A stretch of 64,000 nucleotides of DNA from Rhizobium subbaraonis (lineage in GTDB: Bacteria; Pseudomonadota; Alphaproteobacteria; Rhizobiales; Rhizobiaceae): the NCBI RefSeq assembly GCF_900220975.1, contig NZ_OBQD01000011.1:124001-188000 (forward strand). Direction: 5' to 3'. The notes beneath the pieces are model-generated. The model worked only from the letters and a program-made list of their open reading frames with translations, searched no databases and was not told where the DNA came from. Numbering within the stretch: the stretch's first letter is position 1; each line of letters begins with the position of its first letter. Made by a program: the position numbers and the translations under genes. Positions 1 through 64,000 of the stretch are shown here, piece by piece.

Positions 1-1
1 C

Positions 2-1336
2 CTGGAAAGCGACAACGTCGGTGTCGTTATCTTCGGTTCAGACCGTGACATCAAGGAAGGCGACATCGTCAAGCGGACCGGCGCCATCGTCGACGTCCCG
101 GTCGGTCCGGAACTGCTCGGCCGCGTTGTTGACGCGCTCGGCAACCCGATCGACGGCAAGGGCCCGATCAATGCCAAGCAGCGCGCCCGCGTTGACGTCA
201 AGGCTCCGGGCATCATCCCGCGCAAGTCGGTGCACGAGCCGATGTCGACCGGCCTCAAGGCCATCGACGCGCTGATCCCGGTCGGCCGCGGCCAGCGAGA
301 GCTCGTCATCGGCGACCGCCAGACCGGCAAGACCGCCATCATCCTGGATGCGATCCTGAACCAGAAGGCGATCCACGACAGCGGCCCGGACAGCGAGAAG
401 CTGTACTGCGTCTACGTCGCTATCGGCCAGAAGCGTTCGACCGTCGCCCAGTTCGTGAAGGTTCTCGAAGAGCGCGGCGCTCTCCAGTACTCGATCATCG
501 TTGCTGCAACCGCCTCCGACCCGGCGCCGATGCAGTACCTCGCACCGTTCGCGGGTTGCGCAATGGGCGAATACTTCCGTGACAACGGCAAGCACGCCCT
601 GATCGGCTACGACGACCTTTCCAAGCAGGCCGTTGCCTACCGCCAGATGTCGCTGCTGCTGCGCCGTCCGCCGGGCCGCGAAGCCTATCCGGGCGACGTC
701 TTCTACCTGCACTCCCGCCTGCTTGAGCGCGCTGCAAAGCTCAACGACGAGATGGGCGCTGGCTCGCTGACGGCTCTGCCGGTCATCGAAACCCAGGGTA
801 ACGACGTTTCGGCGTTTATCCCGACCAACGTGATCTCGATCACCGATGGCCAGATCTTCCTTGAAACGGACCTGTTCTACCAGGGTATCCGTCCGGCCGT
901 TAACGTCGGTCTGTCGGTTTCCCGCGTGGGCTCTTCCGCTCAGATCAAGGCGATGAAGCAGGTCGCCGGCTCGATCAAGGGCGAGCTTGCCCAGTATCGC
1001 GAAATGGCAGCCTTCGCCCAGTTCGGCTCGGACCTCGACGCCGCGACGCAGCGCCTGCTGAACCGCGGTGCACGCCTGACCGAACTCCTGAAGCAGCCGC
1101 AGTTCTCGCCGCTGAAGACGGAAGAGCAGGTTGCGGTGATCTTCGCCGGCGTCAACGGGTACCTCGACAAGCTGCCGGTCAACAAGGTCGGCAAGTTCGA
1201 GCAGGGCCTGCTTTCGTACATGCGCACGGAAGGCAAGGGCATTCTCGATGCCATCCGCACGGAGAAGGCAATCAGCGACGACACCAAGGGTAAGCTGAAG
1301 GCTGCTCTTGACGCCTTCGCTAAATCCTTCGCCTGA
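2..1336 (+). CDS. atpA: ATP synthase F1 subunit alpha (5' truncated by window edge)
   Basis: Regulatory/catalytic alpha subunit of the F1 head of the proton-translocating ATP synthase on the inner membrane. The reading frame is already open at base 2 and runs to TGA at 1334-1336, giving 444 visible residues. The family is about 509 residues long, so roughly 65 N-terminal residues lie outside the window. The P-loop GDRQTGKT is encoded at 311-334, and the alpha-specific stretch [20 protein letters not shown] follows. It is the first visible gene of the collinear atpA-atpG-atpD-atpC set, with atpG starting 28 bases downstream. atpH is expected just upstream. Nothing looks damaged. Confidence 0.98.
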
Positions 1337-1364
1337 ACGGGTTCCAGTCTAGGACGGATAACGG

Positions 1365-3784
<2,420 letters not shown>

Positions 3785-3795
3785 TCAGAGAACAC

Positions 3796-3820
3796 CGGGC
3801 GCCTGCCTGCCGGGCGCCCG
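3796..3820 (+). other. Intercistronic hairpin between atpD and atpC
   Basis: A perfect 8-bp inverted repeat, CGGGCGCC (3796-3803) and GGCGCCCG (3813-3820), is separated by a 9-base loop. It begins 11 bases after the atpD stop and is not followed by a T-run, so it does not look like a full terminator. In F1 the beta:epsilon ratio is 3:1. A hairpin here could stabilise upstream mRNA or attenuate atpC, but that role is inference. Confidence 0.6.
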
Positions 3821-3856
3821 TTCCTGACCTGATGAAATCAGAAGAAGTGAATGGTC

Positions 3857-4264
3857 ATGGCCGACAGTTTCCAGTTTGAACTCGTTTCTCCAGAGCGCCT
3901 GCTGCTTTCGGGCAGTGTGACCTCGGTCGTCATTCCCGCCTCGGAAGGCGAGATGACCGTCATGGCCAACCATGCGCCCACCATGACGACGATCAATCCC
4001 GGTATCGTGACCGTCACGTTCGCCGACGGAAAGACGGACCGGTACGTGGTGTTCGGCGGCTTCGCCGATATCCTGCCGAGCGGCTGCACGCTTCTGGCGG
4101 AATCGGCGGTGCATGTCGACGAGATCAGCCGCGACGATATCATCAAGCGGATCGAAATTGCGCGCGGCGAACTTGAAGCGGCTCCGAACGACGAGCACCG
4201 CGCCGGTATCGAGCGCTACATTGCGCAACTCGGCACGGTTCAGGGAACGATACTTCCCGCTTGA
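3857..4264 (+). CDS. atpC: ATP synthase F1 subunit epsilon
   Basis: Rotor-associated epsilon subunit that links gamma to the c-ring and can inhibit ATP hydrolysis. It begins MADSFQFELVSPERLL, the usual beta-sandwich opening, and has the SEGEMTVMANHAPTMTT segment. The length, 135 residues from the ATG at 3857, is normal. A second in-frame ATG at 3851 would add Met-Val. I prefer 3857 because it begins the conserved MADSFQFELVSP and leaves GAAG at a better distance; 3851 cannot be excluded. It is the last gene of the operon and is followed by a strong terminator. Confidence 0.96.
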   Translation: MADSFQFELVSPERLLLSGSVTSVVIPASEGEMTVMANHAPTMTTINPGIVTVTFADGKTDRYVVFGGFADILPSGCTLLAESAVHVDEISRDDIIKRIEIARGELEAAPNDEHRAGIERYIAQLGTVQGTILPA

Positions 4265-4291
4265 ACAGCGAATTGATGTCCCACGTCATGG

Positions 4292-4320
4292 AACCCCGCT
4301 TCGGCGGGGTTTTTTGTTGT
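4292..4320 (+). terminator. Rho-independent terminator of the atp operon
   Basis: Stem AACCCCGC (4292-4299), tetraloop TTCG (4300-4303) and stem GCGGGGTT (4304-4311) run directly into TTTTTGTTGT. A perfect 8-bp stem with a UUCG loop and a T-run, 27 bases after the atpC stop, is a textbook intrinsic terminator. Confidence 0.93.
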
Positions 4321-4478
4321 CTCACAGGAACTTCATGGCCGCAAATGCCTTAACTAAGAGGCAAGGTAGCTATCGTCTTTGGGACTATTTGCTTTGAAAT
4401 GAAGCAGATTGCTGCTTCTATGCCGGTCCGGCGGGGAAGCTGTCGGGCCTATCGCATTATTTGCTGGAATGAGGATCG

Positions 4479-5906
4479 ATGTCTGAAAAAATCATCCCGG
4501 TCATTATGGCGGGCGGCAAAGGTACCCGGCTATGGCCGCTTTCGCGTTCGAGTGCGCCCAAGCAGTTCATGTCGCTGCTCGGAAAGAACACGCTGTTTCA
4601 ACGAACGCTGGCGCGTGTCGCCGACACCGAGCGCTATGAAGCGCCGATCGTGCTGACAAATGCCGAGTTTCGCTTTCTTGTCGCCGAGCAGGCGCGTCAG
4701 ATCGACCAGCCGCTGTCCAAGATCCTGCTTGAGCCCGTTGCGCGCAATACGGCGCCGGCGCTGGCAGCCGCCGCACTGATCGTCGCCGGCGAGTTCGGCG
4801 AGCGGGCCATCATGCAGGTGCTGGCTTCCGATCACGAGATCGTCGAGGACGACGTCTATCGCGATTGCGTGGCGCGCGCGGCGGAGGCGGCGCAGGCCGG
4901 CAGGCTTGTGACCTTCGGGATCACGCCGACCGAACCGGCAACGGGCTACGGCTACATCGAGGCCGGTGAAGAACTCGGCGGCGGTGCCTGTGCGGTCAAG
5001 CGCTTTATCGAGAAGCCGGACCGCGAGAGGGCGGAGCAGCTCGTTGCCGCTGGCGGCTACCTGTGGAACTCCGGCATGTTCATGCTTCCGGTCGGAATCT
5101 TCCTCCAGGAACTGCGCCAGCTCGCGCCCGAAGTTCTAGAGGCGGCGACGCAGGCTATTGCCGGCGCAAAGGCCGACCTCGATTTTGTCCGGCTCGAGGA
5201 GGAGGCTTTCTCCAAGGCACCTGACATCTCCATCGACTACGCCATCTTCGAAAAGACACCCATCGCCGCCGTGGTTCCCTCGCCGATCGAATGGTCGGAT
5301 CTCGGCAGCTGGGACTCGGTGTGGAAGCTCGGTGAGCAGGACGGTTCGGGCAACGTTGCTGACGGCCGTACCACGCTGCTCGATACGCACAATTCGCTCG
5401 TGCTGTCGAAGGACATCCATGTCGCCGTGCAGGGCATGTCCGACATCGCGGTGATCGCGAGCGAGGATGCCGTCTATATCGGACGCATGGAAGACAGCCA
5501 GAATGTCGGCAAGCTGGTCAAGCACCTTGCCTCGATGAGGGAGACAGCACCGCTGACGGAAACGCATCGGACGTCTTACCGCCCCTGGGGCGGCTACACG
5601 TCCGTTCTCAACGGCGACCGTTTCCAGGTGAAGCGGCTGTTTGTCAAGCCGGGGCGAAGGCTTTCGCTTCAGAAGCATCATCACCGCTCCGAGCACTGGA
5701 TCGTCGTGCGTGGTACTGCCGAAGTGACGGTCGGCGAGAAGGTCATCCCGCTGCGCGAAAACGAATCGGTCTATATTCCGCAGGGCGAGCTGCACCGCCT
5801 TGCCAATCCGGGAAAGATCCTGCTGGAGCTGATCGAAGTCCAGACCGGTTCCTATCTCGGCGAGGACGACATCATTCGTATCGAGGATGAATTCGGCCGG
5901 GACTAG
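4479..5906 (+). CDS. Bifunctional mannose-1-phosphate guanylyltransferase / mannose-6-phosphate isomerase (type II PMI)
   Basis: Makes GDP-mannose from GTP and mannose-1-phosphate, and through its C-terminal domain can interconvert fructose-6-P and mannose-6-P, feeding exopolysaccharide, LPS or capsule synthesis. The N-terminal nucleotidyltransferase domain has AGGKGTRLWPLSRSSAPKQF near residues 11-30 and FIEKPDR near 180. The C-terminal cupin starts at RPWGGY, with the metal-binding HHHRSEHW near residue 398. The length, 475 residues, matches the two-domain XanB/AlgA/CpsB/NoeJ group. ATG 4479 follows GAGGAT closely. No sugar-nucleotide genes flank it, so the target polysaccharide cannot be named; manC, cpsB or noeJ would all be possible symbols. 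Confidence 0.93.
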   Translation: MSEKIIPVIMAGGKGTRLWPLSRSSAPKQFMSLLGKNTLFQRTLARVADTERYEAPIVLTNAEFRFLVAEQARQIDQPLSKILLEPVARNTAPALAAAALIVAGEFGERAIMQVLASDHEIVEDDVYRDCVARAAEAAQAGRLVTFGITPTEPATGYGYIEAGEELGGGACAVKRFIEKPDRERAEQLVAAGGYLWNSGMFMLPVGIFLQELRQLAPEVLEAATQAIAGAKADLDFVRLEEEAFSKAPDISIDYAIFEKTPIAAVVPSPIEWSDLGSWDSVWKLGEQDGSGNVADGRTTLLDTHNSLVLSKDIHVAVQGMSDIAVIASEDAVYIGRMEDSQNVGKLVKHLASMRETAPLTETHRTSYRPWGGYTSVLNGDRFQVKRLFVKPGRRLSLQKHHHRSEHWIVVRGTAEVTVGEKVIPLRENESVYIPQGELHRLANPGKILLELIEVQTGSYLGEDDIIRIEDEFGRD

Positions 5907-5928
5907 CCGAATATCGCCCATCGCTCGC

Positions 5929-6693
5929 TTAAAGCAGGCGGGCGCCCGCGGCATCGACCTTCAGGACGGTGAGTCGGCCGGTGGCGAAACAGCCGGTGTC
6001 GATACCGATGCGGCCGGCGGCGAACTCCGGTTCGCCGCACGGCGTATGGCCGTGCACGACCACCAGAGGGAGCTCCGGCCCGTTTGTCAGAAACGGCTCG
6101 CGGATCCACAGCATGTCCTCTTCGTTCTGCTGATCTAGCGGTATGCCGGGTTTTACCCCGGCATGGACGAAGAGATACTGTCCCGCCTGCAGGAAAATGG
6201 GCAGGCGCGCGAGAAAGGCGAGCTGATCGCCCGGTATCGACCGCGTCAGGCTTGCGTCGTTACGCCAAAGGACGTCCTCAACATCGATGCCAAAGGATGC
6301 CAGCGTCGCCAGTCCGCCGAAATTCGGGCCGAGCCAGTAAAGCCAGCCCGACGGATCGCGCAGAAATCGCAAGAAAGTATCGTCGTGATTGCCGCAGATC
6401 GCGATCCTTGCCAGCCCGTCGTCGTGGCTGCCGGCGAGGTGGCGGAGGACGGATGCCGAGTCAGGACCGCGATCGACGTAGTCGCCGAGATAGACGAGCA
6501 ACACGTCGCCGTCCGTTCGCCTTGCATCTTCGCGAATTCGCTCCTCTGCTTCCATCAGTTCGCGGAAGCAGCCGTGCACGTCTCCGATCGCATAGATGGT
6601 CGGTAGCCGCCCTTCCAGCGTGAGACGCGCGCGCGCGCGCTTCTTGCCGGTTAACGTTGGAATCTCGACGATGCTGTAGGAGGCGGACTGCAT
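5929..6693 (-). CDS. Metallophosphoesterase, Ser/Thr protein phosphatase (PPP)-like
   Basis: Predicted binuclear-metal phosphatase of the bacterial PrpA/ApaH-like PPP group, 254 residues. The three signatures are intact: GDVHGC at residues 37-42, GDYVDRG at 70-76 and GNHD at 101-104. A later VHAG (FVHAGVKPG) and VVHGHTP supply the remaining metal-binding histidines. The substrate could be a phosphoprotein or a dinucleoside polyphosphate, and the sequence does not decide. The gene is convergent with the GDP-mannose gene (22 bp gap) and lies 52 bp downstream of an unknown membrane protein on the same strand, so the two may be co-transcribed. Confidence 0.88.
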   Translation of the reverse strand: MQSASYSIVEIPTLTGKKRARARLTLEGRLPTIYAIGDVHGCFRELMEAEERIREDARRTDGDVLLVYLGDYVDRGPDSASVLRHLAGSHDDGLARIAICGNHDDTFLRFLRDPSGWLYWLGPNFGGLATLASFGIDVEDVLWRNDASLTRSIPGDQLAFLARLPIFLQAGQYLFVHAGVKPGIPLDQQNEEDMLWIREPFLTNGPELPLVVVHGHTPCGEPEFAAGRIGIDTGCFATGRLTVLKVDAAGARLL

Positions 6694-6745
6694 CGTGCCA
6701 GCTTATCGCATTGCCGCATTGCGGCAAACGTTCACGGCCTAGGCC

Positions 6746-7546
6746 TTACCTTGCCGCCATCGGCGGATCCGGCATAGGAAGCCATTTCTCGCGATCGAAA
6801 TAGGGCGGCAGATAGGTGTTCTTGGGACGCGACCGATCCGGCGTGATAATGAAGTTGAAGCGCGGCGTATCGCCGAACTCCCGCTTCAGCTGAATGCGGC
6901 TGCCGAGCACCACGACGTCGAATTCCTTGAGCGCGCGGAGATTGTCGAGGATTTCCGGGGCGTCGTTCCAGCGAACTTCCTCGAAGAAGACGCCTACGGC
7001 TGCGATCGCCGCGTCGGTCAGGGCTGTCCGCGTCGCCTCGTTCTCCAGGTTGAGCTTGATCCTGAACGAGGTCAGTCGCTCCTGGTTGCTGCCGCGGATG
7101 GACAGGTAGGCGGAGGTCTTCGGGCCGTCCCCATCGTCATCGGCGGTGAACTCGCGGAAGGAGGTGCAATACCAGCCGCTGCCGGTGAGGCCCTCTTGCC
7201 AGCCGGAATTGGCAAAGCCGGTGCGCTGCAGCGCGGTGCAGAGTTCCTTGGGATCGCGCCGGACCGTGCGTGAGAACTTCGTCTCCATGGGAACGATGCG
7301 CGAGACGAGGCGCTCGGGTATTTCGACCTGGGGGCGGGGTATCCGTCCGCCGCGGCTTTCGAGTGGGCGGGGCTGCGTGTTTTCGGATTGCCTGGCGATC
7401 GGCTCAAAGCCGAAATGCACGAGCGCGCGGTTCAGGTTGCGGTGATCGTTGGCCAGCAGGAAGGTTGCCGCGATCGCGGAAAGGATCCCAAGCGTCAGCA
7501 GTGCAAACAGGATCTTGCCGGATCTGCCCTTTTTCTTGTCCGCCAT
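6746..7546 (-). CDS. Unknown protein with one N-terminal membrane segment
   Basis: I do not recognise this 266-residue protein. It opens with a basic stretch (MADKKKGRSGK) followed by one hydrophobic segment near residues 11-31 (ILFALLTLGILSAIAATFLL). It then has a Pro/Arg linker (RPLESRGGRIPRPQVEIPER) and a soluble domain of about 190 residues containing a WYCTSF segment. It should be an inner-membrane protein with a periplasmic domain. The frame is open further upstream, but the ATG at 7546 is the natural start because the preceding 43 codons look non-coding. It lies 52 bp upstream of the metallophosphatase. No catalytic motif is evident. Confidence 0.8.
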   Translation of the reverse strand: MADKKKGRSGKILFALLTLGILSAIAATFLLANDHRNLNRALVHFGFEPIARQSENTQPRPLESRGGRIPRPQVEIPERLVSRIVPMETKFSRTVRRDPKELCTALQRTGFANSGWQEGLTGSGWYCTSFREFTADDDGDGPKTSAYLSIRGSNQERLTSFRIKLNLENEATRTALTDAAIAAVGVFFEEVRWNDAPEILDNLRALKEFDVVVLGSRIQLKREFGDTPRFNFIITPDRSRPKNTYLPPYFDREKWLPMPDPPMAAR

Positions 7547-7740
7547 GCCGCAATGACGTTGCCCGATCGCTGCAGGATCCACCGGACCGGTTCGGGACGG
7601 TCGGCCGATGGCGCCGGGGCTTCCGGTGGCTTGGTGATAGGGCACAAAGAGGCTCTCGGCAAGCGGCCGGCGCAAGGTGCCGCATTGACACCTGCAGCAC
7701 GGAAACGTGACTTGGTGCTACCGGGAGGGGTGCTGCCCGC

Positions 7741-8655
7741 TCAGCCAGGTTTTGCCGCAAGGGCGGAGAGTGCTGCGTGCAGCTTCAGCACTTCCGGTGG
7801 CGATGGCCGGAAGCGTGGCAGGCCCAGATAGTAGCCGTATCCGGTTTTCAGGCCGCTTGCGCCAAGCACGACAAGCCGTCCGTCCGCAAGCGGCTCGCCG
7901 AGAAGGCCGAGGCTGCCTAGCGCTACGCCGTCGCCGCGCGTCGCGGCGTCGACGGCCATCACATAGGTGGAGAAGGTCAGGTTCGCCCGCGCGCTTCTCG
8001 CCTCGTTGTGTGCGCCCAGCCTTTCGAACCATTGGCGGAAGGAGATCCAGTTCGCATTGAAGCGGTCGTAGTCGATGAGGTCGAGGGCAGCGAGGTCCGC
8101 CGGTGCCAGCGATGCCGCGTCTTCGATGCCGCGGCTGCGCAGGTAGTCAGGCGAGGCGACCGGCGCGAGCTCTTCGGTCAGAAGAGCGGTGAGCGACCAG
8201 CGTGGATGTTCGCCACGACAATAGAGGATGACGAGGTCGTTGCTCTCGGAGGCAAGGTCGGAAGGGCTGTCGGAAGTGAGAAGGCGAATCGACAGGCCGG
8301 CATCGGCCTTGCCGAACTCGCGCAGACGCCTGCCCAGCCATAGGTGGGAGACCGAACCGCTGGCGGCGATCGAGATCGTCTGGCCAAAGCCGGCGCGGAA
8401 GGGCTCCAGGCTTTCCTCCAGATAATCCAGCGTCGCCCGGATACGCTGGAACAGCCGCTCGCCACCGGGCGTCAGCGCCAGGTTCTTGCCGCGGCGGGTG
8501 AACAGGTCGGCGCCGAGATGCCCCTCCAGTCCCTTTATGCGGCGGCTGACGGCGGCTTGGGTAATGTTCAGCTCGCGCCCGGCACGCGAAAAATTCATGT
8601 GCCGGCAGGCGGCGTCGAAGACGCGGAAGGTCTCGAGGGGGATCTTGTCGAGCAT
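7741..8655 (-). CDS. LysR-family transcriptional regulator (GcvA-like)
   Basis: A 304-residue LysR-type regulator. The winged helix-turn-helix spans residues 1-60 (LETFRVFDAACRHMNFSRAGRELNITQAAVSRRIKGLEGHLG), followed by a linker helix and a periplasmic-binding-like effector domain. The NITQAAVSRRIKGLE helix resembles the GcvA/AmpR subgroup. It is transcribed away from the alcohol dehydrogenase gene, with 109 bp between the two starts. That arrangement is typical for a LysR protein controlling the divergent operon, so it is the best candidate regulator of the 8765-12643 catabolic genes. The effector is unknown. Confidence 0.92.
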   Translation of the reverse strand: MLDKIPLETFRVFDAACRHMNFSRAGRELNITQAAVSRRIKGLEGHLGADLFTRRGKNLALTPGGERLFQRIRATLDYLEESLEPFRAGFGQTISIAASGSVSHLWLGRRLREFGKADAGLSIRLLTSDSPSDLASESNDLVILYCRGEHPRWSLTALLTEELAPVASPDYLRSRGIEDAASLAPADLAALDLIDYDRFNANWISFRQWFERLGAHNEARSARANLTFSTYVMAVDAATRGDGVALGSLGLLGEPLADGRLVVLGASGLKTGYGYYLGLPRFRPSPPEVLKLHAALSALAAKPG

Positions 8656-8679
8656 GGGCCCATCATGATTTCAGATCAT

Positions 8680-8698
8680 CGAAATTCCCGAGAATTCG
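8680..8698. promoter_or_regulatory. Candidate LysR operator between divergent LysR and alcohol dehydrogenase genes
   Basis: An interrupted dyad lies in the 109-bp divergent region: AATTC (8683-8687), CCGA, GAATT (8692-8696), flanked by CGA (8680-8682) and TCG (8696-8698 partly overlapping). A second dyad, ATGAT-TTCAG-ATCAT, is at 8665-8679. Dyads in such a gap are where LysR proteins usually bind; assignment to this regulator is inference. Confidence 0.35.
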
Positions 8699-8764
8699 AT
8701 GGATTTGAAAATATCAGATCGTGATGCAGGGTAAAGCGTTCGCGTTTGCGCACGGGAGACGACC

Positions 8765-9907
8765 TTGCAGTTCACCACCTCCTTCGTCCCGGAGATCCGG
8801 TTCGGCAATGATCTTCACCGGACGGTCGGGAAGGCTGCCGCCGGGTTCGGCGCGAGGCGGGCTGCCCTCGTCATCGACGGGTTCCTGGCGCAGTCCGGAC
8901 TTGCGGACAGGATCGCGGCCCAGCTTGCCGACGAGGGGATTGCAAGCCGGTTCTTTTCCTCCTTTTCCGGCGAGCCGAAGCTGAGGCATGTGCGAGAAGC
9001 CACGGAGATGGCGACTGGCTGCGACCTCGTCATCGGGATCGGCGGTGGATCGGCGCTGGATATCGCCAAGATCGCTGCCTGCTGCGCCGTCTCCGGCGAA
9101 GATCCGATGCACTATGCGCTCGCCGCCCATCCGCTGCCCGCCAACCCCTTGAAGAAGATCATGGTGCCGACGACGGCCGGTACGGGTTCGGAAACGTCGG
9201 CAACGACCATCTTCACCGGGCCCGAGGGCAGGAAGCTCTGGATCTGGGGGCCGGAAACGAAGGCGGATCTCGTCCTGCTCGATCCGGCACTGACGGCGAC
9301 GCTGCCCGCAAATCTCACCGCGTGGTGCGGGTTCGACGCCATGATCCACGCCTTCGAGGCGGCGACGAACCGAAACGCCCATTACGGGGCGAAACTCTAT
9401 GCGCACGAGGCGCTGCGGCTGATCGGCGGCGCGCTGGAAACGGCCGTCCGCGAGCCGCAGGACCTTGAGGCGCGCGGCAAGGTGCTGCTCGGCTCCTGCC
9501 ATGCCGGCATCGCCATCGACAATTGCGGCACGGCGATCGCGCACAATATCAGCCATGCGCTGGCGGGGCTGGCGCCTGTGCATCACGGGCTTGCGACGGC
9601 ACTCGGCTTCGAATCGACGATCGGCTGGCTGGTCGAGGCGGATACGGCAGATCTGAATGCCGCGGCACGGGCGCTTGGGCTGCAATCGGCATCGGAGCTG
9701 CCGTCCTTCGTGTCAGGCCTGATGGATCGCACCGGGATCGAACGTGCGCTGCCGGCGGCCTTCACCGGCTTCGATGACGCCGCTCTTGCCGCCGAGATGC
9801 GCGCGCCGGAAAACCAGCCGATGCGGCGTTCGACGATCCGCGAGATCACCGATGGCGACATTGGCGTCTTCGCCGCGCGCATCATGACGCTGCCGAAGAC
9901 GCTCTGA
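8765..9907 (+). CDS. Iron-containing (group III) alcohol dehydrogenase
   Basis: NAD(P)-dependent dehydrogenase that would oxidise an alcohol to an aldehyde or reduce a carbonyl; 380 residues, normal for the family. The dinucleotide-binding GIGGGSALDIAKI is near residue 93, and PTTAGTGSE, FDAMIHAFEA and ISHALAGLAPVHHG carry the conserved turn and the metal-binding Asp/His residues. The start is TTG at 8765, six bases after GGGAG; no better ATG exists, and MQFTTSFVPEIRFG fits the family. It is first in a row with aldehyde dehydrogenase (16 bp gap) and an enolase-superfamily enzyme, so its product is plausibly handed to the aldehyde dehydrogenase. Maleylacetate reductases belong to the same fold, but no aromatic-pathway genes are near. 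Confidence 0.9.
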   Translation: MQFTTSFVPEIRFGNDLHRTVGKAAAGFGARRAALVIDGFLAQSGLADRIAAQLADEGIASRFFSSFSGEPKLRHVREATEMATGCDLVIGIGGGSALDIAKIAACCAVSGEDPMHYALAAHPLPANPLKKIMVPTTAGTGSETSATTIFTGPEGRKLWIWGPETKADLVLLDPALTATLPANLTAWCGFDAMIHAFEAATNRNAHYGAKLYAHEALRLIGGALETAVREPQDLEARGKVLLGSCHAGIAIDNCGTAIAHNISHALAGLAPVHHGLATALGFESTIGWLVEADTADLNAAARALGLQSASELPSFVSGLMDRTGIERALPAAFTGFDDAALAAEMRAPENQPMRRSTIREITDGDIGVFAARIMTLPKTL

Positions 9908-9923
9908 CGCCTGGGGGAGACAG

Positions 9924-11423
9924 ATGACCACGCGCTATAGCCGAGACTACTGGGAAAAGCTGCTGGCCGGGCTGAGGCTGGAAGGACGCCACTTCATCGA
10001 CGGCGACTACCGGATGTCGCTTTCCGGCGAGACCTTCACCCGCATCCGACCGATGGACGGCCGGCCGGGCGGAGTGCTCTCGCGCGGGAACGCCGCCGAT
10101 ATCGATGCCGCCGTCGCTGCGGCGCGAGCCGCTTTCGCAAGCGGTGTCTGGCGCCACAAGGACCCGGGCGAGAAGAAGAAGATCATGCTGAGATGGGCGG
10201 AGCTGATCCGCACGCACGGCGAGGAACTGGCGATGCTGGAGACGATCGACGTCGGCAAGCCGGTGATGGCGTCGCTCAATGTCGACGTCCGGCTCTGCGC
10301 CGACGGCATCCAGTACTATGCCGAAATGATCGACAAGATGTACGACGAGATCGCTCCCACAGGACCCAAGGCGCGCGCCCTCGTCCGTAAAGTTCCGCTC
10401 GGCGTCGTCGGCGCGATCACGCCGTGGAACTATCCGATGATCATCGACGCCTGGAAACTCGGGCCGGCGATCGCGGCTGGCAATTCGGTGGTGCTGAAGC
10501 CGGCGGAGCAGTCGTCGTTATCGGCGCTGCGGCTCGCAGGACTCGCCGTGGAAGCGGGGCTGCCGGCCGGCGTGCTGAACGTGGTCACCGGCTATGGCGA
10601 GGAGACCGGCAAGCCGCTGGCGCTGCACATGGACGTGGACATGATCGCGTTCACGGGCTCCACCGAGGTCGGCAGGCTGATCATGGGCTATGCGGCGCAG
10701 TCCAACGTGAAGCGGGTGGCGCTGGAGCTCGGCGGCAAGTCGCCGCTCGTGGTCTTCGAGGATGCCGATCTTGATGCCGCTGCCTCGGCCGTGGCCTGGG
10801 GCTGCTTCTACAATTCCGGCGAGACTTGCCATGCCTCGACGAGGCTGATCGTTCAGCGTTCGGTGCAGGACAGGCTGATCGGCAAGATCAGGGAGGTTTC
10901 CGATCGGGAGATTGCCCTGAAACATCCTCTCGATCCGTCCGCGCAGATCGGGGCACTGATCGAGGAAGCGCATATGGAGAAGGTGCTCGGCATGGTCGCC
11001 GCCGGGGAGAGGGAGGGGGCTCGCCGCGCCTTTGGTGCCGAACGCGTTCTTTCGGAGACCGGCGGCTACTACGTCTCGCCGGGCGTCTTTGTCGACGTCA
11101 GCAACGACATGAGCCTGGCCCGGCAGGAAATCTTCGGACCGGTTCTGGCGGCCATCGCCTTCGACACGGAGGAAGAGGCGCTTGCTATCGCCAACGATAC
11201 GATCTTCGGCCTCGCCGGCGCCGTCTTCACCAAGGACATGGACCGGGCGCACCGCTTTTCGGAAAGCCTGCATGCCGGTACGGTGTGGATCAACACATAC
11301 GACATGTCGAACTTCGCCACGCCCTTCGGAGGCTTCAAGCAGTCGGGCTTCGGACGCGACCGTTCGGTGCATGCGATCGACAAATACTGCGACTACAAGA
11401 CGATCTGGCAGCAGTTCGCGTAG
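9924..11423 (+). CDS. NAD(P)-dependent aldehyde dehydrogenase
   Basis: Oxidises an aldehyde to the carboxylic acid; 499 residues, normal length. All classic residues are present: Asn in PWNYP, Glu-268 in LELGGKSP and the nucleophile Cys-302 in NSGETCHAS. The C-terminal FGGFKQSGFGRD loop is intact. The sequence is closest in feel to the broad PuuC/betaine-aldehyde group, which is not enough to name the substrate. It follows the alcohol dehydrogenase by 16 bp, with GGGGGAG ahead of the ATG. The pairing with an alcohol dehydrogenase suggests two-step oxidation of an alcohol to an acid. Confidence 0.94.
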   Translation: MTTRYSRDYWEKLLAGLRLEGRHFIDGDYRMSLSGETFTRIRPMDGRPGGVLSRGNAADIDAAVAAARAAFASGVWRHKDPGEKKKIMLRWAELIRTHGEELAMLETIDVGKPVMASLNVDVRLCADGIQYYAEMIDKMYDEIAPTGPKARALVRKVPLGVVGAITPWNYPMIIDAWKLGPAIAAGNSVVLKPAEQSSLSALRLAGLAVEAGLPAGVLNVVTGYGEETGKPLALHMDVDMIAFTGSTEVGRLIMGYAAQSNVKRVALELGGKSPLVVFEDADLDAAASAVAWGCFYNSGETCHASTRLIVQRSVQDRLIGKIREVSDREIALKHPLDPSAQIGALIEEAHMEKVLGMVAAGEREGARRAFGAERVLSETGGYYVSPGVFVDVSNDMSLARQEIFGPVLAAIAFDTEEEALAIANDTIFGLAGAVFTKDMDRAHRFSESLHAGTVWINTYDMSNFATPFGGFKQSGFGRDRSVHAIDKYCDYKTIWQQFA

Positions 11424-11442
11424 CCTACGGCCTTCGTCTCGG

Positions 11443-11486
11443 CTCTCTCCACAGGCGGGGAGAGGGTGCCGGCGGGGGATGAGGGT
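11443..11486. repeat. RIME-like palindromic half-element
   Basis: The 98-bp gap between the aldehyde dehydrogenase and dehydratase-like genes holds CTCTCC (11445-11450) and GGAGAG (11459-11464) forming a short hairpin, followed by GTGCCGGCGGGGGATGAGGG. The stretch CGGGGAGA-Ggg-GCCGGC-GGATGAGGG recurs with few changes at 27318-27348, which marks it as a dispersed element. Such CTCCCC/GATGAGGG palindromes are typical of rhizobial intergenic mosaic elements. Confidence 0.55.
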
Positions 11487-11521
11487 CACGGGGAGCCAGC
11501 AAGCAAGAGGAAAGAGAAAGC

Positions 11522-12643
11522 ATGAGCCGCATCGCATCGATCGAGATCTCCCACCACCGCCTGCCGCTGGACCCGCCGTTCAAGGCGAGCTGGGACGGGC
11601 GACCGCGGCGGCACTTCGATGCAACGATCGTGCGGGTGCGCGACGACGAGGGGCGCGAGGGCATCGGATCGGGCGACCTGATGAAGGGCTTCGAGGGGCA
11701 TGAGGACCTGTTCGTCGGCCAGGACCCGCGCCATCTCGAGCGGCACTACGAGGTGCTGTCGCACATCAATTTTCACTACGGCCGCTGCTGGCCGCTGGAT
11801 CTCGCGCTCTGGGATCTCTCGGGGAAGATCACCGGCGAGCCGGTCTGGCGGATGCTTGGCGGCCGGGCCGACCGGGTTCGGCTCTATGCCTCGTCGGGCG
11901 TGCTGCGCGAGCCATCCGCAATGGCCGATCAGGCGGAGCGCTATATCGAGGAAGGTTTCCCGGCGATGAAGGTGCGGTTCTCCTCGTCATCAGGCGGCCG
12001 CGTCGGCTGGCGCGACGACGTGAAAGCGCTGGAGGCGATCCGTGCTCGCGTCGGCGATCGGCTGGAGCTGATGGTCGACTGCAACCAGGGCTGGCGGATG
12101 CCCTGGGACACGACGCTGCCATGGACCTTCAAGGACGCGCTGAGCGTTGCGCGGGAACTGGAGCGGCTTTCGATCTACTGGATGGAGGAGCCGCTGTTCC
12201 GCTCCGACCGGAAGGGCATGAAGGCGCTGAAGGAATCAACCTCGGTTCGGATTGCCGGCGGCGAGATGACGCGAGAGCTTTACGAGTTCCGTGACCTCAT
12301 CGAGGAGCGCGTCTTGGACGTGATCCAGCCGGACGTGGCACTCGTCGGCGGCATCACGGGTTGCCGGAGGCTGGCCTATCAGGCACGCGAGGCGGGCGTG
12401 ACCTTCACCCCGCACAGCTGGACCAACGGTATCGGCGTGCTCGCCAATGCGCAGCTGACCGCCGGCTGCGGCGATGCACCGTTTCTGGAATATCCGTATG
12501 ACAATCCCGAATGGAGCGAGGCGCGGCGCGACTATCCGATGATCGCGCCAGTGCAGCACCGGGATGGGTGGCTGGAGCTTGGCGAAGCAGCCGGGCTTGG
12601 GATCACCCTCGACGAGGAACGGCTCAAGGCGACACGGATCTGA
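11522..12643 (+). CDS. Enolase-superfamily enzyme, mandelate racemase subgroup (probable acid-sugar dehydratase)
   Basis: A 373-residue member of the mandelate racemase/muconate-lactonizing family. An N-terminal capping domain precedes a TIM barrel with metal ligands Asp-186 (MVDCNQGW), Glu-222 (YWMEEP) and Glu-248 (AGGE), and the His-298 base (TPHSWTNGIG) with its Asp partner in DVIQPD. The second-strand base motif is K150-x-R152 (MKVRF) rather than K-x-K. A His-Asp dyad of this kind is typical of racemases and acid-sugar dehydratases, so a hydroxy acid is the likely substrate. It follows the dehydrogenase pair by 98 bp and probably acts in the same route, but the compound is unknown. Confidence 0.88.
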   Translation: MSRIASIEISHHRLPLDPPFKASWDGRPRRHFDATIVRVRDDEGREGIGSGDLMKGFEGHEDLFVGQDPRHLERHYEVLSHINFHYGRCWPLDLALWDLSGKITGEPVWRMLGGRADRVRLYASSGVLREPSAMADQAERYIEEGFPAMKVRFSSSSGGRVGWRDDVKALEAIRARVGDRLELMVDCNQGWRMPWDTTLPWTFKDALSVARELERLSIYWMEEPLFRSDRKGMKALKESTSVRIAGGEMTRELYEFRDLIEERVLDVIQPDVALVGGITGCRRLAYQAREAGVTFTPHSWTNGIGVLANAQLTAGCGDAPFLEYPYDNPEWSEARRDYPMIAPVQHRDGWLELGEAAGLGITLDEERLKATRI

Positions 12644-12780
12644 GCCGTGCGATCTGGAGCATGGCTGTGGTCATCCAGCATGCCGATAGGCAATGATGCC
12701 GTCTCAGATACGCAGTCATCCCCAAGGTCGCGCTCGGGGCTTCGGCTGATGTTCCATCGCCCCGTGGCGGCGAAACGAGA

Positions 12781-12838
12781 ACCGCCCGGACGTTTCCATC
12801 CGGGCGGTGCCTCTTGGGGCTCAGGTCCGCCTGAGCCC
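12781..12838. terminator. Two tandem hairpins at the convergent end of the dehydratase-like gene and glpV
   Basis: The first hairpin is ACCGCCCGGA (12781-12790) with TCCGGGCGGT (12799-12808), a perfect 10-bp stem and 8-base loop. The second is GGGCTCAGG (12817-12825) with CCTGAGCCC (12830-12838), a perfect 9-bp stem and TCCG loop. They fill the 221-bp gap between two convergent genes, so a terminator role in both directions is likely. Neither is followed by a long T-run. Confidence 0.6.
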
Positions 12839-12864
12839 TGTTCCGGTGAACACCGTTTCGCTGA

Positions 12865-14592
12865 TCACTTGGCCTGCCAGCTCTTGACGAGTTCGTCGTA
12901 GTTGACGGTAAGGGGCTTTTCCTTCTCGTCGGCGATCTTCAACTGCGGCGCGAGGTTGCCCTTGGCGACGGCGTCCTTGTTCCAGTACTCGATGTCATGC
13001 TCCTCGGCGAGCTTCGGGCCCATATCGCCCATGACGCCGGCGCGTTCCAGGCGTTCGAGCACCTTTTCCTGCTCGGCGCAGAGCGAATCCATGGCTTCCT
13101 GCGGGGTCTTCGCGCCCGACGACGCATCGCCGATCGCCTGCCACCACAGCTGGGCAAGCTTCGGATAGTCCGGAATGTTCGTACCGGTCGGCGACCACTG
13201 AACCCGGGCCGGAGAACGGTAGAACTCGATCAGACCGCCGAGTTTCGGCGCCCGCTCGGTGAACGACTCGTGGGCGATCGAGGATTCGCGGATCAGCGTC
13301 AGGCCGACATGGCTCTTCTTGACGTCCACGGTCTTCGAGGTGACGAACTGCGCATAGAGCCAGGCGGCCTTGGCGCGGTCGTCAGGCGTCGACTTCATCA
13401 GAGTCCAGGAACCCACGTCCTGGTAGCCGAGCTTCATGCCGTCCTTCCAGTAGACGCCGTGCGGCGAGGGAGCGAAACGCCACTTCGGCGTGCCGTCCTC
13501 GTTCACGACGGGAAGACCCGGCTTCACGAAGTCCGCGGTGAACGCCGTGTAGGTGAACATCTGCTGGGCGACTTCGCCCTGCGAGGGAACCGGACCCGAT
13601 TCGGAGAAGGTCATGCCCTGGGCGGCGGCGGGCGCGTAGGCCTTCAGCCACTGCAGGTACTTCTCGATCGAATAGACGGCGGCCGGACCGTTGGTGTCAC
13701 CACCGCGGGCCACGCACGAGCCGACCGGACGGGAGTTTTCATCGACCTTGATGCCCCATTCGTCGACCGGCTTGCCGTTCGGAATGCCCTTGTCGCCGTT
13801 GCCGGCCATCGACAGCCAGGCGTCGGTGAAGCGCCAGCCGAGCGACGGGTCCTTCTTGCCGTAGTCCATGTGGCCATAGACCTTCTTGCCGTCGATTTCG
13901 CGACCGGTGAAGAATTCGGCGATGTCCTCATAGGCCGACCAGTTGACGGGAACGCCGAGGTCGTAGCCGTACTTGGCTTTGAAGTCGGCCTTGTTCTTCT
14001 CGTCGTTGAACCAGTCGTAGCGGAACCAGTAGAGGTTCGCGAACTGCTGGTCCGGAAGCTGGTAAAGCTTGCCGTCCGGGGCAGTGGTGAACGAGGTGCC
14101 GATGAAGTCGGCGAGATCGAGGTTGGGGTTGGTGACGTCCTTGCCCTCGTTCGCCATGAAGTCGGTCAGGCTGCGCGCCTGCTGGTAGCGCCAGTGGGTG
14201 CCGATGAGGTCCGAGTCGTTGACATAGGCGTCGTAGATGTTCTCGCCCGACTGCATCTGCGTCTGAAGCTTTTCGATGACGTCGCCTTCGCCGATCAGGT
14301 CGTGGGTGATCTTGATGCCGGTGATCGCGGTGAAGGCCGGTGCAAGAACCTTGGACTCGTATTCATGGGTGGTGATCGTTTCGGAGACGACCTTGATGTC
14401 CATGCCGGCAAAAGGCTTGGCGGCGTCGATAAACCACTGCATTTCCGCTTCCTGGGCGGCACGATCGAGACTGGAAAGATCGCCGATCTCGGCATCGAGG
14501 AATTTCTTTGCCGCGTCCATGTCGGCAAACGCCGTACCAGTCATTGCCAGCAGCATGGCTGCCGTCGTTGTCAAAAGGTGCCTTCGCATCAT
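12865..14592 (-). CDS. glpV: Glycerol ABC transporter, periplasmic substrate-binding protein
   Basis: A 575-residue solute-binding protein. It has a clear Sec signal peptide (MMRRHLLTTTAAMLLAMTGTA, cleavage after about residue 23) and a family-1-like binding fold. It ends the operon glpD-S-T-P-Q-U-V, which matches the R. leguminosarum glycerol transport operon where GlpV is the binding protein. It would capture glycerol in the periplasm and deliver it to GlpP/GlpQ. GGGAGGATT lies just ahead of two tandem ATGs; I use the first, 14592. The gap to glpU is 70 bp, wider than elsewhere in the operon. Binding proteins of this class are larger than the usual 400 residues, consistent here. Confidence 0.9.
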   Translation of the reverse strand: MMRRHLLTTTAAMLLAMTGTAFADMDAAKKFLDAEIGDLSSLDRAAQEAEMQWFIDAAKPFAGMDIKVVSETITTHEYESKVLAPAFTAITGIKITHDLIGEGDVIEKLQTQMQSGENIYDAYVNDSDLIGTHWRYQQARSLTDFMANEGKDVTNPNLDLADFIGTSFTTAPDGKLYQLPDQQFANLYWFRYDWFNDEKNKADFKAKYGYDLGVPVNWSAYEDIAEFFTGREIDGKKVYGHMDYGKKDPSLGWRFTDAWLSMAGNGDKGIPNGKPVDEWGIKVDENSRPVGSCVARGGDTNGPAAVYSIEKYLQWLKAYAPAAAQGMTFSESGPVPSQGEVAQQMFTYTAFTADFVKPGLPVVNEDGTPKWRFAPSPHGVYWKDGMKLGYQDVGSWTLMKSTPDDRAKAAWLYAQFVTSKTVDVKKSHVGLTLIRESSIAHESFTERAPKLGGLIEFYRSPARVQWSPTGTNIPDYPKLAQLWWQAIGDASSGAKTPQEAMDSLCAEQEKVLERLERAGVMGDMGPKLAEEHDIEYWNKDAVAKGNLAPQLKIADEKEKPLTVNYDELVKSWQAK

Positions 14593-14662
14593 AATCCTCC
14601 CTTGGGTTGTGCGACTGCAGTTTGAAAGGCCGGATCCTCCCTAGCCCCCCGTTTTCATTGCC

Positions 14663-15081
14663 TCATACGTACCGGAATACGCCAATGACGTAGACCACGC
14701 ACAGGGCAAGTGCCCACCACAGGTTGGGACCGACCAGCCCCAGCCATGCGAGATTGATGTATGCCGAGCCGAGCAGCGACACGAACAGCCGGTCGCCGCG
14801 CGTCGTCTCGAAACGAAGGATGCCGATGCGCGGATTGCCCCCCGGACGCGCATATTCCCAGACTGCCAGCAGCGCCAGCAGCGCGAAAATTGTCAGGAAG
14901 AACATCGCCGTCGGGAATGTCCAAGCCATCCATCCGCCGGGAATGAGCGGTGCGAACCAGTCGCGCGCGCCGTCCTTGACCGGCAGCGACATCATAAGCA
15001 TGCCGGCGGCTAGCGCGTAGATGAGCAGCACGGCGGCGAGCGGCAGGGGCCAGCGATTGTTGTGGTTGGCGTTGGTGGCCA

Positions 15082-15082
<1 letters not shown>
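14663..15082 (-). CDS. glpU: Small integral membrane protein of glycerol ABC transporter (DUF2160 family)
   Basis: A 139-residue protein with several hydrophobic segments (LPLAAVLLIYALAAGMLMMS; FPTAMFFLTIFALLALLAVW; the C-terminal LWWALALCVVYVIGVFRYV). It belongs with the small membrane protein called GlpU in the rhizobial glycerol operon, whose exact role is not well defined. Its start overlaps the glpQ stop by one base (TGATG), implying translational coupling. The presence of a dedicated small membrane partner besides two permeases is a distinguishing mark of this transporter group. The family name DUF2160 is from memory. Confidence 0.82.
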
Positions 15083-15978
<896 letters not shown>

Positions 15979-15988
15979 CTTTTTCTCC

Positions 15989-16855
15989 TCACGCCTGGTC
16001 GTCGCTGCTGGTCATGACCGTGTAGAAGATCCACGACAGCAGCAGGATGATGAGGAAGTAGATGATCGACATGGCCGCGGCCGGTCCTAGGTCGAACTGG
16101 CCGATCGCCATCTTGACGAGGTCGATCGAGAGGAAAGTGGTCGAGTTGCCGGGGCCGCCGCCGGTGACGACGAAGGGTTCGGTGTAGATCATGAAACTGT
16201 CCATGAAGCGCAGCAGGAAGGCGATCAGAAGCACGCGCTTCATCTTCGGCAGCTGGATGTGGCGGAAGACGGCCCAGCGCGAGGCGCCGTCGATCTTGGC
16301 GGCCTGGTAGTAGGCCTCGGGGATGGAGACGAGGCCGGCATAGCACAAGAGCACGACGAGGCTCGTCCAGTGCCAGACGTCCATGACGATCAGCGTCACC
16401 CAGGCGTCGAAGACGTCGTTGACGTAGTTGTAGTCGAAGCCGAGCGCCTTCAGCGTGAAGCCGAGCAGGCCGATGTCGACGCGGCCGAAGACCTGCCAGA
16501 TCGTGCCGACCACGTTCCACGGGATGAGCAACGGCAACGACATAAGGACGAGGCACACCGGCACTCCGAGCCCCTTCTTCGGCATGTTGAGGGCGATCAG
16601 AATGCCGAGCGGGATCTCGATCGTCAGAATGATGGCGGAAAAGAGCAGGTTGCGGCCGAGGGCTGCCCAGAAGCGGTCGGAGTGAAGGATTTCGGTGAAC
16701 CAGTCGGTGCCGGCCCAGAAGAACTGGTTGTTGCCGAAGGTGTCCTGGACCGAATAGTTGACCACCGTCATCAGCGGGATGACGGCCGAGAAGGCAACCA
16801 GCAGCAACACCGGCAGCACCATGAACCAAGCCTTGTTGTTCCAGGTTCTTTCCAT
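15989..16855 (-). CDS. glpP: Glycerol ABC transporter permease 1
   Basis: Inner-membrane permease of the MalF/UgpA type, 288 residues. The first membrane segment is AWFMVLPVLLLVAFSAVIPL and there are about six in all. The EAA loop PEAYYQAAKIDGASRWAVFR is near residues 180-200, and the last segment ends at the C-terminus. Its ATG is 2 bp from the glpT stop, so the two are closely coupled. It forms a heterodimer with GlpQ. The symbol follows the R. leguminosarum operon and should not be confused with antiterminator GlpP of Bacillus. Confidence 0.92.
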   Translation of the reverse strand: MERTWNNKAWFMVLPVLLLVAFSAVIPLMTVVNYSVQDTFGNNQFFWAGTDWFTEILHSDRFWAALGRNLLFSAIILTIEIPLGILIALNMPKKGLGVPVCLVLMSLPLLIPWNVVGTIWQVFGRVDIGLLGFTLKALGFDYNYVNDVFDAWVTLIVMDVWHWTSLVVLLCYAGLVSIPEAYYQAAKIDGASRWAVFRHIQLPKMKRVLLIAFLLRFMDSFMIYTEPFVVTGGGPGNSTTFLSIDLVKMAIGQFDLGPAAAMSIIYFLIILLLSWIFYTVMTSSDDQA

Positions 16856-16857
16856 GG

Positions 16858-17928
<1,071 letters not shown>

Positions 17929-17938
17929 GGGGTCCTCC

Positions 17939-19015
17939 TCAGGCCGCCGCCGGGCGGGCGATGGCCCTGCCATCCGGCGCGAACGCCATCAGATGGCGCG
18001 TGTCGACATAGACGGTGATGGTCGCATCGGGCTCGATGTCGTGGATGCCGGGCGCCAGCATGACCCAGCGGGTATCGGCAAACTCGACATGGACGAAGCT
18101 TTCTGAACCCGCGATCTCCGAGATCGCCGTGCGCACCGTCACCGGCGCCGCTGCGGCCGACTGGGGCGAAAGCGACAGGTGGTGCGGCTGGAACGCGACC
18201 GTGCAGGGTCCGTCCGCGATGCCGGCGAGATGGGCGGGAACGTTGAGCACCCGCTCGCCCTCAAGCACGAAGTGTCCGTTCGCCTTGGTCAGCGCGAAGG
18301 TGTTCAGCGGCGGGTCGGAGAAGGTCTCGGCGGTGATCAGGTCGACGGGACTGCGATAGACGTCGATGGTCGGCGCGAACTGGGTGATCCGGCCTTCCGC
18401 CATGGTCGCGGTGTTGCCGCCCAGCAGAAGCGCCTCGGAAGGTTCGGTCGTGGCATAGACGAAGATGGCGCCGGAGGCGGCGAAGATCTTCGGCAGTTCC
18501 TCGCGCAGTTCCTCGCGGAGCTTGTAATCGAGGTTGGCCAGCGGTTCGTCGAGCAGAACGAGGCTCGCGTTCTTCACGATCGCGCGGGCGAGTGCCGTCC
18601 GCTGCTGCTGGCCGCCGGAGAGGTTCAGCGGCGTTCGGTCGAGATAGGGCGTGAGCTTCAGGAGGTCGGCGGCCTTGTGCACTTCGCGGTCGATCGTCTC
18701 CCGGTCGGCGCCCTTGATGCGCATCGGCGAGGCGATGTTCTCATAGACGGTCATCGCCGGATAGTTGATGAACTGCTGGTAGACCATCGCGACGCTCCGG
18801 TCCTGCACGCGCAGGCCGGTGACATCCTTGCCATCGAACCAGATCGAGCCGAAGGTCGGCTTGTCGAGGCCGGCCATCAGCCGCATCAGCGACGTCTTGC
18901 CCGATAGCGTCGGGCCGAGCAGCACGTTCAGCGACCCGCGCTCAAGCACGAGGCTTGTGGGGTGGATGTGCGTCTCCCCTCCCACGACCTTCGCGGTGTC
19001 TCTCAATTCAAGCAT
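17939..19015 (-). CDS. glpS: Glycerol ABC transporter ATP-binding protein 1
   Basis: A 358-residue MalK-type ATPase with Walker A GPTLSGKTS, Q-loop YQQF, an intact signature LSGGQQQRTALARA and Walker B VLLDEPLANLD. A TOBE-like C-terminal domain follows. The switch histidine position reads YATTEPSEALLLG, i.e. Thr-Glu rather than the usual His-Asp. It is the first transporter gene, 40 bp after glpD. A transporter with two different ATPases is typical of this glycerol system. Combined with the degenerate GlpT signature, each subunit appears to supply part of one competent site. Confidence 0.91.
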   Translation of the reverse strand: MLELRDTAKVVGGETHIHPTSLVLERGSLNVLLGPTLSGKTSLMRLMAGLDKPTFGSIWFDGKDVTGLRVQDRSVAMVYQQFINYPAMTVYENIASPMRIKGADRETIDREVHKAADLLKLTPYLDRTPLNLSGGQQQRTALARAIVKNASLVLLDEPLANLDYKLREELREELPKIFAASGAIFVYATTEPSEALLLGGNTATMAEGRITQFAPTIDVYRSPVDLITAETFSDPPLNTFALTKANGHFVLEGERVLNVPAHLAGIADGPCTVAFQPHHLSLSPQSAAAAPVTVRTAISEIAGSESFVHVEFADTRWVMLAPGIHDIEPDATITVYVDTRHLMAFAPDGRAIARPAAA

Positions 19016-19055
19016 TCATTTCTCCAATGTTCCTCCCAGCCATTGGAAACCCCCG

Positions 19056-20573
19056 TCAGTTCGGGGATTGCAACGCCTTCGTCATATAGTCTTCCAATGC
19101 CTCCGCCTCCGCGGGCGTCAGGTGCAGGCCGCGCTTTGTACGGCGCCACAGGACATCGTCTGCGTGTCGAGCCCACTCCTCTGCCATTAGCCAGCGTACC
19201 TCGATTTCGTAGAGATCGCTGCCAAAATGACGACCGAGGTCCTCGATTGTCTTCGCCCCGCCCAAAAGTCTCGTCGCGCGGGTGCCGTAGAGGCGGACAA
19301 GCCGCCTTGCATGGGTGGAGGCGAGAAAGGGATAAAGCTGCGAGAGGCGGGCAACCTCCTTGTCGAATTCGCCGGTGCCGAAATCGCCGCCCGGCAGCCG
19401 CGAGCCGGCCGTCCACTTGCGGCCCTTCTCGCCGATCGCCTCGCCGATCTTTTCCAGCGCCGATTCGGCCAGCCGGCGATAGGTGGTCAGCTTGCCGCCG
19501 AAGACGTTGAGCAGCGGCGCCTTCTGGGCGTTGCCGTCCACCTTCAGCACGTAGTCGCGGGTGGCCTCCTGCGCCTTGCTGGCGCCGTCGTCGAACAGCG
19601 GGCGGACGCCGGAGTAGGTCCAGACGATATCATCGCGCGTCACTGGCTCGAGGAAGTACTCGCTGGCCGAACGGCAGAGATAGTCGATCTCCTCGTCGCT
19701 GATCCTCGCCTCGCGCGGGTCACCCTCGTAGTCGCGGTCGGTGGTGCCGATCAGGGTGAAATCGTCCTGATAGGGTATGGCGAAGATGATGCGCCCGTCC
19801 GGATTCTGGAAGAAGTAGGCACGCGGATCGGAAAACTTGCGGCGGACGACGATGTGACTGCCCTGGACGAGGCGGACATTGTGCACGTCGTTCTGGCCGA
19901 ATGCGCCGGCAAGGACCTTGTCCACCCAGGGGCCGCTGGCGTTCACCAGCATGCGCGCCTTGATGACGTCACGTTCGCCGGAGGCCATGTCCTCGGTCTC
20001 GACGTCCCAATGGGCGTTCTCGCGACGGGCGGAGACGACGCGGGTCCCGACGCGGATGTCGGCGCCGCGATCGGCAGCGTCGCGCGCGTTCAAGACGACG
20101 AGACGCGCGTCGTCCACCCATCCGTCGGAATACTCGAACGCCTTGTCGAAAAGCTTCTTGAGCGGCTTGCCGGACGGATCTCGCCGCATGTCGAGCGTGC
20201 GCGTTGCCGGCAGCAGCTTGCGGCCGCCAATATGGTCATAGAGGAACAGCCCGAGCCGGATCAGCCAGGCCGGCCGGATGCCGCCTTTGTGGAACGGCAG
20301 GACGAAGCGCATTGGCCAGATCACGTGCGGAGCCATGGCCCAGAGCACCTCGCGCTCCATTAGCGCTTCGCGCACCAGCCGGAACTCGTAGTGTTCCAGA
20401 TAGCGCAGGCCGCCGTGGATCAGCTTGGTGGAAGCGGACGAGGTGCCCGAGGCGAAGTCTGTCATTTCGGCAAGGACGACGGAATAGCCGCGGCCAGCAG
20501 CGTCGCGTGCAATGCCGCACCCGTTGATGCCGCCACCGATGACAAAAATGTCCTTGACCGCGTCGTTCGCCAC
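19056..20573 (-). CDS. glpD: FAD-dependent glycerol-3-phosphate dehydrogenase
   Basis: Membrane-associated flavoenzyme oxidising sn-glycerol-3-phosphate to dihydroxyacetone phosphate and passing electrons to quinone. The Rossmann FAD motif GGGINGCGIARDAAGRG is near residues 11-27; SGTSSASTKLIHGGLRYLEH and the C-terminal domain are present. I place the start at GTG 20573 (MANDAVKDIFVIGGG, 505 residues). GGAGG sits 4 bases upstream, and the ATG at 20612 lies inside a likely 5' leader. It heads the glp operon and is divergently separated from nothing: glpR lies upstream on the same strand, 108 bp away. No glycerol kinase gene is in the window, so phosphorylation must be encoded elsewhere. Confidence 0.96.
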   Translation of the reverse strand: MANDAVKDIFVIGGGINGCGIARDAAGRGYSVVLAEMTDFASGTSSASTKLIHGGLRYLEHYEFRLVREALMEREVLWAMAPHVIWPMRFVLPFHKGGIRPAWLIRLGLFLYDHIGGRKLLPATRTLDMRRDPSGKPLKKLFDKAFEYSDGWVDDARLVVLNARDAADRGADIRVGTRVVSARRENAHWDVETEDMASGERDVIKARMLVNASGPWVDKVLAGAFGQNDVHNVRLVQGSHIVVRRKFSDPRAYFFQNPDGRIIFAIPYQDDFTLIGTTDRDYEGDPREARISDEEIDYLCRSASEYFLEPVTRDDIVWTYSGVRPLFDDGASKAQEATRDYVLKVDGNAQKAPLLNVFGGKLTTYRRLAESALEKIGEAIGEKGRKWTAGSRLPGGDFGTGEFDKEVARLSQLYPFLASTHARRLVRLYGTRATRLLGGAKTIEDLGRHFGSDLYEIEVRWLMAEEWARHADDVLWRRTKRGLHLTPAEAEALEDYMTKALQSPN

Positions 20574-20586
20574 TTTACCTCCCCTG

Positions 20587-20663
20587 CTTTCGCAGTGCAC
20601 AAATTTGCGCAATTGCGAAAGTGATCAAAGGTTAAAACGAAAACATTGCGAATGTCAAACGAA
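20587..20663 (-). promoter_or_regulatory. glpD promoter with candidate GlpR operator cluster
   Basis: On the minus strand a -35-like TTTGAC (20659-20654) and a -10-like TTTAAC (20636-20631) are 17 bp apart. CGAA occurs at 20616, 20638, 20649 and 20660, i.e. spaced 22, 11 and 11 bp, so on one helix face across the promoter. CTTTCGCA (20587-20594) and TGCGAAAG (20614-20621) form an 8-bp inverted repeat. AAAACGAAA (20634-20642) is identical to one arm of the palindrome in front of glpR. DeoR-family repressors bind such repeats; binding by GlpR is inferred. Confidence 0.6.
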
Positions 20664-20680
20664 GGAATAAGGAAAATCGA

Positions 20681-21460
20681 TCATGGGCGGGAGGCTTTTG
20701 CCGCGGTCTCGACAAGTCTCACGTCATGCTCGGCACAAATCGCACGGACGTTGTCCAGCGGACATTTGTCGGTGATGAAAGTGTGGACCTGCGAAAGGTG
20801 GCCGATGCGCACGGGTGCAGTGCGTTCGAACTTGGTCGAATCCGACACGAGGATGACGTGGCGGGCATTGGCGATGATTGCCTGGGCGACCTTCACCTCG
20901 CGGTAGTCGAAGTCGAGCAAAGCCCCGTCATGGTCGATCGCGGAGACGCCGATGACCGCATAATCCACCTTGAACTGACGGATAAAGTCGACCGCAGCCT
21001 CGCCGACGATGCCGCCGTCCGATCCGCGCACGACGCCACCGGTTATGACCACCTCGATCGAGGGGAAGCCGCGCAACCTGTTGGCCACGTTTATATTGTT
21101 GGTGATGACCATCAATTCCTTGTGGTCGAGCAGCGCTTCGCTGACGGCTTCGGTCGTCGTGCCGATATTGATGAAAAGCGAGGAGTTGTCCGGGATCGTT
21201 GCGGCAGCCGCCTGACCGATCGCCTGTTTTTCGGCGGCTGCGATCGAACGGCGTGCCTCGTACTTGACGTTCTCGTTGCCGCTCGGGAAGAGGGCGCCGC
21301 CGTGGATGCGCGTCAGCGCCTTGTTGTCGCAAAGGTCATTGAGGTCCTTGCGGATGGTCTGCGGGGTAACGGAGAAGCGGGCGGCGAGGTCCTCGACGAG
21401 CACGCGGCCCTCCGCCTTGGCAAGCTCCAGGATGTCCGCTTGCCGACCTGTCAGAAACAT
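20681..21460 (-). CDS. glpR: DeoR-family transcriptional repressor, glycerol regulon
   Basis: A 259-residue DeoR-type repressor. The helix-turn-helix lies in residues 20-45 (VEDLAARFSVTPQTIRKDLNDL), followed by the family's HGGA and a sugar-phosphate-sensing domain with INIGTTTEAV and TNNINVA. It lies directly upstream of glpD on the same strand, and E. coli GlpR of the same family responds to glycerol-3-phosphate, so that is the likely inducer. GGGAGGATTCG precedes ATG 21460. The gap to glpD (108 bp) contains a separate promoter, so glpR may be transcribed on its own as well as into glpD. Confidence 0.93.
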   Translation of the reverse strand: MFLTGRQADILELAKAEGRVLVEDLAARFSVTPQTIRKDLNDLCDNKALTRIHGGALFPSGNENVKYEARRSIAAAEKQAIGQAAAATIPDNSSLFINIGTTTEAVSEALLDHKELMVITNNINVANRLRGFPSIEVVITGGVVRGSDGGIVGEAAVDFIRQFKVDYAVIGVSAIDHDGALLDFDYREVKVAQAIIANARHVILVSDSTKFERTAPVRIGHLSQVHTFITDKCPLDNVRAICAEHDVRLVETAAKASRP

Positions 21461-21473
21461 CGAATCCTCCCAC

Positions 21474-21517
21474 GCTTTCGTTTTGGTTCATCATATGCAA
21501 AAACGAAAGCACCGCAA
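21474..21517 (-). promoter_or_regulatory. glpR promoter with perfect palindromic operator
   Basis: A perfect 11-bp inverted repeat, GCTTTCGTTTT (21474-21484) and AAAACGAAAGC (21500-21510), has a 15-bp spacer. On the minus strand a TATGAT (21495-21490) lies within the spacer and a TTGCGG (21517-21512) sits 16 bp upstream of it. The operator arms therefore bracket the -10 element. This fits autorepression by GlpR. Confidence 0.65.
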
Positions 21518-21685
21518 TTCCACGGCGCGCGACAGATTTTGAAGGCGCGTCGTTTCGAGAAATTGAGGGCCGGACTTGCACAGGCCGCCTTCTGTCTGTG
21601 AATATGGTGTCCGCCGTGCGTCCTTCGGTTGCCGATCGGATCGCGGCACAGGCGTCGTGGCGCCTGGATCGATGGGGAGATAGCC

Positions 21686-22456
21686 ATGTTTCATCCGGCC
21701 TTGTTCAAGGGCGCCAATGTCGTCGTCACGGGTGCGGGGCGAGGCATCGGCCTCGAAATCGCCCGGCAGTTCCTGGATTGCGGCGCGCATGTCCTGCTGC
21801 ATGGCGGCCGCAAGCCGCTTGCGGAGCTGCCTGACTTTCTTACCCAGGCCGTCGTCGAGGCGCGCGCGCATGTGGTGTATGCGGATTTCCTGGCCGGGCA
21901 TGGCGTTCTGGATGTCGTCCGCTATGCCGAAAACCTGTTCGAGCAGGTGGATGTGCTGGTCAACAATGCCGGGACGATGGTCGGCCGCTTCCCGGCCGAA
22001 GCGCTGACGGACGAGCAGTATCACACGATCGTGCGGCTCAACCAGACATCGGTCATGGAGATGACGCGCGGCATGCTTCCCTCGCTCAGGCGCGCTCCGG
22101 CGGCGGCTATCGTCAATACGGTTTCCATTTCGGCACTAACCGGCGGCAGCCCGGGATCGGCCATCTATTCGGCGACGAAGGCCTTCGTCTCCACCTATTC
22201 GAAGGGGCTCGCGCGCGAGCTTGCCCCGGACGGCATCCGTGTCAACTGCGTCTCTCCGGGGACGATCACGACCGACTTTCACGAGCGTTACTCGACACCG
22301 GAGAAGCTGGAGGCGACGCGCAAGTCGATCCCGCTGCAGCGGCTGGGCACCGCGCAGGATTGCGCGCCCGCCTACCTCTTTCTCGCCTCCAATGCGCTTG
22401 CGGGTTATGTTACCGGACAGGTCCTTGAGGTGAACGGCGGGCAGCTGATCTGCTGA
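21686..22456 (+). CDS. Short-chain dehydrogenase/reductase
   Basis: Classical SDR of 256 residues, an NAD(P)-dependent oxidoreductase of unknown substrate. Cofactor motif TGAGRGIG is at residues 15-22 and NNAG is intact (VDVLVNNAGTM). The catalytic Ser is in NTVSISALTGG, and Tyr/Lys are in YSATK near 161-165. The C-terminal GYVTGQVLEVNGGQL is typical. ATG 21686 is chosen because GGGGAGA lies just upstream and MFHPALFKGANVVVTG fits; an earlier ATG at 21629 would add 19 Arg-rich residues. It is divergent from glpR and followed by an ArsR regulator 126 bp later. A link to glycerol metabolism is possible but not shown. Confidence 0.9.
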   Translation: MFHPALFKGANVVVTGAGRGIGLEIARQFLDCGAHVLLHGGRKPLAELPDFLTQAVVEARAHVVYADFLAGHGVLDVVRYAENLFEQVDVLVNNAGTMVGRFPAEALTDEQYHTIVRLNQTSVMEMTRGMLPSLRRAPAAAIVNTVSISALTGGSPGSAIYSATKAFVSTYSKGLARELAPDGIRVNCVSPGTITTDFHERYSTPEKLEATRKSIPLQRLGTAQDCAPAYLFLASNALAGYVTGQVLEVNGGQLIC

Positions 22457-22582
22457 TGCCAATTGGCAACGCTCGAAAAAATCCTGTGCGCAGCTGCCAC
22501 TTTCTGCTTGTCCCGTCCTTCGGCTGCCCCAGATCAGTCTCACAGTTGAGCCCGTGCTGAGTAATGCGTTCACGAATCGGGA

Positions 22583-22945
22583 GTGAATATGAGGCAACCT
22601 GCGGGTCCGGTCATGGAGGCCGGGGGAAGTTTTGACATCTTCGCCAATCAGGCCGGGAGGGCCAGCCGTCTCCTCAAGGCGCTGTCGCACGAGACGAGGC
22701 TGTTGATCCTGTGCCTCCTGACGGAGAGCGAAAAGACGGTGGGCGAGATCGAGGCGATCCTCGATCTGCCGCAGGCCGTCGTCTCCCAGCAACTCGCCCG
22801 CCTGCGCCAGGACCAGCTCGTCGTTACGCGCCGTGACGGCCGGCAGGTCTACTATCGTCTGGCCGACGAAAACGTCACGGCGATCATGGGCACGCTCTAC
22901 GACATCTATTGTCGGCCGATCATGCTGCGCGAACAGGGCGTCTGA
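22583..22945 (+). CDS. ArsR-family transcriptional regulator
   Basis: A small winged-helix regulator of about 120 residues. RLLKALSHETRLLILCLLTE and VGEIEAILDLPQAVVSQQLARLRQ form the helix-turn-helix, and RDGRQVYYRLAD the wing. The first possible start is GTG 22583; ATG 22589 (118 residues) is equally possible, with CGGGAG close ahead. I see no CxC metal motif of the ArsR/SmtB type, so it may sense something other than metal, like the BigR/SoxR-type or metabolic ArsR members. It is convergent with the acrylyl-CoA-reductase-like gene. Confidence 0.88.
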   Translation: MNMRQPAGPVMEAGGSFDIFANQAGRASRLLKALSHETRLLILCLLTESEKTVGEIEAILDLPQAVVSQQLARLRQDQLVVTRRDGRQVYYRLADENVTAIMGTLYDIYCRPIMLREQGV

Positions 22946-22978
22946 CGCGACGGGTTGCTGTGTGCGTTGTCTTCCGCG

Positions 22979-23974
22979 TTATCGCTGCACGTCGATGACC
23001 GGCCGCCCGCGAACTTTTCCGTCGAGAATGGCCGGCGCCAGTGCCGGCAGATCGGAAAGTCCGTATTCGGCGATCATGTGGTCCAGCTTGTCGAGCGGCA
23101 GATCGGTGCCGATGCGGCACCATGCGTCGAGGCGTTCGTCGCGCGGCCGCATGACTGAATCGATGCCGAGCAGGCTCACGCCGCGCAGGATGAACGGGAT
23201 GACGGTGAAGGAGGGGATTGCCGCGCTGGCGGCCAGCCCGATCGCCGCGACCGCGCCGTCATATTTCACCTGCTTGAGGACCCGCATCAGCATGTCGCCG
23301 CCGACGGCGTCGACGGCTGCCGCCCAACGCTCGGATTCCAGCGGCTTTGCCGATGGTTCGGCGAGTTCGGCGCGGTCGATCACGGTCTCGGCGCCAAGGC
23401 CACGAAGGTAATCGGCTGTTTCGGTCCGGCCGGTGACCGCCGCCACGCGGTAGCCGAGGCGAGCGAGAATGGCGACTGCGACGGAACCGACGCCGCCGGC
23501 AGCCCCGGTGACCAGAACCTCGCCCTTCGGCGGCGACAGGCCGGCCTTTTCCAGCGCCATCACCGCCAGCATGGCCGTAAGGCCGGCGGTACCGACGGCC
23601 ATGGCCTGCCGCGTCGTCAGCGCTTCGGGAAGGGGCACAAGCCAGTCGCCCTTGACTTTCGCGCGGGTCGCATAGCCACCCCACCACATCTCGCCGACAC
23701 GCCAGCCGGTCAGGATCACCTTGTCGCCGGGGCGGTAGCGCGGATCCGCCGACGCCTCCACGGTGCCTGCGAAGTCGATGCCGGGAACATGCGGATAGGA
23801 GCGGACCAGCCCGCCCTTGCCGGCAATGCACAGGCCGTCCTTGTAGTTCAGCGTCGAATGTTCGACTGCGACGGTCACGTCGCCGTCCGGCAGCCGATCG
23901 TCCGGCACGTCCTGAACCGAGGCCGACACGGCGCCATCCGCGCCCTTTTCCACCAGAAGTGCCCTGAATGTCAT
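22979..23974 (-). CDS. acuI: Zinc-free MDR oxidoreductase, acrylyl-CoA reductase (AcuI/YhdH)-like
   Basis: A 331-residue NADPH-dependent quinone-oxidoreductase-type enzyme. It begins MTFRALLVEK, has STLNYKDGLCIAGKGG and HVPGIDFAGTV near residues 40-75, and the nucleotide-binding VTGAAGGVGSVAVAILARLG near 165-185. The YhdH/AcuI group reduces acrylyl-CoA to propionyl-CoA, protecting from toxic acrylyl-CoA, e.g. in DMSP or 3-hydroxypropionate metabolism. No DMSP gene is near, so the physiological substrate is uncertain. GAGGAGCGAAGA lies ahead of the ATG at 23974. It is divergent from the LysR gene at 24085. Confidence 0.85.
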   Translation of the reverse strand: MTFRALLVEKGADGAVSASVQDVPDDRLPDGDVTVAVEHSTLNYKDGLCIAGKGGLVRSYPHVPGIDFAGTVEASADPRYRPGDKVILTGWRVGEMWWGGYATRAKVKGDWLVPLPEALTTRQAMAVGTAGLTAMLAVMALEKAGLSPPKGEVLVTGAAGGVGSVAVAILARLGYRVAAVTGRTETADYLRGLGAETVIDRAELAEPSAKPLESERWAAAVDAVGGDMLMRVLKQVKYDGAVAAIGLAASAAIPSFTVIPFILRGVSLLGIDSVMRPRDERLDAWCRIGTDLPLDKLDHMIAEYGLSDLPALAPAILDGKVRGRPVIDVQR

Positions 23975-24084
23975 TCTTCGCTCCTCAACCTGTAATCGTC
24001 TTCCGGACTTTACCTTAGGGCGGCATAGGTTTGTCGCGCCACCGTTCTTTTGTATGAATGGGGGAAAGCTGGGGTGGGCTGCGG

Positions 24085-24978
24085 ATGATCGACAAGCTGG
24101 AATATTTTATCGCGCTGGCACGGGAGCGGCACTTCGCCCGGGCGGCGGAGGAGCTCGGCATCTCGCAGCCGACGCTGTCTGCGGCCGTCCGTCAGCTGGA
24201 AGATCAGCTGGGCGTCGTGCTGGTCAACCGCGGGTCGCGCTTTCAGGGGCTGACGCCGGAAGGCCAGCGCGTTCTCGAATGGGCGCGACGAATCGTCGGG
24301 GATGCGCGGACCATGCGCGAGGAGATGCGGGCGGCGCGGAAGGGACTTTCCGGCCATATCCGGCTTGCCGCCATCCCGACGACGCTTGCGATGGTGCCGC
24401 GCATTACGGCGCCCTTTCAGGAGAAGCATCCGGACGTGACTTTCTCGGTGCTCTCCACGACATCGCTCAAGATCCTGAGCCTGCTGGAAAATCTCGAGAT
24501 CGATGCGGGGCTGACCTATCTCGAGAACGAGCCGCTCGGCCGGGTGACCAGCGTGCCGCTGCATGTCGAGCGCTACCATCTGATCACCGCAAGGCACGGT
24601 CCCTTGGCCGATCGCGAAAGCGTGACGTGGCGCGAGGTCGCCGATCTTAGCCTTTGTCTATTGACTTCCGACATGCAGAACCGCCGGATCATCAACAGTC
24701 ATTTCGCCGAAGCTGGCGTCGTGGTGAAGCCCACGCTGGAGTCGAACTCGATGATCGTACTGTTCTCGCATGTCCGGACGGGGCGCTGGTGCAGCATCAT
24801 GCCGGAAAATGTCGCTCTTTCATTCGGATTTCATGACCAAATTAGTATAGTTTCGATCGTCGATCCCTCGCCGCATCATATCGTTGGCCTGGTGGCGACC
24901 CATCGCGAGCCGTTCACGCCGCTGGTATCGGCGCTGTTGCATGAGGCGCGTATCCTCGCGGAACAGGCGCAATTTTGA
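24085..24978 (+). CDS. fdsR: LysR-family regulator of formate dehydrogenase operon
   Basis: A 297-residue LysR-type regulator with an N-terminal helix-turn-helix (LEYFIALARERHFARAAEELGISQPTLSAAVRQLEDQLG) and an effector-binding domain. It lies immediately upstream of fdsG on the same strand with 179 bp between, the position of FdsR/FdsR-like regulators in other fds operons, so control of the formate dehydrogenase is likely. I take ATG 24085 (MIDKLEYF); an ATG at 24058 would add MGESWGGLR, which is not family-like. The stop codon sits inside a palindrome that may be its own binding site. The symbol rests on position. Confidence 0.85.
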   Translation: MIDKLEYFIALARERHFARAAEELGISQPTLSAAVRQLEDQLGVVLVNRGSRFQGLTPEGQRVLEWARRIVGDARTMREEMRAARKGLSGHIRLAAIPTTLAMVPRITAPFQEKHPDVTFSVLSTTSLKILSLLENLEIDAGLTYLENEPLGRVTSVPLHVERYHLITARHGPLADRESVTWREVADLSLCLLTSDMQNRRIINSHFAEAGVVVKPTLESNSMIVLFSHVRTGRWCSIMPENVALSFGFHDQISIVSIVDPSPHHIVGLVATHREPFTPLVSALLHEARILAEQAQF

Positions 24979-24995
24979 TAGAAAAAAACTATCAA
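24975..24995. promoter_or_regulatory. Candidate FdsR (LysR) binding palindrome upstream of fdsG
   Basis: TTGATAG (24975-24981), seven A residues, and CTATCAA (24989-24995) form a perfect 7-bp dyad with a 7-bp A-tract spacer. It overlaps the fdsR stop codon and lies about 163 bp ahead of the fdsG start. LysR proteins bind interrupted dyads upstream of target promoters, so it fits. Binding is inference. Confidence 0.5.
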
Positions 24996-25157
24996 TCGAC
25001 GGCATGACTTTATTGACCCCTTCCGACTTCCCTGAGAAGCTTTGACGGTGTGGTAACGGTAAACGGGAGGGTTTGCCTTTGCCGAGCCGTTTCAAGGCAT
25101 TGAGGACGATACTGCCCTGCGGGTGTTTTGCTTCGGTGCCGTTCGGGAGGATTGCGA

Positions 25158-25634
25158 ATGAACCTGCACGTTTCCGGTGACATCGGGACGCGGACCCTGG
25201 CCATCATCGACGCGATGAAGGATCTGGAAGGACCCTTGCTGCCGATCCTGCACGAGGTCCAGGCCGAATTCGGCTATGTCCCGCAGGAAAGCCTGCCGGT
25301 TATTGCGAAGGCACTGAACCTTTCGCGCGCCGAGGTGCATGGCGTCGTCACCTTCTATCATGATTTTCGCGACCATCCGACTGGAAGGCATGTGCTGAAG
25401 CTCTGTCGTGCAGAAGCCTGTCAATCGATGGGAGGGGATGCGATCGCCGATCGCGTCAAGGCGCTGCTTGGGATCGACTTCCACCAGACGACGCTCGACG
25501 GCGCTGTCACGCTGGAACCGGTCTACTGCCTGGGGCTCTGTTCCTGCGCGCCGTCGGCCATGCTCGATGGCGCCGTGCATGCAAGACTGGATGCCGCCTC
25601 GGCCGCCGAACTCGTGCAGGAGGCGCGCCGATGA
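25158..25634 (+). CDS. fdsG: NAD-dependent formate dehydrogenase, gamma subunit (2Fe-2S)
   Basis: NuoE-like subunit of the soluble formate dehydrogenase, 158 residues, carrying one [2Fe-2S] cluster that passes electrons between FdsA and FdsB. Four conserved cysteines are visible: two in LCRAEACQSMGG and two in the CLGLCSCAPSAM region. ATG 25158 has GGGAGG 7 bases upstream; an in-frame upstream start at 25128 is not needed. It heads fdsG-fdsB-fdsA-fdhD-fdsD and overlaps fdsB by 4 bp (ATGA). Confidence 0.95.
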   Translation: MNLHVSGDIGTRTLAIIDAMKDLEGPLLPILHEVQAEFGYVPQESLPVIAKALNLSRAEVHGVVTFYHDFRDHPTGRHVLKLCRAEACQSMGGDAIADRVKALLGIDFHQTTLDGAVTLEPVYCLGLCSCAPSAMLDGAVHARLDAASAAELVQEARR

Positions 25635-27187
25635 CCGTCAGGATCTACGTTCCAAGGGATGCGGCAGCGGTTGCGCTCGGCGCCGACAGGGTCGTGGCTG
25701 CGATCGAGGCCGAGGCGGCCGCGCGCGGTCTCGACGTCGCCATCGTGCGCAATGGCTCGCGCGGGCTGCATTGGGTCGAGCCGCTCGTCGAGGTCGTGGT
25801 CGGCGACGAGCGCATCGCCTACGGCCCGGTGAAACCCTCCGACGTGGCTTCGCTGTTCGATGCCGGGTTGCTGTCGGGTGCGGATCATCCGCTCTGTCAT
25901 GGCGCCACGAAGGACATTCCATTCCTCAAGCAGCAGACGCGGCTGACTTTTGCCCGATGTGGCATCACCGATCCGCTTTCGCTCGACGACTACCGTCGCT
26001 ACCGCGGCCTGACGGGCCTGCAAAAGGCGATCGCCATGGCGCCGGAGGAGATCGTCAGGGAGGTGACCGACAGCGGCCTGCGCGGCCGCGGCGGGGCGGG
26101 CTTCCCGACCGGCATCAAGTGGAAGACGGTTCTGGAGGCGGCGGGCGAGCGGAAATACATCGTCTGCAACGCCGACGAGGGCGATTCCGGCACCTTCGCC
26201 GACCGGATGATCATGGAGGGGGACCCCTTCGTGCTGATCGAGGGCATGGCGATCGCCGGGCTGGCGACGGGCGCGACGAAGGGCTTCATCTACACCCGCT
26301 CCGAATATCCGCACGCGATCGCCGCAATGAGCGAGGCAATCGAGATCGCGCGACGCGAGGGCATTCTCGGTCCTTCGGTGCTCGGCTCGGCACGCGCTTT
26401 CGACATGGAGGTGCGCGTGGGCGCCGGCGCCTATGTCTGCGGCGAGGAAACGGCGCTGTTGAACAGCCTTGAGGGAAAGCGCGGCATCGTTCGCGCCAAG
26501 CCGCCGCTGCCGGCCCACAAGGGACTGTTCGACTGTCCGACGGTGATCAACAACGTCATCTCGCTCGCCTCGGTGCCCGTCATCCTCGACCGCGGGGCGG
26601 CATTCTATCGCGATTTCGGCATGGGCCGTTCGCGCGGTACGATCCCGATCCAGATCGCCGGCAACGTCAAACATGGCGGACTGTACGAGACGGCCTTCGG
26701 CCTGTCGCTCGGTGAGATCGTCGATCATATCGCCGGCGGCACGGCAACCGGCAGGCCGGTCAAGGCGGTCCAGGTCGGCGGGCCGCTCGGCGCCTATTTC
26801 CCGCGCGCCCTGTTCGATACGCCGTTCGACTACGAGGCCTTCGCAGCCAAGGACGGGTTGATCGGCCATGCCGGCATCGTCGTCTTCGACGACACGGTCG
26901 ATATGCTGCACCAGGTCCGGTTTGCGATGGAGTTTTGCGCGATCGAGAGTTGCGGCAAATGCACGCCCTGTCGCATCGGCTCCACCCGTGGGGTGGAAGT
27001 GGCCGACCGGATCGCGCAGGGCATCGAGCCGGAGAAGAACCGCGAGTTGCTCGGCGATCTCTGCAACACGATGAAGTTCGGCTCGCTCTGTGCGCTCGGC
27101 GGTTTCACGCCCTATCCGGTGCTGAGTGCCATGGCGCATTTCCCCGAGGACTTTTCGCCGGCGCCGAGGGTGGAGGCTGCGGAATGA
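25631..27187 (+). CDS. fdsB: NAD-dependent formate dehydrogenase, beta subunit (FMN, NADH site)
   Basis: NuoF-like diaphorase subunit where electrons from formate reduce NAD+; 518 residues. An N-terminal thioredoxin-like domain (residues 1-110) precedes the FMN/NAD domain with LRGRGGAGFPTGIKW near 155-170 and CNADEGDSGTFADR near 180. The C-terminal [4Fe-4S] ligands are in ESCGKCTPCRIGSTRG, plus a later Cys in LCNTMKFGSLCALGG. It overlaps fdsG by 4 bp. Unlike most fds operons, it is followed by a 202-bp spacer holding a repeat before fdsA. Confidence 0.96.
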   Translation: MTVRIYVPRDAAAVALGADRVVAAIEAEAAARGLDVAIVRNGSRGLHWVEPLVEVVVGDERIAYGPVKPSDVASLFDAGLLSGADHPLCHGATKDIPFLKQQTRLTFARCGITDPLSLDDYRRYRGLTGLQKAIAMAPEEIVREVTDSGLRGRGGAGFPTGIKWKTVLEAAGERKYIVCNADEGDSGTFADRMIMEGDPFVLIEGMAIAGLATGATKGFIYTRSEYPHAIAAMSEAIEIARREGILGPSVLGSARAFDMEVRVGAGAYVCGEETALLNSLEGKRGIVRAKPPLPAHKGLFDCPTVINNVISLASVPVILDRGAAFYRDFGMGRSRGTIPIQIAGNVKHGGLYETAFGLSLGEIVDHIAGGTATGRPVKAVQVGGPLGAYFPRALFDTPFDYEAFAAKDGLIGHAGIVVFDDTVDMLHQVRFAMEFCAIESCGKCTPCRIGSTRGVEVADRIAQGIEPEKNRELLGDLCNTMKFGSLCALGGFTPYPVLSAMAHFPEDFSPAPRVEAAE

Positions 27188-27209
27188 TGCTATCGTCCAT
27201 CAGGAAATT

Positions 27210-27350
27210 GCCCCTCGCCCTGACCCCTCTCTCTGCAAGCGGGCAGAGGGAACATGGCTCGCGAACGCTTTGCAAAGACTGGCGGGGCTGAAGTTTTCGT
27301 CCTTCTGCCCGTTTTTACGGGGAGAAGGAGCCGGCAGGCGGATGAGGGGC
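27210..27350. repeat. RIME-like mosaic repeat between fdsB and fdsA
   Basis: About 141 bp bounded by GCCCCTC (27210-27216) and GAGGGGC (27344-27350), perfect inverted ends. Two internal hairpin units are present: one around CTCTCTCTGC/GGGCAGAGGG (27226-27250) and CCTTCTGCCCG (27301-27311) with CGGGGAGAAGG (27318-27328). The two hairpins resemble each other in inverse orientation. The right half resembles the element at 11443-11486. The form matches rhizobial intergenic mosaic elements. Confidence 0.65.
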
Positions 27351-27389
27351 GCGTGCCCCTGAATAAGAATTGTATCGGAGGAGCGGTCC

Positions 27390-30269
27390 ATGTCCCTTAT
27401 TCATGAAATCGACTACGGCACGCCCGCCTCCAAGTCGGAAAAGATGGTGACGCTGACGATCGACGGTCGTGAGGTCACGGTGACCGAGGGCACTTCGATC
27501 ATGCGCGCCTCGATGGATGCGGGGATAGAGATTCCGAAGCTCTGCGCGACCGACATGATGGACGCCTTCGGTTCCTGCCGGCTCTGTCTCGTCGAGATCC
27601 AGGGGCGCGCCGGAATGCCCGCCTCGTGCACGACGCCGGTCGCGCCGGGTCTCGTCGTCTCGACACAGACGCCGAGGCTGAAGGACGTGCGCCGCGGGGT
27701 GATGGAGCTCTATATCTCCGACCATCCGCTCGACTGTCTCACATGTGCGGCCAATGGCGACTGCGAACTGCAGGACATGGCCGGTGCGGTCGGCCTGCGC
27801 GACGTGCGCTACGGCTATGAGGGCGAAAACCACGTCCGCGCCCGCAATGACGGGGCGATCAACGTCAAATGGCAGCCTAAGGACGAATCCAACCCCTATT
27901 TCACCTTCGATTCCTCCAAGTGCATCGTCTGTTCGCGCTGCGTGCGCGCCTGCGAAGAGGTGCAGGGCACGTTCGCGCTGACGATCGAGGGCCGCGGTTT
28001 CGACAGCCGCGTCTCCGCAGGCATGCACGAGGATTTCGTCTCCTCCGAATGCGTCTCCTGCGGCGCCTGCGTGCAGGCCTGCCCGACCGCGACGCTGACG
28101 GAGAAATCGGTGATCGAAATCGGCCAGCCGGAACACTCCGTGGTCACGACCTGCGCCTATTGCGGTGTCGGCTGCTCGTTCAAGGCGGAGATGCGCGGCG
28201 AGGAACTGGTGCGCATGGTGCCGTGGAAGGACGGTCAGGCGAACCGCGGCCATTCCTGCGTCAAGGGTCGCTTCGCCTACGGCTACTCGACCCATCGCGA
28301 CCGGATCCTCAACCCGATGATCCGCGAGAAGATCACCGATCCATGGCGCGAGGTCAGCTGGGAAGAGGCCTTCGCCCATGTGGCAAGCGAGTTCCGCCGC
28401 ATCCAGTACCAGTACGGCCGCGATTCGATCGGCGGCATCACGTCCTCGCGCTGCACCAACGAGGAGACCTACCTCGTCCAGAAGATCGTCCGCGCCGGCT
28501 TCGGCAACAACAATGTCGACACCTGCGCGCGCGTCTGCCATTCGCCAACCGGGTATGGCCTCGGCCAGACCTTCGGCACCTCGGCGGGTACGCAGAACTT
28601 CGATTCGGTAGAGGAGACCGACGTCGTCATCGTCATCGGCGCCAACCCCACCGATGGCCATCCGGTGTTCGCCTCCCGGCTTAAGAAGCGGCTTCGGCAG
28701 GGGGCAAAGCTGATCGTCATCGATCCGCGCCGGATCGATCTCGTCAAGGGACCGCATGTCGAGGCGAGCTATCACCTGCCGCTGCGGCCCGGCACGAACG
28801 TCGCCGTCGTCACCGCCCTTGCTCATGTGATCGTCACCGAGGGGCTCTTTGACGAGAAGTTCATCCGCGAGCGTTGCGACTGGTCCGAATTCGAGGACTG
28901 GGCGGCGTTCGTTTCGGAGGACCGGCACAGCCCGGAGGCGGTCGAAGGACTGACCGGCGTTTCCGCCGAGCTCATTCGTGGCGCGGCACGGCTGTTCGCC
29001 ACGGGCGGCAACGGCTCGATCTACTACGGGCTCGGCGTCACCGAGCACAGCCAGGGTTCGACGACCGTCATGGCGATCGCCAACCTCGCGATGGCGACCG
29101 GCAATATCGGCCGGCCAGGTGTCGGCGTGAACCCGCTGCGCGGACAGAACAACGTGCAGGGCTCCTGCGACATGGGCTCGTTCCCGCACGAGCTTCCCGG
29201 CTATCGTCACATCTCCGACGACGCGACGCGCGAGACTTTCGAAAAGCTCTGGGGCGTGTCGCTCTCCAACGAGCCGGGCCTGCGCATTCCCAACATGCTG
29301 GATGCCGCCGTCGAAGGCTCGTTCAAGGGCATCTACATCCAGGGCGAGGATATCCTGCAGTCCGACCCGGACACCAGGCACGTTTCGGCGGGGCTCGCCG
29401 CCATGGAATGCGTGGTCGTGCAGGACCTGTTCCTGAACGAGACTGCCAACTACGCCCATGTCTTCCTGCCAGGCTCCACCTTCCTGGAGAAGGACGGCAC
29501 GTTCACCAATGCTGAGCGGCGGATCAATCGCGTCCGCCGGGTGATGACGCCGCGCAACGGCCTGGCCGACTGGGAAGTGACGCAGAAGCTGGCACAGGCG
29601 ATGGGCCTTGCGTGGAATTACGGCCACCCATCCGAGATCATGGACGAGATTGCCGCGACCACGCCAAGCTTCGCGCTCGTCTCCTACGACTACCTGGAGA
29701 AGATGGGCTCGGTGCAGTGGCCCTGCAACGAGAAGCACCCGCAGGGATCGCCGATCATGCACGTCGACGGCTTCGTTCGCGGCAAGGGCAAGTTCATCCG
29801 CACCGAATATGTCGCCACCGACGAGAAGACCGGGCCGCGCTTCCCGCTGCTTCTGACGACCGGCCGCATCCTCAGCCAGTACAATGTCGGCGCGCAGACG
29901 CGGCGGACCGACAACGTCGTCTGGCATGAGGAGGATCGGCTGGAGATCCATCCGCATGATGCCGAGAACCGGGGCATCCGCGATGGGGACTGGGTCCGCC
30001 TCGCCAGCCGTTCGGGCGAGACGACGCTGCATGCGCTGATCACCGATCGCGTGTCACCGGGCGTGGTCTACACCACCTTCCACCACCCGGATACGCAGGC
30101 GAACGTGATCACGACGGACTTTTCCGACTGGGCGACCAACTGCCCTGAATATAAGGTCACGGCAGTCCAGGTTTCTCCTTCGAACGGTCCCTCGGACTGG
30201 CAGGTCGAATATGACGAACAGGCCCGCCGCTCGCGCCGCATCGCCGGCAAGCTGGAGGCGGCGGAATAG
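27390..30269 (+). CDS. fdsA: NAD-dependent formate dehydrogenase, alpha (catalytic molybdenum) subunit
   Basis: Oxidises formate to CO2 at a bis-MGD molybdenum centre; 959 residues, cytoplasmic. The N-terminal part is NuoG-like: [2Fe-2S] cysteines 52, 63, 66 and 80, the His-Cys cluster region HPLDCLTCAANGDC, then two ferredoxin-type clusters (CIVCSRCVRACEEVQG and CVSCGACVQACPTATL). The molybdopterin domain starts at TTCAYCGVGCSFKAEMRGEE. The molybdenum ligand is Cys-383 in ARVCHSPTGYG, so it is a cysteine, not a selenocysteine, enzyme. GGAGGAGCGG precedes ATG 27390. Electrons flow to FdsG and FdsB. A long antisense reading frame opposite it is a coding shadow. Confidence 0.97.
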   Translation: MSLIHEIDYGTPASKSEKMVTLTIDGREVTVTEGTSIMRASMDAGIEIPKLCATDMMDAFGSCRLCLVEIQGRAGMPASCTTPVAPGLVVSTQTPRLKDVRRGVMELYISDHPLDCLTCAANGDCELQDMAGAVGLRDVRYGYEGENHVRARNDGAINVKWQPKDESNPYFTFDSSKCIVCSRCVRACEEVQGTFALTIEGRGFDSRVSAGMHEDFVSSECVSCGACVQACPTATLTEKSVIEIGQPEHSVVTTCAYCGVGCSFKAEMRGEELVRMVPWKDGQANRGHSCVKGRFAYGYSTHRDRILNPMIREKITDPWREVSWEEAFAHVASEFRRIQYQYGRDSIGGITSSRCTNEETYLVQKIVRAGFGNNNVDTCARVCHSPTGYGLGQTFGTSAGTQNFDSVEETDVVIVIGANPTDGHPVFASRLKKRLRQGAKLIVIDPRRIDLVKGPHVEASYHLPLRPGTNVAVVTALAHVIVTEGLFDEKFIRERCDWSEFEDWAAFVSEDRHSPEAVEGLTGVSAELIRGAARLFATGGNGSIYYGLGVTEHSQGSTTVMAIANLAMATGNIGRPGVGVNPLRGQNNVQGSCDMGSFPHELPGYRHISDDATRETFEKLWGVSLSNEPGLRIPNMLDAAVEGSFKGIYIQGEDILQSDPDTRHVSAGLAAMECVVVQDLFLNETANYAHVFLPGSTFLEKDGTFTNAERRINRVRRVMTPRNGLADWEVTQKLAQAMGLAWNYGHPSEIMDEIAATTPSFALVSYDYLEKMGSVQWPCNEKHPQGSPIMHVDGFVRGKGKFIRTEYVATDEKTGPRFPLLLTTGRILSQYNVGAQTRRTDNVVWHEEDRLEIHPHDAENRGIRDGDWVRLASRSGETTLHALITDRVSPGVVYTTFHHPDTQANVITTDFSDWATNCPEYKVTAVQVSPSNGPSDWQVEYDEQARRSRRIAGKLEAAE

Positions 30270-30285
30270 AGAGCAACAGGTCCGC

Positions 30286-31128
30286 ATGACTGTCTTCAAC
30301 ACTACCGCCAAAGTACCCGAATTCGCCCGCCGCGCCGGCCATCTTGCCTCCGGCGAGCGGATCGTGCCGGAAGAGATGCCTGTCGCCTTCACCTATCACG
30401 GCTCCACCCACGCCGTAATGATGGCGACGCCGGCAGACCTCGAGGATTTCGCCGTCGGCTTCAGCCTGACGGAGGGAATCGTGGCGGACGCAGCCGAGAT
30501 CGAACTCGTCGAGATCATCGGTGAGGAGAGAGGCATCGACCTGCAGATCCGGCTGGCCGATGCGCAGAGCGAAGCGCTTGTGTCGCGTCGCCGTCACATG
30601 GCAGGCCCTGTCGGTTGCGGCCTCTGCGGCATCGAGTCGATCGAGCAGGCCGTGCGGGTGACACCTTCGGTTCGCGGTTCCACGCTGACGATGACGCCGG
30701 ACCAGGTCGTCGAAGCCGTACGGCTCCTGAACGGGCAGCAGCCGCTGCACATGGAGACGCGGGCCGTGCATGGTGCGGGGTTCTTCGTTCCCGGGACGGG
30801 CCTGATCGCCGTTCGTGAGGATGTCGGCCGCCACAACGCATTGGACAAGCTGACCGGGGCTGCGGCCCGGGCCGGTTATCGTGGCGCGGCCGGCGCCGTC
30901 GTGGTCACAAGCCGCGTCTCGGTCGAGATGGTGCAGAAGACGGCGGTGGTCGGCAGCCCCTTCATTGTAGCCATATCCGCGCCGACCGCCCTTGCCATCC
31001 GCACGGCAGAGGAGGCGGGCATGACCCTGATCGCGCTCGTGCGCGGGGACGAGTTCGAGATTTTCACAGGCGCCGATCGCGTCGTTTCCTCGTCCGGGGA
31101 AGCCGCGCGCCGGGCAGGAAACGGGTAG
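30286..31128 (+). CDS. fdhD: Formate dehydrogenase accessory sulfurtransferase FdhD
   Basis: Sulfurates the molybdenum cofactor before insertion into formate dehydrogenase (called FdsC in soluble fds operons). It is 280 residues from ATG 30286; the frame is open back to 30211, but that part overlaps fdsA. The active-site loop with two cysteines is VGCGLCGIESIEQAV. Further conserved parts are DLEDFAVGFSLTEGI and DVGRHNALDKLTGAA, and the C-terminal domain ends at GNG. It lies 16 bp after fdsA, and its product is needed for FdsA activity, so co-transcription makes sense. Confidence 0.95.
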   Translation: MTVFNTTAKVPEFARRAGHLASGERIVPEEMPVAFTYHGSTHAVMMATPADLEDFAVGFSLTEGIVADAAEIELVEIIGEERGIDLQIRLADAQSEALVSRRRHMAGPVGCGLCGIESIEQAVRVTPSVRGSTLTMTPDQVVEAVRLLNGQQPLHMETRAVHGAGFFVPGTGLIAVREDVGRHNALDKLTGAAARAGYRGAAGAVVVTSRVSVEMVQKTAVVGSPFIVAISAPTALAIRTAEEAGMTLIALVRGDEFEIFTGADRVVSSSGEAARRAGNG

Positions 31129-31139
31129 GAAGCATAGTC

Positions 31140-31388
31140 ATGTCCAACGACGCCAAGCTGGTCCGCATGGCCAACCAGATCGCGACCTTCTTTCATTCCC
31201 AGCCGGCGGCGGAAGGACCGCAGGGGGTCGCCACGCATATCAACAAGTTCTGGGAACCGCGCATGCGGCGGCAGCTTTTCGACATCGTCGATCATCGCGG
31301 CGGCGAGGGGCTCGACCCGCTGGTGCTTGCCGCCGCACCGCTGATCAAGCGCCCCGCGCCCGACCAGTCGATCTCCCAGCGAGCGTAG
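31140..31388 (+). CDS. fdsD: Formate dehydrogenase delta subunit
   Basis: Small 82-residue delta subunit that ends soluble fds operons. The conserved core KLVRMANQIATFFHSQP, followed by INKFWEPRMRRQLFDIV, identifies the family. In other bacteria FdsD is required for activity or assembly, probably helping with cofactor delivery. It begins 11 bp after fdhD, with AGGAAG just ahead. It is the last gene of the operon, and the next gene is convergent. Confidence 0.92.
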   Translation: MSNDAKLVRMANQIATFFHSQPAAEGPQGVATHINKFWEPRMRRQLFDIVDHRGGEGLDPLVLAAAPLIKRPAPDQSISQRA

Positions 31389-31433
31389 TCGAGACTACCA
31401 GCGCCTTGGCAATGACACCCTGGCCGGCCGTTC

Positions 31434-32003
31434 CTACGCGCCGGCGAACCGGGGAACGAGGAAACCGGTCCGCCGGCGATAGGCGTCATACTCGGCGGCC
31501 AGCGGCGTCGAGGCGAACTTCTTTTCCTCGCCCTTTGCCGCAATCACGTAGATCACCACGAAAGCCACCACCGGAATTGCTGCCCAGACCGTCCATGTGG
31601 CGACGCCCCAGCCTGCCCAGAAAATGATGTAGGAGGTGTAGAAGGGGTGGCGCACGTATCGGTAGGGACCCGTCGTCACCAGGCTGTCGGGATGATCGGG
31701 GTCGAAAGCGTAGCGAAGACGCGCCTTCTTGGATGCGGAGATCGCCCACCAGAAGATTGCAGTTGCCAGGATTTCGAGCGCGAGGCCGAACAATTGTGCA
31801 GGCACCGGCTGGGTGATGCTCCAGACCAGGTAGAGGAAGAAGAAAGTGGTGAGCGCGACGGCTGCGGAGATGACCTTGAAGCCGTCGGGAACCCGCGGCG
31901 ATGAAAAATGCCCGCGCAGCGACCAGCTGTAGAAGCCGACGACCACGAGGCTCGTGCAGGTGATGACGATATCGAGCGCTGTTTCCATCTCATTGCCGGC
32001 CAA
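31434..32003 (-). CDS. Isoprenylcysteine carboxyl methyltransferase-like integral membrane protein
   Basis: A 189-residue membrane protein of the ICMT/PEMT-like methyltransferase superfamily. About four to five hydrophobic segments are present. The family signature GPYRYVRHPFYTSYIIFWAG is near residues 112-131, followed by E-E-x-F-x-Y-like residues (GEEKKFASTPLAAEYDAYRRR). Bacteria lack prenylated CaaX proteins, so the substrate is unknown, perhaps a lipid. I start at TTG 32003, which has GAGGGGA six bases upstream; ATG 31988 is the alternative and lacks a good ribosome site. It converges with fdsD. Confidence 0.82.
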   Translation of the reverse strand: MAGNEMETALDIVITCTSLVVVGFYSWSLRGHFSSPRVPDGFKVISAAVALTTFFFLYLVWSITQPVPAQLFGLALEILATAIFWWAISASKKARLRYAFDPDHPDSLVTTGPYRYVRHPFYTSYIIFWAGWGVATWTVWAAIPVVAFVVIYVIAAKGEEKKFASTPLAAEYDAYRRRTGFLVPRFAGA

Positions 32004-32340
32004 GCCGGTTCCCCTCTCGCCCGTCCCTGTGCCGGCGGTATCCAGGCATACGCAACAGCTTCAATGCGGCCCGGAGCACATCGGGCGCCAGATTCTGCGC
32101 GGGCGACGCATGCGTTTTTGCGCGATCCCCGTTCAGTCCATATGAACCATAGCGGTCGTCAGCGGGCGCTGCAATGCGGGTTCTCAGCCTTTCCGCATCT
32201 TATGATTGCGGGAGGGATTGATGGCGGGATGGGCCCTACGTGGGAGCGGCGGATTCAGGAATAGTTTACCATTCGCGGCGTAGCCTCCTTCGGTGATTCT
32301 GTGCAGGCGTGCACAATATCCTGCTTGGAAGTTGACCGTG
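32004..32340. other. Intergenic region, 337 bp
   Basis: Lies between the starts of the methyltransferase-like gene (leftward) and the alpha/beta hydrolase (rightward), so it must hold both promoters. I see no tRNA, clear hairpin or convincing -35/-10 pair, and no credible small gene with a ribosome site. Its base composition resembles the flanking coding DNA. Confidence 0.5.
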
Positions 32341-33216
32341 ATGCTCGACAGCCAGACGATCGTGACCAATCACGGGGCCGTGCGCTACACGGACACCGGC
32401 GGCTCGGGCTTTCCCGTGCTGCTGATTCATGGCTCCAGCTTTTCGCGGCGCGTCTTCGAACGCCAGTTCGACAGCGAACTGGCGCGGCGGTGGCGCCTGA
32501 TTGCGCTCGATCTGCCGGGGCACGGCGATTCCGGCAACGCCGCGCAACCGGGTTCGACATACACCATAACAGGCTTTGCAGATTGTCTGGAGGCGTTCGC
32601 AGAGCAGCTGAACCTGAAGAGGCTTGCGGTTTTCGGCTGGTCGCTCGGCGGGCACGTGGCAATCGAATGGATGAGCAGAAGCACGCGGATCCGCGGGCTG
32701 ATGCTCAGCGGCGCACCGCCGATTTCCCGAGGGATCATCGGCATGCTGCGCGCCTTCCATCCCTCCTTCGACCTGCTGCTGACGACGAAGCAGACCTTCA
32801 CCGAACGCGATGCTGCACGGTTCTCCGCCTTGTGTTTCGGTGCCGCGGAACCAGCTCCTTTTACGGACCTGATCCTGAGAACGGATGGTCTCGTCCGGTC
32901 GACGTTTGGGCAAAGCATGGTCCGCGGCGATGGTGCCGACCAGCGCCGGACCATCGAGGCATCGGACGTTCCGGTCGCTTTCGTCGACGGTGCCGACGAC
33001 CCCTTCGTGCGCCTCGGCTACTTGTCTGGCCTCCACGTTCCCGAACCCTTCGGCGACGGCCCCACCGTGCTTGCCGGCGTCGGCCATGCCCCGTTCTGGA
33101 CCCGGCCGGACGCTTTCAACCGTCTGCTTGACCAGTTTCTCGAGACCGTTGCCGCCGGAGCGGCGTCGGCCTGGCAGGCCCATGTGCGCCGGGTGACGGC
33201 GCGGGCACGAGCCTGA
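32341..33216 (+). CDS. Alpha/beta-fold hydrolase
   Basis: A 291-residue alpha/beta hydrolase of unknown substrate. The oxyanion-hole HGSSFSRR is near residues 34-41. The nucleophile elbow GWSLGG is near 99-104, the acid is in DGADDPF and the catalytic His in GVGHAPFW. A cap domain of about 60 residues lies between. I choose ATG 32341 (MLDSQTIVTNHG); a GTG directly ahead and an ATG 48 bases upstream are alternatives. It has its own upstream region and is not clearly in an operon. Esterase, haloalkane dehalogenase or haloperoxidase activities are all possible within this fold. Confidence 0.88.
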   Translation: MLDSQTIVTNHGAVRYTDTGGSGFPVLLIHGSSFSRRVFERQFDSELARRWRLIALDLPGHGDSGNAAQPGSTYTITGFADCLEAFAEQLNLKRLAVFGWSLGGHVAIEWMSRSTRIRGLMLSGAPPISRGIIGMLRAFHPSFDLLLTTKQTFTERDAARFSALCFGAAEPAPFTDLILRTDGLVRSTFGQSMVRGDGADQRRTIEASDVPVAFVDGADDPFVRLGYLSGLHVPEPFGDGPTVLAGVGHAPFWTRPDAFNRLLDQFLETVAAGAASAWQAHVRRVTARARA

Positions 33217-33331
33217 GCCGACTGCGGCAGGCGGATTGCGTGCCTGACGGAGGGCTCTCTTCCTTTTCCAGACGGAAAGCAGTGACGGCCGCCCGAATTC
33301 GGCCGTCGTGCGGAACCGAATGCCAGTGGGA

Positions 33332-35095
33332 TCAGAAGTCTTCCCAGTGCTCCGCGGCTGAGCCTCCGGCGGGAACCCTTCGAAGCGGGCTCTGTGCCCT
33401 TGGTGGCTGAGGAGCAACGGCGCGCCCTGAAGCCTGCGTGGCAATCGTCTGCTGCTCGTCCACGCGAAACTGCCGCAACAGTTCGTGCAGGGCCGCTGCT
33501 TCGCGGGCCATGGTATGGCTCGCCGCAGTGCTCTCCTCCACCATCGCCGCGTTCTGCTGCGTCGCCTGGTCCATCGCGTTCACCGCCTGGTTGATCTCGC
33601 GAAGGCCGGTCGATTGCTCGCGGGCTGCCTGGACGATCGCGGTGACGTTCCCGTTGACTTCCTGCACCTGGACGAGGATTTCCCGCAGCGCTTTGCCGGT
33701 CTGGTCGACGAGCGTCACGCCGTTTTTCACATGGCCGTTCGAGGCGGTAATCAGGGCCTTGATATCCTTGGCCGCGCTCGCCGAACGCTGCGCCAGTTCC
33801 CGCACCTCCTGGGCCACGACGGCGAAACCCTTGCCGGCCTCGCCGGCGCGGGCAGCCTCGACGCCGGCATTCAGTGCCAGCAGATTGGTCTGGAAGGCGA
33901 TGTCGTCGATGACGCCGATGATGTTGGAGATCTCGCGTGAGGATTGCTCGATCTGCCCCATCGCTGAGATCGCGCTGGCGACGACGTCGCCGGAGTGCTC
34001 GGCGCCGTCCTTAGTCTGTGCGACCAACGTGCCTGCCTCTTCGGCACGGCGGCTGGAATCGGCGACCGTCGTCGTTATCTCGTCGAGGGCCGCGGCGGTC
34101 TCCTCGACGGATGCGGCCTGCTGTTCGGTGCGCCGGGAGAGCTGGTCTGCCGCATCGCGGATCTGCTGGGCTCCCGCTGCAATCACGCTGGCATTTTCGC
34201 CGACGGCGTGCATCGCGCGGTTGAGTTTTGCGACCGCTTCATTGAAATCCTTCCGGACCCGCTCCATCGAGGGGACGAAGGCGCTGGCGATGTTCTGGGT
34301 AAGATCGCCAGCGGAAAGCGCCGTCAGGCCACCTGCGAGCGCGGTGATCGCGGACATGCGCTCGGTCACGTCGGTGGCGAACTTGACCACCTTGTAGACC
34401 TTGCCGTTCAGATCACGGATCGGATTGTAGGCCGCCTGTATCCAGATCTCTTTCCCGCCCTTGCCATAACGGACGAATTCGTTGGCGTTGAAGTGGCCTT
34501 CCGCCAGGCTTTTCCAGAAATCGGCGTACTCGCTCGAGCGCGCGTAGTCCGGATCGCACAACATGCTGTGGTGCCTGCCCTGGATTTCGGAAAGCTGATA
34601 GCCGAGCGTGGCGCAGAAATTTTCGTTCGCGGTCAGGATTTCACCCGCGGGCGTGAATTCGATCACCGCTTGCGAATGGGAAATTGCCTCCAGCTTGCTG
34701 GCATCCTCCTGCGCGCGCCGTTTTGCCTCGGTGATGTCGGTGGCGAACTTCACAACCTTGTAGGGCCTGCCGTTCTTGAAAACGGGGTTGTAGGAGGCCT
34801 GGATCCAGATCTCGCGACCGCCCTTGCCCAGCCGCTTGTAGGCGCCGGCGTCGTACTCGCCACGGCCGAGACGGGCCCAGAAGTCCCGATACTGCGGTGT
34901 CCCGGCATAGTCAGGCTCGCAGAAGATGCGGTGGTGCTGGCCGACGATTTCCTTCAGTTCGTAGCCGAGCGCGCGACAGAAGTTTTCATTTGCCGTGAGA
35001 ATGCGGCCCGTCAGGTCGAACTGGATGACCGCCTGCGATTTGGAGATGGCTTCCAGTATACGGTCGGAATCTGCTGATGCACCGAATGAAAGCAT
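33332..35095 (-). CDS. Soluble methyl-accepting chemotaxis protein with two PAS domains
   Basis: A 587-residue chemoreceptor with no membrane segment. Two near-identical PAS domains (about residues 10-125 and 130-250) contain NENFCRALGY and NENFCATLGY, and KVVKFATDITE and KVVKFATDVTE. A HAMP-like linker and the signalling tip (FAVVAQEVRELAQRSASAAK) follow. It ends HWEDF, resembling the C-terminal CheR/CheB-docking pentapeptide [N/D/E]WxxF. A cytoplasmic sensor of redox, oxygen or metabolic state is likely; S. meliloti McpY is similar in architecture. ATG 35095 has GAGGGA upstream; the frame continues to 35296, but that Arg-rich part reads as non-coding. cheW lies upstream on the same strand. 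Confidence 0.93.
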   Translation of the reverse strand: MLSFGASADSDRILEAISKSQAVIQFDLTGRILTANENFCRALGYELKEIVGQHHRIFCEPDYAGTPQYRDFWARLGRGEYDAGAYKRLGKGGREIWIQASYNPVFKNGRPYKVVKFATDITEAKRRAQEDASKLEAISHSQAVIEFTPAGEILTANENFCATLGYQLSEIQGRHHSMLCDPDYARSSEYADFWKSLAEGHFNANEFVRYGKGGKEIWIQAAYNPIRDLNGKVYKVVKFATDVTERMSAITALAGGLTALSAGDLTQNIASAFVPSMERVRKDFNEAVAKLNRAMHAVGENASVIAAGAQQIRDAADQLSRRTEQQAASVEETAAALDEITTTVADSSRRAEEAGTLVAQTKDGAEHSGDVVASAISAMGQIEQSSREISNIIGVIDDIAFQTNLLALNAGVEAARAGEAGKGFAVVAQEVRELAQRSASAAKDIKALITASNGHVKNGVTLVDQTGKALREILVQVQEVNGNVTAIVQAAREQSTGLREINQAVNAMDQATQQNAAMVEESTAASHTMAREAAALHELLRQFRVDEQQTIATQASGRAVAPQPPRAQSPLRRVPAGGSAAEHWEDF

Positions 35096-35537
35096 ATATT
35101 GTCCCTCATGGAGATTGAGCGGCGTCTGAGATGCGACAGGTGCGGACTTTCCGCGTCCGAAACGACACCAAACGGCGTCCGCCGCGCATTCGATGCGACG
35201 GCGTTGCGACCTTGATAATTCAGCCGGCCAGGCCGTGGCGGCGGCCGGGACGCGTCGCGTAACAGGTGTGCGAGATCTCTGGGATTGCGGCCTCATGCCG
35301 GAAAGGCGCTCTCAATGCGCCCTTCATATATATTGAAACATATATAAAAATATATGAAGATGGAGGGGCAACAAATTGCGCTTTATCAAAAATTCCCTTA
35401 CGCGGCTGCGGCGCTTGAAGGGACTCAAGCCTCAGATGCGCATCCCGAAAATGGCGCCGATACGGGCCTGAGACGAAAAATGGCCGGTCAACATGCCGGC
35501 CATTTCGATGTTCGTGTTTCCGCTGATCGGCGGGACC
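35096..35537. promoter_or_regulatory. Intergenic region with AT-rich palindrome ahead of the chemoreceptor gene
   Basis: This 442-bp gap contains, near 35323-35358, an unusually AT-rich island in GC-rich DNA. A perfect 9-bp inverted repeat, TTCATATAT (35323-35331) and ATATATGAA (35350-35358), has an 18-bp spacer. The cheW terminator is at 35472-35505. The island lies about 230 bp upstream of the chemoreceptor start and may be its promoter or operator. The rest shows no clear gene. Confidence 0.45.
35472..35505 (-). terminator. Rho-independent terminator of cheW
   Basis: AAATGGCCGG (35478-35487) and CCGGCCATTT (35496-35505) form a perfect 10-bp stem with an 8-base loop. Read on the minus strand, the stem is followed by TTTCGTCT. 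It is 33 bp past the cheW stop. Confidence 0.8.
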
Positions 35538-36014
35538 TCAGGCGGCGAGCTCGTCGATGTCGCGTTCCTTGAACATGCGCGAAAGGTTGAGGAAGCAGAT
35601 CATGCCGTTCTCGTGGGCGATGATCCCTTCCGCATACACCTTGTCGAACGATGTCGTGACTTCCGGGACCGGCTGGATCTGATCGGCGCCAATGGTGAGG
35701 ATGTCCGAAACACGATCGACGACGAGGCCGACGACCATATTGTGCACTTCGGCGACAACGATGGCGCTGCGTTCGTTCGCTACCGTTGTCTTCATGCCGA
35801 GCTTGTGCGCCAGGTCGATGATCGGGATGACCGTGCCGCGCAGGTTCATCACGCCGATCACTTCGGGCGGCGAATGCGGGATCGGCGTCGACGGCGCCCA
35901 GCCGCGGATTTCGCGGATCGTCGTCGTCTTGACGCAGAACTCCTGATCATGCAGGCGGAAGGCAATGATCTCGAGGGTATCGCCGGCGAAGCCGGTGGTC
36001 TTGACAGTCGTCAT
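35538..36014 (-). CDS. cheW: Chemotaxis coupling protein CheW
   Basis: Scaffold that links chemoreceptors to the kinase CheA; 158 residues from ATG 36014. The SH3-like CheW fold is evident in IIAFRLHDQEFCVKTTTIRE, PEVIGVMNLRGTVIPIIDLA and VVGLVVDRVSDILTI. An upstream in-frame ATG at 36059 would add 15 residues; I prefer 36014 because MTTVKTTG leads directly into the fold. It lies beside a soluble chemoreceptor gene but is separated by a terminator. No cheA is in the window, so it probably serves an array encoded elsewhere. Confidence 0.94.
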   Translation of the reverse strand: MTTVKTTGFAGDTLEIIAFRLHDQEFCVKTTTIREIRGWAPSTPIPHSPPEVIGVMNLRGTVIPIIDLAHKLGMKTTVANERSAIVVAEVHNMVVGLVVDRVSDILTIGADQIQPVPEVTTSFDKVYAEGIIAHENGMICFLNLSRMFKERDIDELAA

Positions 36015-36066
36015 CAGGTGTCGCCCCATTTCGTCATGCAAATGAATACTCTGGGACAAAGGATAG

Positions 36067-36107
36067 CAGCGCCCGGGTTAAGGATTTGCTCAAATCCCGG
36101 GCCGCTG
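36067..36107 (-). terminator. Candidate terminator downstream of rocD
   Basis: CAGCGCCCGGG (36067-36077) and CCCGGGCCGCTG (36096-36107) can pair with one bulge across an 18-base loop. It sits 24 bp past the rocD stop on the minus strand and upstream of cheW. The T-run is poor, so efficiency is uncertain. Confidence 0.4.
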
Positions 36108-36130
36108 CGGTCGTGTGTCTCGTGTGTCCG

Positions 36131-37336
36131 TCAGTCGCGCAGGACCGCTTCGAACTGCTCCAGCGCCCAGTCGACCTGGTCGGCAGTGATGACGAGCGGC
36201 GGCGCAATGCGGATCGTGTCGCCGTGCGTATCCTTGGCCAGGATACCGCGCTCCTTCAGCGCCTCGCAGTACTTGCGCGCGCCGCCTGCTGCCGGATCGA
36301 GCTCGACGGCCAGCATCAGGCCCCGGCCGCGCACTTCCCTGACGATGTTGGAGCGGATTTCGCCAAGGCCTGTCCTGAAGCGCTCGCCCATGCGTGCGGA
36401 GTTGCCGATCATGTCCTCCTCGGTCAGGACGCGTAGCGACGCGCGGGCAATGGCGCATGCCAGCGGGTTCCCGCCGAACGTCGATCCGTGCTGGCCCGGC
36501 TTGAGGACACCGAGCACTTCGCTGTTGGAGAGGACTGCCGAGACCGGATAGAAGCCGCCGGAAAGCGCCTTGCCCACGAGCGTCACGTCCGCCTCGATCT
36601 GCTCATGCTCTTCGGCGAGCAGCTTGCCGGTACGACCGAGCCCGGTCTGGATCTCGTCCAGGATGAGGGTGACGCCGTGCCGGGTGCACAGTTCGCGCAC
36701 TTCCGGGAAATAGCCGGCCGGCGGAATGAGGACGCCAGCCTCGCCCTGGATCGGTTCGATCAGGAAAGCCACGGTGTTGGCGTTGATCGCCGCGCGAAAG
36801 GCTTCGATGTCGCCGAACGGCACATGCCTGAAGCCGGGGGCGAACGGGCCGAAACCTTCGCGCGCATCGGGATCGGTGGAGAAGCCGACGATGCCCATCG
36901 TGCGGCCGTGAAAGTTGTTGTTGCAGACGATGATCTCGGCCTTGTCGCGCTCGACGCCCTTGACCTCGTAGCCCCATTTGCGCACGGCCTTGATCGCCGT
37001 CTCGACCGCCTCGGCGCCGGAGTTCATCGGCAGCACCTTGTGCGAGCCGGTCAGCGCGGCGATCTCCTCGTAGAAGTGGGCGAGCTGGTCGTTGCGGAAA
37101 GCGCGCGAGGTAAGCGTCAGCTTCTGCGCCTGCTCCGTCATCGCGGCAAGGATCTTGGGGTGGCAGTGGCCCTGGTTGACGGCGGAGTAGGCCGAGAGGC
37201 AGTCGAGATAGCGGTTGCCGTCGACATCCCACACATGGACGCCTTCGCCGCGCGACAGGACCACGTCGAGCGGCTTGTAGTTGTGGGCGCCGAGGCGATA
37301 TTCGGTCTCGATGAGGCGTGCGGTGGTCGAGGTCAT
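36131..37336 (-). CDS. rocD: Ornithine aminotransferase
   Basis: PLP enzyme converting ornithine and 2-oxoglutarate to glutamate-5-semialdehyde and glutamate, the second step of arginase-pathway catabolism; 401 residues. Family markers: [20 protein letters not shown] at the start, [20 protein letters not shown] in the cofactor region, and [15 protein letters not shown]. The PLP lysine is in [18 protein letters not shown], and [13 protein letters not shown] follows. It lies 55 bp downstream of the arginase gene on the same strand, which supports ornithine over other omega-amino acids. Probable operon with rocF. Confidence 0.95.
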
Positions 37337-37391
37337 CGTTTTCTCCGAGTGTGTCAGGCTCGCGTATCAGGTCCGCGTGCCAGGCTGCATT

Positions 37392-38327
37392 TCAGGCGCT
37401 GCGGGTCGGCCGGTCGAGGATGCGCCGGCCGAACAGGCTTGCCGTGAGTTCCACGAGGATGCGAGCGCTCTTGCCGCGATCGTCGAGGAACGGATTGAGT
37501 TCGACGAGGTCGAGCGACGAGACGAGGCCGCTGTCGCAGAGCATTTCCATGATCAGGTGTGCTTCGCGGAAGGTGGCGCCGCCGGGCACGGTCGTGCCGA
37601 CTCCCGGGGCTATTTCGGGGTCGATGAAATCGACGTCGAAGCTGACATGCAAAAGGCCGTCGGCATGGCTCACGGTGTCGAGGATCTCGTGCATGATGCG
37701 GGCCATGCCGGTTTCGTCGACGGCGCGCATATCGTAGACGTTGACGCCGTGCTCGGCGATCTCCTCGCGCTCCCGCTCGTCCACCGAGCGAATGCCGACC
37801 TGGAAGACTTTCCTGGGATCCACCAGCGGGCGATTCTTGTCGAGGATCGGGGCAAATTCAGCCTGCCCGCAGAAGAACGCGACGGGCATGCCGTGCATGT
37901 TTCCGGATGGGGAGGTGTCGGGCGAATTGAAATCCGCATGCGCATCGAGCCAGAGCACGAACAGTGGCCGGCCGACCTCGGCGGCGTAGCGCGCCATGCC
38001 GGAAACGCTGCCCATCGCAAGCGCGTGGTCGCCGCCGAGTGTGATCGGCAGCCGGCCTGCGCGTGCTGCTTCGTGCACGGCGCCGTCGAGTGCCCGGGTG
38101 AAGGCGGCCACGGCCTGCAGATTGTTGGCGCGGGGATGGTTAGCGAGGTCGCGCGCCGGAGCGGGTCTGAGGTCGCCTTCGTCGACGACCATGTAGCCGA
38201 GGTCGGTCAGCATCGTATCGATGCCGGCGATCCGCAGCGCCGTCGGTCCCATGGCGGCGCCGCGCCGTCCGGATCCTTCCTCGATCGGCGCGCCGATCAG
38301 CGAGATGGTTTTCCTGCCTGCCTTCAT
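37392..38327 (-). CDS. rocF: Arginase
   Basis: Binuclear manganese enzyme hydrolysing arginine to ornithine and urea; 311 residues. Metal-ligand motifs are intact: TLGGDHALAMGS, WLDAHADFNSPDTS and VSFDVDFIDPEIAPGVGT; GLLHVSFDVD and the C-terminal E in LDLVELNPFLDD are as expected. It is transcribed with rocD and divergent from an Lrp/AsnC regulator whose start is 147 bp away. The pair supplies nitrogen and glutamate from arginine. The symbols argI or arcA are used for the same enzyme in rhizobia. Confidence 0.96.
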   Translation of the reverse strand: MKAGRKTISLIGAPIEEGSGRRGAAMGPTALRIAGIDTMLTDLGYMVVDEGDLRPAPARDLANHPRANNLQAVAAFTRALDGAVHEAARAGRLPITLGGDHALAMGSVSGMARYAAEVGRPLFVLWLDAHADFNSPDTSPSGNMHGMPVAFFCGQAEFAPILDKNRPLVDPRKVFQVGIRSVDEREREEIAEHGVNVYDMRAVDETGMARIMHEILDTVSHADGLLHVSFDVDFIDPEIAPGVGTTVPGGATFREAHLIMEMLCDSGLVSSLDLVELNPFLDDRGKSARILVELTASLFGRRILDRPTRSA

Positions 38328-38447
38328 TCTTTTCGGTATCCCCGCAGAGCATGTTTTCTGGCCGGCCTGCGCCGGTGTTCATGCCATTATCGTCGGGCCG
38401 CCTGTTGGCAAAAAGATGAAATACTGGCAGATAGTTTGATCAATTGC

Positions 38448-38481
38448 GCAAAATGATAAATTGGATTTTGCAGAATGATAA
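38448..38481. promoter_or_regulatory. Candidate Lrp/AsnC operator between rocF and its regulator
   Basis: CAAAATGATAA (38449-38459) recurs as CAGAATGATAA (38471-38481), a 22-bp (two-turn) offset. GCAAAAT (38448-38454) and ATTTTGC (38465-38471) form a 7-bp inverted repeat with a 10-bp spacer. The second copy covers the regulator's own ATG (38475). Lrp proteins bind phased sites, so control of both genes is plausible. Confidence 0.5.
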
Positions 38482-38915
38482 CTCTGGACGATCTCGATCA
38501 TGCGCTTATCGGCGCGCTTCGCCACAATGCGCGCACGCCAGTATCGTCGCTGGCGGCAGCGACCGGGGCGTCGCGCGCCACCGTTTCGGCGCGCATCGAT
38601 CGGCTGGTGCAAACGGGGACGATTGCCGCATTCACGATCCGGACAGGCGCGGAACTGAGCGGAAGCGGCGTGCGCGCCATCGTCATGATCGAGGTTCTGG
38701 GCAGAATGGCTGATCGGGTGGCGTTGCAACTGCGCGGATTGCCTCAGGTGCGCGCGCTTCATTCCACCAATGGCAGGTGGGATTTCATCGCCGAGCTGGA
38801 GGACAAGGACCTCGGCACATTCGACGAGACCCTCCGCCGCATTCGCCTGATCGACGGAATCAACTCGACCGAGACGAACATCTTGCTGAAGACCACGAAG
38901 AACGCACTTGCCTGA
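38475..38915 (+). CDS. Lrp/AsnC-family regulator of arginine catabolism
   Basis: A 146-residue feast/famine regulator. The N-terminal helix-turn-helix (LDDLDHALIGALRHNARTPV then ATGASRATVSARIDRLVQ) is followed by a RAM-type effector domain with RALHSTNGRWDFIAELEDKD. It is divergent from rocF-rocD, an arrangement seen for the arginine-responsive activators of arginase genes in rhizobia and Agrobacterium. An arginine or ornithine effector is therefore likely. No ribosome site is obvious because the repeat described above overlaps the start; translation may be weak. Confidence 0.9.
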   Translation: MITLDDLDHALIGALRHNARTPVSSLAAATGASRATVSARIDRLVQTGTIAAFTIRTGAELSGSGVRAIVMIEVLGRMADRVALQLRGLPQVRALHSTNGRWDFIAELEDKDLGTFDETLRRIRLIDGINSTETNILLKTTKNALA

Positions 38916-38951
38916 AGACGGTGCGCCGTAGAAACGCCAGCCTTCGCGGCC

Positions 38952-41900
38952 TCAATATTCCTTTTCGTAGAAGATCCCCGCAGCGCCGGCGCCATTGCTT
39001 CCTGCTTCGCCGCGCAGCTTGACGCCGCGCCCGATGTCCAGGTTGATCGCCGCCTTGCCGCCGCCGGTCTCCGGGTCCTGCTTCAGTTCGAGATAGGTGC
39101 GGTCGTTCAGATACTTGCCGGCCGACACCGCCGCGCGCCCCTGCGAGTCGGTGGTGATGTCGAGGTCGTCGATGCCGAGCTTGCTGCGCAGGCTGTTTAG
39201 CAACGAGCCACCGCCACCGCCTGCCAGGTCAGCAACTGCGGCTGCGAGCTGGGCGATTTGGAACGCCGACAAATTGTTCATCGAGCGGCCGAAGATCAGG
39301 CGCGCCAGGATCTCGTCCTGCGGCAGGGCCGGCGATGAGGTGAAGCTGACAGCGGGGTTGTTGGCGGGGCCTGCGATCGTGATGTTGATCGTGGTGGCGT
39401 TGGCGCTGGTCGTCGCCACGAAATTGATCGTCGGTATCAGATCGCCGGTGAAGCCGATGCGGCCGCTGGTGAAGTCGAGCCGCTTGGCGAGGATTTCCAC
39501 GCGGCCGCGACGCAGGTCGAAGCCACCGGACACCACGGGGTTCACCGACGTGCCGCGCAGGGTGAGCTCGCCACCCAGTTCGGCATTGATCCCGCGGCCG
39601 CGCACGAAGATGCGGCTGGGCGCCTGGATCTGCAGGTCAAGGCCGATGCCGCGGGCGTTGCCGCTCGCGCCGGTGCGCTCGTCGGCCTGCAGGATGGCGG
39701 CCATTTCCTTCACGTCGGCCGGTGCATTCCTGTGCTTGATGTCGATTTCGGCGAGCGACCCCGGCAGTTGCTGCGGAATGGTGATGTTGGCATTGCCGAT
39801 GTCGATCCGGCCACCGAGCACGGGACCGGCGAGGAGGGGGCCTCGTATGGTGAGGTTGCCTCCGACTTTGGCATTCACCAGCCGGCCGTCGACATAGGTG
39901 ACTTCATTCAGGCGGATCGAGATGTCGGCGGGAAAATTGGATCCCGGGACGATGCCGATGGTGCCGGTTGCCGTAACCTCGCCACCGGTGGCCACGCGGC
40001 CGCTAAACTGCTGGATCACCGCCTGTCGGCCGTCCAGCGAAATGCGTGCTGTCAGGTTTTCCAGCGCGACGTTGCGGCGGACATCGACGAGGCGGCTGCC
40101 CGAGGTGACGATGGTTCCCGTGATCGCAGGGCTGCGGGCAGCACCCCTGACGGTCACGTCGACCGCGGCGTTGCCGGTCAGAACGAAGCCCTGTGCCCCG
40201 AGCTGTGCCTGGACAAGGGCAAACGGCAGGGTGCCGGAGAAAGCCAGATCAAGCGGCATGTTTCCGGCCACACCGGCCGTGCCACCGCCGCTGAACGCCA
40301 ATCCGCTCGGCCCCGAAAGACGCGTCTGCACGCGGAGCGAATTGTTGGCGAACTGCCCGTCCGCCGCGATCGTCAGCGCACCAACGCCGGCAGCCCGGGT
40401 CTGGCTCGTGGCGGCGTTGTTCCAGGTGAGAGCGTAGGTTACCTGGGGTGCCGCAGCCTTGCCCTTGACGTTAACGGTGCCGCCGATCGTGCCTTCGGCG
40501 CCCAGTCCGGCGGAGAACACGTTTGCCAGGTTCGCCGGTACGGCGTTGATGCGGATCGCAAGGCCGAGATTGTCGCCTGCCGTGCCGCTGACGGCTATGT
40601 TGCCGGTGCCGGTCTGGATGGTGAAATCGTTCATCGCGACGGCGCCGTCGCGAAGGGTCAGCGCCGCCGGGCGCGCAAGGCGGATGGCAATGCCGCGCGG
40701 CCTCGCCTGAAGCGCGTCGAGGCCGATCCTCATGCCGCCCTGTTGCTGTTCGACCGAACCCTTGACCGTGAGCGGCGCGCCGTCGAAGCGGCCGCCGATA
40801 TCGAACAGGGTGCGCGCGCCCTGCTGGTTGAAGTTCAAGGCCAGCGCATCGAGCCGGTTCGTCCCGGAGGAGAAAGCCTCCGCGCGAACGCTGCCGGTGA
40901 TGGCGAGCGAACGAAGATCGGCGGTCTTCAGGTCGATCTGCGGCCGGACGATGCGCAACTGGTCGCGCGTGATGCCGGCGCCGGATGCCTGAAGGGTGAT
41001 CGCGGTCTTGCCGTCGACCGTGTTGATTGCAGCCTGGCCGGCAAGATCGCCCTGTGCCTGCTGGCCAGCCAGAGCTGCGAGAAGGCCGATGTCGGGAAGA
41101 TTGAATTTGACGTTGCCCTGGGGAAGGAAACCTTCGTCGAGGGTGAGTGCCCCGGTCAGGACGTTTTCTCCGACACGCGCGTCAATGGCAGGGATGGAGA
41201 TCCGTCCATCCCTGGACGCGATGGTGGACTTCACATTGATCGCCTGGCCGCCGATGGCGCCGGTGGCGGACAGATTGCCGGAGGGGGCGTTGCGGTCGGC
41301 GGTGCCGTCGATTGCGACGACCAGATCGCTCAGCGTCCGCCCGGCGAGTTCGGCGCCGCTGGATGTCAGCTCCGCCTTGACCCCAAGCGCAGCGATCGGA
41401 CCGGAAGCGGAGGCGGTAAAGGTTGCGCGGCCCTTTGCATCGGCCAGAAGCTTGCCGAGTTCGGGCAGGGTGCCCGAAAGCGTGGCTTCCAGGTTCTCGC
41501 CCGCAAGCCGGGCCGTTCCTTCCGCGTTGATCGTGCCTGAGGCGATATCGAAGGATTGCAGGCTGACCGAACCGTCGGCGCTGCGGACGACATCGGCGGT
41601 CAGCCGCAGGGGCGTGTCAAAGCGCGGGGAAAGGGCGGCGGGCAGCGCCGTCGCTGCAACCGTGGCCTCGATCCTGGCGCCAGCGGAGCCGTCGTCGGTC
41701 ACGAAGTGGCCTTCGGCGCGGCCGTTCATTCCGGTACCGCTGATGGCGACGTCGCTGAAATCGATGCGCTGCGGTGTGACTGCGAGGGCTGCCGTGACGT
41801 TCAGCGGCGCCTGGAGCAGACGATTGGCGTCGTCGTTGCGGACGTCTATCGCGCCGGCGGACAGGGCCACGTCGAGATTGCCGCGGCGCGCGATGATGTC

Positions 41901-44702
41901 GAAGGCGTCGCTGCGGATCGTGACGTCGGCCGCCGATAGCGCAGCTTGCGGCGTTTCGATGGCGCTGACCTTGGCGGCGAGCGAAAGGGCGGCGGCCGAA
42001 AGCTTGCCCGAAAGCGTCAGCTGGGCGTTCTCGATCCGGGCGACGGCGGTGCCGTCTCCCATCGGCAGGCGATACTCGGCCGGACCGCCGTCCGGTCCCG
42101 TCAGGTTTACGGCCAGGCTGCTGTCGCCGGACGGATTGGCGGAGCCGGATACGGAAATCACCCCCTGGCCGGCACCGATCGACAGACTTTCGAAGGTGAT
42201 GTTGCCATCGAGAATGGAGATCGAGGCGGGCTCCTGCAGTTTCAGGGGGAAGCCGGCAACGACGGCGTCGAGTGCCTTCAGCGCGATCACGGTCGTCGCA
42301 TCATGGCGAGCGACATTGCCGTCGATCGCCACGGGGGCATCTTCATAGCGCCCCGCCACGTCGAAGCCGGTGAGGGCGCCGGAATGGGTGAAATTGACAA
42401 TCGGCGCTTCCAGATCGTTTTCGCCGACGCGCGCGACGTCGGCGCGAAGCGTTCCGGTAACGGCTCCCGTCGAGAGGTCCTCGATCTCGGCCTGCAGAAC
42501 CGGCTTGAGAAGCGCGGCCGTGCCGCGACGGATCTCGGCTCCCTCCGCCGCCATCGACAGCGAGCCCTTGCCGCCGGTGTTGGTAAAGGTGAGCGTGCCG
42601 GTGAGGTCGCCGGTCGCCTCCTGCCCTGCGAGCGTCGCAAGCGTCGCCAGTTCGGGAAACTCGAAGCGGATGGTGCCGTCCGGCATGAAGTTGTCGCCGA
42701 GCGTCAGCGATCCCTGCAGCTTGTTGTTGCCGACGACGCCTTCGATGGTGGGGATGGAGATTTCCCCTTCACCCGACAGGACGCTGGAACGCAGGTCTAT
42801 CGCCTGGCCGTTCATCGATGCCGTCAGAGCGAAATCGCCCGCCGGCTGTGCGGCGGATGCCCGCCCGGTAAGATCGATCGACAGATCGTCCAGCGTGCGG
42901 CCCGACAGGGCCAATTGTTCCGATGTCACCTTTGCCTGGACATTCGGCGCATCGCTGGCGCCGCTTGCGGTAGCATCGAAGGCGACAGCGCCGCTGCTGC
43001 CAGCGACAAAAACGCCGGTGTCGATGAGCCTGCCGGCGAGCCTTGCGTCCAGCGTGCCGCCGGAAAGCTCGACGCTGCCCGAGGCTTCGGCCACATTCGA
43101 CTTCAACTGGAGTTCCGTGAGCGAGATCGCACCGGCGGGGCCGATGGCCGCCTGGCCGTTGAGCGCAATGGTGCCCTCCACCTTTGCGGCCATCGCATCG
43201 GGCAGTACGGTGGGGACTGCGAACAGGCGGAAGGCTGCCGTACCGGTGCCAGCTCCCAGGTGGTAGCCGCCGGTGATCTGGCCGCCGAGGCTGCTGCTTT
43301 CGATCTCGACGGGGTCGAATGCGATCTGCTGCGGCGAGACGGCAAGTGCTGCGGTCACCTTCAGCGGCGTGGCGACGAGACGATCGATATTGGGATCGCG
43401 CATCGACGAGCCTTCCGCCGTCAGCGTGACCGTCGCATGGCCCGAGCGCGTCGCAACGTTGAAGTCAGCGCTCGTGGCCGTCAGCAGAATGCTGTCGAGC
43501 CGTCCCTGCGGCAGGCTCGCTTCGGCGAGGTTGACGTTGACGCTGATCTTCGTGGCTTGCGCCGGTCCGGATGCGACGGCCTGCAGGCCGTGAAGGCTCC
43601 CGGCGAACTCGCCATTTGCGAGCGGCCAGCGGATCGGGATCGGCGTCGTGCCGTCCTTGCCCTTTAGCAAGATGTTGAGATTGTTCTCACCAGTCGCCTG
43701 AAGCGCGCCGGAGGCGGCCAGCGCGATCGCATCGGAGGTGACGTGTCCACGCTCGACGCGCAACAGGTCCTTGCCGTTGGTGGCGACTGCCAGGTCGATC
43801 TCGGTGGTGCCGGCAAAGAGCGGGCGCAGATGGGGCGGCAGGAGATCTTCGAACGTGCCGCCGCCGTTGAGCGCGATCGCATGCAGGCCGGCGGTGGACA
43901 GGTCGTGCCGGGCGTCGAGTTCGAGGACCCGCGTACCCGCGAGCGCCGCCGTCAACTTGCCGGTCCATTGCGAGAGCGGGCCGTCGCCGGTGAGGTTGAT
44001 GGCGACGGCGGGTTCGCCTGGGATGTGTAGCGCCCGCGCGAGCATACCGCCGGCCGGCTCCGCTATGGCAGCGTTCAGGCGGAGCTCGTTCTGATTGGGA
44101 TCGAAGAGGATGTCGGCTATGGCCGAGGCGCCGCTCCTGTCCTTCTCCGTCAATGCCAGGTTGAGCGCGACGCTGCTGCGATCGATGCCGCCGCTGCCCG
44201 TCAGCCGCAGCCGCTGCTCTTGGCCAGCCACCGCCTCGGCGATGAGGATGTTCGGGATGTCGAGGCTGTTGACCTGGACTGTGACCGGGAGCGAGAACGG
44301 CTTGCTGGAAGGCGGCGATGTCGTTTCGGGACCCGGTACCGGCCTGCGGTTCACCGTCAGCGAATCGGCCGCCACGCGGGTGGCGTTGAACTGAAACAGC
44401 ACGAGGTCGAGGGGAGACCAATCGACCGCCACGTCCCTGATCTCAGCAAAGACGCCCTCGCTGTCGCTCAAGGTGACGGCGCCCGCCCGCAGGCGACCCG
44501 TAAGCAGGCCGGAGGGTTCGGATATGGCGATCTGCGTGCCGGAGCCCGAGGTCGCATCCTCGATCAGCGAGGCGGCAAGCCGTGCGCCGGCATCGGTGAA
44601 TCCGACAAAACCGATCGCGCCGAGAAGGACGACAACGAGCAGGGCTACGACGTAGGCCAGGTAGCGAATCGATTGCTGCAGGATTTTGACGAACCGGGTC
44701 AT
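38952..44702 (-). CDS. tamB: Translocation and assembly module subunit TamB
   Basis: A 1,916-residue inner-membrane-anchored periplasmic protein of the AsmA/TamB bridge family. One N-terminal membrane segment (LAYVVALLVVVLLGAIGFVG, residues 15-34) is followed by a very long repetitive beta-rich region. The repeats are rich in Gly/Ala/Ser/Asn with recurrent SLxGxL and GxAxxxLAG patterns. The conserved C-terminal TamB domain has LPQDEILARLIFGRSMNNLS and ends YEKEY. TamB proteins span the periplasm and move phospholipid and help assemble outer-membrane proteins with TamA. It is 71 bp downstream of tamA on the same strand. Confidence 0.95.
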   Translation of the reverse strand: MTRFVKILQQSIRYLAYVVALLVVVLLGAIGFVGFTDAGARLAASLIEDATSGSGTQIAISEPSGLLTGRLRAGAVTLSDSEGVFAEIRDVAVDWSPLDLVLFQFNATRVAADSLTVNRRPVPGPETTSPPSSKPFSLPVTVQVNSLDIPNILIAEAVAGQEQRLRLTGSGGIDRSSVALNLALTEKDRSGASAIADILFDPNQNELRLNAAIAEPAGGMLARALHIPGEPAVAINLTGDGPLSQWTGKLTAALAGTRVLELDARHDLSTAGLHAIALNGGGTFEDLLPPHLRPLFAGTTEIDLAVATNGKDLLRVERGHVTSDAIALAASGALQATGENNLNILLKGKDGTTPIPIRWPLANGEFAGSLHGLQAVASGPAQATKISVNVNLAEASLPQGRLDSILLTATSADFNVATRSGHATVTLTAEGSSMRDPNIDRLVATPLKVTAALAVSPQQIAFDPVEIESSSLGGQITGGYHLGAGTGTAAFRLFAVPTVLPDAMAAKVEGTIALNGQAAIGPAGAISLTELQLKSNVAEASGSVELSGGTLDARLAGRLIDTGVFVAGSSGAVAFDATASGASDAPNVQAKVTSEQLALSGRTLDDLSIDLTGRASAAQPAGDFALTASMNGQAIDLRSSVLSGEGEISIPTIEGVVGNNKLQGSLTLGDNFMPDGTIRFEFPELATLATLAGQEATGDLTGTLTFTNTGGKGSLSMAAEGAEIRRGTAALLKPVLQAEIEDLSTGAVTGTLRADVARVGENDLEAPIVNFTHSGALTGFDVAGRYEDAPVAIDGNVARHDATTVIALKALDAVVAGFPLKLQEPASISILDGNITFESLSIGAGQGVISVSGSANPSGDSSLAVNLTGPDGGPAEYRLPMGDGTAVARIENAQLTLSGKLSAAALSLAAKVSAIETPQAALSAADVTIRSDAFDIIARRGNLDVALSAGAIDVRNDDANRLLQAPLNVTAALAVTPQRIDFSDVAISGTGMNGRAEGHFVTDDGSAGARIEATVAATALPAALSPRFDTPLRLTADVVRSADGSVSLQSFDIASGTINAEGTARLAGENLEATLSGTLPELGKLLADAKGRATFTASASGPIAALGVKAELTSSGAELAGRTLSDLVVAIDGTADRNAPSGNLSATGAIGGQAINVKSTIASRDGRISIPAIDARVGENVLTGALTLDEGFLPQGNVKFNLPDIGLLAALAGQQAQGDLAGQAAINTVDGKTAITLQASGAGITRDQLRIVRPQIDLKTADLRSLAITGSVRAEAFSSGTNRLDALALNFNQQGARTLFDIGGRFDGAPLTVKGSVEQQQGGMRIGLDALQARPRGIAIRLARPAALTLRDGAVAMNDFTIQTGTGNIAVSGTAGDNLGLAIRINAVPANLANVFSAGLGAEGTIGGTVNVKGKAAAPQVTYALTWNNAATSQTRAAGVGALTIAADGQFANNSLRVQTRLSGPSGLAFSGGGTAGVAGNMPLDLAFSGTLPFALVQAQLGAQGFVLTGNAAVDVTVRGAARSPAITGTIVTSGSRLVDVRRNVALENLTARISLDGRQAVIQQFSGRVATGGEVTATGTIGIVPGSNFPADISIRLNEVTYVDGRLVNAKVGGNLTIRGPLLAGPVLGGRIDIGNANITIPQQLPGSLAEIDIKHRNAPADVKEMAAILQADERTGASGNARGIGLDLQIQAPSRIFVRGRGINAELGGELTLRGTSVNPVVSGGFDLRRGRVEILAKRLDFTSGRIGFTGDLIPTINFVATTSANATTINITIAGPANNPAVSFTSSPALPQDEILARLIFGRSMNNLSAFQIAQLAAAVADLAGGGGGSLLNSLRSKLGIDDLDITTDSQGRAAVSAGKYLNDRTYLELKQDPETGGGKAAINLDIGRGVKLRGEAGSNGAGAAGIFYEKEY

Positions 44703-44773
44703 GTTTCAAGTCCTAAAGCAAAACATGGCGCAGGGGAATCCATGGCTGTCGGCGGGCGAGCTGGCCAACGCGC

Positions 44774-46717
44774 TCAGAAGGACTGCCCTATGCCGGCATA
44801 GATGCCGAAGGAATCGCCGGCGTCGTAGCGGTGCAGCGGCACCGCCACGTCCAGGCGGATCGGCCCGAACGGCGTAGCATATCGAAGGCCCACGCCGGCA
44901 CCGGCGCGAATGTCGCTGAAATCGGGGAGCGCGTCGCGCGAGACGGTACCGACGTCGAGGAAGGGCACGATACCGATCGTCTCTGTAATGCTGACACGGA
45001 CTTCGGCCGAGGCGAGGACGTAGGATCGTCCGCCCACCGCTTCGCCGTCGCTGTTGCGCGGCGAGATGTCCTGGAACCCGTAGCCGCGAACCGATCCGCC
45101 GCCGCCGAGATAGAAACGGCGCGGAGCGGGGATATCGGCAAGCGTCGGCGCGCCGACGATCGTGCCAGCGCCGAGCCGGCCGGCGAGCACGACGCGTTCC
45201 TCGGCGCCGATTGCGCGATAGGCCGACCCCGATGCCTCGAAGCTGGAGAAGAACGTGCCGCGCTCGAACTCGTATGTCGGCTTGGCGTTGATCATGGCGC
45301 GGTAGCCGGTGGTCGGGTTGAGCTTGTTGTCGCGCGTGTCGCGGACATATTCCAACGGGATCGCCGCCGTCAGGTAGAAGTTGTCGCCGAAGGGGTCGTC
45401 CACCTGCATCGCCGCCACCTCGCCGCCGCCTGATACGGTATCGAAGTCGCTGAGCTCGAACGTCGCCCCCGCAGCCGCCGTGACCGTTGTGGCGTAGAAG
45501 GCGTCGGTGTCGTTGATCGCTGCCTTCAGGCTCGCTGTGAAGGTCGAGGCAGGCCCGAAGGCCCCCGGTTTTGCGAAGGCGGCGCCGAGCGAGTAGCCGA
45601 TATCGTTCACGCCGTTGCCTTCGCCGATGCCGTTGATGGCGCCCTCGATGCGCAGCGATTCCGCCCGGCCGAACAGGTTGCGATGGCCCCAGTAGCCCTG
45701 CAGGCCAAGACCATCGATCGTAGAGATCTGGGCGCCGGCGCCGAAGTAGCGCATCTTGCCCTCCGAAACCTCGATGGTCATCGGCAGGGATCCGTCGGGG
45801 GCAAGCTTGTCCGCCTCGCGGATGGTGACGCTGGAGAAGACGCCGAGCTGGCGCAGACGATCGGCCGCCTTCGTCAGTTGCTCGGGCGAATAGGGCTGAC
45901 CGGCATTGATGCGCGAGTAGTATTTCACGAAGCCGGCGTCGACATCCCTCGTGCCGGTCACCTTTACGTCGCCGAGGTCGGCGACCGGCCCGCCTTCCGC
46001 GGCAATCACGACATCAACGGTGTTTGTTGTGTGGTCGGCGATCGCCTGGCGATCGGTCAGGTGGGCAAGCGGCCGGCTCTGCGCCTTCAGGTCGGCCACG
46101 ACCTTTTCGCCTGCCCGGATGATCACCGTCGAGTCCGCCCGCGCCCCCTGGACGAGGCCGTAATCTGCGGGGTTGCGCCCGGCGGCGTCGCCTCTCAGCG
46201 TGACCGAATCGAACGTGAAGGCGGGACCGGGTCTCACGGTGACGTTGACCGGTACGGCGCCAGCCGGAAATTGCGGGATCGGCGGGAGCGAATCGATCGG
46301 GGTGCCGTTGATGCTGATATCGACGACGCCGCCGTAGCGGGCGTTCTCGTAGAGCGCGGCGAGAATGCGGTCGCGATCGTCGCGCGCCTTGATGACAAGT
46401 CCGAGATTACCGGAAACCGGCTGCTCCTCGTCCTGCTTCAGCAGGGCGCTCGCTTCTATCGCACTCTTGAGATCGTCGTCATCGGTTCCCGCGTCGAAGG
46501 TCAGCGTGTACTTCACCGGGTCGATGACGTCGGGCTCTTCTTCGTTGCTTTCGAAGAAGCGCATGCCGAAAATCTTGAAGGCAAAGGCCGGGGAGGCGGC
46601 GACGGGCAGAAAGGTAAGCGTCGACGCGAGTGCGAGGCTCGTGCCTGCCCGCCAGAACGCAAAACCCAATCTCGGCCGGTCGATACGCTGCCGCATACGC
46701 TGTTGCTGCCTCTCCAT
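44774..46717 (-). CDS. tamA: Outer-membrane assembly protein TamA (Omp85 family)
   Basis: A 647-residue BamA/TamA-like barrel protein from ATG 46717. The signal peptide is basic start MERQQQRMRQRIDRPR, then a hydrophobic stretch to SPAFA. POTRA domains (about residues 60-330) include the VNVTVRPGPAFTFDSVTLRG unit. The C-terminal 16-strand barrel ends in IYAGIGQSF, with a terminal Phe as outer-membrane proteins require. RLFYLGGG-like RRFYLGGGGSVRGYGFQDIS carries the family RGY motif of loop 6. A longer in-frame start at 46795 would delay the signal peptide and is rejected. It sits directly upstream of tamB. Confidence 0.95.
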   Translation of the reverse strand: MERQQQRMRQRIDRPRLGFAFWRAGTSLALASTLTFLPVAASPAFAFKIFGMRFFESNEEEPDVIDPVKYTLTFDAGTDDDDLKSAIEASALLKQDEEQPVSGNLGLVIKARDDRDRILAALYENARYGGVVDISINGTPIDSLPPIPQFPAGAVPVNVTVRPGPAFTFDSVTLRGDAAGRNPADYGLVQGARADSTVIIRAGEKVVADLKAQSRPLAHLTDRQAIADHTTNTVDVVIAAEGGPVADLGDVKVTGTRDVDAGFVKYYSRINAGQPYSPEQLTKAADRLRQLGVFSSVTIREADKLAPDGSLPMTIEVSEGKMRYFGAGAQISTIDGLGLQGYWGHRNLFGRAESLRIEGAINGIGEGNGVNDIGYSLGAAFAKPGAFGPASTFTASLKAAINDTDAFYATTVTAAAGATFELSDFDTVSGGGEVAAMQVDDPFGDNFYLTAAIPLEYVRDTRDNKLNPTTGYRAMINAKPTYEFERGTFFSSFEASGSAYRAIGAEERVVLAGRLGAGTIVGAPTLADIPAPRRFYLGGGGSVRGYGFQDISPRNSDGEAVGGRSYVLASAEVRVSITETIGIVPFLDVGTVSRDALPDFSDIRAGAGVGLRYATPFGPIRLDVAVPLHRYDAGDSFGIYAGIGQSF

Positions 46718-46913
46718 TTCCGCAGAAAAGCCTCTGGAACACGGCTTCCCCCGGATTGTGCGCACTCGCAGCCCGATAACGGTCTGGAAGGCCACGCAGG
46801 CTTCAATTGACTCTAGCCCGTTAGCATTTCCCTAAGATTAATGGCCGTTCTATCCCGGCTGGGGCAAAAACGGAAGCGACCGGCGGTTTTCCGTGACGAC
46901 CGTTGCAAGGATG

Positions 46914-46940
46914 CAAAAGGCCCCGGACGATGCCGGGGCC
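46914..46940 (-). terminator. Rho-independent terminator of the glycine-zipper lipoprotein gene
   Basis: GGCCCCGG (46919-46926) and CCGGGGCC (46933-46940) form a perfect 8-bp stem with loop ACGATG. On the minus strand it is followed by TTTTGCAT. It lies 33 bp past the stop codon. Confidence 0.85.
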
Positions 46941-46973
46941 AGATGAAGGCGCATAGTACTGTATCGAAAAGGA

Positions 46974-47225
46974 TCAGCACGCGTCGATATAGCGTCGGCC
47001 GTAGCGGTCGCGATAGTAGCACTGGCCTGGCTGGTCGCGGACATGCCCGATGACGGCGCCGCTGACGCCGCCGATGGCTGCACCCACGGCAGCACCGCGA
47101 ACGTTGCCGGTTACCGCGCCGCCGATGATCGCACCAGTGGCTGCGCCGATGCCAGCCCCCTTTTCCGTCTGCGTGCAACTTGCGACCGACAGGCCGATCA
47201 GCACGAGTGCGATGGCTTTCTTCAT
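46974..47225 (-). CDS. Glycine-zipper lipoprotein
   Basis: An 83-residue exported lipoprotein. The signal peptide MKKAIALVLIGLSVASC ends in a lipobox (VASC, Cys-17), so the protein should be acylated and membrane anchored. A glycine zipper follows (GAGIGAATGAIIGGAVTGNV then GAAVGAAIGGVSGAVIG), which can form a membrane-inserted hairpin. The C-terminus has two Cys and a YRDRYGRRY stretch. Similar proteins (SlyB/YMGG-like) are common envelope proteins in rhizobia; precise function is unknown. AGAGATTTC lies ahead of ATG 47225. Confidence 0.9.
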   Translation of the reverse strand: MKKAIALVLIGLSVASCTQTEKGAGIGAATGAIIGGAVTGNVRGAAVGAAIGGVSGAVIGHVRDQPGQCYYRDRYGRRYIDAC

Positions 47226-47654
47226 TGAAATCTCTCCAAAGTTGAGCGGAGCGCGACCGCCACCGCTGTCTCACGTCTGCTAGACCGGTCGTGACCGGTT
47301 TGCTTCGCTTGCAATGTCACAAAAGCGGAGAATAAGGCGGAAAATGGGGAAGTCTATGGGTTTAAAGTATTTTTTTGGATCGTGAATAAAGCCGATCGAC
47401 GCTCCGTCAAGATTTGTTCGCAGGACAAAATTTTCGGTTGGCAGGTAAAGAAGCAGTTGATCACAAATTGAAAACGGCGAATGATGCCGACGACTGTGCG
47501 CGAGATGCGGAGGGGTGTCATCGCGCAACGGATTGTTCCTCATTACAATCCGGCAGCGATAGGATTGCGGGCATTTCGGTCTCTTCGAATTCGCCGCTCA
47601 AGGGAGCTTTCGGACCCGGAATGCCTCGCCGTGCGACCCACGAGGGAGGAGCGA
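47226..47654. other. Divergent intergenic region, 429 bp
   Basis: Separates the lipoprotein gene (leftward) from coxS (rightward) and must hold both promoters. ACCGGT occurs at 47284-47289 and again at 47294-47299, two self-complementary hexamers 10 bp apart. An AT-rich stretch follows near 47350-47395 (TTTAAAGTATTTTTTTGGAT). GGAGGAGCG just ahead of 47655 is the coxS ribosome site. Frames that run through this region into coxS lack coding character. Confidence 0.5.
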
Positions 47655-48143
47655 ATGACGAAAGTTACGATGACGGTCAATGGCCGACAGGTCAGCGGCG
47701 AGGTCGAGGACCGGACCTTGCTGGTCCAGTTTATCCGGGACAAGCTGGGCCTGACCGGAACGCATGTGGGCTGCGACACCTCGCAGTGCGGCACCTGCGT
47801 CGTGCATATGGACGGCAGGTCGATCAAGAGCTGTTCCACCTTGGCGGTCCAGGCCGCCGGCTCCGAAATCCTGACGATCGAAGGCCTGGCGCGCGACGGC
47901 GAACTGCATCCGGTGCAGGCCGCGTTCAAGGCGCATCACGGCCTCCAGTGCGGTTTCTGCACGCCCGGCATGGTGATGACGGCGGTCGACATGATCAATC
48001 GCTATGGCGGCGCTCTCGATGAGAAGACCGTGCGCGAAAACCTCGAAGGCAACATCTGTCGCTGCACTGGCTACCATAACATCGTCAAGGCCATCCTTGC
48101 CGCGGCTGCGGAAATGGGCGCGGGCCGGCAGGCGGCGGAGTAA
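47655..48143 (+). CDS. coxS: CO dehydrogenase-like molybdenum hydroxylase, small 2Fe-2S subunit
   Basis: Iron-sulfur subunit of a xanthine-oxidase-family molybdenum hydroxylase; 162 residues from ATG 47655, with a strong GGAGGAGCG upstream. Plant-type [2Fe-2S] cysteines are in [16 protein letters not shown] plus Cys in KSCS, and the second cluster is in QCGFCTPGM and CRCTGYHNI. It opens the coxS-coxL-coxM set, an S-L-M order that goes with form II enzymes. It transfers electrons from CoxL to the flavin of CoxM. Confidence 0.93.
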
Positions 48144-48276
48144 GCGCAGGCCCTGGTTCGCAGGACGCCGGCAGGTTCGATTTTTGCGGACGCCGGCGGC
48201 CGGGTGAGGTTTCCTGACAGTGAAATCCGGCTGGCTGCCTTTCGTCTGCGTGACGTTTTCCGGGAGGAGATGACTG

Positions 48277-50628
48277 ATGGGTGTGGAAGGTATTGGCGCG
48301 CGGGTGGCGCGAAAGGAAGACAAGCGGTTTCTGACAGGCAAGGGGCGCTATACGGACGATATGGTCGTGCCGGGCATGAAATATGCCGCCTTCGTGCGGT
48401 CGCCGCATGCACATGCGAAAATCAAGAGCATCGACGTTTCCGCGGCCGAAAGGATGCCGGGCGTAATCGCCGTGCTGAACGGCAAGCAGATGCTCGACGA
48501 CGGTATCGGCAACCTGATCTGCGGCTGGATGATCCACTCGAAGGACGGCAGCCCGATGAAGATGGGTGCCTGGCGCCCGATCGCTCACGAGACCGTCCGG
48601 TATGTGGGCGATGCCGTCGCCGTGGTCGTTGCCGACAGCGTCGGCGAGGCGCGGGACGCCGCCGAGCAGGTGGTGGTGGACTACGAGGAACTGCCGGCCG
48701 TCACGGACGCGGCGACGGCTCTTACGGCCGGCCAGCCGCAGCTTCATCCCGAAGCTGCGGGCAATCTCATCTATGACTGGGCGATCGGCACCAGCGAGGC
48801 GGAGACGGATGCGGCGATCGCCGCCGCCGCGCACGTCACCGAAATGACGATCCTCAACAACCGCCTCGCGCCGAACCCGATGGAGCCGCGCGCGGCGCTG
48901 GGTGTCTATGACAGCGCTGAGGATCACTACACCTGCTACACGACCAGCCAGAACCCGCATGTGGCACGGCTGGTGATGAGCGCCTTCTACAATGTGGCGC
49001 CGGAAAACAAGCTGCGTGTGATCGCGCCGGACGTCGGTGGCGGCTTCGGGTCGAAGATCTTCATCTATCCGGAAGAAATCGTCTGTCTCTGGGCGTCAAG
49101 GCGCGCGGGCGTGCCAGTGAAATGGACCTCCGACCGGACGGAAGCGTTTCTTACGGACGCGCATGGCCGCGATCATCGCTCGACGGTTAAGATGGCCTTC
49201 GACAAGGACAACCGCATCACCGCGCTCAAGGTCGATACGATCGCCAACTTCGGCGCCTACATGTCGCTGTTCTCCTCGTCGGTGCCGACCTATCTCTACG
49301 CGACGCTGTTGTCCGGCCAGTATGCCATCCCGGCGATCCATGCGAATGTTCGGGCGGTCTACACGAACACCACGCCCGTCGATGCCTATCGCGGGGCAGG
49401 GCGGCCGGAGGCCACCTATCTTCTGGAGCGGACGATCGAGACGGCGGCGCGCGAACTCGGCGTCTCGCCGGCGGAACTGCGGCGCAAGAACTTCATCCGC
49501 TCGTTCCCCTATCAGACGCCGGTCATCATGAACTATGACGCCGGCAACTACGAAGCCTCGCTGGAGGCTTCGATGAAGCAGGCCGACTGGGCGGGGTTTG
49601 CCGCGCGAAAGGCCGAGGCGGAAAAGCGCGGCAAGAAGCGCGGCATCGGCATGAGCTGTTACATCGAGGCGTGCGGCATCGCGCCGTCTGCCGCCGTCGG
49701 CTCGCTCGGGGCGGGTGTAGGGCTGTGGGAATCGGCCGAGGTTCGGGTCAACGCGGTCGGTACGATCGAAGTCCTGACCGGCTCGCACAGCCATGGCCAG
49801 GGACACGAGACCACCTTTGCCCAACTCGTCGCCGATCGTTTCGGGGTGCCGATCGACAGTGTTTCGGTCGTTCACGGCGATACCGACAAGGTGCAGATGG
49901 GGATGGGAACCTATGGTTCTCGTTCGGGCGCCGTCGGCATGTCGGCGATTGTCAAGGCGCTCGACAAGGTCGAGGCGAAGGCGAAGAAGATCGCTGCCCA
50001 TCTGATGGAGGCGGACGAAAGCGACATCGTCATCGAGAACGGTGAGGCGAAGGTCGCCGGCACCGACAAGACGGTGCCGTGGTTCCAGGTGGCGCTGGCA
50101 GCCTACACCGCGCACAACCTGCCGGGCGGCATGGAGCCGGGGCTGAAGGAAGGAGCGTTCTACGATCCGACCAACTTCACCTTCCCGGCCGGCTGCTACA
50201 TCTGCGAGGTGGAGATCGATCCGGAAACGGGCAAGACCGATATCATCCAGTTCGTCGCGGCCGACGACTTCGGCAACATCATCAATCCGATGATCGTCGA
50301 GGGGCAAGTGCATGGCGGCATCGCCCAGGGCATCGGCCAGGCGCTGCTCGAAGGCGTGCACTATGACGCACAGTCCGGGCAGCTCTTGACGGCGAGCTAC
50401 ATGGACTACGCCATGCCGCGGGCGGACGACCTCCCGTCCTTCCAGGTCTCGCACCAGAACACGCCGTGCCCGGGCAATCCACTCGGCATCAAGGGGTGCG
50501 GCGAGGCTGGCGCCATCGGCTCGCCGCCGGCGCTGATCAACGCGATTACCGACGCGATCGGCAACAACGACCTGTCCATGCCCGCCACGCCGCAAAAGGT
50601 CTGGGCGGCGATCCATGCAGCGCACTGA
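48277..50628 (+). CDS. coxL: Form II CO dehydrogenase-like large molybdenum subunit
   Basis: Molybdopterin-cytosine-dinucleotide catalytic subunit, 783 residues. The active-site loop reads AYRGAGR at residues 370-376. True CO-oxidising form I CoxL has AYxCSFR there, so this is the form II (BMS-type) group, whose ability to oxidise CO is doubtful and whose substrate is largely unknown. Other markers: VARKEDKRFLTGKGRYTDDM at the start, PDVGGGFGSK near residue 250 and GCGEAGAIGSPPALINA near the end. It follows coxS by 133 bp and coxM starts 14 bp later. No cox accessory genes (coxD, E, F, G) are adjacent. Confidence 0.93.
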   Translation: MGVEGIGARVARKEDKRFLTGKGRYTDDMVVPGMKYAAFVRSPHAHAKIKSIDVSAAERMPGVIAVLNGKQMLDDGIGNLICGWMIHSKDGSPMKMGAWRPIAHETVRYVGDAVAVVVADSVGEARDAAEQVVVDYEELPAVTDAATALTAGQPQLHPEAAGNLIYDWAIGTSEAETDAAIAAAAHVTEMTILNNRLAPNPMEPRAALGVYDSAEDHYTCYTTSQNPHVARLVMSAFYNVAPENKLRVIAPDVGGGFGSKIFIYPEEIVCLWASRRAGVPVKWTSDRTEAFLTDAHGRDHRSTVKMAFDKDNRITALKVDTIANFGAYMSLFSSSVPTYLYATLLSGQYAIPAIHANVRAVYTNTTPVDAYRGAGRPEATYLLERTIETAARELGVSPAELRRKNFIRSFPYQTPVIMNYDAGNYEASLEASMKQADWAGFAARKAEAEKRGKKRGIGMSCYIEACGIAPSAAVGSLGAGVGLWESAEVRVNAVGTIEVLTGSHSHGQGHETTFAQLVADRFGVPIDSVSVVHGDTDKVQMGMGTYGSRSGAVGMSAIVKALDKVEAKAKKIAAHLMEADESDIVIENGEAKVAGTDKTVPWFQVALAAYTAHNLPGGMEPGLKEGAFYDPTNFTFPAGCYICEVEIDPETGKTDIIQFVAADDFGNIINPMIVEGQVHGGIAQGIGQALLEGVHYDAQSGQLLTASYMDYAMPRADDLPSFQVSHQNTPCPGNPLGIKGCGEAGAIGSPPALINAITDAIGNNDLSMPATPQKVWAAIHAAH

Positions 50629-50642
50629 GGGAGCGAACGGCC

Positions 50643-51440
50643 ATGTATGCAACGAACTATCATCGCGCATTCTCGGTCGCCGACGCGGTTCGGCTGAAAG
50701 GGTCTGGTGACGAAACGAAGTATGTATCGGGCGGGATGACGCTGATCCCGACGATGAAGCAGCGGCTCGCCGCGCCGTCCGACCTTGTCGACCTCAGGCA
50801 CGTCGCCGAGATGAAAGGGATCACCGTTTCCGGCGCAACGGTGCGAATAGGAGCGGCGACGACGCATGCCGAGGTGGCTTCCTCGGCCGAGATCAAGGCG
50901 GCCTGTCCCGCACTGTCCCATCTCGCGTCGCTGATTGGCGATCCGCATGTGCGCCACATGGGAACGGTCGGAGGTTCTGTGGCCAACAACGATCCGGCCG
51001 CCGACTATCCTTCCGCCATGCTCGCCCTCGGCGCCACGATCGTCACCGACAGGCGGCGCATTGTCGCGGACGACTTTTTCACCGGCCTGTTCGAGACGGC
51101 GCTTCACGATGACGAAATCATCGTGGCCGTGGAATTCGAAGCACCGGAGAAAGCCGGCTACAGCAAGTTCCCGAACCCGGCCTCGCGCTACGCGATGACT
51201 GGCGTCTTCGTGGCGAAGAGCGCCGGCGGCGTTCGGGTGGGCGTGACGGGCGCAGGCTCGGACGGCGTCTTCCGGCACAGCGGGATGGAGCAGGCGCTTG
51301 CGGGCAATTTTTCGCCCGACGCCCTTTCAGGCGTGACGACCGATCCGGCGGACATGCTCTCGGACCTGCATGGCAGCGCGGAGTATCGGGCCAATCTCGT
51401 CAACGTGATGGCCCGGCGCGCCGTCGCCGCGGCAACCTGA
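50643..51440 (+). CDS. coxM: CO dehydrogenase-like medium FAD subunit
   Basis: FAD-binding subunit of the same hydroxylase, 265 residues from ATG 50643 with AGGGAGCG ahead; the frame is open upstream inside coxL, but that part is not coding. FAD motifs are KYVSGGMTLIPTMKQRLAAP near 27-46 and RHMGTVGGSVANNDPAADYP near 105-125. It ends just before a strong terminator. Electrons leave here to quinone or another acceptor. Confidence 0.93.
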   Translation: MYATNYHRAFSVADAVRLKGSGDETKYVSGGMTLIPTMKQRLAAPSDLVDLRHVAEMKGITVSGATVRIGAATTHAEVASSAEIKAACPALSHLASLIGDPHVRHMGTVGGSVANNDPAADYPSAMLALGATIVTDRRRIVADDFFTGLFETALHDDEIIVAVEFEAPEKAGYSKFPNPASRYAMTGVFVAKSAGGVRVGVTGAGSDGVFRHSGMEQALAGNFSPDALSGVTTDPADMLSDLHGSAEYRANLVNVMARRAVAAAT

Positions 51441-51465
51441 ATTCGGGCACGGATCGCACACCATC

Positions 51466-51495
51466 GGGGCGGCGAAGGCCGCCCCAAATTTGTTT
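51466..51495 (+). terminator. Rho-independent terminator of coxSLM
   Basis: GGGGCGGC (51466-51473), loop GAAG and GCCGCCCC (51478-51485) form a perfect 8-bp stem, followed by AAATTTGTTT. It lies 25 bp after the coxM stop and directly upstream of the hemA regulatory region. Confidence 0.8.
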
Positions 51496-51499
51496 CGAC

Positions 51500-51513
51500 T
51501 TGATATAAATCAT
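51500..51513 (+). promoter_or_regulatory. Candidate FixK/FNR-type anaerobox upstream of hemA
   Basis: TTGAT-ATAA-ATCAT matches the FixK/FNR/FnrN consensus TTGAT-N4-ATCAA with one mismatch, in the last base. It lies 169 bp ahead of the hemA start and after the coxM terminator. Oxygen-responsive control of hemA by such proteins is known in rhizobia (e.g. Bradyrhizobium), so the position makes biological sense. Function here is inference. Confidence 0.55.
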
Positions 51514-51681
51514 CATATCGCAGTTGTTTCTGCGCTTGTGTGAAACCTTGGAATGGTTCAAAGGTGGGTGCGGATTTGCCGCAGTTCCTTTGCATTGCAG
51601 CAGTGGCTACCGCCGTGTAGTCGAGGAGCGATACAGGCACCCTTCGCCTGAGCATGCCGGGTTACCGGTCTGGAGACAGTG

Positions 51682-52896
51682 ATGGATTTCGAGGCTTTCT
51701 TCAAAAACGAATTGGACGGGCTGCACCAGGAAGGCCGCTATCGCGTCTTCGCCGAACTGGAGCGTCACAGCGGCGGGTTCCCCAAGGCGACGCGCTACAC
51801 CGATTCGGGCACGCAGGAAGTCACCGTCTGGTGCTCCAACGACTATCTCGGCATGGGGCAGCATCCGAAGGTCACCGAGGCGATGAAGCTTGCCATCGAC
51901 CAGTGTGGCGCGGGTGCTGGCGGCACCCGGAACATCTCGGGCACCAACCACTACCACGTCCTTCTGGAACGCGAGTTGGCCGACCTGCACGGCAAGGAAT
52001 CGGCGCTGCTCTTCACATCCGGCTACGTCTCCAACTGGGCGGCGCTCGGCACCCTCTGTTCCAAGATCCCTGGCGTCATCATGTTCTCCGATGCCGGAAA
52101 CCACGCCTCCATGATCGAAGGCATCCGCCATTCGAAGTGCGAGCGGGTGATCTGGAAGCACAACGACCTGAAGGATCTCGAGGCAAAGCTTGCGGCTGCC
52201 GATCCGAAGGCGCCGAAGATCATCGCCTTCGAATCGGTCTATTCGATGGATGGCGATATCGCGCCAATCAAGGAGATCTGCGATCTGGCCGACAAATACG
52301 GCGCGATGACCTATCTCGACGAGGTTCACGCCGTCGGCATGTATGGTCCGCGGGGTGGCGGGATTGCCGAACGCGAGGGGCTGATGCACCGCCTTACGGT
52401 GATCGAGGGTACGCTCGGCAAGGCGTTCGGGGTGATGGGCGGCTATATAGCCGCGTCGGCGGCGCTTTGCGATTTCATTCGTTCGTTTGCCTCCGGCTTC
52501 ATCTTCACCACCGCACTTCCGCCGGCACTTGCCGCCGGTGCGCTGGCCTCGATCCGTCATCTGAAGGAAAGCCAGATCGAGCGTTTCGCGCATCAGGAGC
52601 GCGTTCGCCGCCTGCGCTCGCTGCTCGACCGCAACGGCATTCCGCACATGCCCAATCCGAGCCACATCGTTCCTGTGCTCGTCGGTGACGCCGCCAAGTG
52701 CAAGTGGATCTCCGACCTGCTGCTCGACAATTTTGGAATATACGTGCAGCCGATCAACTATCCGACGGTGCCGAAGAAGACCGAACGCTTGCGCATTACG
52801 CCGACGCCGATGCATTCGGACGCTGATATCGATCATCTCGTCGGTGCGCTGCACTCGCTCTGGTCGCGCTGCGCGCTTGCCCGCGCGGTCGCCTGA
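51682..52896 (+). CDS. hemA: 5-aminolevulinate synthase
   Basis: PLP enzyme condensing glycine and succinyl-CoA to 5-aminolevulinate, the first step of heme and cobalamin synthesis by the C4 pathway used in alphaproteobacteria; 404 residues. Markers: [52 protein letters not shown] and the PLP lysine in [17 protein letters not shown] 51682 directly follows a GTG in frame; [11 protein letters not shown] is the usual start. A possible anaerobox lies upstream and a shared hairpin with dxr lies downstream. Confidence 0.97.
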
Positions 52897-52924
52897 CCGT
52901 TGCTGCAAATCTAGATTGGATGCG

Positions 52925-52957
52925 ATGGCCGCGACTTACGCGGCCATTTCCATTTTT
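52925..52957. terminator. Bidirectional terminator hairpin between hemA and dxr
   Basis: ATGGCCGCG (52925-52933) and CGCGGCCAT (52939-52947) form a perfect 9-bp stem with a 5-base loop ACTTA, followed on the plus strand by TTCCATTTTTG. The dxr stop codon (TAA, 52938-52936 on the minus strand) lies in the loop, so the right arm encodes the last dxr codons. Confidence 0.7.
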
Positions 52958-54129
52958 GCAATGACCTCGCTTGCCTGCCTGCGCGCTTCGGCGTCGGTGG
53001 CAAAGACATCCTCCATCGTCGTGGCGGCCGGCCAGCCGGCCATCGCATCCATCACGATCTCTGCAATGTCGGCCATGTTCAGGAAGCCGATCCGACCGTC
53101 GACGAAAGCGTTGAAGGCGGTTTCCTCGGCAGCATTCATGATTGCGCCCTGTGCGCCGCCACGTTCGAGCGCGGTCCTGGCAAGGCGCAGCGCAGGAAAG
53201 CGTTTTTCGTCCGGCGCCTCGAAATCCAGCCGCGCCAGCTTGGCGAAATCCAGCCTGTCGACGTTGAGACGCGGACGGGCAGGGTAGGTCAACGCGTAGC
53301 CGATCGCCGTGCGCATGTCCGGGCATCCCAACTGCGCCAGCACCGAGCCGTCCGTGTAGCCCACCATGGAGTGGACCACCGATTGCGGATGCACGACGAC
53401 CTCGATCTGATCGGGACGTACATCGAACAGATGCTTCGCCTCGATCATCTCCAGCGCCTTGTTGAACATCGAGGCGCTGCCGATGGATATCTTCAAGCCC
53501 ATCGACCAGTTCGGGTGCGCGCGGGCGATCGCGGCGGTGACGCCGGCCATCTGCTCGCGCGTCCAGGTGCGGAACGGCCCGCCGGAGGCGGTGAGCACGA
53601 TCCGCTCGACGGCGTGGCGCTGGTCGTCCTCCAGCGCCTGGAAGATCGCGCTGTGTTCGCTGTCCACGGGGATCAGCCGGCCGCCGCCTGCGGCCACGGC
53701 TTCGACGAACAGGCTTCCGGCGGAAACGAGGCACTCCTTGTTGGCGAGGGCAATGTCGGCGCCGCGCCGCGCGGCGGCCAGCGTCGGTGCCAGCCCGGCA
53801 GTGCCGACGATCGCGGCCATGACCCAGTCGGAGGGCATGGCGGCTGCTTCGAGCAAGGCAGTGCGGCCGGCGGCAGCAGCGATGCCGCTGCCCGCCAGTG
53901 CCTGCTTCAGGTCTTCGTAGCGGCGCTCGTCGGCCGTGACCGCCAGCGATGCGCCCGCGGTCCTGGCCTGTTCCGCCAGAAGGGCGACGTTGCCGTTTCC
54001 GGTGACGGCAACGACATCGAATGCGTCCTGGCCACCGAGCTGCTGGATCACGTCCAGGGTATTCGTGCCAATCGAGCCGGTGGAACCGAGGATGGTAACG
54101 CGGCGCTTGTTCTTGTCGCTGGGTGCCAT
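52936..54129 (-). CDS. dxr: 1-deoxy-D-xylulose 5-phosphate reductoisomerase
   Basis: Second enzyme of the MEP isoprenoid pathway, converting DXP to 2-C-methyl-D-erythritol 4-phosphate with NADPH; 397 residues from ATG 54129. The NADPH motif TILGSTGSIGTNTLDVI is near residues 12-28. Metal-binding and substrate residues lie in NKECLVSAGSLF, PVDSEHSAIFQALED and LTASGGPFRTW. The frame is open about 950 bases further upstream, but the true start fits MAPSDKNKRRVTILGSTGSIG. It converges with hemA and is divergent from the META-MliC gene. Its 3' end sits in a terminator hairpin. Confidence 0.96.
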   Translation of the reverse strand: MAPSDKNKRRVTILGSTGSIGTNTLDVIQQLGGQDAFDVVAVTGNGNVALLAEQARTAGASLAVTADERRYEDLKQALAGSGIAAAAGRTALLEAAAMPSDWVMAAIVGTAGLAPTLAAARRGADIALANKECLVSAGSLFVEAVAAGGGRLIPVDSEHSAIFQALEDDQRHAVERIVLTASGGPFRTWTREQMAGVTAAIARAHPNWSMGLKISIGSASMFNKALEMIEAKHLFDVRPDQIEVVVHPQSVVHSMVGYTDGSVLAQLGCPDMRTAIGYALTYPARPRLNVDRLDFAKLARLDFEAPDEKRFPALRLARTALERGGAQGAIMNAAEETAFNAFVDGRIGFLNMADIAEIVMDAMAGWPAATTMEDVFATDAEARRQASEVIAKMEMAA

Positions 54130-54312
54130 GATTGTTTCCGCGATCTTTTTATTGTCTTGAAGAGGCTCTACAGCCGATTGCCACGCGCAACAAGGTGTCG
54201 AGTTTCGCCATCGGCCGTCGCGGCAGCGCGTACAGCGCTTGACGTTTTCATCGGAGCGGCCATAACGTCGCCGCTGGCGACCGGTTCGCCCTATTCGTTT
54301 TGGAGGATGCCC

Positions 54313-55029
54313 GTGCGGTTTTCTGTGAATGCGCTGGCAGCTGTGCTGCTGTCCCTCGGCTCTGCTACGGGCCTCTTCGCTGCGGAAGCGCTTCCGCCGG
54401 GACTGAGCGCAACCTGGGTCGTCGAAGACCTCAGCGGCAAGGGCGTGATCGACAACCTCCAGACGACGCTGGAAATTCGCACGGACGGCTCCTATGGCGG
54501 CAACGGCGGCTGCAACACCTATCGCGGCAACCTGAAGTTCGAGGCCGATGGCTCGGTAACCTTCGCGCCGGCCGCGGCCACGCGCAAGATGTGTGCCCCG
54601 GCCGTAATGGACCAGGAGCAGCGCTTTTTCGATGCGCTGGGCACGGTGAAGTCGTGGAAGCTGGAAAACGGCCTGTTGCTCCTTGCCGACAAGGACGGCG
54701 GCCATGCGATGCGGCTTGCGATGTTGCGGAACACCACGGACATAGTGCTGCAGATACCCAATACCGTCACGGTCGACCGCCAGACGGTTTCCTATGACTG
54801 CGACGGCGACCTCAAGGTCAAGGCGGACTACATCAACGCCGAGTCCGTTTCTCTTGCGATCCTGACCTTCGGGGAAAACTTCGTCATCGCGAGCAACGTG
54901 ATTGCCGGTTCCGGTGCCCGCTATGCCGGCGGCCAGTTCGAATGGTGGACCAAGGGCGACGAAGGCACCCTGCGCGACATGACCAGCGGCGCCGTCGTAC
55001 CGGGCATCGCCTGCCGAAAGGCACCCTGA
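54313..55029 (+). CDS. Exported META-domain protein with C-terminal MliC (lysozyme inhibitor)-like domain
   Basis: About 238 residues with a Sec signal peptide (MRFSVNALAAVLLSLGSATG, cleavage after LFAA). The META domain (about residues 30-125) carries YGGNGGCNTYRGNLKFEADG. A C-terminal unit (VSYDCDGDLKVKADY through GARYAGGQFEWWTKGDEGTL) resembles MliC/PliC inhibitors of c-type lysozyme. I prefer GTG 54313, since TGGAGG ends 6 bases ahead; ATG 54307 touches that site directly and is less likely. It should act in the periplasm or be membrane associated. It is followed 47 bp later by a small unknown gene. Confidence 0.85.
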   Translation: MRFSVNALAAVLLSLGSATGLFAAEALPPGLSATWVVEDLSGKGVIDNLQTTLEIRTDGSYGGNGGCNTYRGNLKFEADGSVTFAPAAATRKMCAPAVMDQEQRFFDALGTVKSWKLENGLLLLADKDGGHAMRLAMLRNTTDIVLQIPNTVTVDRQTVSYDCDGDLKVKADYINAESVSLAILTFGENFVIASNVIAGSGARYAGGQFEWWTKGDEGTLRDMTSGAVVPGIACRKAP

Positions 55030-55076
55030 ACGTCCAAGGCGACGCAGCCGCAACCGACTGCTTTTCGGAGATCGCA

Positions 55077-55457
55077 ATGCCCACTTTTCACGTCGGACAG
55101 AAAGTCGTCTGCATCAACGACAAGTTCAAGAATGTCTCGATCGACCAGGGCATTCGCAAGGGCACGATCTATACCGTCCGCTGGGTCGGCCACTACCGTC
55201 ACTATGTCGACGGCGACTTCTACGGCATCAAGCTGATGGAACTCTACCGCGGCAACGACGATGGTCCGGAAGGCTATGGCGCCGTCGACATGCCTTTCCG
55301 CGCCAGCCGCTTTCGGCCACTGGTGTCCGACCGCATCAAATCCATGCTCGGCATGAGGGCGCCCGCGCCGAAGGTCGAGGCGCGCCCCTCCATCGTTCCG
55401 TCCGTAAAGCCGAAGCCGCGCGTCACGACGCCGGCGCGCGAGAAGGAAGAGGTCTAA
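55077..55457 (+). CDS. Unknown small basic protein
   Basis: I do not recognise this 126-residue protein. Residues 1-80 look like a compact beta-rich domain (FHVGQKVVCINDKFKNV; RKGTIYTVRWVGHYRHYVDG; GIKLMELYRGNDDG), suggestive of an SH3-like or beta-barrel fold. Residues 90-126 form a Pro/Lys/Arg/Val-rich tail that should be unstructured. No signal peptide or membrane segment. ATG 55077 has CGGAG 6 bases upstream. It follows the META-MliC gene by 47 bp and precedes a hairpin and a tRNA. Similar proteins seem to occur in rhizobia, some near phage remnants, but I see no phage genes here. Confidence 0.75.
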   Translation: MPTFHVGQKVVCINDKFKNVSIDQGIRKGTIYTVRWVGHYRHYVDGDFYGIKLMELYRGNDDGPEGYGAVDMPFRASRFRPLVSDRIKSMLGMRAPAPKVEARPSIVPSVKPKPRVTTPAREKEEV

Positions 55458-55493
55458 ACCTCGCTTTTGTGCCGCCTGCGGGATGATTCGGCC

Positions 55494-55515
55494 GCAACGG
55501 TTTGAAAACCGTTGC
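55494..55515 (+). terminator. Candidate terminator after the small unknown gene
   Basis: GCAACGGTT (55494-55502), TGAA tetraloop and AACCGTTGC (55507-55515) form a perfect 9-bp stem 36 bp past the stop. The T-run is weak (CGTTGCCAGATCTTT). Confidence 0.5.
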
Positions 55516-55690
55516 CGTTGCCAGATCTTTAGACCTCTTTGGATACGGTTCGGCTGTGCGCTAGCGGGGGGCTCGACAGGCATGCCCAAAAACGTAGCAT
55601 TTCTCTTGCCGGTGGTGAGGGTGTTCGGCGGTGCGTAGCGACCCTGCACGTGATTGGTGGGTCTGCCGATGCCTAAGGTATTGATTTAAA

Positions 55691-55767
55691 TGGTGATCCC
55701 GCCGCGATTCGAACGCGGGACCCCCAGATTAGGAATCTGGTGCTCTATCCTGCTGAGCTACGGGACC
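55691..55767 (-). tRNA. tRNA-Arg (anticodon CCT)
   Basis: On the minus strand the 77-nt sequence begins GGTCCCGTAGCTCAGCAGGA and ends CGGGATCACCA, with CCA encoded. The acceptor stem pairs GGTCCCG with CGGGATC (one G-U). The anticodon stem CCAGA/TCTGG holds loop TTCCTAA, giving anticodon CCT, which reads AGG. The T loop TTCGAAT is canonical. No integrase is beside it. Confidence 0.96.
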
Positions 55768-55778
55768 ACTGCAAGAAC

Positions 55779-55807
55779 CCATACAAAAGCCTGCGCCGGA
55801 AGCCAAG
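55779..55807 (-). promoter_or_regulatory. Promoter of tRNA-Arg
   Basis: On the minus strand, CTTGGC (55807-55802) and GTATGG (55784-55779) are exactly 17 bp apart, close to the rhizobial housekeeping consensus CTTGAC-N17-CTATAT. The predicted transcript would start a few bases ahead of the tRNA 5' end. Confidence 0.45.
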
Positions 55808-55880
55808 TCTTTTTCGGCTTGCGATGGTCTTGCGGCCAAGGGCCGGCGGCCGGCGATCGTCTGGCCGGCCGGCCGCGTCC

Positions 55881-57053
55881 TCACGCGGGGAGGCGGGTCT
55901 CCGCGAGCTTCACCCAGTAGCTAACGCCGTGGGGGATGGCATCGTCGTTGAAGTCATAGGCCGGATGATGGAGGCCGGCGGTGTCGCCGTTGCCCATGAA
56001 GACGAAGGCGCCAGGACGCGCCTCGAGCATGTAGGCGAAATCCTCGCCGCCCATCATCGGGTCGATCGTCGCATTCACGCCGCCGCTGCCGGCGATGTCA
56101 GTTGCAACGGAGATGGCGTGGCCGGTCTCTGTGGCATGGTTGACCACGACGGGGTAGTTGCGCTGGTAGCGGACCGTGATGTCGGCGCCGTTCGCGGCAC
56201 CGATGCCGGCGCAGAGCTGGCGGATGCGCTCTTCCGCCTCGTCGCGGACCGTGCTGCTCAGGGTGCGGACCGTGCCGCACAAGGTCGCCTGCTCCGGAAT
56301 GACATTGTAGGCGAAGCCGGCATTGAACTTGGTCACCGAGACGACGAGCGAGGCGATGGGGTCGGTGTTGCGCGAGGTGATCGTCTGCAGCGCGCTGACG
56401 ATCTGCGCGCCGATGACAATGGTGTCTACGGTGCGGTGCGGCTGGGCTGCGTGGCCGCCGCGCCCGTTGATGACGATGTCGAACTCGTCCGTGGCCGCCA
56501 TGATCGCGCCGGTGCGGGTGCCGAACTGACCGACGGGCATGCCCGGCATGTTGTGCATGCCGTAGACCTCGGCGATGGAGAAGCGCTCCATCATCCCGTC
56601 CTTGACCATTTCGCGCCCGCCGCCACCGCCTTCCTCCGCCGGCTGGAAGATGACGGCCACGTTGCCGGCGAAATTGCGCGTCTCGGCGAGATACTTGGCG
56701 GCGCCCAGCAGCATGGCGGTATGTCCGTCGTGGCCGCAGGCATGCATCTTGCCGGGCACCGTGGAGGCCCATGGCTTGCCGGATGTCTCTGTGATCGGCA
56801 GGGCGTCCATGTCGGCGCGCAGGCCGATCGTGCGAACGCCGCCGTCGGCGCTGCCGTGCCCCTTGATCAGGCCGACGACACCGGTGCGGCCGATGCCGGT
56901 GACCACTTCGTCCACACCGAACTCCTTCAGCTTGTCGGCCACGAAGGCCGCCGTCTTCTCGACCGCGAACATCGTTTCCGGGTGCTGGTGGATCTGGCGA
57001 CGCCAGGCGGCGATCTCATCTTGAAGTTCTGCGGCGCGGTTCAAAACGGGCAT
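55881..57053 (-). CDS. M20-family amidohydrolase (hippurate hydrolase-like)
   Basis: A 390-residue metal-dependent amidohydrolase/carboxypeptidase. Markers: RADMDALPITETSG, KMHACGHDGHTAMLLGAAK and FQPAEEGGGGGREMVKDG, which give the metal-binding Cys/His/Glu residues. A lid domain and the C-terminal MMGGEDFAYMLEARPGAFVF follow. The substrate may be an N-acyl amino acid, hippurate or an indole-3-acetyl conjugate; the sequence does not decide. It is divergent from the D-Ala-D-Ala carboxypeptidase gene. HipO/IlaA-type enzymes are common in rhizobia in several copies. Confidence 0.93.
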   Translation of the reverse strand: MPVLNRAAELQDEIAAWRRQIHQHPETMFAVEKTAAFVADKLKEFGVDEVVTGIGRTGVVGLIKGHGSADGGVRTIGLRADMDALPITETSGKPWASTVPGKMHACGHDGHTAMLLGAAKYLAETRNFAGNVAVIFQPAEEGGGGGREMVKDGMMERFSIAEVYGMHNMPGMPVGQFGTRTGAIMAATDEFDIVINGRGGHAAQPHRTVDTIVIGAQIVSALQTITSRNTDPIASLVVSVTKFNAGFAYNVIPEQATLCGTVRTLSSTVRDEAEERIRQLCAGIGAANGADITVRYQRNYPVVVNHATETGHAISVATDIAGSGGVNATIDPMMGGEDFAYMLEARPGAFVFMGNGDTAGLHHPAYDFNDDAIPHGVSYWVKLAETRLPA

Positions 57054-57202
57054 GCGCTTTTCCTGTCACTGTTGCAGCCGAAAATCGGCGTATCTTTACC
57101 GGGGGCTTTGCCATCAGCATGCCATATAGGCTAAATAGGCGGAGCGTACGAGACAACTCCCGATTTTCCGAGGATAGGCCATTGCACATTACTGGACGGT
57201 TC

Positions 57203-58297
57203 ATGCGCCGTGCGTCGGCAAGCATTGGAGCAGCCACGGTGTTCGCTGCCTCCTTCCTGGCGAATGCGGCACATGCCGATAGCGGGCCGCGCCTGCTTGT
57301 CGACGTCAACACGCTGAAGGTGATCGAGCACCGCGATGCGTTTCGCAAGTGGTACCCGGCTTCGCTGACCAAGCTGATGACGGCCTACACCGTGTTCCGG
57401 GCGATCAAGGCTGGCGAGATCACGCTCGATACGCCCGTCGTGATGACGAAGAATGCGGCGGCGGAACCGCCGAGCAAGATGTATTTCAAGCCGGGGCAGG
57501 CGCTCACGCTGGACAGCGCGCTGAAGATCATGCTGGTCAAGTCGGCGAACGACGTATCAGTGGCGATCGCCGAGGCGGTCGCGGGCTCCGAGCAGGCCTT
57601 CATCGGTCGCATGAACGCGGAAGCGGCCCGCATTGGGATGAGCTCCTCACATTTCATCAATCCCAACGGCCTGCCGGGCAAGGGGCAGTACACGACTGCG
57701 CGTGACCTCGCAGTGCTTGCCGTGATGCTGAAGCGCGAGTTCCCGCAGTATGCGTCCTATTTTTCGCTGGAAGGCTTCACCACGGGCAAGAAGCAATATT
57801 CGAACTACAACATGCTGATCGGCCGCTTCGACGGGGCCGACGGCATGAAGACGGGCTTCATCTGCGCCTCCGGCTTCAATCAGGTTTCTTCGGCGGTTCG
57901 AAACGGCCGCAGCGTGGTCTCCGTCGTGCTCGGCGAGGAAAGCTTGGGCGCGCGGGCGGACGAATCGGCGAGAATGTTGCAGAAGGGCCTGACCGAGCGC
58001 GGCGGCGGGCCGACGCTTGCCGGGCTTGCCCCCTATGGCGACACCACACAGGTCGCCGACATCTCGCAGCAGATTTGCAACCAGCATGCGGCCAAGGTGC
58101 GCAGCGAAGGCCGCGACGAGGCCGGCCGCCAGAAGCTGCTGTCGCCGTATATCCATGAGATGAATCGCCCTCCGCGTTATGTCTTTGCCGGCCTGATCGC
58201 CGGCGGCACCGCAAAGGCTGGTGCAAACGAGCAGGCCTCGGCGGATATGGGCGACGGCGGCAACGTTCCGATCCCCGTCCCCCGTCCGACCTTCTAA
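57203..58297 (+). CDS. D-alanyl-D-alanine carboxypeptidase (low-molecular-mass penicillin-binding protein)
   Basis: Periplasmic DD-carboxypeptidase trimming peptidoglycan stem peptides; 364 residues from ATG 57203. A signal peptide ends near AHADSG (residue 26). All three active-site motifs are present: SLTK (nucleophile Ser-54), SAN in VKSANDVS and KTG in DGMKTGFICASG. The C-terminal region after about residue 260 is less conserved and Pro/Gly-rich at the end (VPIPVPRPTF), without a clear amphipathic membrane anchor. Starts at TTG 57182 (GAGGATAGG ahead) or 57119 are possible. CobW follows 14 bp later. Confidence 0.92.
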   Translation: MRRASASIGAATVFAASFLANAAHADSGPRLLVDVNTLKVIEHRDAFRKWYPASLTKLMTAYTVFRAIKAGEITLDTPVVMTKNAAAEPPSKMYFKPGQALTLDSALKIMLVKSANDVSVAIAEAVAGSEQAFIGRMNAEAARIGMSSSHFINPNGLPGKGQYTTARDLAVLAVMLKREFPQYASYFSLEGFTTGKKQYSNYNMLIGRFDGADGMKTGFICASGFNQVSSAVRNGRSVVSVVLGEESLGARADESARMLQKGLTERGGGPTLAGLAPYGDTTQVADISQQICNQHAAKVRSEGRDEAGRQKLLSPYIHEMNRPPRYVFAGLIAGGTAKAGANEQASADMGDGGNVPIPVPRPTF

Positions 58298-58311
58298 GAC
58301 AGGATATCGAC

Positions 58312-59490
58312 ATGTCTGTTGCCGAGCGCACCGTTCCGGTCACGATTCTGACCGGATTTCTCGGTGCGGGAAAGACGACGCTCCTGAACCGGATGCTCAA
58401 GCATCCGGACCTGACAGATACCGCCGTCATCATCAACGAATTCGGCGAGGTCGGCATCGATCATCTTCTGGTCGAGCGCTCGAGTGACGGCATCATCGAG
58501 CTGGCCGACGGCTGCCTGTGCTGCACCATTCGCGGCGAACTCGTGGATACCCTGGCCGACCTGATGGACCGCATGCAGACCGGCAAGATCAGGCCGCTGA
58601 AGCGGGTGGTGATCGAGACCACAGGCCTTGCCGATCCTGCGCCGGTGATCCAGGCTGTGATCGGCAATCCGGTGATCGCGCATTCGTTCCGTCTCGACGG
58701 GGTCGTCACGCTGGTCGACGCCGTGAACGGGCTGGCAACGCTCTCCAATCATCCCGAATCGGTCAAGCAGGCCGCGGTCGCCGACCGCCTGGTGCTGAGC
58801 AAGGCAACCCTTTGCGATGAGGAGACGGTCTCCGCGCTGAAACGGGCGCTGTTCGACCTCAATCCGCGGGCCATGATCGTCGACGGCGACGATCCTGCCG
58901 CAACCGGCCCATCGCTTCTCGCCTGCGGGCTCTTCGATCCCGGCTCGAAGATTGCCGATGTCGGCCGCTGGCTCAATGACGAAGCGGGACACGACCAGCA
59001 CGGCCACCATCACCACGAACATGACCATTCCCACGAGCACGGGCATGCCCACGATGAAGCCCATGGCGGCCGGCACGGCCACCAGCACGCTCATGATGTG
59101 AACCGCCACAGCGCCTCGATCCGCTCCTATGCGATCGTGCACGACCGGCCGATCGATCCCATGGCGCTCGACATGTTCGTCGATCTTTTGCGTTCCGCGC
59201 ATGGCGAGAAGCTTCTGCGGATGAAGGCGATCGTGGCGTTGTCGGACAATCCGGAACGGCCGGTGATCCTGCATGGTGTGCAGGCCGTGTTCCATCCACC
59301 GCAGCGTCTTGCCGCCTGGCCCGACCCGGCCGACCGGCGTACGCGCATGGTGCTGATTACCGACGACCTGCCAGAAGCGTTCGTGCGGGATCTGTTCGAT
59401 GCGTTCGTCGGAACGCCGCGCGTCGATCGGCCGGATCGAGCGGCGCTGGAGGACAATCCGCTCGCGGTCCCGGGCATGCGCATGCGCTGA
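58312..59490 (+). CDS. CobW/COG0523-family metal-chaperone GTPase with histidine-rich linker
   Basis: A G3E-family P-loop GTPase of 392 residues. Walker A GFLGAGKT is at residues 15-22 and the metal-binding CxCC motif in GCLCCT near 65-70. A long His/Glu/Asp-rich stretch near residues 225-262 separates the GTPase from the C-terminal CobW domain (about 275-392). Such proteins deliver zinc or cobalt; the histidine stretch fits a zinc or nickel chaperone. Start ATG 58312 is 14 bp after the carboxypeptidase stop, so the two may be co-transcribed. No cobalamin genes are near, and the name cobW would be premature. Confidence 0.92.
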   Translation: MSVAERTVPVTILTGFLGAGKTTLLNRMLKHPDLTDTAVIINEFGEVGIDHLLVERSSDGIIELADGCLCCTIRGELVDTLADLMDRMQTGKIRPLKRVVIETTGLADPAPVIQAVIGNPVIAHSFRLDGVVTLVDAVNGLATLSNHPESVKQAAVADRLVLSKATLCDEETVSALKRALFDLNPRAMIVDGDDPAATGPSLLACGLFDPGSKIADVGRWLNDEAGHDQHGHHHHEHDHSHEHGHAHDEAHGGRHGHQHAHDVNRHSASIRSYAIVHDRPIDPMALDMFVDLLRSAHGEKLLRMKAIVALSDNPERPVILHGVQAVFHPPQRLAAWPDPADRRTRMVLITDDLPEAFVRDLFDAFVGTPRVDRPDRAALEDNPLAVPGMRMR

Positions 59491-59505
59491 ACCGGCCGCG
59501 CCGGT
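59491..59505 (+). terminator. Short hairpin at the end of the CobW-type gene
   Basis: ACCGGC (59491-59496), CGC and GCCGGT (59500-59505) form a 6-bp stem directly after the stop codon in the gap between convergent genes. No T-run; weak evidence for termination. Confidence 0.3.
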
Positions 59506-59541
59506 CGGGCTTGGCCCGCAGCTCTTATGAAACCGATTGCG

Positions 59542-60582
59542 TCACTGCTTCCAGGTGACGCCGACAAACGTTCCGGACTCCTTGTCCGGGCGGTCGTATG
59601 CGACCGTCGCCCCGAGATTGAGCGCCATGGCGTTGATCAGGCGGGTACCGAGGCCCGTCCCTTTGGGGCGCTCCTTGCGATCATGGCCGACCCCGTCGTC
59701 CTCGACGGTAAGATGGTAGCTGTCGTCGCCTTTCTTTCCTAGCACGACGCGTACCTCGCCGCAGCCGTCGGGATAGGCGTATTTCGCAGCGTTGGTCAGA
59801 AGTTCGGTCAGGATCACGCCAAGCGACACGGCCTTGTCGGCTGTCGTGGCGATATTGGCGATATCGGAGCGGACCGTAATGGCGTTTGCAAATCCGCTGC
59901 CGCGCTGAAATTCGGCGATGATGGAACTCATGTAGGCACCCAGTTCCACCGCCTCGACATTGTCGGAGGTGTAGAGGCTGCGATGAACGCCGGCGATCGC
60001 TGAAATCCGGCTCTGGGTTTCCGCGAGCGCCGTCCTCGTCTCCTCGCTCGTTGCGATCTGCACCTGCATGCGGATCATCGCCGATACGAGAGACAGGCTG
60101 TTTGCGATGCGATGGTTCATCTCCGACAGCAGAAGCTCAGCCCGCTCCTTGGCGATCAGGAGCTGCCGATCTGCTTCCTCCTTCGCCTTGCGCAGGCGCG
60201 CGTTCTCCAGGGCCTGCTCCAGGGCGCTGGCAAGCAGCGGGAAGAAATCGTCGGTGGCGGATTTCATCACATAGTCGGCCGCCCCGCCCTTCAGCGCCTT
60301 GATCGCGACTTCGGCGTCGCTGGAACCGGTCACGTACAGGATCGGTGCCTTGGACCGACTTTCGGCGACCGCTTCGAGGAAGTTCAATCCGGTCTGGTTC
60401 TCGAAATGGTGGTCGAGGACGACGGCTGCGAATTCCTCGGCGCCGAAAAGATCGAGGCCGGCCGAAATCGAGGGGGCATGCACGACCTCGAAGTCGCTGC
60501 GGGCGAGCACCTTGCTCGCCAGCCGCGCCAGCGCCGGGTCGTCGTCGACGTAGAGAACACGAACTTTGCGACTTGCCGTCAT
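59542..60582 (-). CDS. Receiver-HisKA_2 (HWE-like) sensor kinase
   Basis: A 346-residue protein with an N-terminal receiver domain (residues 6-125; VLYVDDDPALARL and phospho-acceptor in AVVLDHHFENQTG). A coiled coil (about 130-160) leads to a HisKA_2 dimerisation/phosphotransfer region (ERAELLLSEMNHRIANSLSL, His in NHR). A HATPase domain follows (LTELLTNAAKYAYPDG; VEDDGVGHD; GTGLGTRLINAMA). It is cytoplasmic. The receiver input and the 4-bp overlap with the upstream receiver gene indicate the final stage of a phosphorelay. Kinases of this class often feed the alphaproteobacterial general stress response, but no PhyR or NepR is in the window. Confidence 0.9.
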   Translation of the reverse strand: MTASRKVRVLYVDDDPALARLASKVLARSDFEVVHAPSISAGLDLFGAEEFAAVVLDHHFENQTGLNFLEAVAESRSKAPILYVTGSSDAEVAIKALKGGAADYVMKSATDDFFPLLASALEQALENARLRKAKEEADRQLLIAKERAELLLSEMNHRIANSLSLVSAMIRMQVQIATSEETRTALAETQSRISAIAGVHRSLYTSDNVEAVELGAYMSSIIAEFQRGSGFANAITVRSDIANIATTADKAVSLGVILTELLTNAAKYAYPDGCGEVRVVLGKKGDDSYHLTVEDDGVGHDRKERPKGTGLGTRLINAMALNLGATVAYDRPDKESGTFVGVTWKQ

Positions 60583-61016
60583 GGAACCTGTATCACTGAG
60601 AAAAAGAGCCCGAGATTGCGGATCGCGGTTGCGAAACCCTCATAGTCGACGGGCTTTGTTATGTAGACGTTGGCGCCGAGATCATAGCATTTCTGGATCT
60701 CGCGCTCGTCGTCGGTTGTGGTCAGGACGACGACGGGCAGGCGGCGTGAATGCTCGTTGCTCTTGATCTGCTGAAGGATGTCGATGCCGGACATGTCCGG
60801 CAGGTTCAGGTCGAGCAGGACCAGCAGATAGCGGTCTTTGTTGGCCACACCGTCGCGCTTCTCGCCGAGAATGAAGTCCAGCGCCTGGCTGCCAAGGGTG
60901 AACGGCACGATCTCATTGTGAACGCCGGCGCGGCGGACGTTCTTTTCGATGAGGCGCGCATGGCCCTCGTCGTCCTCGATCATGACGATGGTGACTTCCT
61001 GACCGGTGGCTTTCAT
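60579..61016 (-). CDS. Stand-alone response regulator (Rcp1-like)
   Basis: A 145-residue single-domain receiver with no output domain. Acidic pocket IEDDEGHARLIEKNVRRAG, phospho-Asp in LVLLDLNLPDMSG, conserved Thr in VVVLTTTDD and Lys in YITKPVDYEGF. The first helix is similar to the cyanobacterial Rcp1 type that partners with histidine kinases. It overlaps the upstream kinase by 1 bp (TAATG) and the downstream receiver-kinase by 4 bp (ATGA). It is therefore a likely shuttle between the two. Confidence 0.93.
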   Translation of the reverse strand: MKATGQEVTIVMIEDDEGHARLIEKNVRRAGVHNEIVPFTLGSQALDFILGEKRDGVANKDRYLLVLLDLNLPDMSGIDILQQIKSNEHSRRLPVVVLTTTDDEREIQKCYDLGANVYITKPVDYEGFATAIRNLGLFFSVIQVP

Positions 61017-62506
61017 TACTCGTTACTCCTGAAAACTTTGGTGAGATCGGTCGGCAGCGTGAGCATGAACGTGCTTCCGCGGCCCAGTTCGGACTCCACC
61101 GTAACGTCTCCACCCAAATTCCGTATTAACGAACGTACATGTGCCAGGCCGATTCCCTCACCCGGCTGGTCCTGTGCGCCCGCGCGGCGAAAGAGCTCGA
61201 AGACGCGCTCCAGATCCTGCTCGCCGATGCCGCGGCCATTGTCCGTCACGGCGATCCTGACCTGTCGCGGACCATGCGGGCGAAGCGCGATCGAAAGCGT
61301 CAGCGGCCGGCCGGGCATCTGGTACTTCACCGCATTGTCGAACAGATTGCCGAAAATCTGCTCCAGGGAAAAGCGGTCTGTGACGATAGCGCCGAAATGG
61401 CCGGAGATGGTCGCCTTGCCGCCCTGTTCGCTCAGCTGGTGCTGCACGGACGCGACGCTGGCCTCGATCAGCGCCTTCACGTCGATGCGTTCGGGCTGCA
61501 GCTTGCGCCGTCCGTCGCGCGAGATTTTCAGGATCGCGTTGATCAGCGCATCCATCTTGCGGGTCGAGGAGCGGATGAAGCCCATCGCTTCCGGCAGGTC
61601 CTCGGTGACGGCGAGCCGGGCCTCGCGGATATCGTCTTCGCTGGGTGTACGCTCGTCCGCAATCACATAGGCCGTGACGGCCTTCATTGATGTCTCCAGC
61701 TCGCTCAGGAAGCCCATGATATTGACCAAAGGCGCACGCAGGTCGTGGGTGACGATGTAAGCGAAGCGCTGGATCTCCTGGTTGGCGCGGATGAGGTCCT
61801 GCGTCCGCTCGTTGACCCGCTCTTCCAGTCCCGCATTGAGCGCGATGACTTCCTCCCGTGCCCGGGCCAGATCGCGCACGTGCTGGAAAATGACCAGAAC
61901 CGCACCGCCGAGTACGGTGATAATGGCAATGGCGCCGCCGATCGTGACCCATTGCAGATTCTCCGCCGCTGCAAGCTGCCTCTCGATCAACACGCGCAGC
62001 TGGTCGTCGGTGTGTTCCAGAAATCCGTTGAGAATTTCCCGGATGCGGTTCATCAGTTGCAGGCCGGCATCCGTGCCCAAGAGCGCATAGGCCTCATCGA
62101 ACCTGCCCTGCTCCGTCAGGCTCACGCTATTGGCCAGCTCGGCCATCTTGCCGTCGACGGCGCGCTTCAGTTCGTCCAGTTGCGACGCGTAGTCGGGCCG
62201 GGAACGGAGATTTTCCTCCAGCGTCTTCCACCGTGCGGGCAGGTCTGCGACGGCCTTGTCGTAGGGCGCAAGATAGGATTTTTCCCGGGAGAGAAGGTAG
62301 CCGCGCTGCCCCGTCTCGGCGTCCTGTACCGTCGTCAGCACGCCGATGATGGCGCTTCGGATGCGGCGAAGGGAGGCAGTCTCGTCGGAATAGGACCGGT
62401 TGACTTCGACGAGCCACAGGGAATAGCCGACGATGCCCAGAAGAAGGAGGATGCCCAGACCCAGCATGAGCAGGCTTGAGCGAAGAAATGCGGCCGATGA
62501 GGTCAT
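61016..62506 (-). CDS. CHASE3-domain membrane sensor histidine kinase
   Basis: A 496-residue inner-membrane kinase. Membrane segment one is LLMLGLGILLLLGIVGYSLW (about 13-32). A CHASE3-type periplasmic domain follows (TVQDAETGQRGYLLSREKSYLAPY), then segment two (VTIGGAIAIITVLGGAVLVI, about 193-212). A coiled coil leads to HisKA (FAYIVTHDLRAPLVNIMGFL, phospho-His in THDLRAP) and HATPase (NLFDNAVKYQMPGRP; VTDNGRGIG; GEGIGLAHVRSLI). The ligand is unknown. It starts the three-gene signalling operon, and its stop overlaps the next gene. Confidence 0.93.
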   Translation of the reverse strand: MTSSAAFLRSSLLMLGLGILLLLGIVGYSLWLVEVNRSYSDETASLRRIRSAIIGVLTTVQDAETGQRGYLLSREKSYLAPYDKAVADLPARWKTLEENLRSRPDYASQLDELKRAVDGKMAELANSVSLTEQGRFDEAYALLGTDAGLQLMNRIREILNGFLEHTDDQLRVLIERQLAAAENLQWVTIGGAIAIITVLGGAVLVIFQHVRDLARAREEVIALNAGLEERVNERTQDLIRANQEIQRFAYIVTHDLRAPLVNIMGFLSELETSMKAVTAYVIADERTPSEDDIREARLAVTEDLPEAMGFIRSSTRKMDALINAILKISRDGRRKLQPERIDVKALIEASVASVQHQLSEQGGKATISGHFGAIVTDRFSLEQIFGNLFDNAVKYQMPGRPLTLSIALRPHGPRQVRIAVTDNGRGIGEQDLERVFELFRRAGAQDQPGEGIGLAHVRSLIRNLGGDVTVESELGRGSTFMLTLPTDLTKVFRSNE

Positions 62507-62593
62507 GAATGTTCCTGCAAGTGTCGTGGGCGACTGTACACAGGCGCAGCGGGATCGGATAGCGCCAATGAAACCATAGCGCCATGGCCTGTG

Positions 62594-62845
62594 TCAGGGT
62601 GCGTTGCCTTTGCGGATCAGGAAGCGGTGGCCGCCGTCGATGCGCTCGTCCGCCTCGAGCGTATGGCCGTACTCGTTGCAGAAATGCGGGATATCGATCA
62701 CGGCCAGCGGGTCGGTGGTCTCGATCCAGAGCGAGGCGCCGGTGGGCAGTTGCTCCAAGCGCTTGCGCGTCCTCAGCACCGGCAACGGGCATTTCAGCCC
62801 CTTGAGGTCATAGACATCGCCCGCGCCGCTCGCGCCCGCGGTCAT
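62594..62845 (-). CDS. TusA/SirA-family sulfur carrier-like protein
   Basis: An 83-residue TusA-fold protein with the active cysteine in LKGLKCPLPVLRTRKRLEQL near residue 20. It ends with the family's GGHRFLIRKG. In E. coli TusA relays sulfur for tRNA thiouridine, but many homologues serve other sulfur or redox roles, so no symbol is given. Its start overlaps the stop of the upstream L,D-transpeptidase gene by 4 bp, implying coupling. Confidence 0.9.
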   Translation of the reverse strand: MTAGASGAGDVYDLKGLKCPLPVLRTRKRLEQLPTGASLWIETTDPLAVIDIPHFCNEYGHTLEADERIDGGHRFLIRKGNAP

Positions 62846-64000
62846 TGCTTCTTCCAGAATTTCCAGAAGGGGACCTTCTCCGACCCGCTCGCGTCCGCCG
62901 TCGTTTCCGCAGGCGCGGCGCCTTCGCTACCTTCGGCGCCGGCAATGGAGTCGGCGGTCGCAGCCGGCGCCGATTGGGGCACTGCGGGCTGTTCCTGCTG
63001 CCGGGGCGCGGGCGCAACGGCGCCTGTGGTCGCGGTGGAGTCGGTGGCTGTGGAGTCGGCGGCGGTGGTCGGGGGGGCGTCGGCGGTGCTGCTTTGAGTC
63101 GGGTTGGCGGCCGGGGCAGCAGCACCTGTCGTCGCAGTCGCCGTGGCTTCGCCGGAGGCGCCGGACGCTGCGGTGCCCTTGCTGGACCAGAGCTTCCAGA
63201 ACGGCTTCTTCGCCGCTTCGGCTTCCGCTTGGACGGAGGCCAGGCCGGGATTGGCGATCGGGACGGCCACGTCGGTCCCTGCCGTCTGCTGCGCCTTCTG
63301 CGCGGCGACGTCGTCTGCAAGCTTCTTCAGCTCGGCTGCCTTGCGCGCCTCTTCCTGCTGCTTGGCCCTCTCGGCCATCTCAATCTTGCGCTGCGCTTCC
63401 TCTTCGGCCCTCTTCTTCTGGGCTTCGATCTCGCGCACCGTCATGAGCTTGCCGGCATCGATCGAGTTGCCGGTCGGCGCATAGGCGAGTTCGCGGCCCT
63501 TGCGCTTGTCGGCGACGATGGCCTTGCGCTGGGCTTCCGACGGCTCCAGCCACACGGTGCCGTCGTACTTCTTCATGGCCTTGGTATATTCGGCCGCATA
63601 GGACTTCTCGCGGGCTGCCAGGGCTGCCTGCAATTGCGGCGCGGTGGAAATCCCCTCGCACTGGCCGCCGGTGAACGGAGTCCCGTCCGCCTTCACCTGA
63701 TTGAAAACATATTTCTTGTCGCAGACGGCGACTTCGGGCGGGCGCTTGGTCAGCTGGAAATGGTCGTAGCCGACCTTCAGCATCTTCCAGAATTCGATGT
63801 TCGGATTGTCGCGGTGGCGCGCCATGTTCTCCGCGGTCATGCGGAAGGGATACGCCTGGAGCTGGATCGTCTTCTGTCCGCCTTTGAAGGCGTCGCGGGC
63901 GAACGCGAAGATCTCGATGATCTGCTCGTCGGTCATGGAATAGCAGCCGGATGACGAGCATGCCCCATGGATCATCAGATTGGTGCCGAAGAAGCCGTTG
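62842..64000 (-). CDS. L,D-transpeptidase (YkuD/YafK-like), N-terminus beyond window
   Basis: The visible 385 residues run from the window edge to the stop at 62842. They begin NGFFGTNLMIHGACSSSGCY, the YkuD-type HG-x(n)-SxGC active-site region with catalytic Cys, so the catalytic domain is mostly cut off. Residues after about 140 form an Arg/Lys/Glu/Ala coiled coil (EIEAQKKRAEEEAQRKIEMA), then a long Ala/Thr/Pro-rich tail. PFWKLW and PFWKFWKKQ occur as a repeated aromatic motif, the second at the very C-terminus. It should act in the periplasm on peptidoglycan cross-links or lipoprotein attachment. Confidence 0.88.
   Translation of the reverse strand, partial: NGFFGTNLMIHGACSSSGCYSMTDEQIIEIFAFARDAFKGGQKTIQLQAYPFRMTAENMARHRDNPNIEFWKMLKVGYDHFQLTKRPPEVAVCDKKYVFNQVKADGTPFTGGQCEGISTAPQLQAALAAREKSYAAEYTKAMKKYDGTVWLEPSEAQRKAIVADKRKGRELAYAPTGNSIDAGKLMTVREIEAQKKRAEEEAQRKIEMAERAKQQEEARKAAELKKLADDVAAQKAQQTAGTDVAVPIANPGLASVQAEAEAAKKPFWKLWSSKGTAASGASGEATATATTGAAAPAANPTQSSTADAPPTTAADSTATDSTATTGAVAPAPRQQEQPAVPQSAPAATADSIAGAEGSEGAAPAETTADASGSEKVPFWKFWKKQ

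What the first reader, a model, noticed from the sequence alone, without database searches (positions are those of the whole stretch)
59542..62506. Overlapped three-gene phosphorelay: CHASE3 kinase, stand-alone receiver, receiver-HisKA_2 kinase
The genes overlap by 1 and 4 bp and domain order implies kinase to receiver to hybrid kinase transfer, without a DNA-binding output. The output must be a protein elsewhere, possibly the general stress response phosphorelay or an enzyme.
Basis: partly seen in the sequence, partly recalled or inferred. Interest (0 to 1): 0.55.

Follow-up and report, generated by a model that had tools for sequence, protein, structure and literature searches.

The report
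CHASE3 kinase relay into stress response
Three overlapping bacterial signalling genes form a conserved module, a membrane sensor kinase, a free receiver protein and a receiver-controlled kinase, that most likely feeds the general stress response of this group of bacteria; the same kind of module has been studied under other names, so it is a well-supported new example rather than a new kind of system.

Summary
In detail: on the minus strand, CHASE3-HisKA kinase (K1), stand-alone receiver (REC) and REC-HisKA_2 kinase (K2) overlap by 1 and 4 bp. It is a conserved module: 100 of 103 alphaproteobacterial REC loci keep K1-REC-K2 in that order, with phosphorylation residues kept in 97-98 of 98. No neighbour is universal, so the output lies elsewhere. 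It is most likely the general stress response: PhyR lies within 10 kb of REC in 10 of 51 module genomes (6 of 27 families; about 0.5% expected per genome), and in one family ecfG abuts K1. PhyR is found in 49 of 51 alphaproteobacterial module genomes; none of 19 others has a convincing one. The window's own copy is not next to phyR; its link is by homology. The module is not new in kind: in Sinorhizobium medicae it is annotated tcsA-tcrA-fsrR (acid induction of lpiA), and it resembles the KipF-PakF pathway of Sphingomonas melonis. New here are the unification, the wide distribution, and the finding that the free receiver, whose role is unknown to me, is the most conserved part.

The parts
61016..62506 (-). 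K1: membrane sensor kinase, CHASE3-HisKA-HATPase (KipF/TcsA-like)
   Evidence: Pfam domains; His, N-box and G1 residues conserved in 97-98 of 98 homologues
60579..61016 (-). REC: stand-alone Rcp1-type receiver (TcrA-like), most conserved part of the module
   Evidence: Pfam; top solved relative 3heb_A E 7.8e-63; acceptor Asp 98 of 98, mean pairwise identity 0.68 among 34 representatives
59542..60582 (-). K2: receiver-controlled HisKA_2/HWE (HRxxN) kinase (PakF/FsrR-like)
   Evidence: Pfam; HRxxN His/Arg/Asn 98 of 98 and receiver Asp 97 of 98; model whose best Foldseek hit is LvrB 8vc9
61016..61016 (-). 1-bp overlap K1 stop / REC start (TAATG)
60579..60582 (-). 4-bp overlap REC stop / K2 start (ATGA)
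62594..62845 (-). tusA-like gene upstream, 87 bp before K1; kept there only in close relatives, not part of the module
   Evidence: Pfam; directly upstream of the module in L039-L041 and L076

Best explanation
A two-tiered stress-input module. K1 senses a periplasmic or membrane signal through its CHASE3 domain, autophosphorylates, and passes phosphate to the receiver domain of K2 and, in parallel, to the free REC. Phosphorylation of the K2 receiver switches on the HisKA_2 kinase core, as in receiver-controlled kinases. K2 then phosphorylates PhyR, directly or through an SdrG-type receiver, which draws NepR off the sigma factor EcfG and turns on the general stress regulon. REC would tune K1/K2 as a phosphate sink or regulator. 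Shown here: gene anatomy, conservation, catalytic residues, genomic association with phyR/ecfG across families, presence of PhyR, NepR and EcfG in this genome. Inferred: every phosphotransfer step, the signal, and the role of REC.
For: K2 belongs to the HRxxN HisKA_2/HWE class; among NCBIfam models its best match is the PhyK kinase (2e-27, 96 bits, far below that model's cut-off of 750). Kinases that activate PhyR mainly belong to this class (PMC6599016, passage). PakF phosphorylates PhyR and SdrG in vitro (PMC5898713, passages) and is phosphorylated by KipF (PMC5863495, passage). Neighbour clustering of 55 module loci gave EcfG-type sigma and PhyR as the most frequent non-module neighbours (10 and 9 loci, then ABC transporters in 8); 10 of these 19 proteins, from 8 loci, were scanned by Pfam and all 10 confirmed; tblastn added PhyR in L160, making 10. 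By genome, PhyR is within 10 kb in 10 of 51 (6 of 27 families); P about 1e-13 by genome and 4e-9 by family at 0.5% each, 4e-9 and 3e-6 at 1.5%. One of the ten, G163, was found only with a second model; without it 9 of 51 and 5 of 27, P 5e-12 and 2e-7 at 0.5%, 7e-8 and 5e-5 at 1.5%. ecfG overlaps the longest K1 frame by 4 bp in L169 and L173. Control: 0 of 13 weaker REC hits listed for the same genomes lie within 10 kb of PhyR (by hand). Class sample: PhyR_sigma-like over the cut-off in 15 of 17 module genomes against 90 of 368 others. EcfG-type motif before K1 in 6 of 87 against 0.6 in shuffles. This genome holds phyR, nepR, ecfG and an HWE-type kinase on C49 and a second phyR on C33.
Against: The window copy, and nearly all Rhizobium and Agrobacterium copies fetched, are not near phyR, and the window has no EcfG-type motif before K1; the link is by homology. 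PhyR is near the module in only 10 of 51 genomes. HisKA_2 kinases outside the module can also lie by phyR/ecfG: L007 of this genome and a second kinase in L182, L183 and L185, so nearness may mark the kinase class. The other control is weak: 0 of 11 non-module HisKA_2 loci (L082-L088, L090-L093) hold PhyR or EcfG, but several are close relatives, L090 is cut on one side and L082 may be a stray K2. Two alphaproteobacterial genomes, G350 and G510, have module RECs but no identifiable PhyR; their third genes are absent or atypical, yet G497, with an atypical one too (L107), has PhyR. Three of the 19 non-alphaproteobacterial genomes have a hit just over the PhyR_sigma-like cut-off (27-32 bits), which I take for ECF sigma factors without a domain scan. 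In S. medicae the published output is lpiA, with a sigma-54-like and no EcfG-like site upstream. Promoter shuffles kept base composition only; three of the six hits come from one family. No phosphotransfer was measured.
Confidence: 0.68

Rival explanations
1. The module is an acid-sensing system with its own output, as tcsA-tcrA-fsrR in S. medicae: K2/FsrR hands phosphate to a sigma-54-dependent (NtrC-type) regulator that drives lpiA and other membrane-lipid genes, not to PhyR.
For: S. medicae annotation and gene order tcsA-tcrA-fsrR-lpiA; fsrR required for acid-activated lpiA (passages in PMC5613336 and PMC4674904, citing Reeve 2006, which I have not read); sigma-54-like site before lpiA; NtrC-type receiver protein about 1.8 kb from tcsA.
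Against: NtrC-type regulators lie near the module in 5 of 55 loci, two of them from one family, which I hold to be near what such common genes give by chance (no formal test). The window's lpiA homologue is on another contig, C67, without such a site in the 500 bp before the match. S. meliloti induces lpiA by acid without fsrR (passages in PMC9048898 and PMC2651895). The S. medicae genes fall in a different clade from the window's.
Confidence: 0.15
2. Linear phosphorelay: K1 -> free REC -> K2 (back-transfer to the K2 histidine, or binding of REC~P to K2), with the K2 receiver a separate input.
For: REC sits between the two kinases and is the most conserved part (0.68 mean pairwise identity against 0.45 and 0.53 for the kinase cores); transfer from a free receiver to a HisKA_2-type histidine is known for SdrG to PhyT (PMC5898713, passages).
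Against: PhyT has a degenerate ATPase domain (passage) while K2 keeps its N-box and G1 residues (97 of 98; G2 Gly 81 of 98); in the precedent KipF phosphorylates PakF; REC lacks the FAT GUY-type motif of SdrG (sequence; motif from a reference title).
Confidence: 0.12
3. The module acts on something other than transcriptional stress control, for instance motility or an enzyme, with phyR neighbours being a side product of clustering of signalling genes.
For: SdrG and the Pak kinases also affect motility and biofilm genes (PMC6599016, passages); most loci lack phyR nearby; other HisKA_2 kinases also lie near phyR.
Against: 0 of 13 other REC hits of the same genomes are near PhyR; six families share the link; ecfG-K1 overlap in one family.
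Confidence: 0.05

Closest known systems
KipF-PakF two-tiered pathway, Sphingomonas melonis Fr1 (Kaczmarczyk 2015, J Bacteriol 197:1466; paper not held, known here from a passage in PMC5863495 and from recall)
   Same: A histidine kinase phosphorylates PakF, which lacks a sensor domain and feeds PhyR and SdrG; that PakF is REC-HisKA_2 is recalled.
   Different: KipF/PakF sequences of strain Fr1 were not available here, so identity of the loci is inferred; I do not know whether Fr1 has the free REC between them. That KipF has a CHASE3 domain is recalled.
tcsA-tcrA-fsrR of Sinorhizobium medicae (acid induction of lpiA)
   Same: Same three genes, order and domains; identities 38%, 67% and 41% to the window proteins.
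   Different: In a separate clade (19 tips, support 1.0) from the window and its named Rhizobium, Agrobacterium, Mycoplana and Phyllobacterium relatives (41 tips, support 1.0); sits on a plasmid next to lpiA; the window copy does not.
LvrA-LvrB of Leptospira
   Same: LvrB is a receiver-controlled kinase without another sensor, switched on by receiver phosphorylation (PMC13269768, abstract and passages); best Foldseek hit of the K2 model, 8vc9_A E 2.5e-16.
   Different: About 20% identity; global TM-score low (0.32), so the domain arrangement is not matched; the output is LvrC, an anti-sigma factor.
Rcp1-type receivers (Cph1-Rcp1 of cyanobacteria)
   Same: REC matches RcpB, RcpA and Rcp1 structures (E 7e-19 to 5e-18).
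   Different: The partner here is a CHASE3 kinase, not a phytochrome (Cph1 as partner of Rcp1 is recalled), and a second kinase follows.

Membership tests
KipF-PakF type input to the general stress response | membrane kinase with CHASE3 sensor next to a sensorless REC-HisKA_2 kinase | tested here: met
   (that KipF has CHASE3 and PakF is REC-HisKA_2 is recalled)
KipF-PakF type input to the general stress response | genome encodes PhyR, NepR and EcfG | tested here: met
   phyR, nepR, ecfG on C49 (nepR and ecfG by sequence, placed by eye and used as queries), second phyR on C33
KipF-PakF type input to the general stress response | second kinase has the HRxxN motif and intact receiver and kinase residues | tested here: met
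   sequence NHRIAN
KipF-PakF type input to the general stress response | first kinase phosphorylates the receiver of the second | not testable with these tools
   needs phosphotransfer assay; helix-1 likeness is only suggestive
KipF-PakF type input to the general stress response | second kinase phosphorylates PhyR and/or SdrG | not testable with these tools
   needs assay
tcsA-tcrA-fsrR (S. medicae) | gene order and domains of the three genes | tested here: met
tcsA-tcrA-fsrR (S. medicae) | lpiA directly downstream | tested here: not met
   lpiA homologue of this genome is on contig C67, module on C72; cobW, on the other strand, follows the module
tcsA-tcrA-fsrR (S. medicae) | same clade (orthology) | tested here: not met
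   (FastTree on concatenated alignments)
FAT GUY receivers (SdrG, MrrA) | PFxFATG[G/Y] motif | tested here: not met
   REC reads LPVVVLTTTDDER and the K2 receiver APILYVTGSSDAE at that place; motif as in a reference title seen
receiver-controlled histidine kinases (LvrB type) | REC - one long helix - kinase core, no other sensor | tested here: met
   model mean pLDDT 81.6 with helix 113-176 joining REC to the kinase core; LvrB is top Foldseek hit

The most novel reading that the evidence does not exclude
The free receiver, not either kinase, is the core of the module: it is the most conserved part and shares kinase-facing helix-1 residues with the K2 receiver. K1 would charge both receivers at once, and the free one would set the gain or memory of the switch (sink, competitor or direct regulator of K2 or PhyR). 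In the non-alphaproteobacterial relatives looked at, the K1-REC pair persists while the third gene differs or is not found, so K1-REC would be an exchangeable input block, and the HisKA_2 kinase its adaptor to PhyR.
Probability: 0.3. Interest if true: 0.6.

Novelty: new member of a known kind. Interest (0 to 1): 0.45.

Why it matters
It ties together two experimentally studied systems that I found nowhere connected (searches; the key 2006 and 2015 papers were not readable here): acid induction of lpiA in S. medicae and KipF-PakF signalling in Sphingomonas, as one module type spread over Alphaproteobacteria. It predicts that FsrR, a kinase without a DNA-binding domain that is said to 'transcriptionally activate' lpiA, works through a receiver elsewhere, which can be tested directly. 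It also qualifies the published view that the tcsA-tcrA-fsrR system is absent from species other than E. medicae (passage in PMC9048898): modules of the same type are common, although true orthologues may not be. And it points to a free receiver that is conserved more strongly than the kinases around it.

Tried and rejected
Rejected: a dedicated DNA-binding output next to the module. Neighbour clustering of 55 loci found no universal neighbour besides the three genes and their antisense frames; of the further clusters I looked at the members of six: EcfG, PhyR, ABC transporters (8 loci), a permease-like group, a short-chain dehydrogenase-like group and NtrC-type regulators (5 loci each); the last four were judged by eye to be common families, without a formal test. 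Clusters of 4 loci or fewer were only listed.

Rejected: lpiA as conserved partner. It directly follows the module in S. medicae. LpiA was a query against all held loci, but only loci with a PhyR, EcfG or NepR hit were printed, so I have no full count.

Considered: REC as a FAT GUY hub (SdrG/MrrA); motif absent. Considered: orthologue of tcsA-tcrA-fsrR; the tree puts them in separate clades, though support near the S. medicae tip is weak (0.13 to 0.87).

Led nowhere: EcfG-type motif before K1 in the window and before lpiA of this genome and of S. medicae (none). Paper searches for a link: 'CHASE3' with 'PhyR' gave one paper, where the match is the Phyre server; one search gave none; of 64 papers I saw 12 listed, none evidently on this module; 'lpiA' with 'RpoE2' gave two papers on acid response. 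The library does not hold Kaczmarczyk 2015, and Reeve 2006 was known only through citing papers, so nothing here shows that the link is not in print. VIA-align rows for the K2 model match single domains, and LvrB is not among the 50 shown; that says nothing about membership. Helix-1 likeness: taken in the window alone, the module REC is only tied second in score among 33 other receivers for the K2 receiver (first is another receiver of the genome, L213). The signal lies in 104 modules: mean 5.1 of 15 identical against 2.3 for REC with 30 receivers of this genome; but the K2 receiver itself averages 3.0 (maximum 10) against these 30, and common ancestry of the two receivers could also explain it. 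The 30 were the 30 best of 79 matches.

Rows dropped before counts: L001 (duplicate of L009); L128-L138 from the count 100 of 103; L135-L138 and two identical sequences before the residue counts. The sets of 55 and 87 loci include close relatives; 15 of the 55 were chosen by hand from named loci. Several match lists were capped, so nearness to PhyR is a lower bound and the 13 control hits are those listed. The HisKA_2 control leaves out this genome's own loci L002 and L007, of which L007 lies by ecfG.

Full report
Observation. On the minus strand of the window lie K1 (62506..61016, 496 aa), REC (61016..60579, 145 aa) and K2 (60582..59542, 346 aa), overlapping by 1 and 4 bp. Pfam gives CHASE3-HisKA-HATPase_c, Response_reg alone, and Response_reg-HisKA_2-HATPase_c with a weaker HWE_HK match; no DNA-binding domain. 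Neighbours are tusA and a gene with a below-cut-off match to the YafK/DpaA family upstream on the same strand, and cobW and a D-Ala-D-Ala carboxypeptidase on the other strand.

Conservation. tblastn of the window proteins on fetched loci shows K1-REC-K2 in the same order in 100 of 103 alphaproteobacterial REC loci (L001 and the 11 non-alphaproteobacterial loci set aside); the three exceptions are the three REC copies of genome G350. Of the named loci with about 6 kb on each side, the window's flanking genes stand beside the module in L039-L041 and L076 only; L063 and L065 have tusA and its neighbour about 4 kb downstream instead. In the order sample of 150 genomes, 25, this one included, have a REC of at least 64% identity; in the class sample 17 of 385 at E 1e-35; in the phylum sample 38 of 299 at 1e-30, 19 of them outside the class; in the family sample 50 of 199, 33 of 109 genera. 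So the module is widespread but patchy. Twenty-nine plasmid records hold the REC; in the four of five inspected that have annotation it lies in the three-gene set, and tblastn shows the set in the fifth too.

Residues and rates. Over 98 distinct alphaproteobacterial modules the K1 His and Asn, the REC acceptor Asp, Thr and Lys, the K2 acceptor Asp, Thr and Lys and the HRxxN His, Arg and Asn are kept in 97-98 (the misses are gaps); the K2 G2 glycine in 81. Mean pairwise identity among 34 representatives under 60% identity: REC 0.68, K1 kinase core 0.53, K2 receiver and linker 0.49, K2 kinase core 0.45, K1 sensor part 0.28. The sensor varies, the relay is kept, and the free receiver most of all. 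Helix-1 positions A4, R5, L6, K/R9 and R13 are common to REC and the K2 receiver (mean 5.1 of 15 identical over 104 modules; REC against 30 other receivers 2.3, K2 receiver against them 3.0). This fits one kinase serving both but could be shared ancestry.

Output. All-against-all clustering of open frames around 55 module loci (40 unnamed, 15 chosen from named loci) gave, besides the three genes and their antisense frames, an EcfG-type sigma factor in 10 loci and PhyR in 9 as the most frequent neighbours, then ABC transporters in 8. Ten of the 19 proteins, from eight loci, were scanned by Pfam: the five PhyR ones carry PhyR_sigma2 and Response_reg, four of them also PhyR_sigma-like (L190 lacks it); the five sigma ones carry Sigma70_r2 and Sigma70_r4_2. 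tblastn added PhyR at the edge of L160 and NepR in L089 and L166. In L169 and L173, of one family, ecfG overlaps the longest K1 frame by 4 bp on the same strand, so ecfG-K1-REC-K2 looks like one operon; the K1 start is not proven. From the coordinates, PhyR lies within 10 kb of REC in 10 of 51 alphaproteobacterial module genomes, in 6 of 27 families. At 0.5% per genome P is about 1e-13, by family 4e-9; at 1.5% 4e-9 and 3e-6. G163's PhyR was found only by clustering and by a second model; without it 9 of 51 and 5 of 27. Controls: 0 of 13 weaker REC hits listed in the same genomes (by hand); 0 of 11 HisKA_2 loci without the module, a weak set with close relatives and one cut locus. Against this, a non-module HisKA_2 kinase of this genome (L007) and one in each of L182, L183 and L185 also lie by phyR/ecfG, so nearness may mark the kinase class as much as the module.

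Co-occurrence. PhyR was found in 35 of 35 alphaproteobacterial module genomes given to and in 15 of the 17; G035 is in both sets, so 49 of 51. The two without, G350 and G510, have atypical or missing third genes: REC-HisKA_2-REC (L114) or none (L101, L116) in G350, REC-PAS-HisKA_2 in G510. G497, with one REC-PAS-HisKA_2 copy (L107), does have PhyR. Among the 19 non-alphaproteobacterial genomes I see no convincing PhyR: three have hits at 27-32 bits just over the cut-off, which I take for ECF sigma factors without a domain scan. Eleven of their loci were looked at (L128-L138): K1-like kinase core and REC persist; the third gene has REC, PAS and HisKA in the three scanned (L134, L136, L138), L135 and L137 match part of K2 and were not scanned, and the other six have no K2 match, L128 being cut short. 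In the class sample PhyR_sigma-like is over the cut-off in 15 of 17 module genomes and 90 of 368 others; genome size and kinship confound this, and some hits are sigma factors.

Promoters. An EcfG-type motif (recalled consensus GGAAC-N15-17-[CG]GTT) lies before K1 in 6 of 87 upstream regions against 0.6 on average in composition shuffles (maximum 4 in 300 runs); three of the six are from one family, and one is the Sphingomonas plasmid. The window has none.

This genome. It holds phyR, nepR, ecfG and an HWE-type kinase together on C49 and a second phyR on C33, so the proposed target exists. It has 79 receiver matches and one match to this REC at E 1e-10. Its lpiA homologue is on C67.

Known relatives. 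A plasmid of S. medicae annotates the same three genes as tcsA, tcrA and fsrR, 'acid-responsive', directly before lpiA. Papers citing Reeve 2006 say fsrR is required for acid-activated lpiA (passages, PMC5613336 and PMC4674904), and one says the system is not present in species other than E. medicae (passage, PMC9048898). Modules of this type are in fact common, but the S. medicae copy falls in a separate clade (19 tips, support 1.0) from the window and its named Rhizobium, Agrobacterium, Mycoplana and Phyllobacterium relatives (41 tips, support 1.0), so that statement may hold for strict orthologues. Before lpiA in S. medicae I saw a sigma-54-like site and no EcfG-type site, so the S. medicae output may differ. 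In Sphingomonas melonis Fr1, KipF phosphorylates PakF (passage, PMC5863495), and PakF phosphorylates PhyR and SdrG in vitro (passages, PMC5898713). That PakF has an N-terminal receiver and KipF a CHASE3 domain I recall; heat and salt sensing is in the title of Kaczmarczyk 2015, which is not held. Sphingomonas parapaucimobilis carries the module with CHASE3 K1, and in G716, G722 and G772 of family f64 K2 is the only listed full-length REC-HisKA_2 match.

Structure. The K2 model (mean pLDDT 81.6, pTM 0.61) shows REC, one long helix 113-176 running into the helical domain, and the ATPase domain. Foldseek's best match is LvrB in its phosphorylated-receiver form (8vc9_A, E 2.5e-16, 383 columns, TM 0.32), described as the prototype of receiver-controlled kinases (PMC13269768, abstract and passages). 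The kinase part matches the blue-light kinase EL346 (4r39).

Conclusion. The module most likely is a KipF-PakF-type input to the general stress response (0.68). The phosphotransfer steps, the signal and the role of the free receiver are inferred, and the window copy is linked to PhyR by homology, not by position.

Noticed in passing
L094 about 10590 and L094:4334-5731: S. medicae lpiA has a sigma-54-like site (TGGCACACTGTGTGC) upstream, and an NtrC-type sigma-54 regulator lies about 1.8 kb from tcsA on the opposite strand.
   Followed up: partly
L128-L138: Genomes outside Alphaproteobacteria, some with up to 248 first-look receiver candidates, carry a K1-like kinase core with REC at 46-56% identity, another sensor in L131 (HAMP, weak Cache) and a third gene that differs or is not found.
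   Followed up: partly
L101, L114, L116: Genome G350 holds three copies of this REC, none in a complete canonical module, and no identifiable PhyR.
   Followed up: partly
61016-62506: The HisKA domain of K1 is longer than the Pfam model: from His to the ISR/LSR motif it spans 76 residues in 72 of 104 homologues (the rest 66-89, one cut), suggesting an extended hairpin.
   Followed up: partly
L069:1224-3430: Agrobacterium pusense has a second, distant K1-REC-K2-like set (28-32% identity) just upstream of the module.
   Followed up: no
52936-55077: The open frame on the minus strand ends in a 1-deoxy-D-xylulose 5-phosphate reductoisomerase-like protein (reading of the translation by eye); whether the genome has another copy was not checked.
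   Followed up: no
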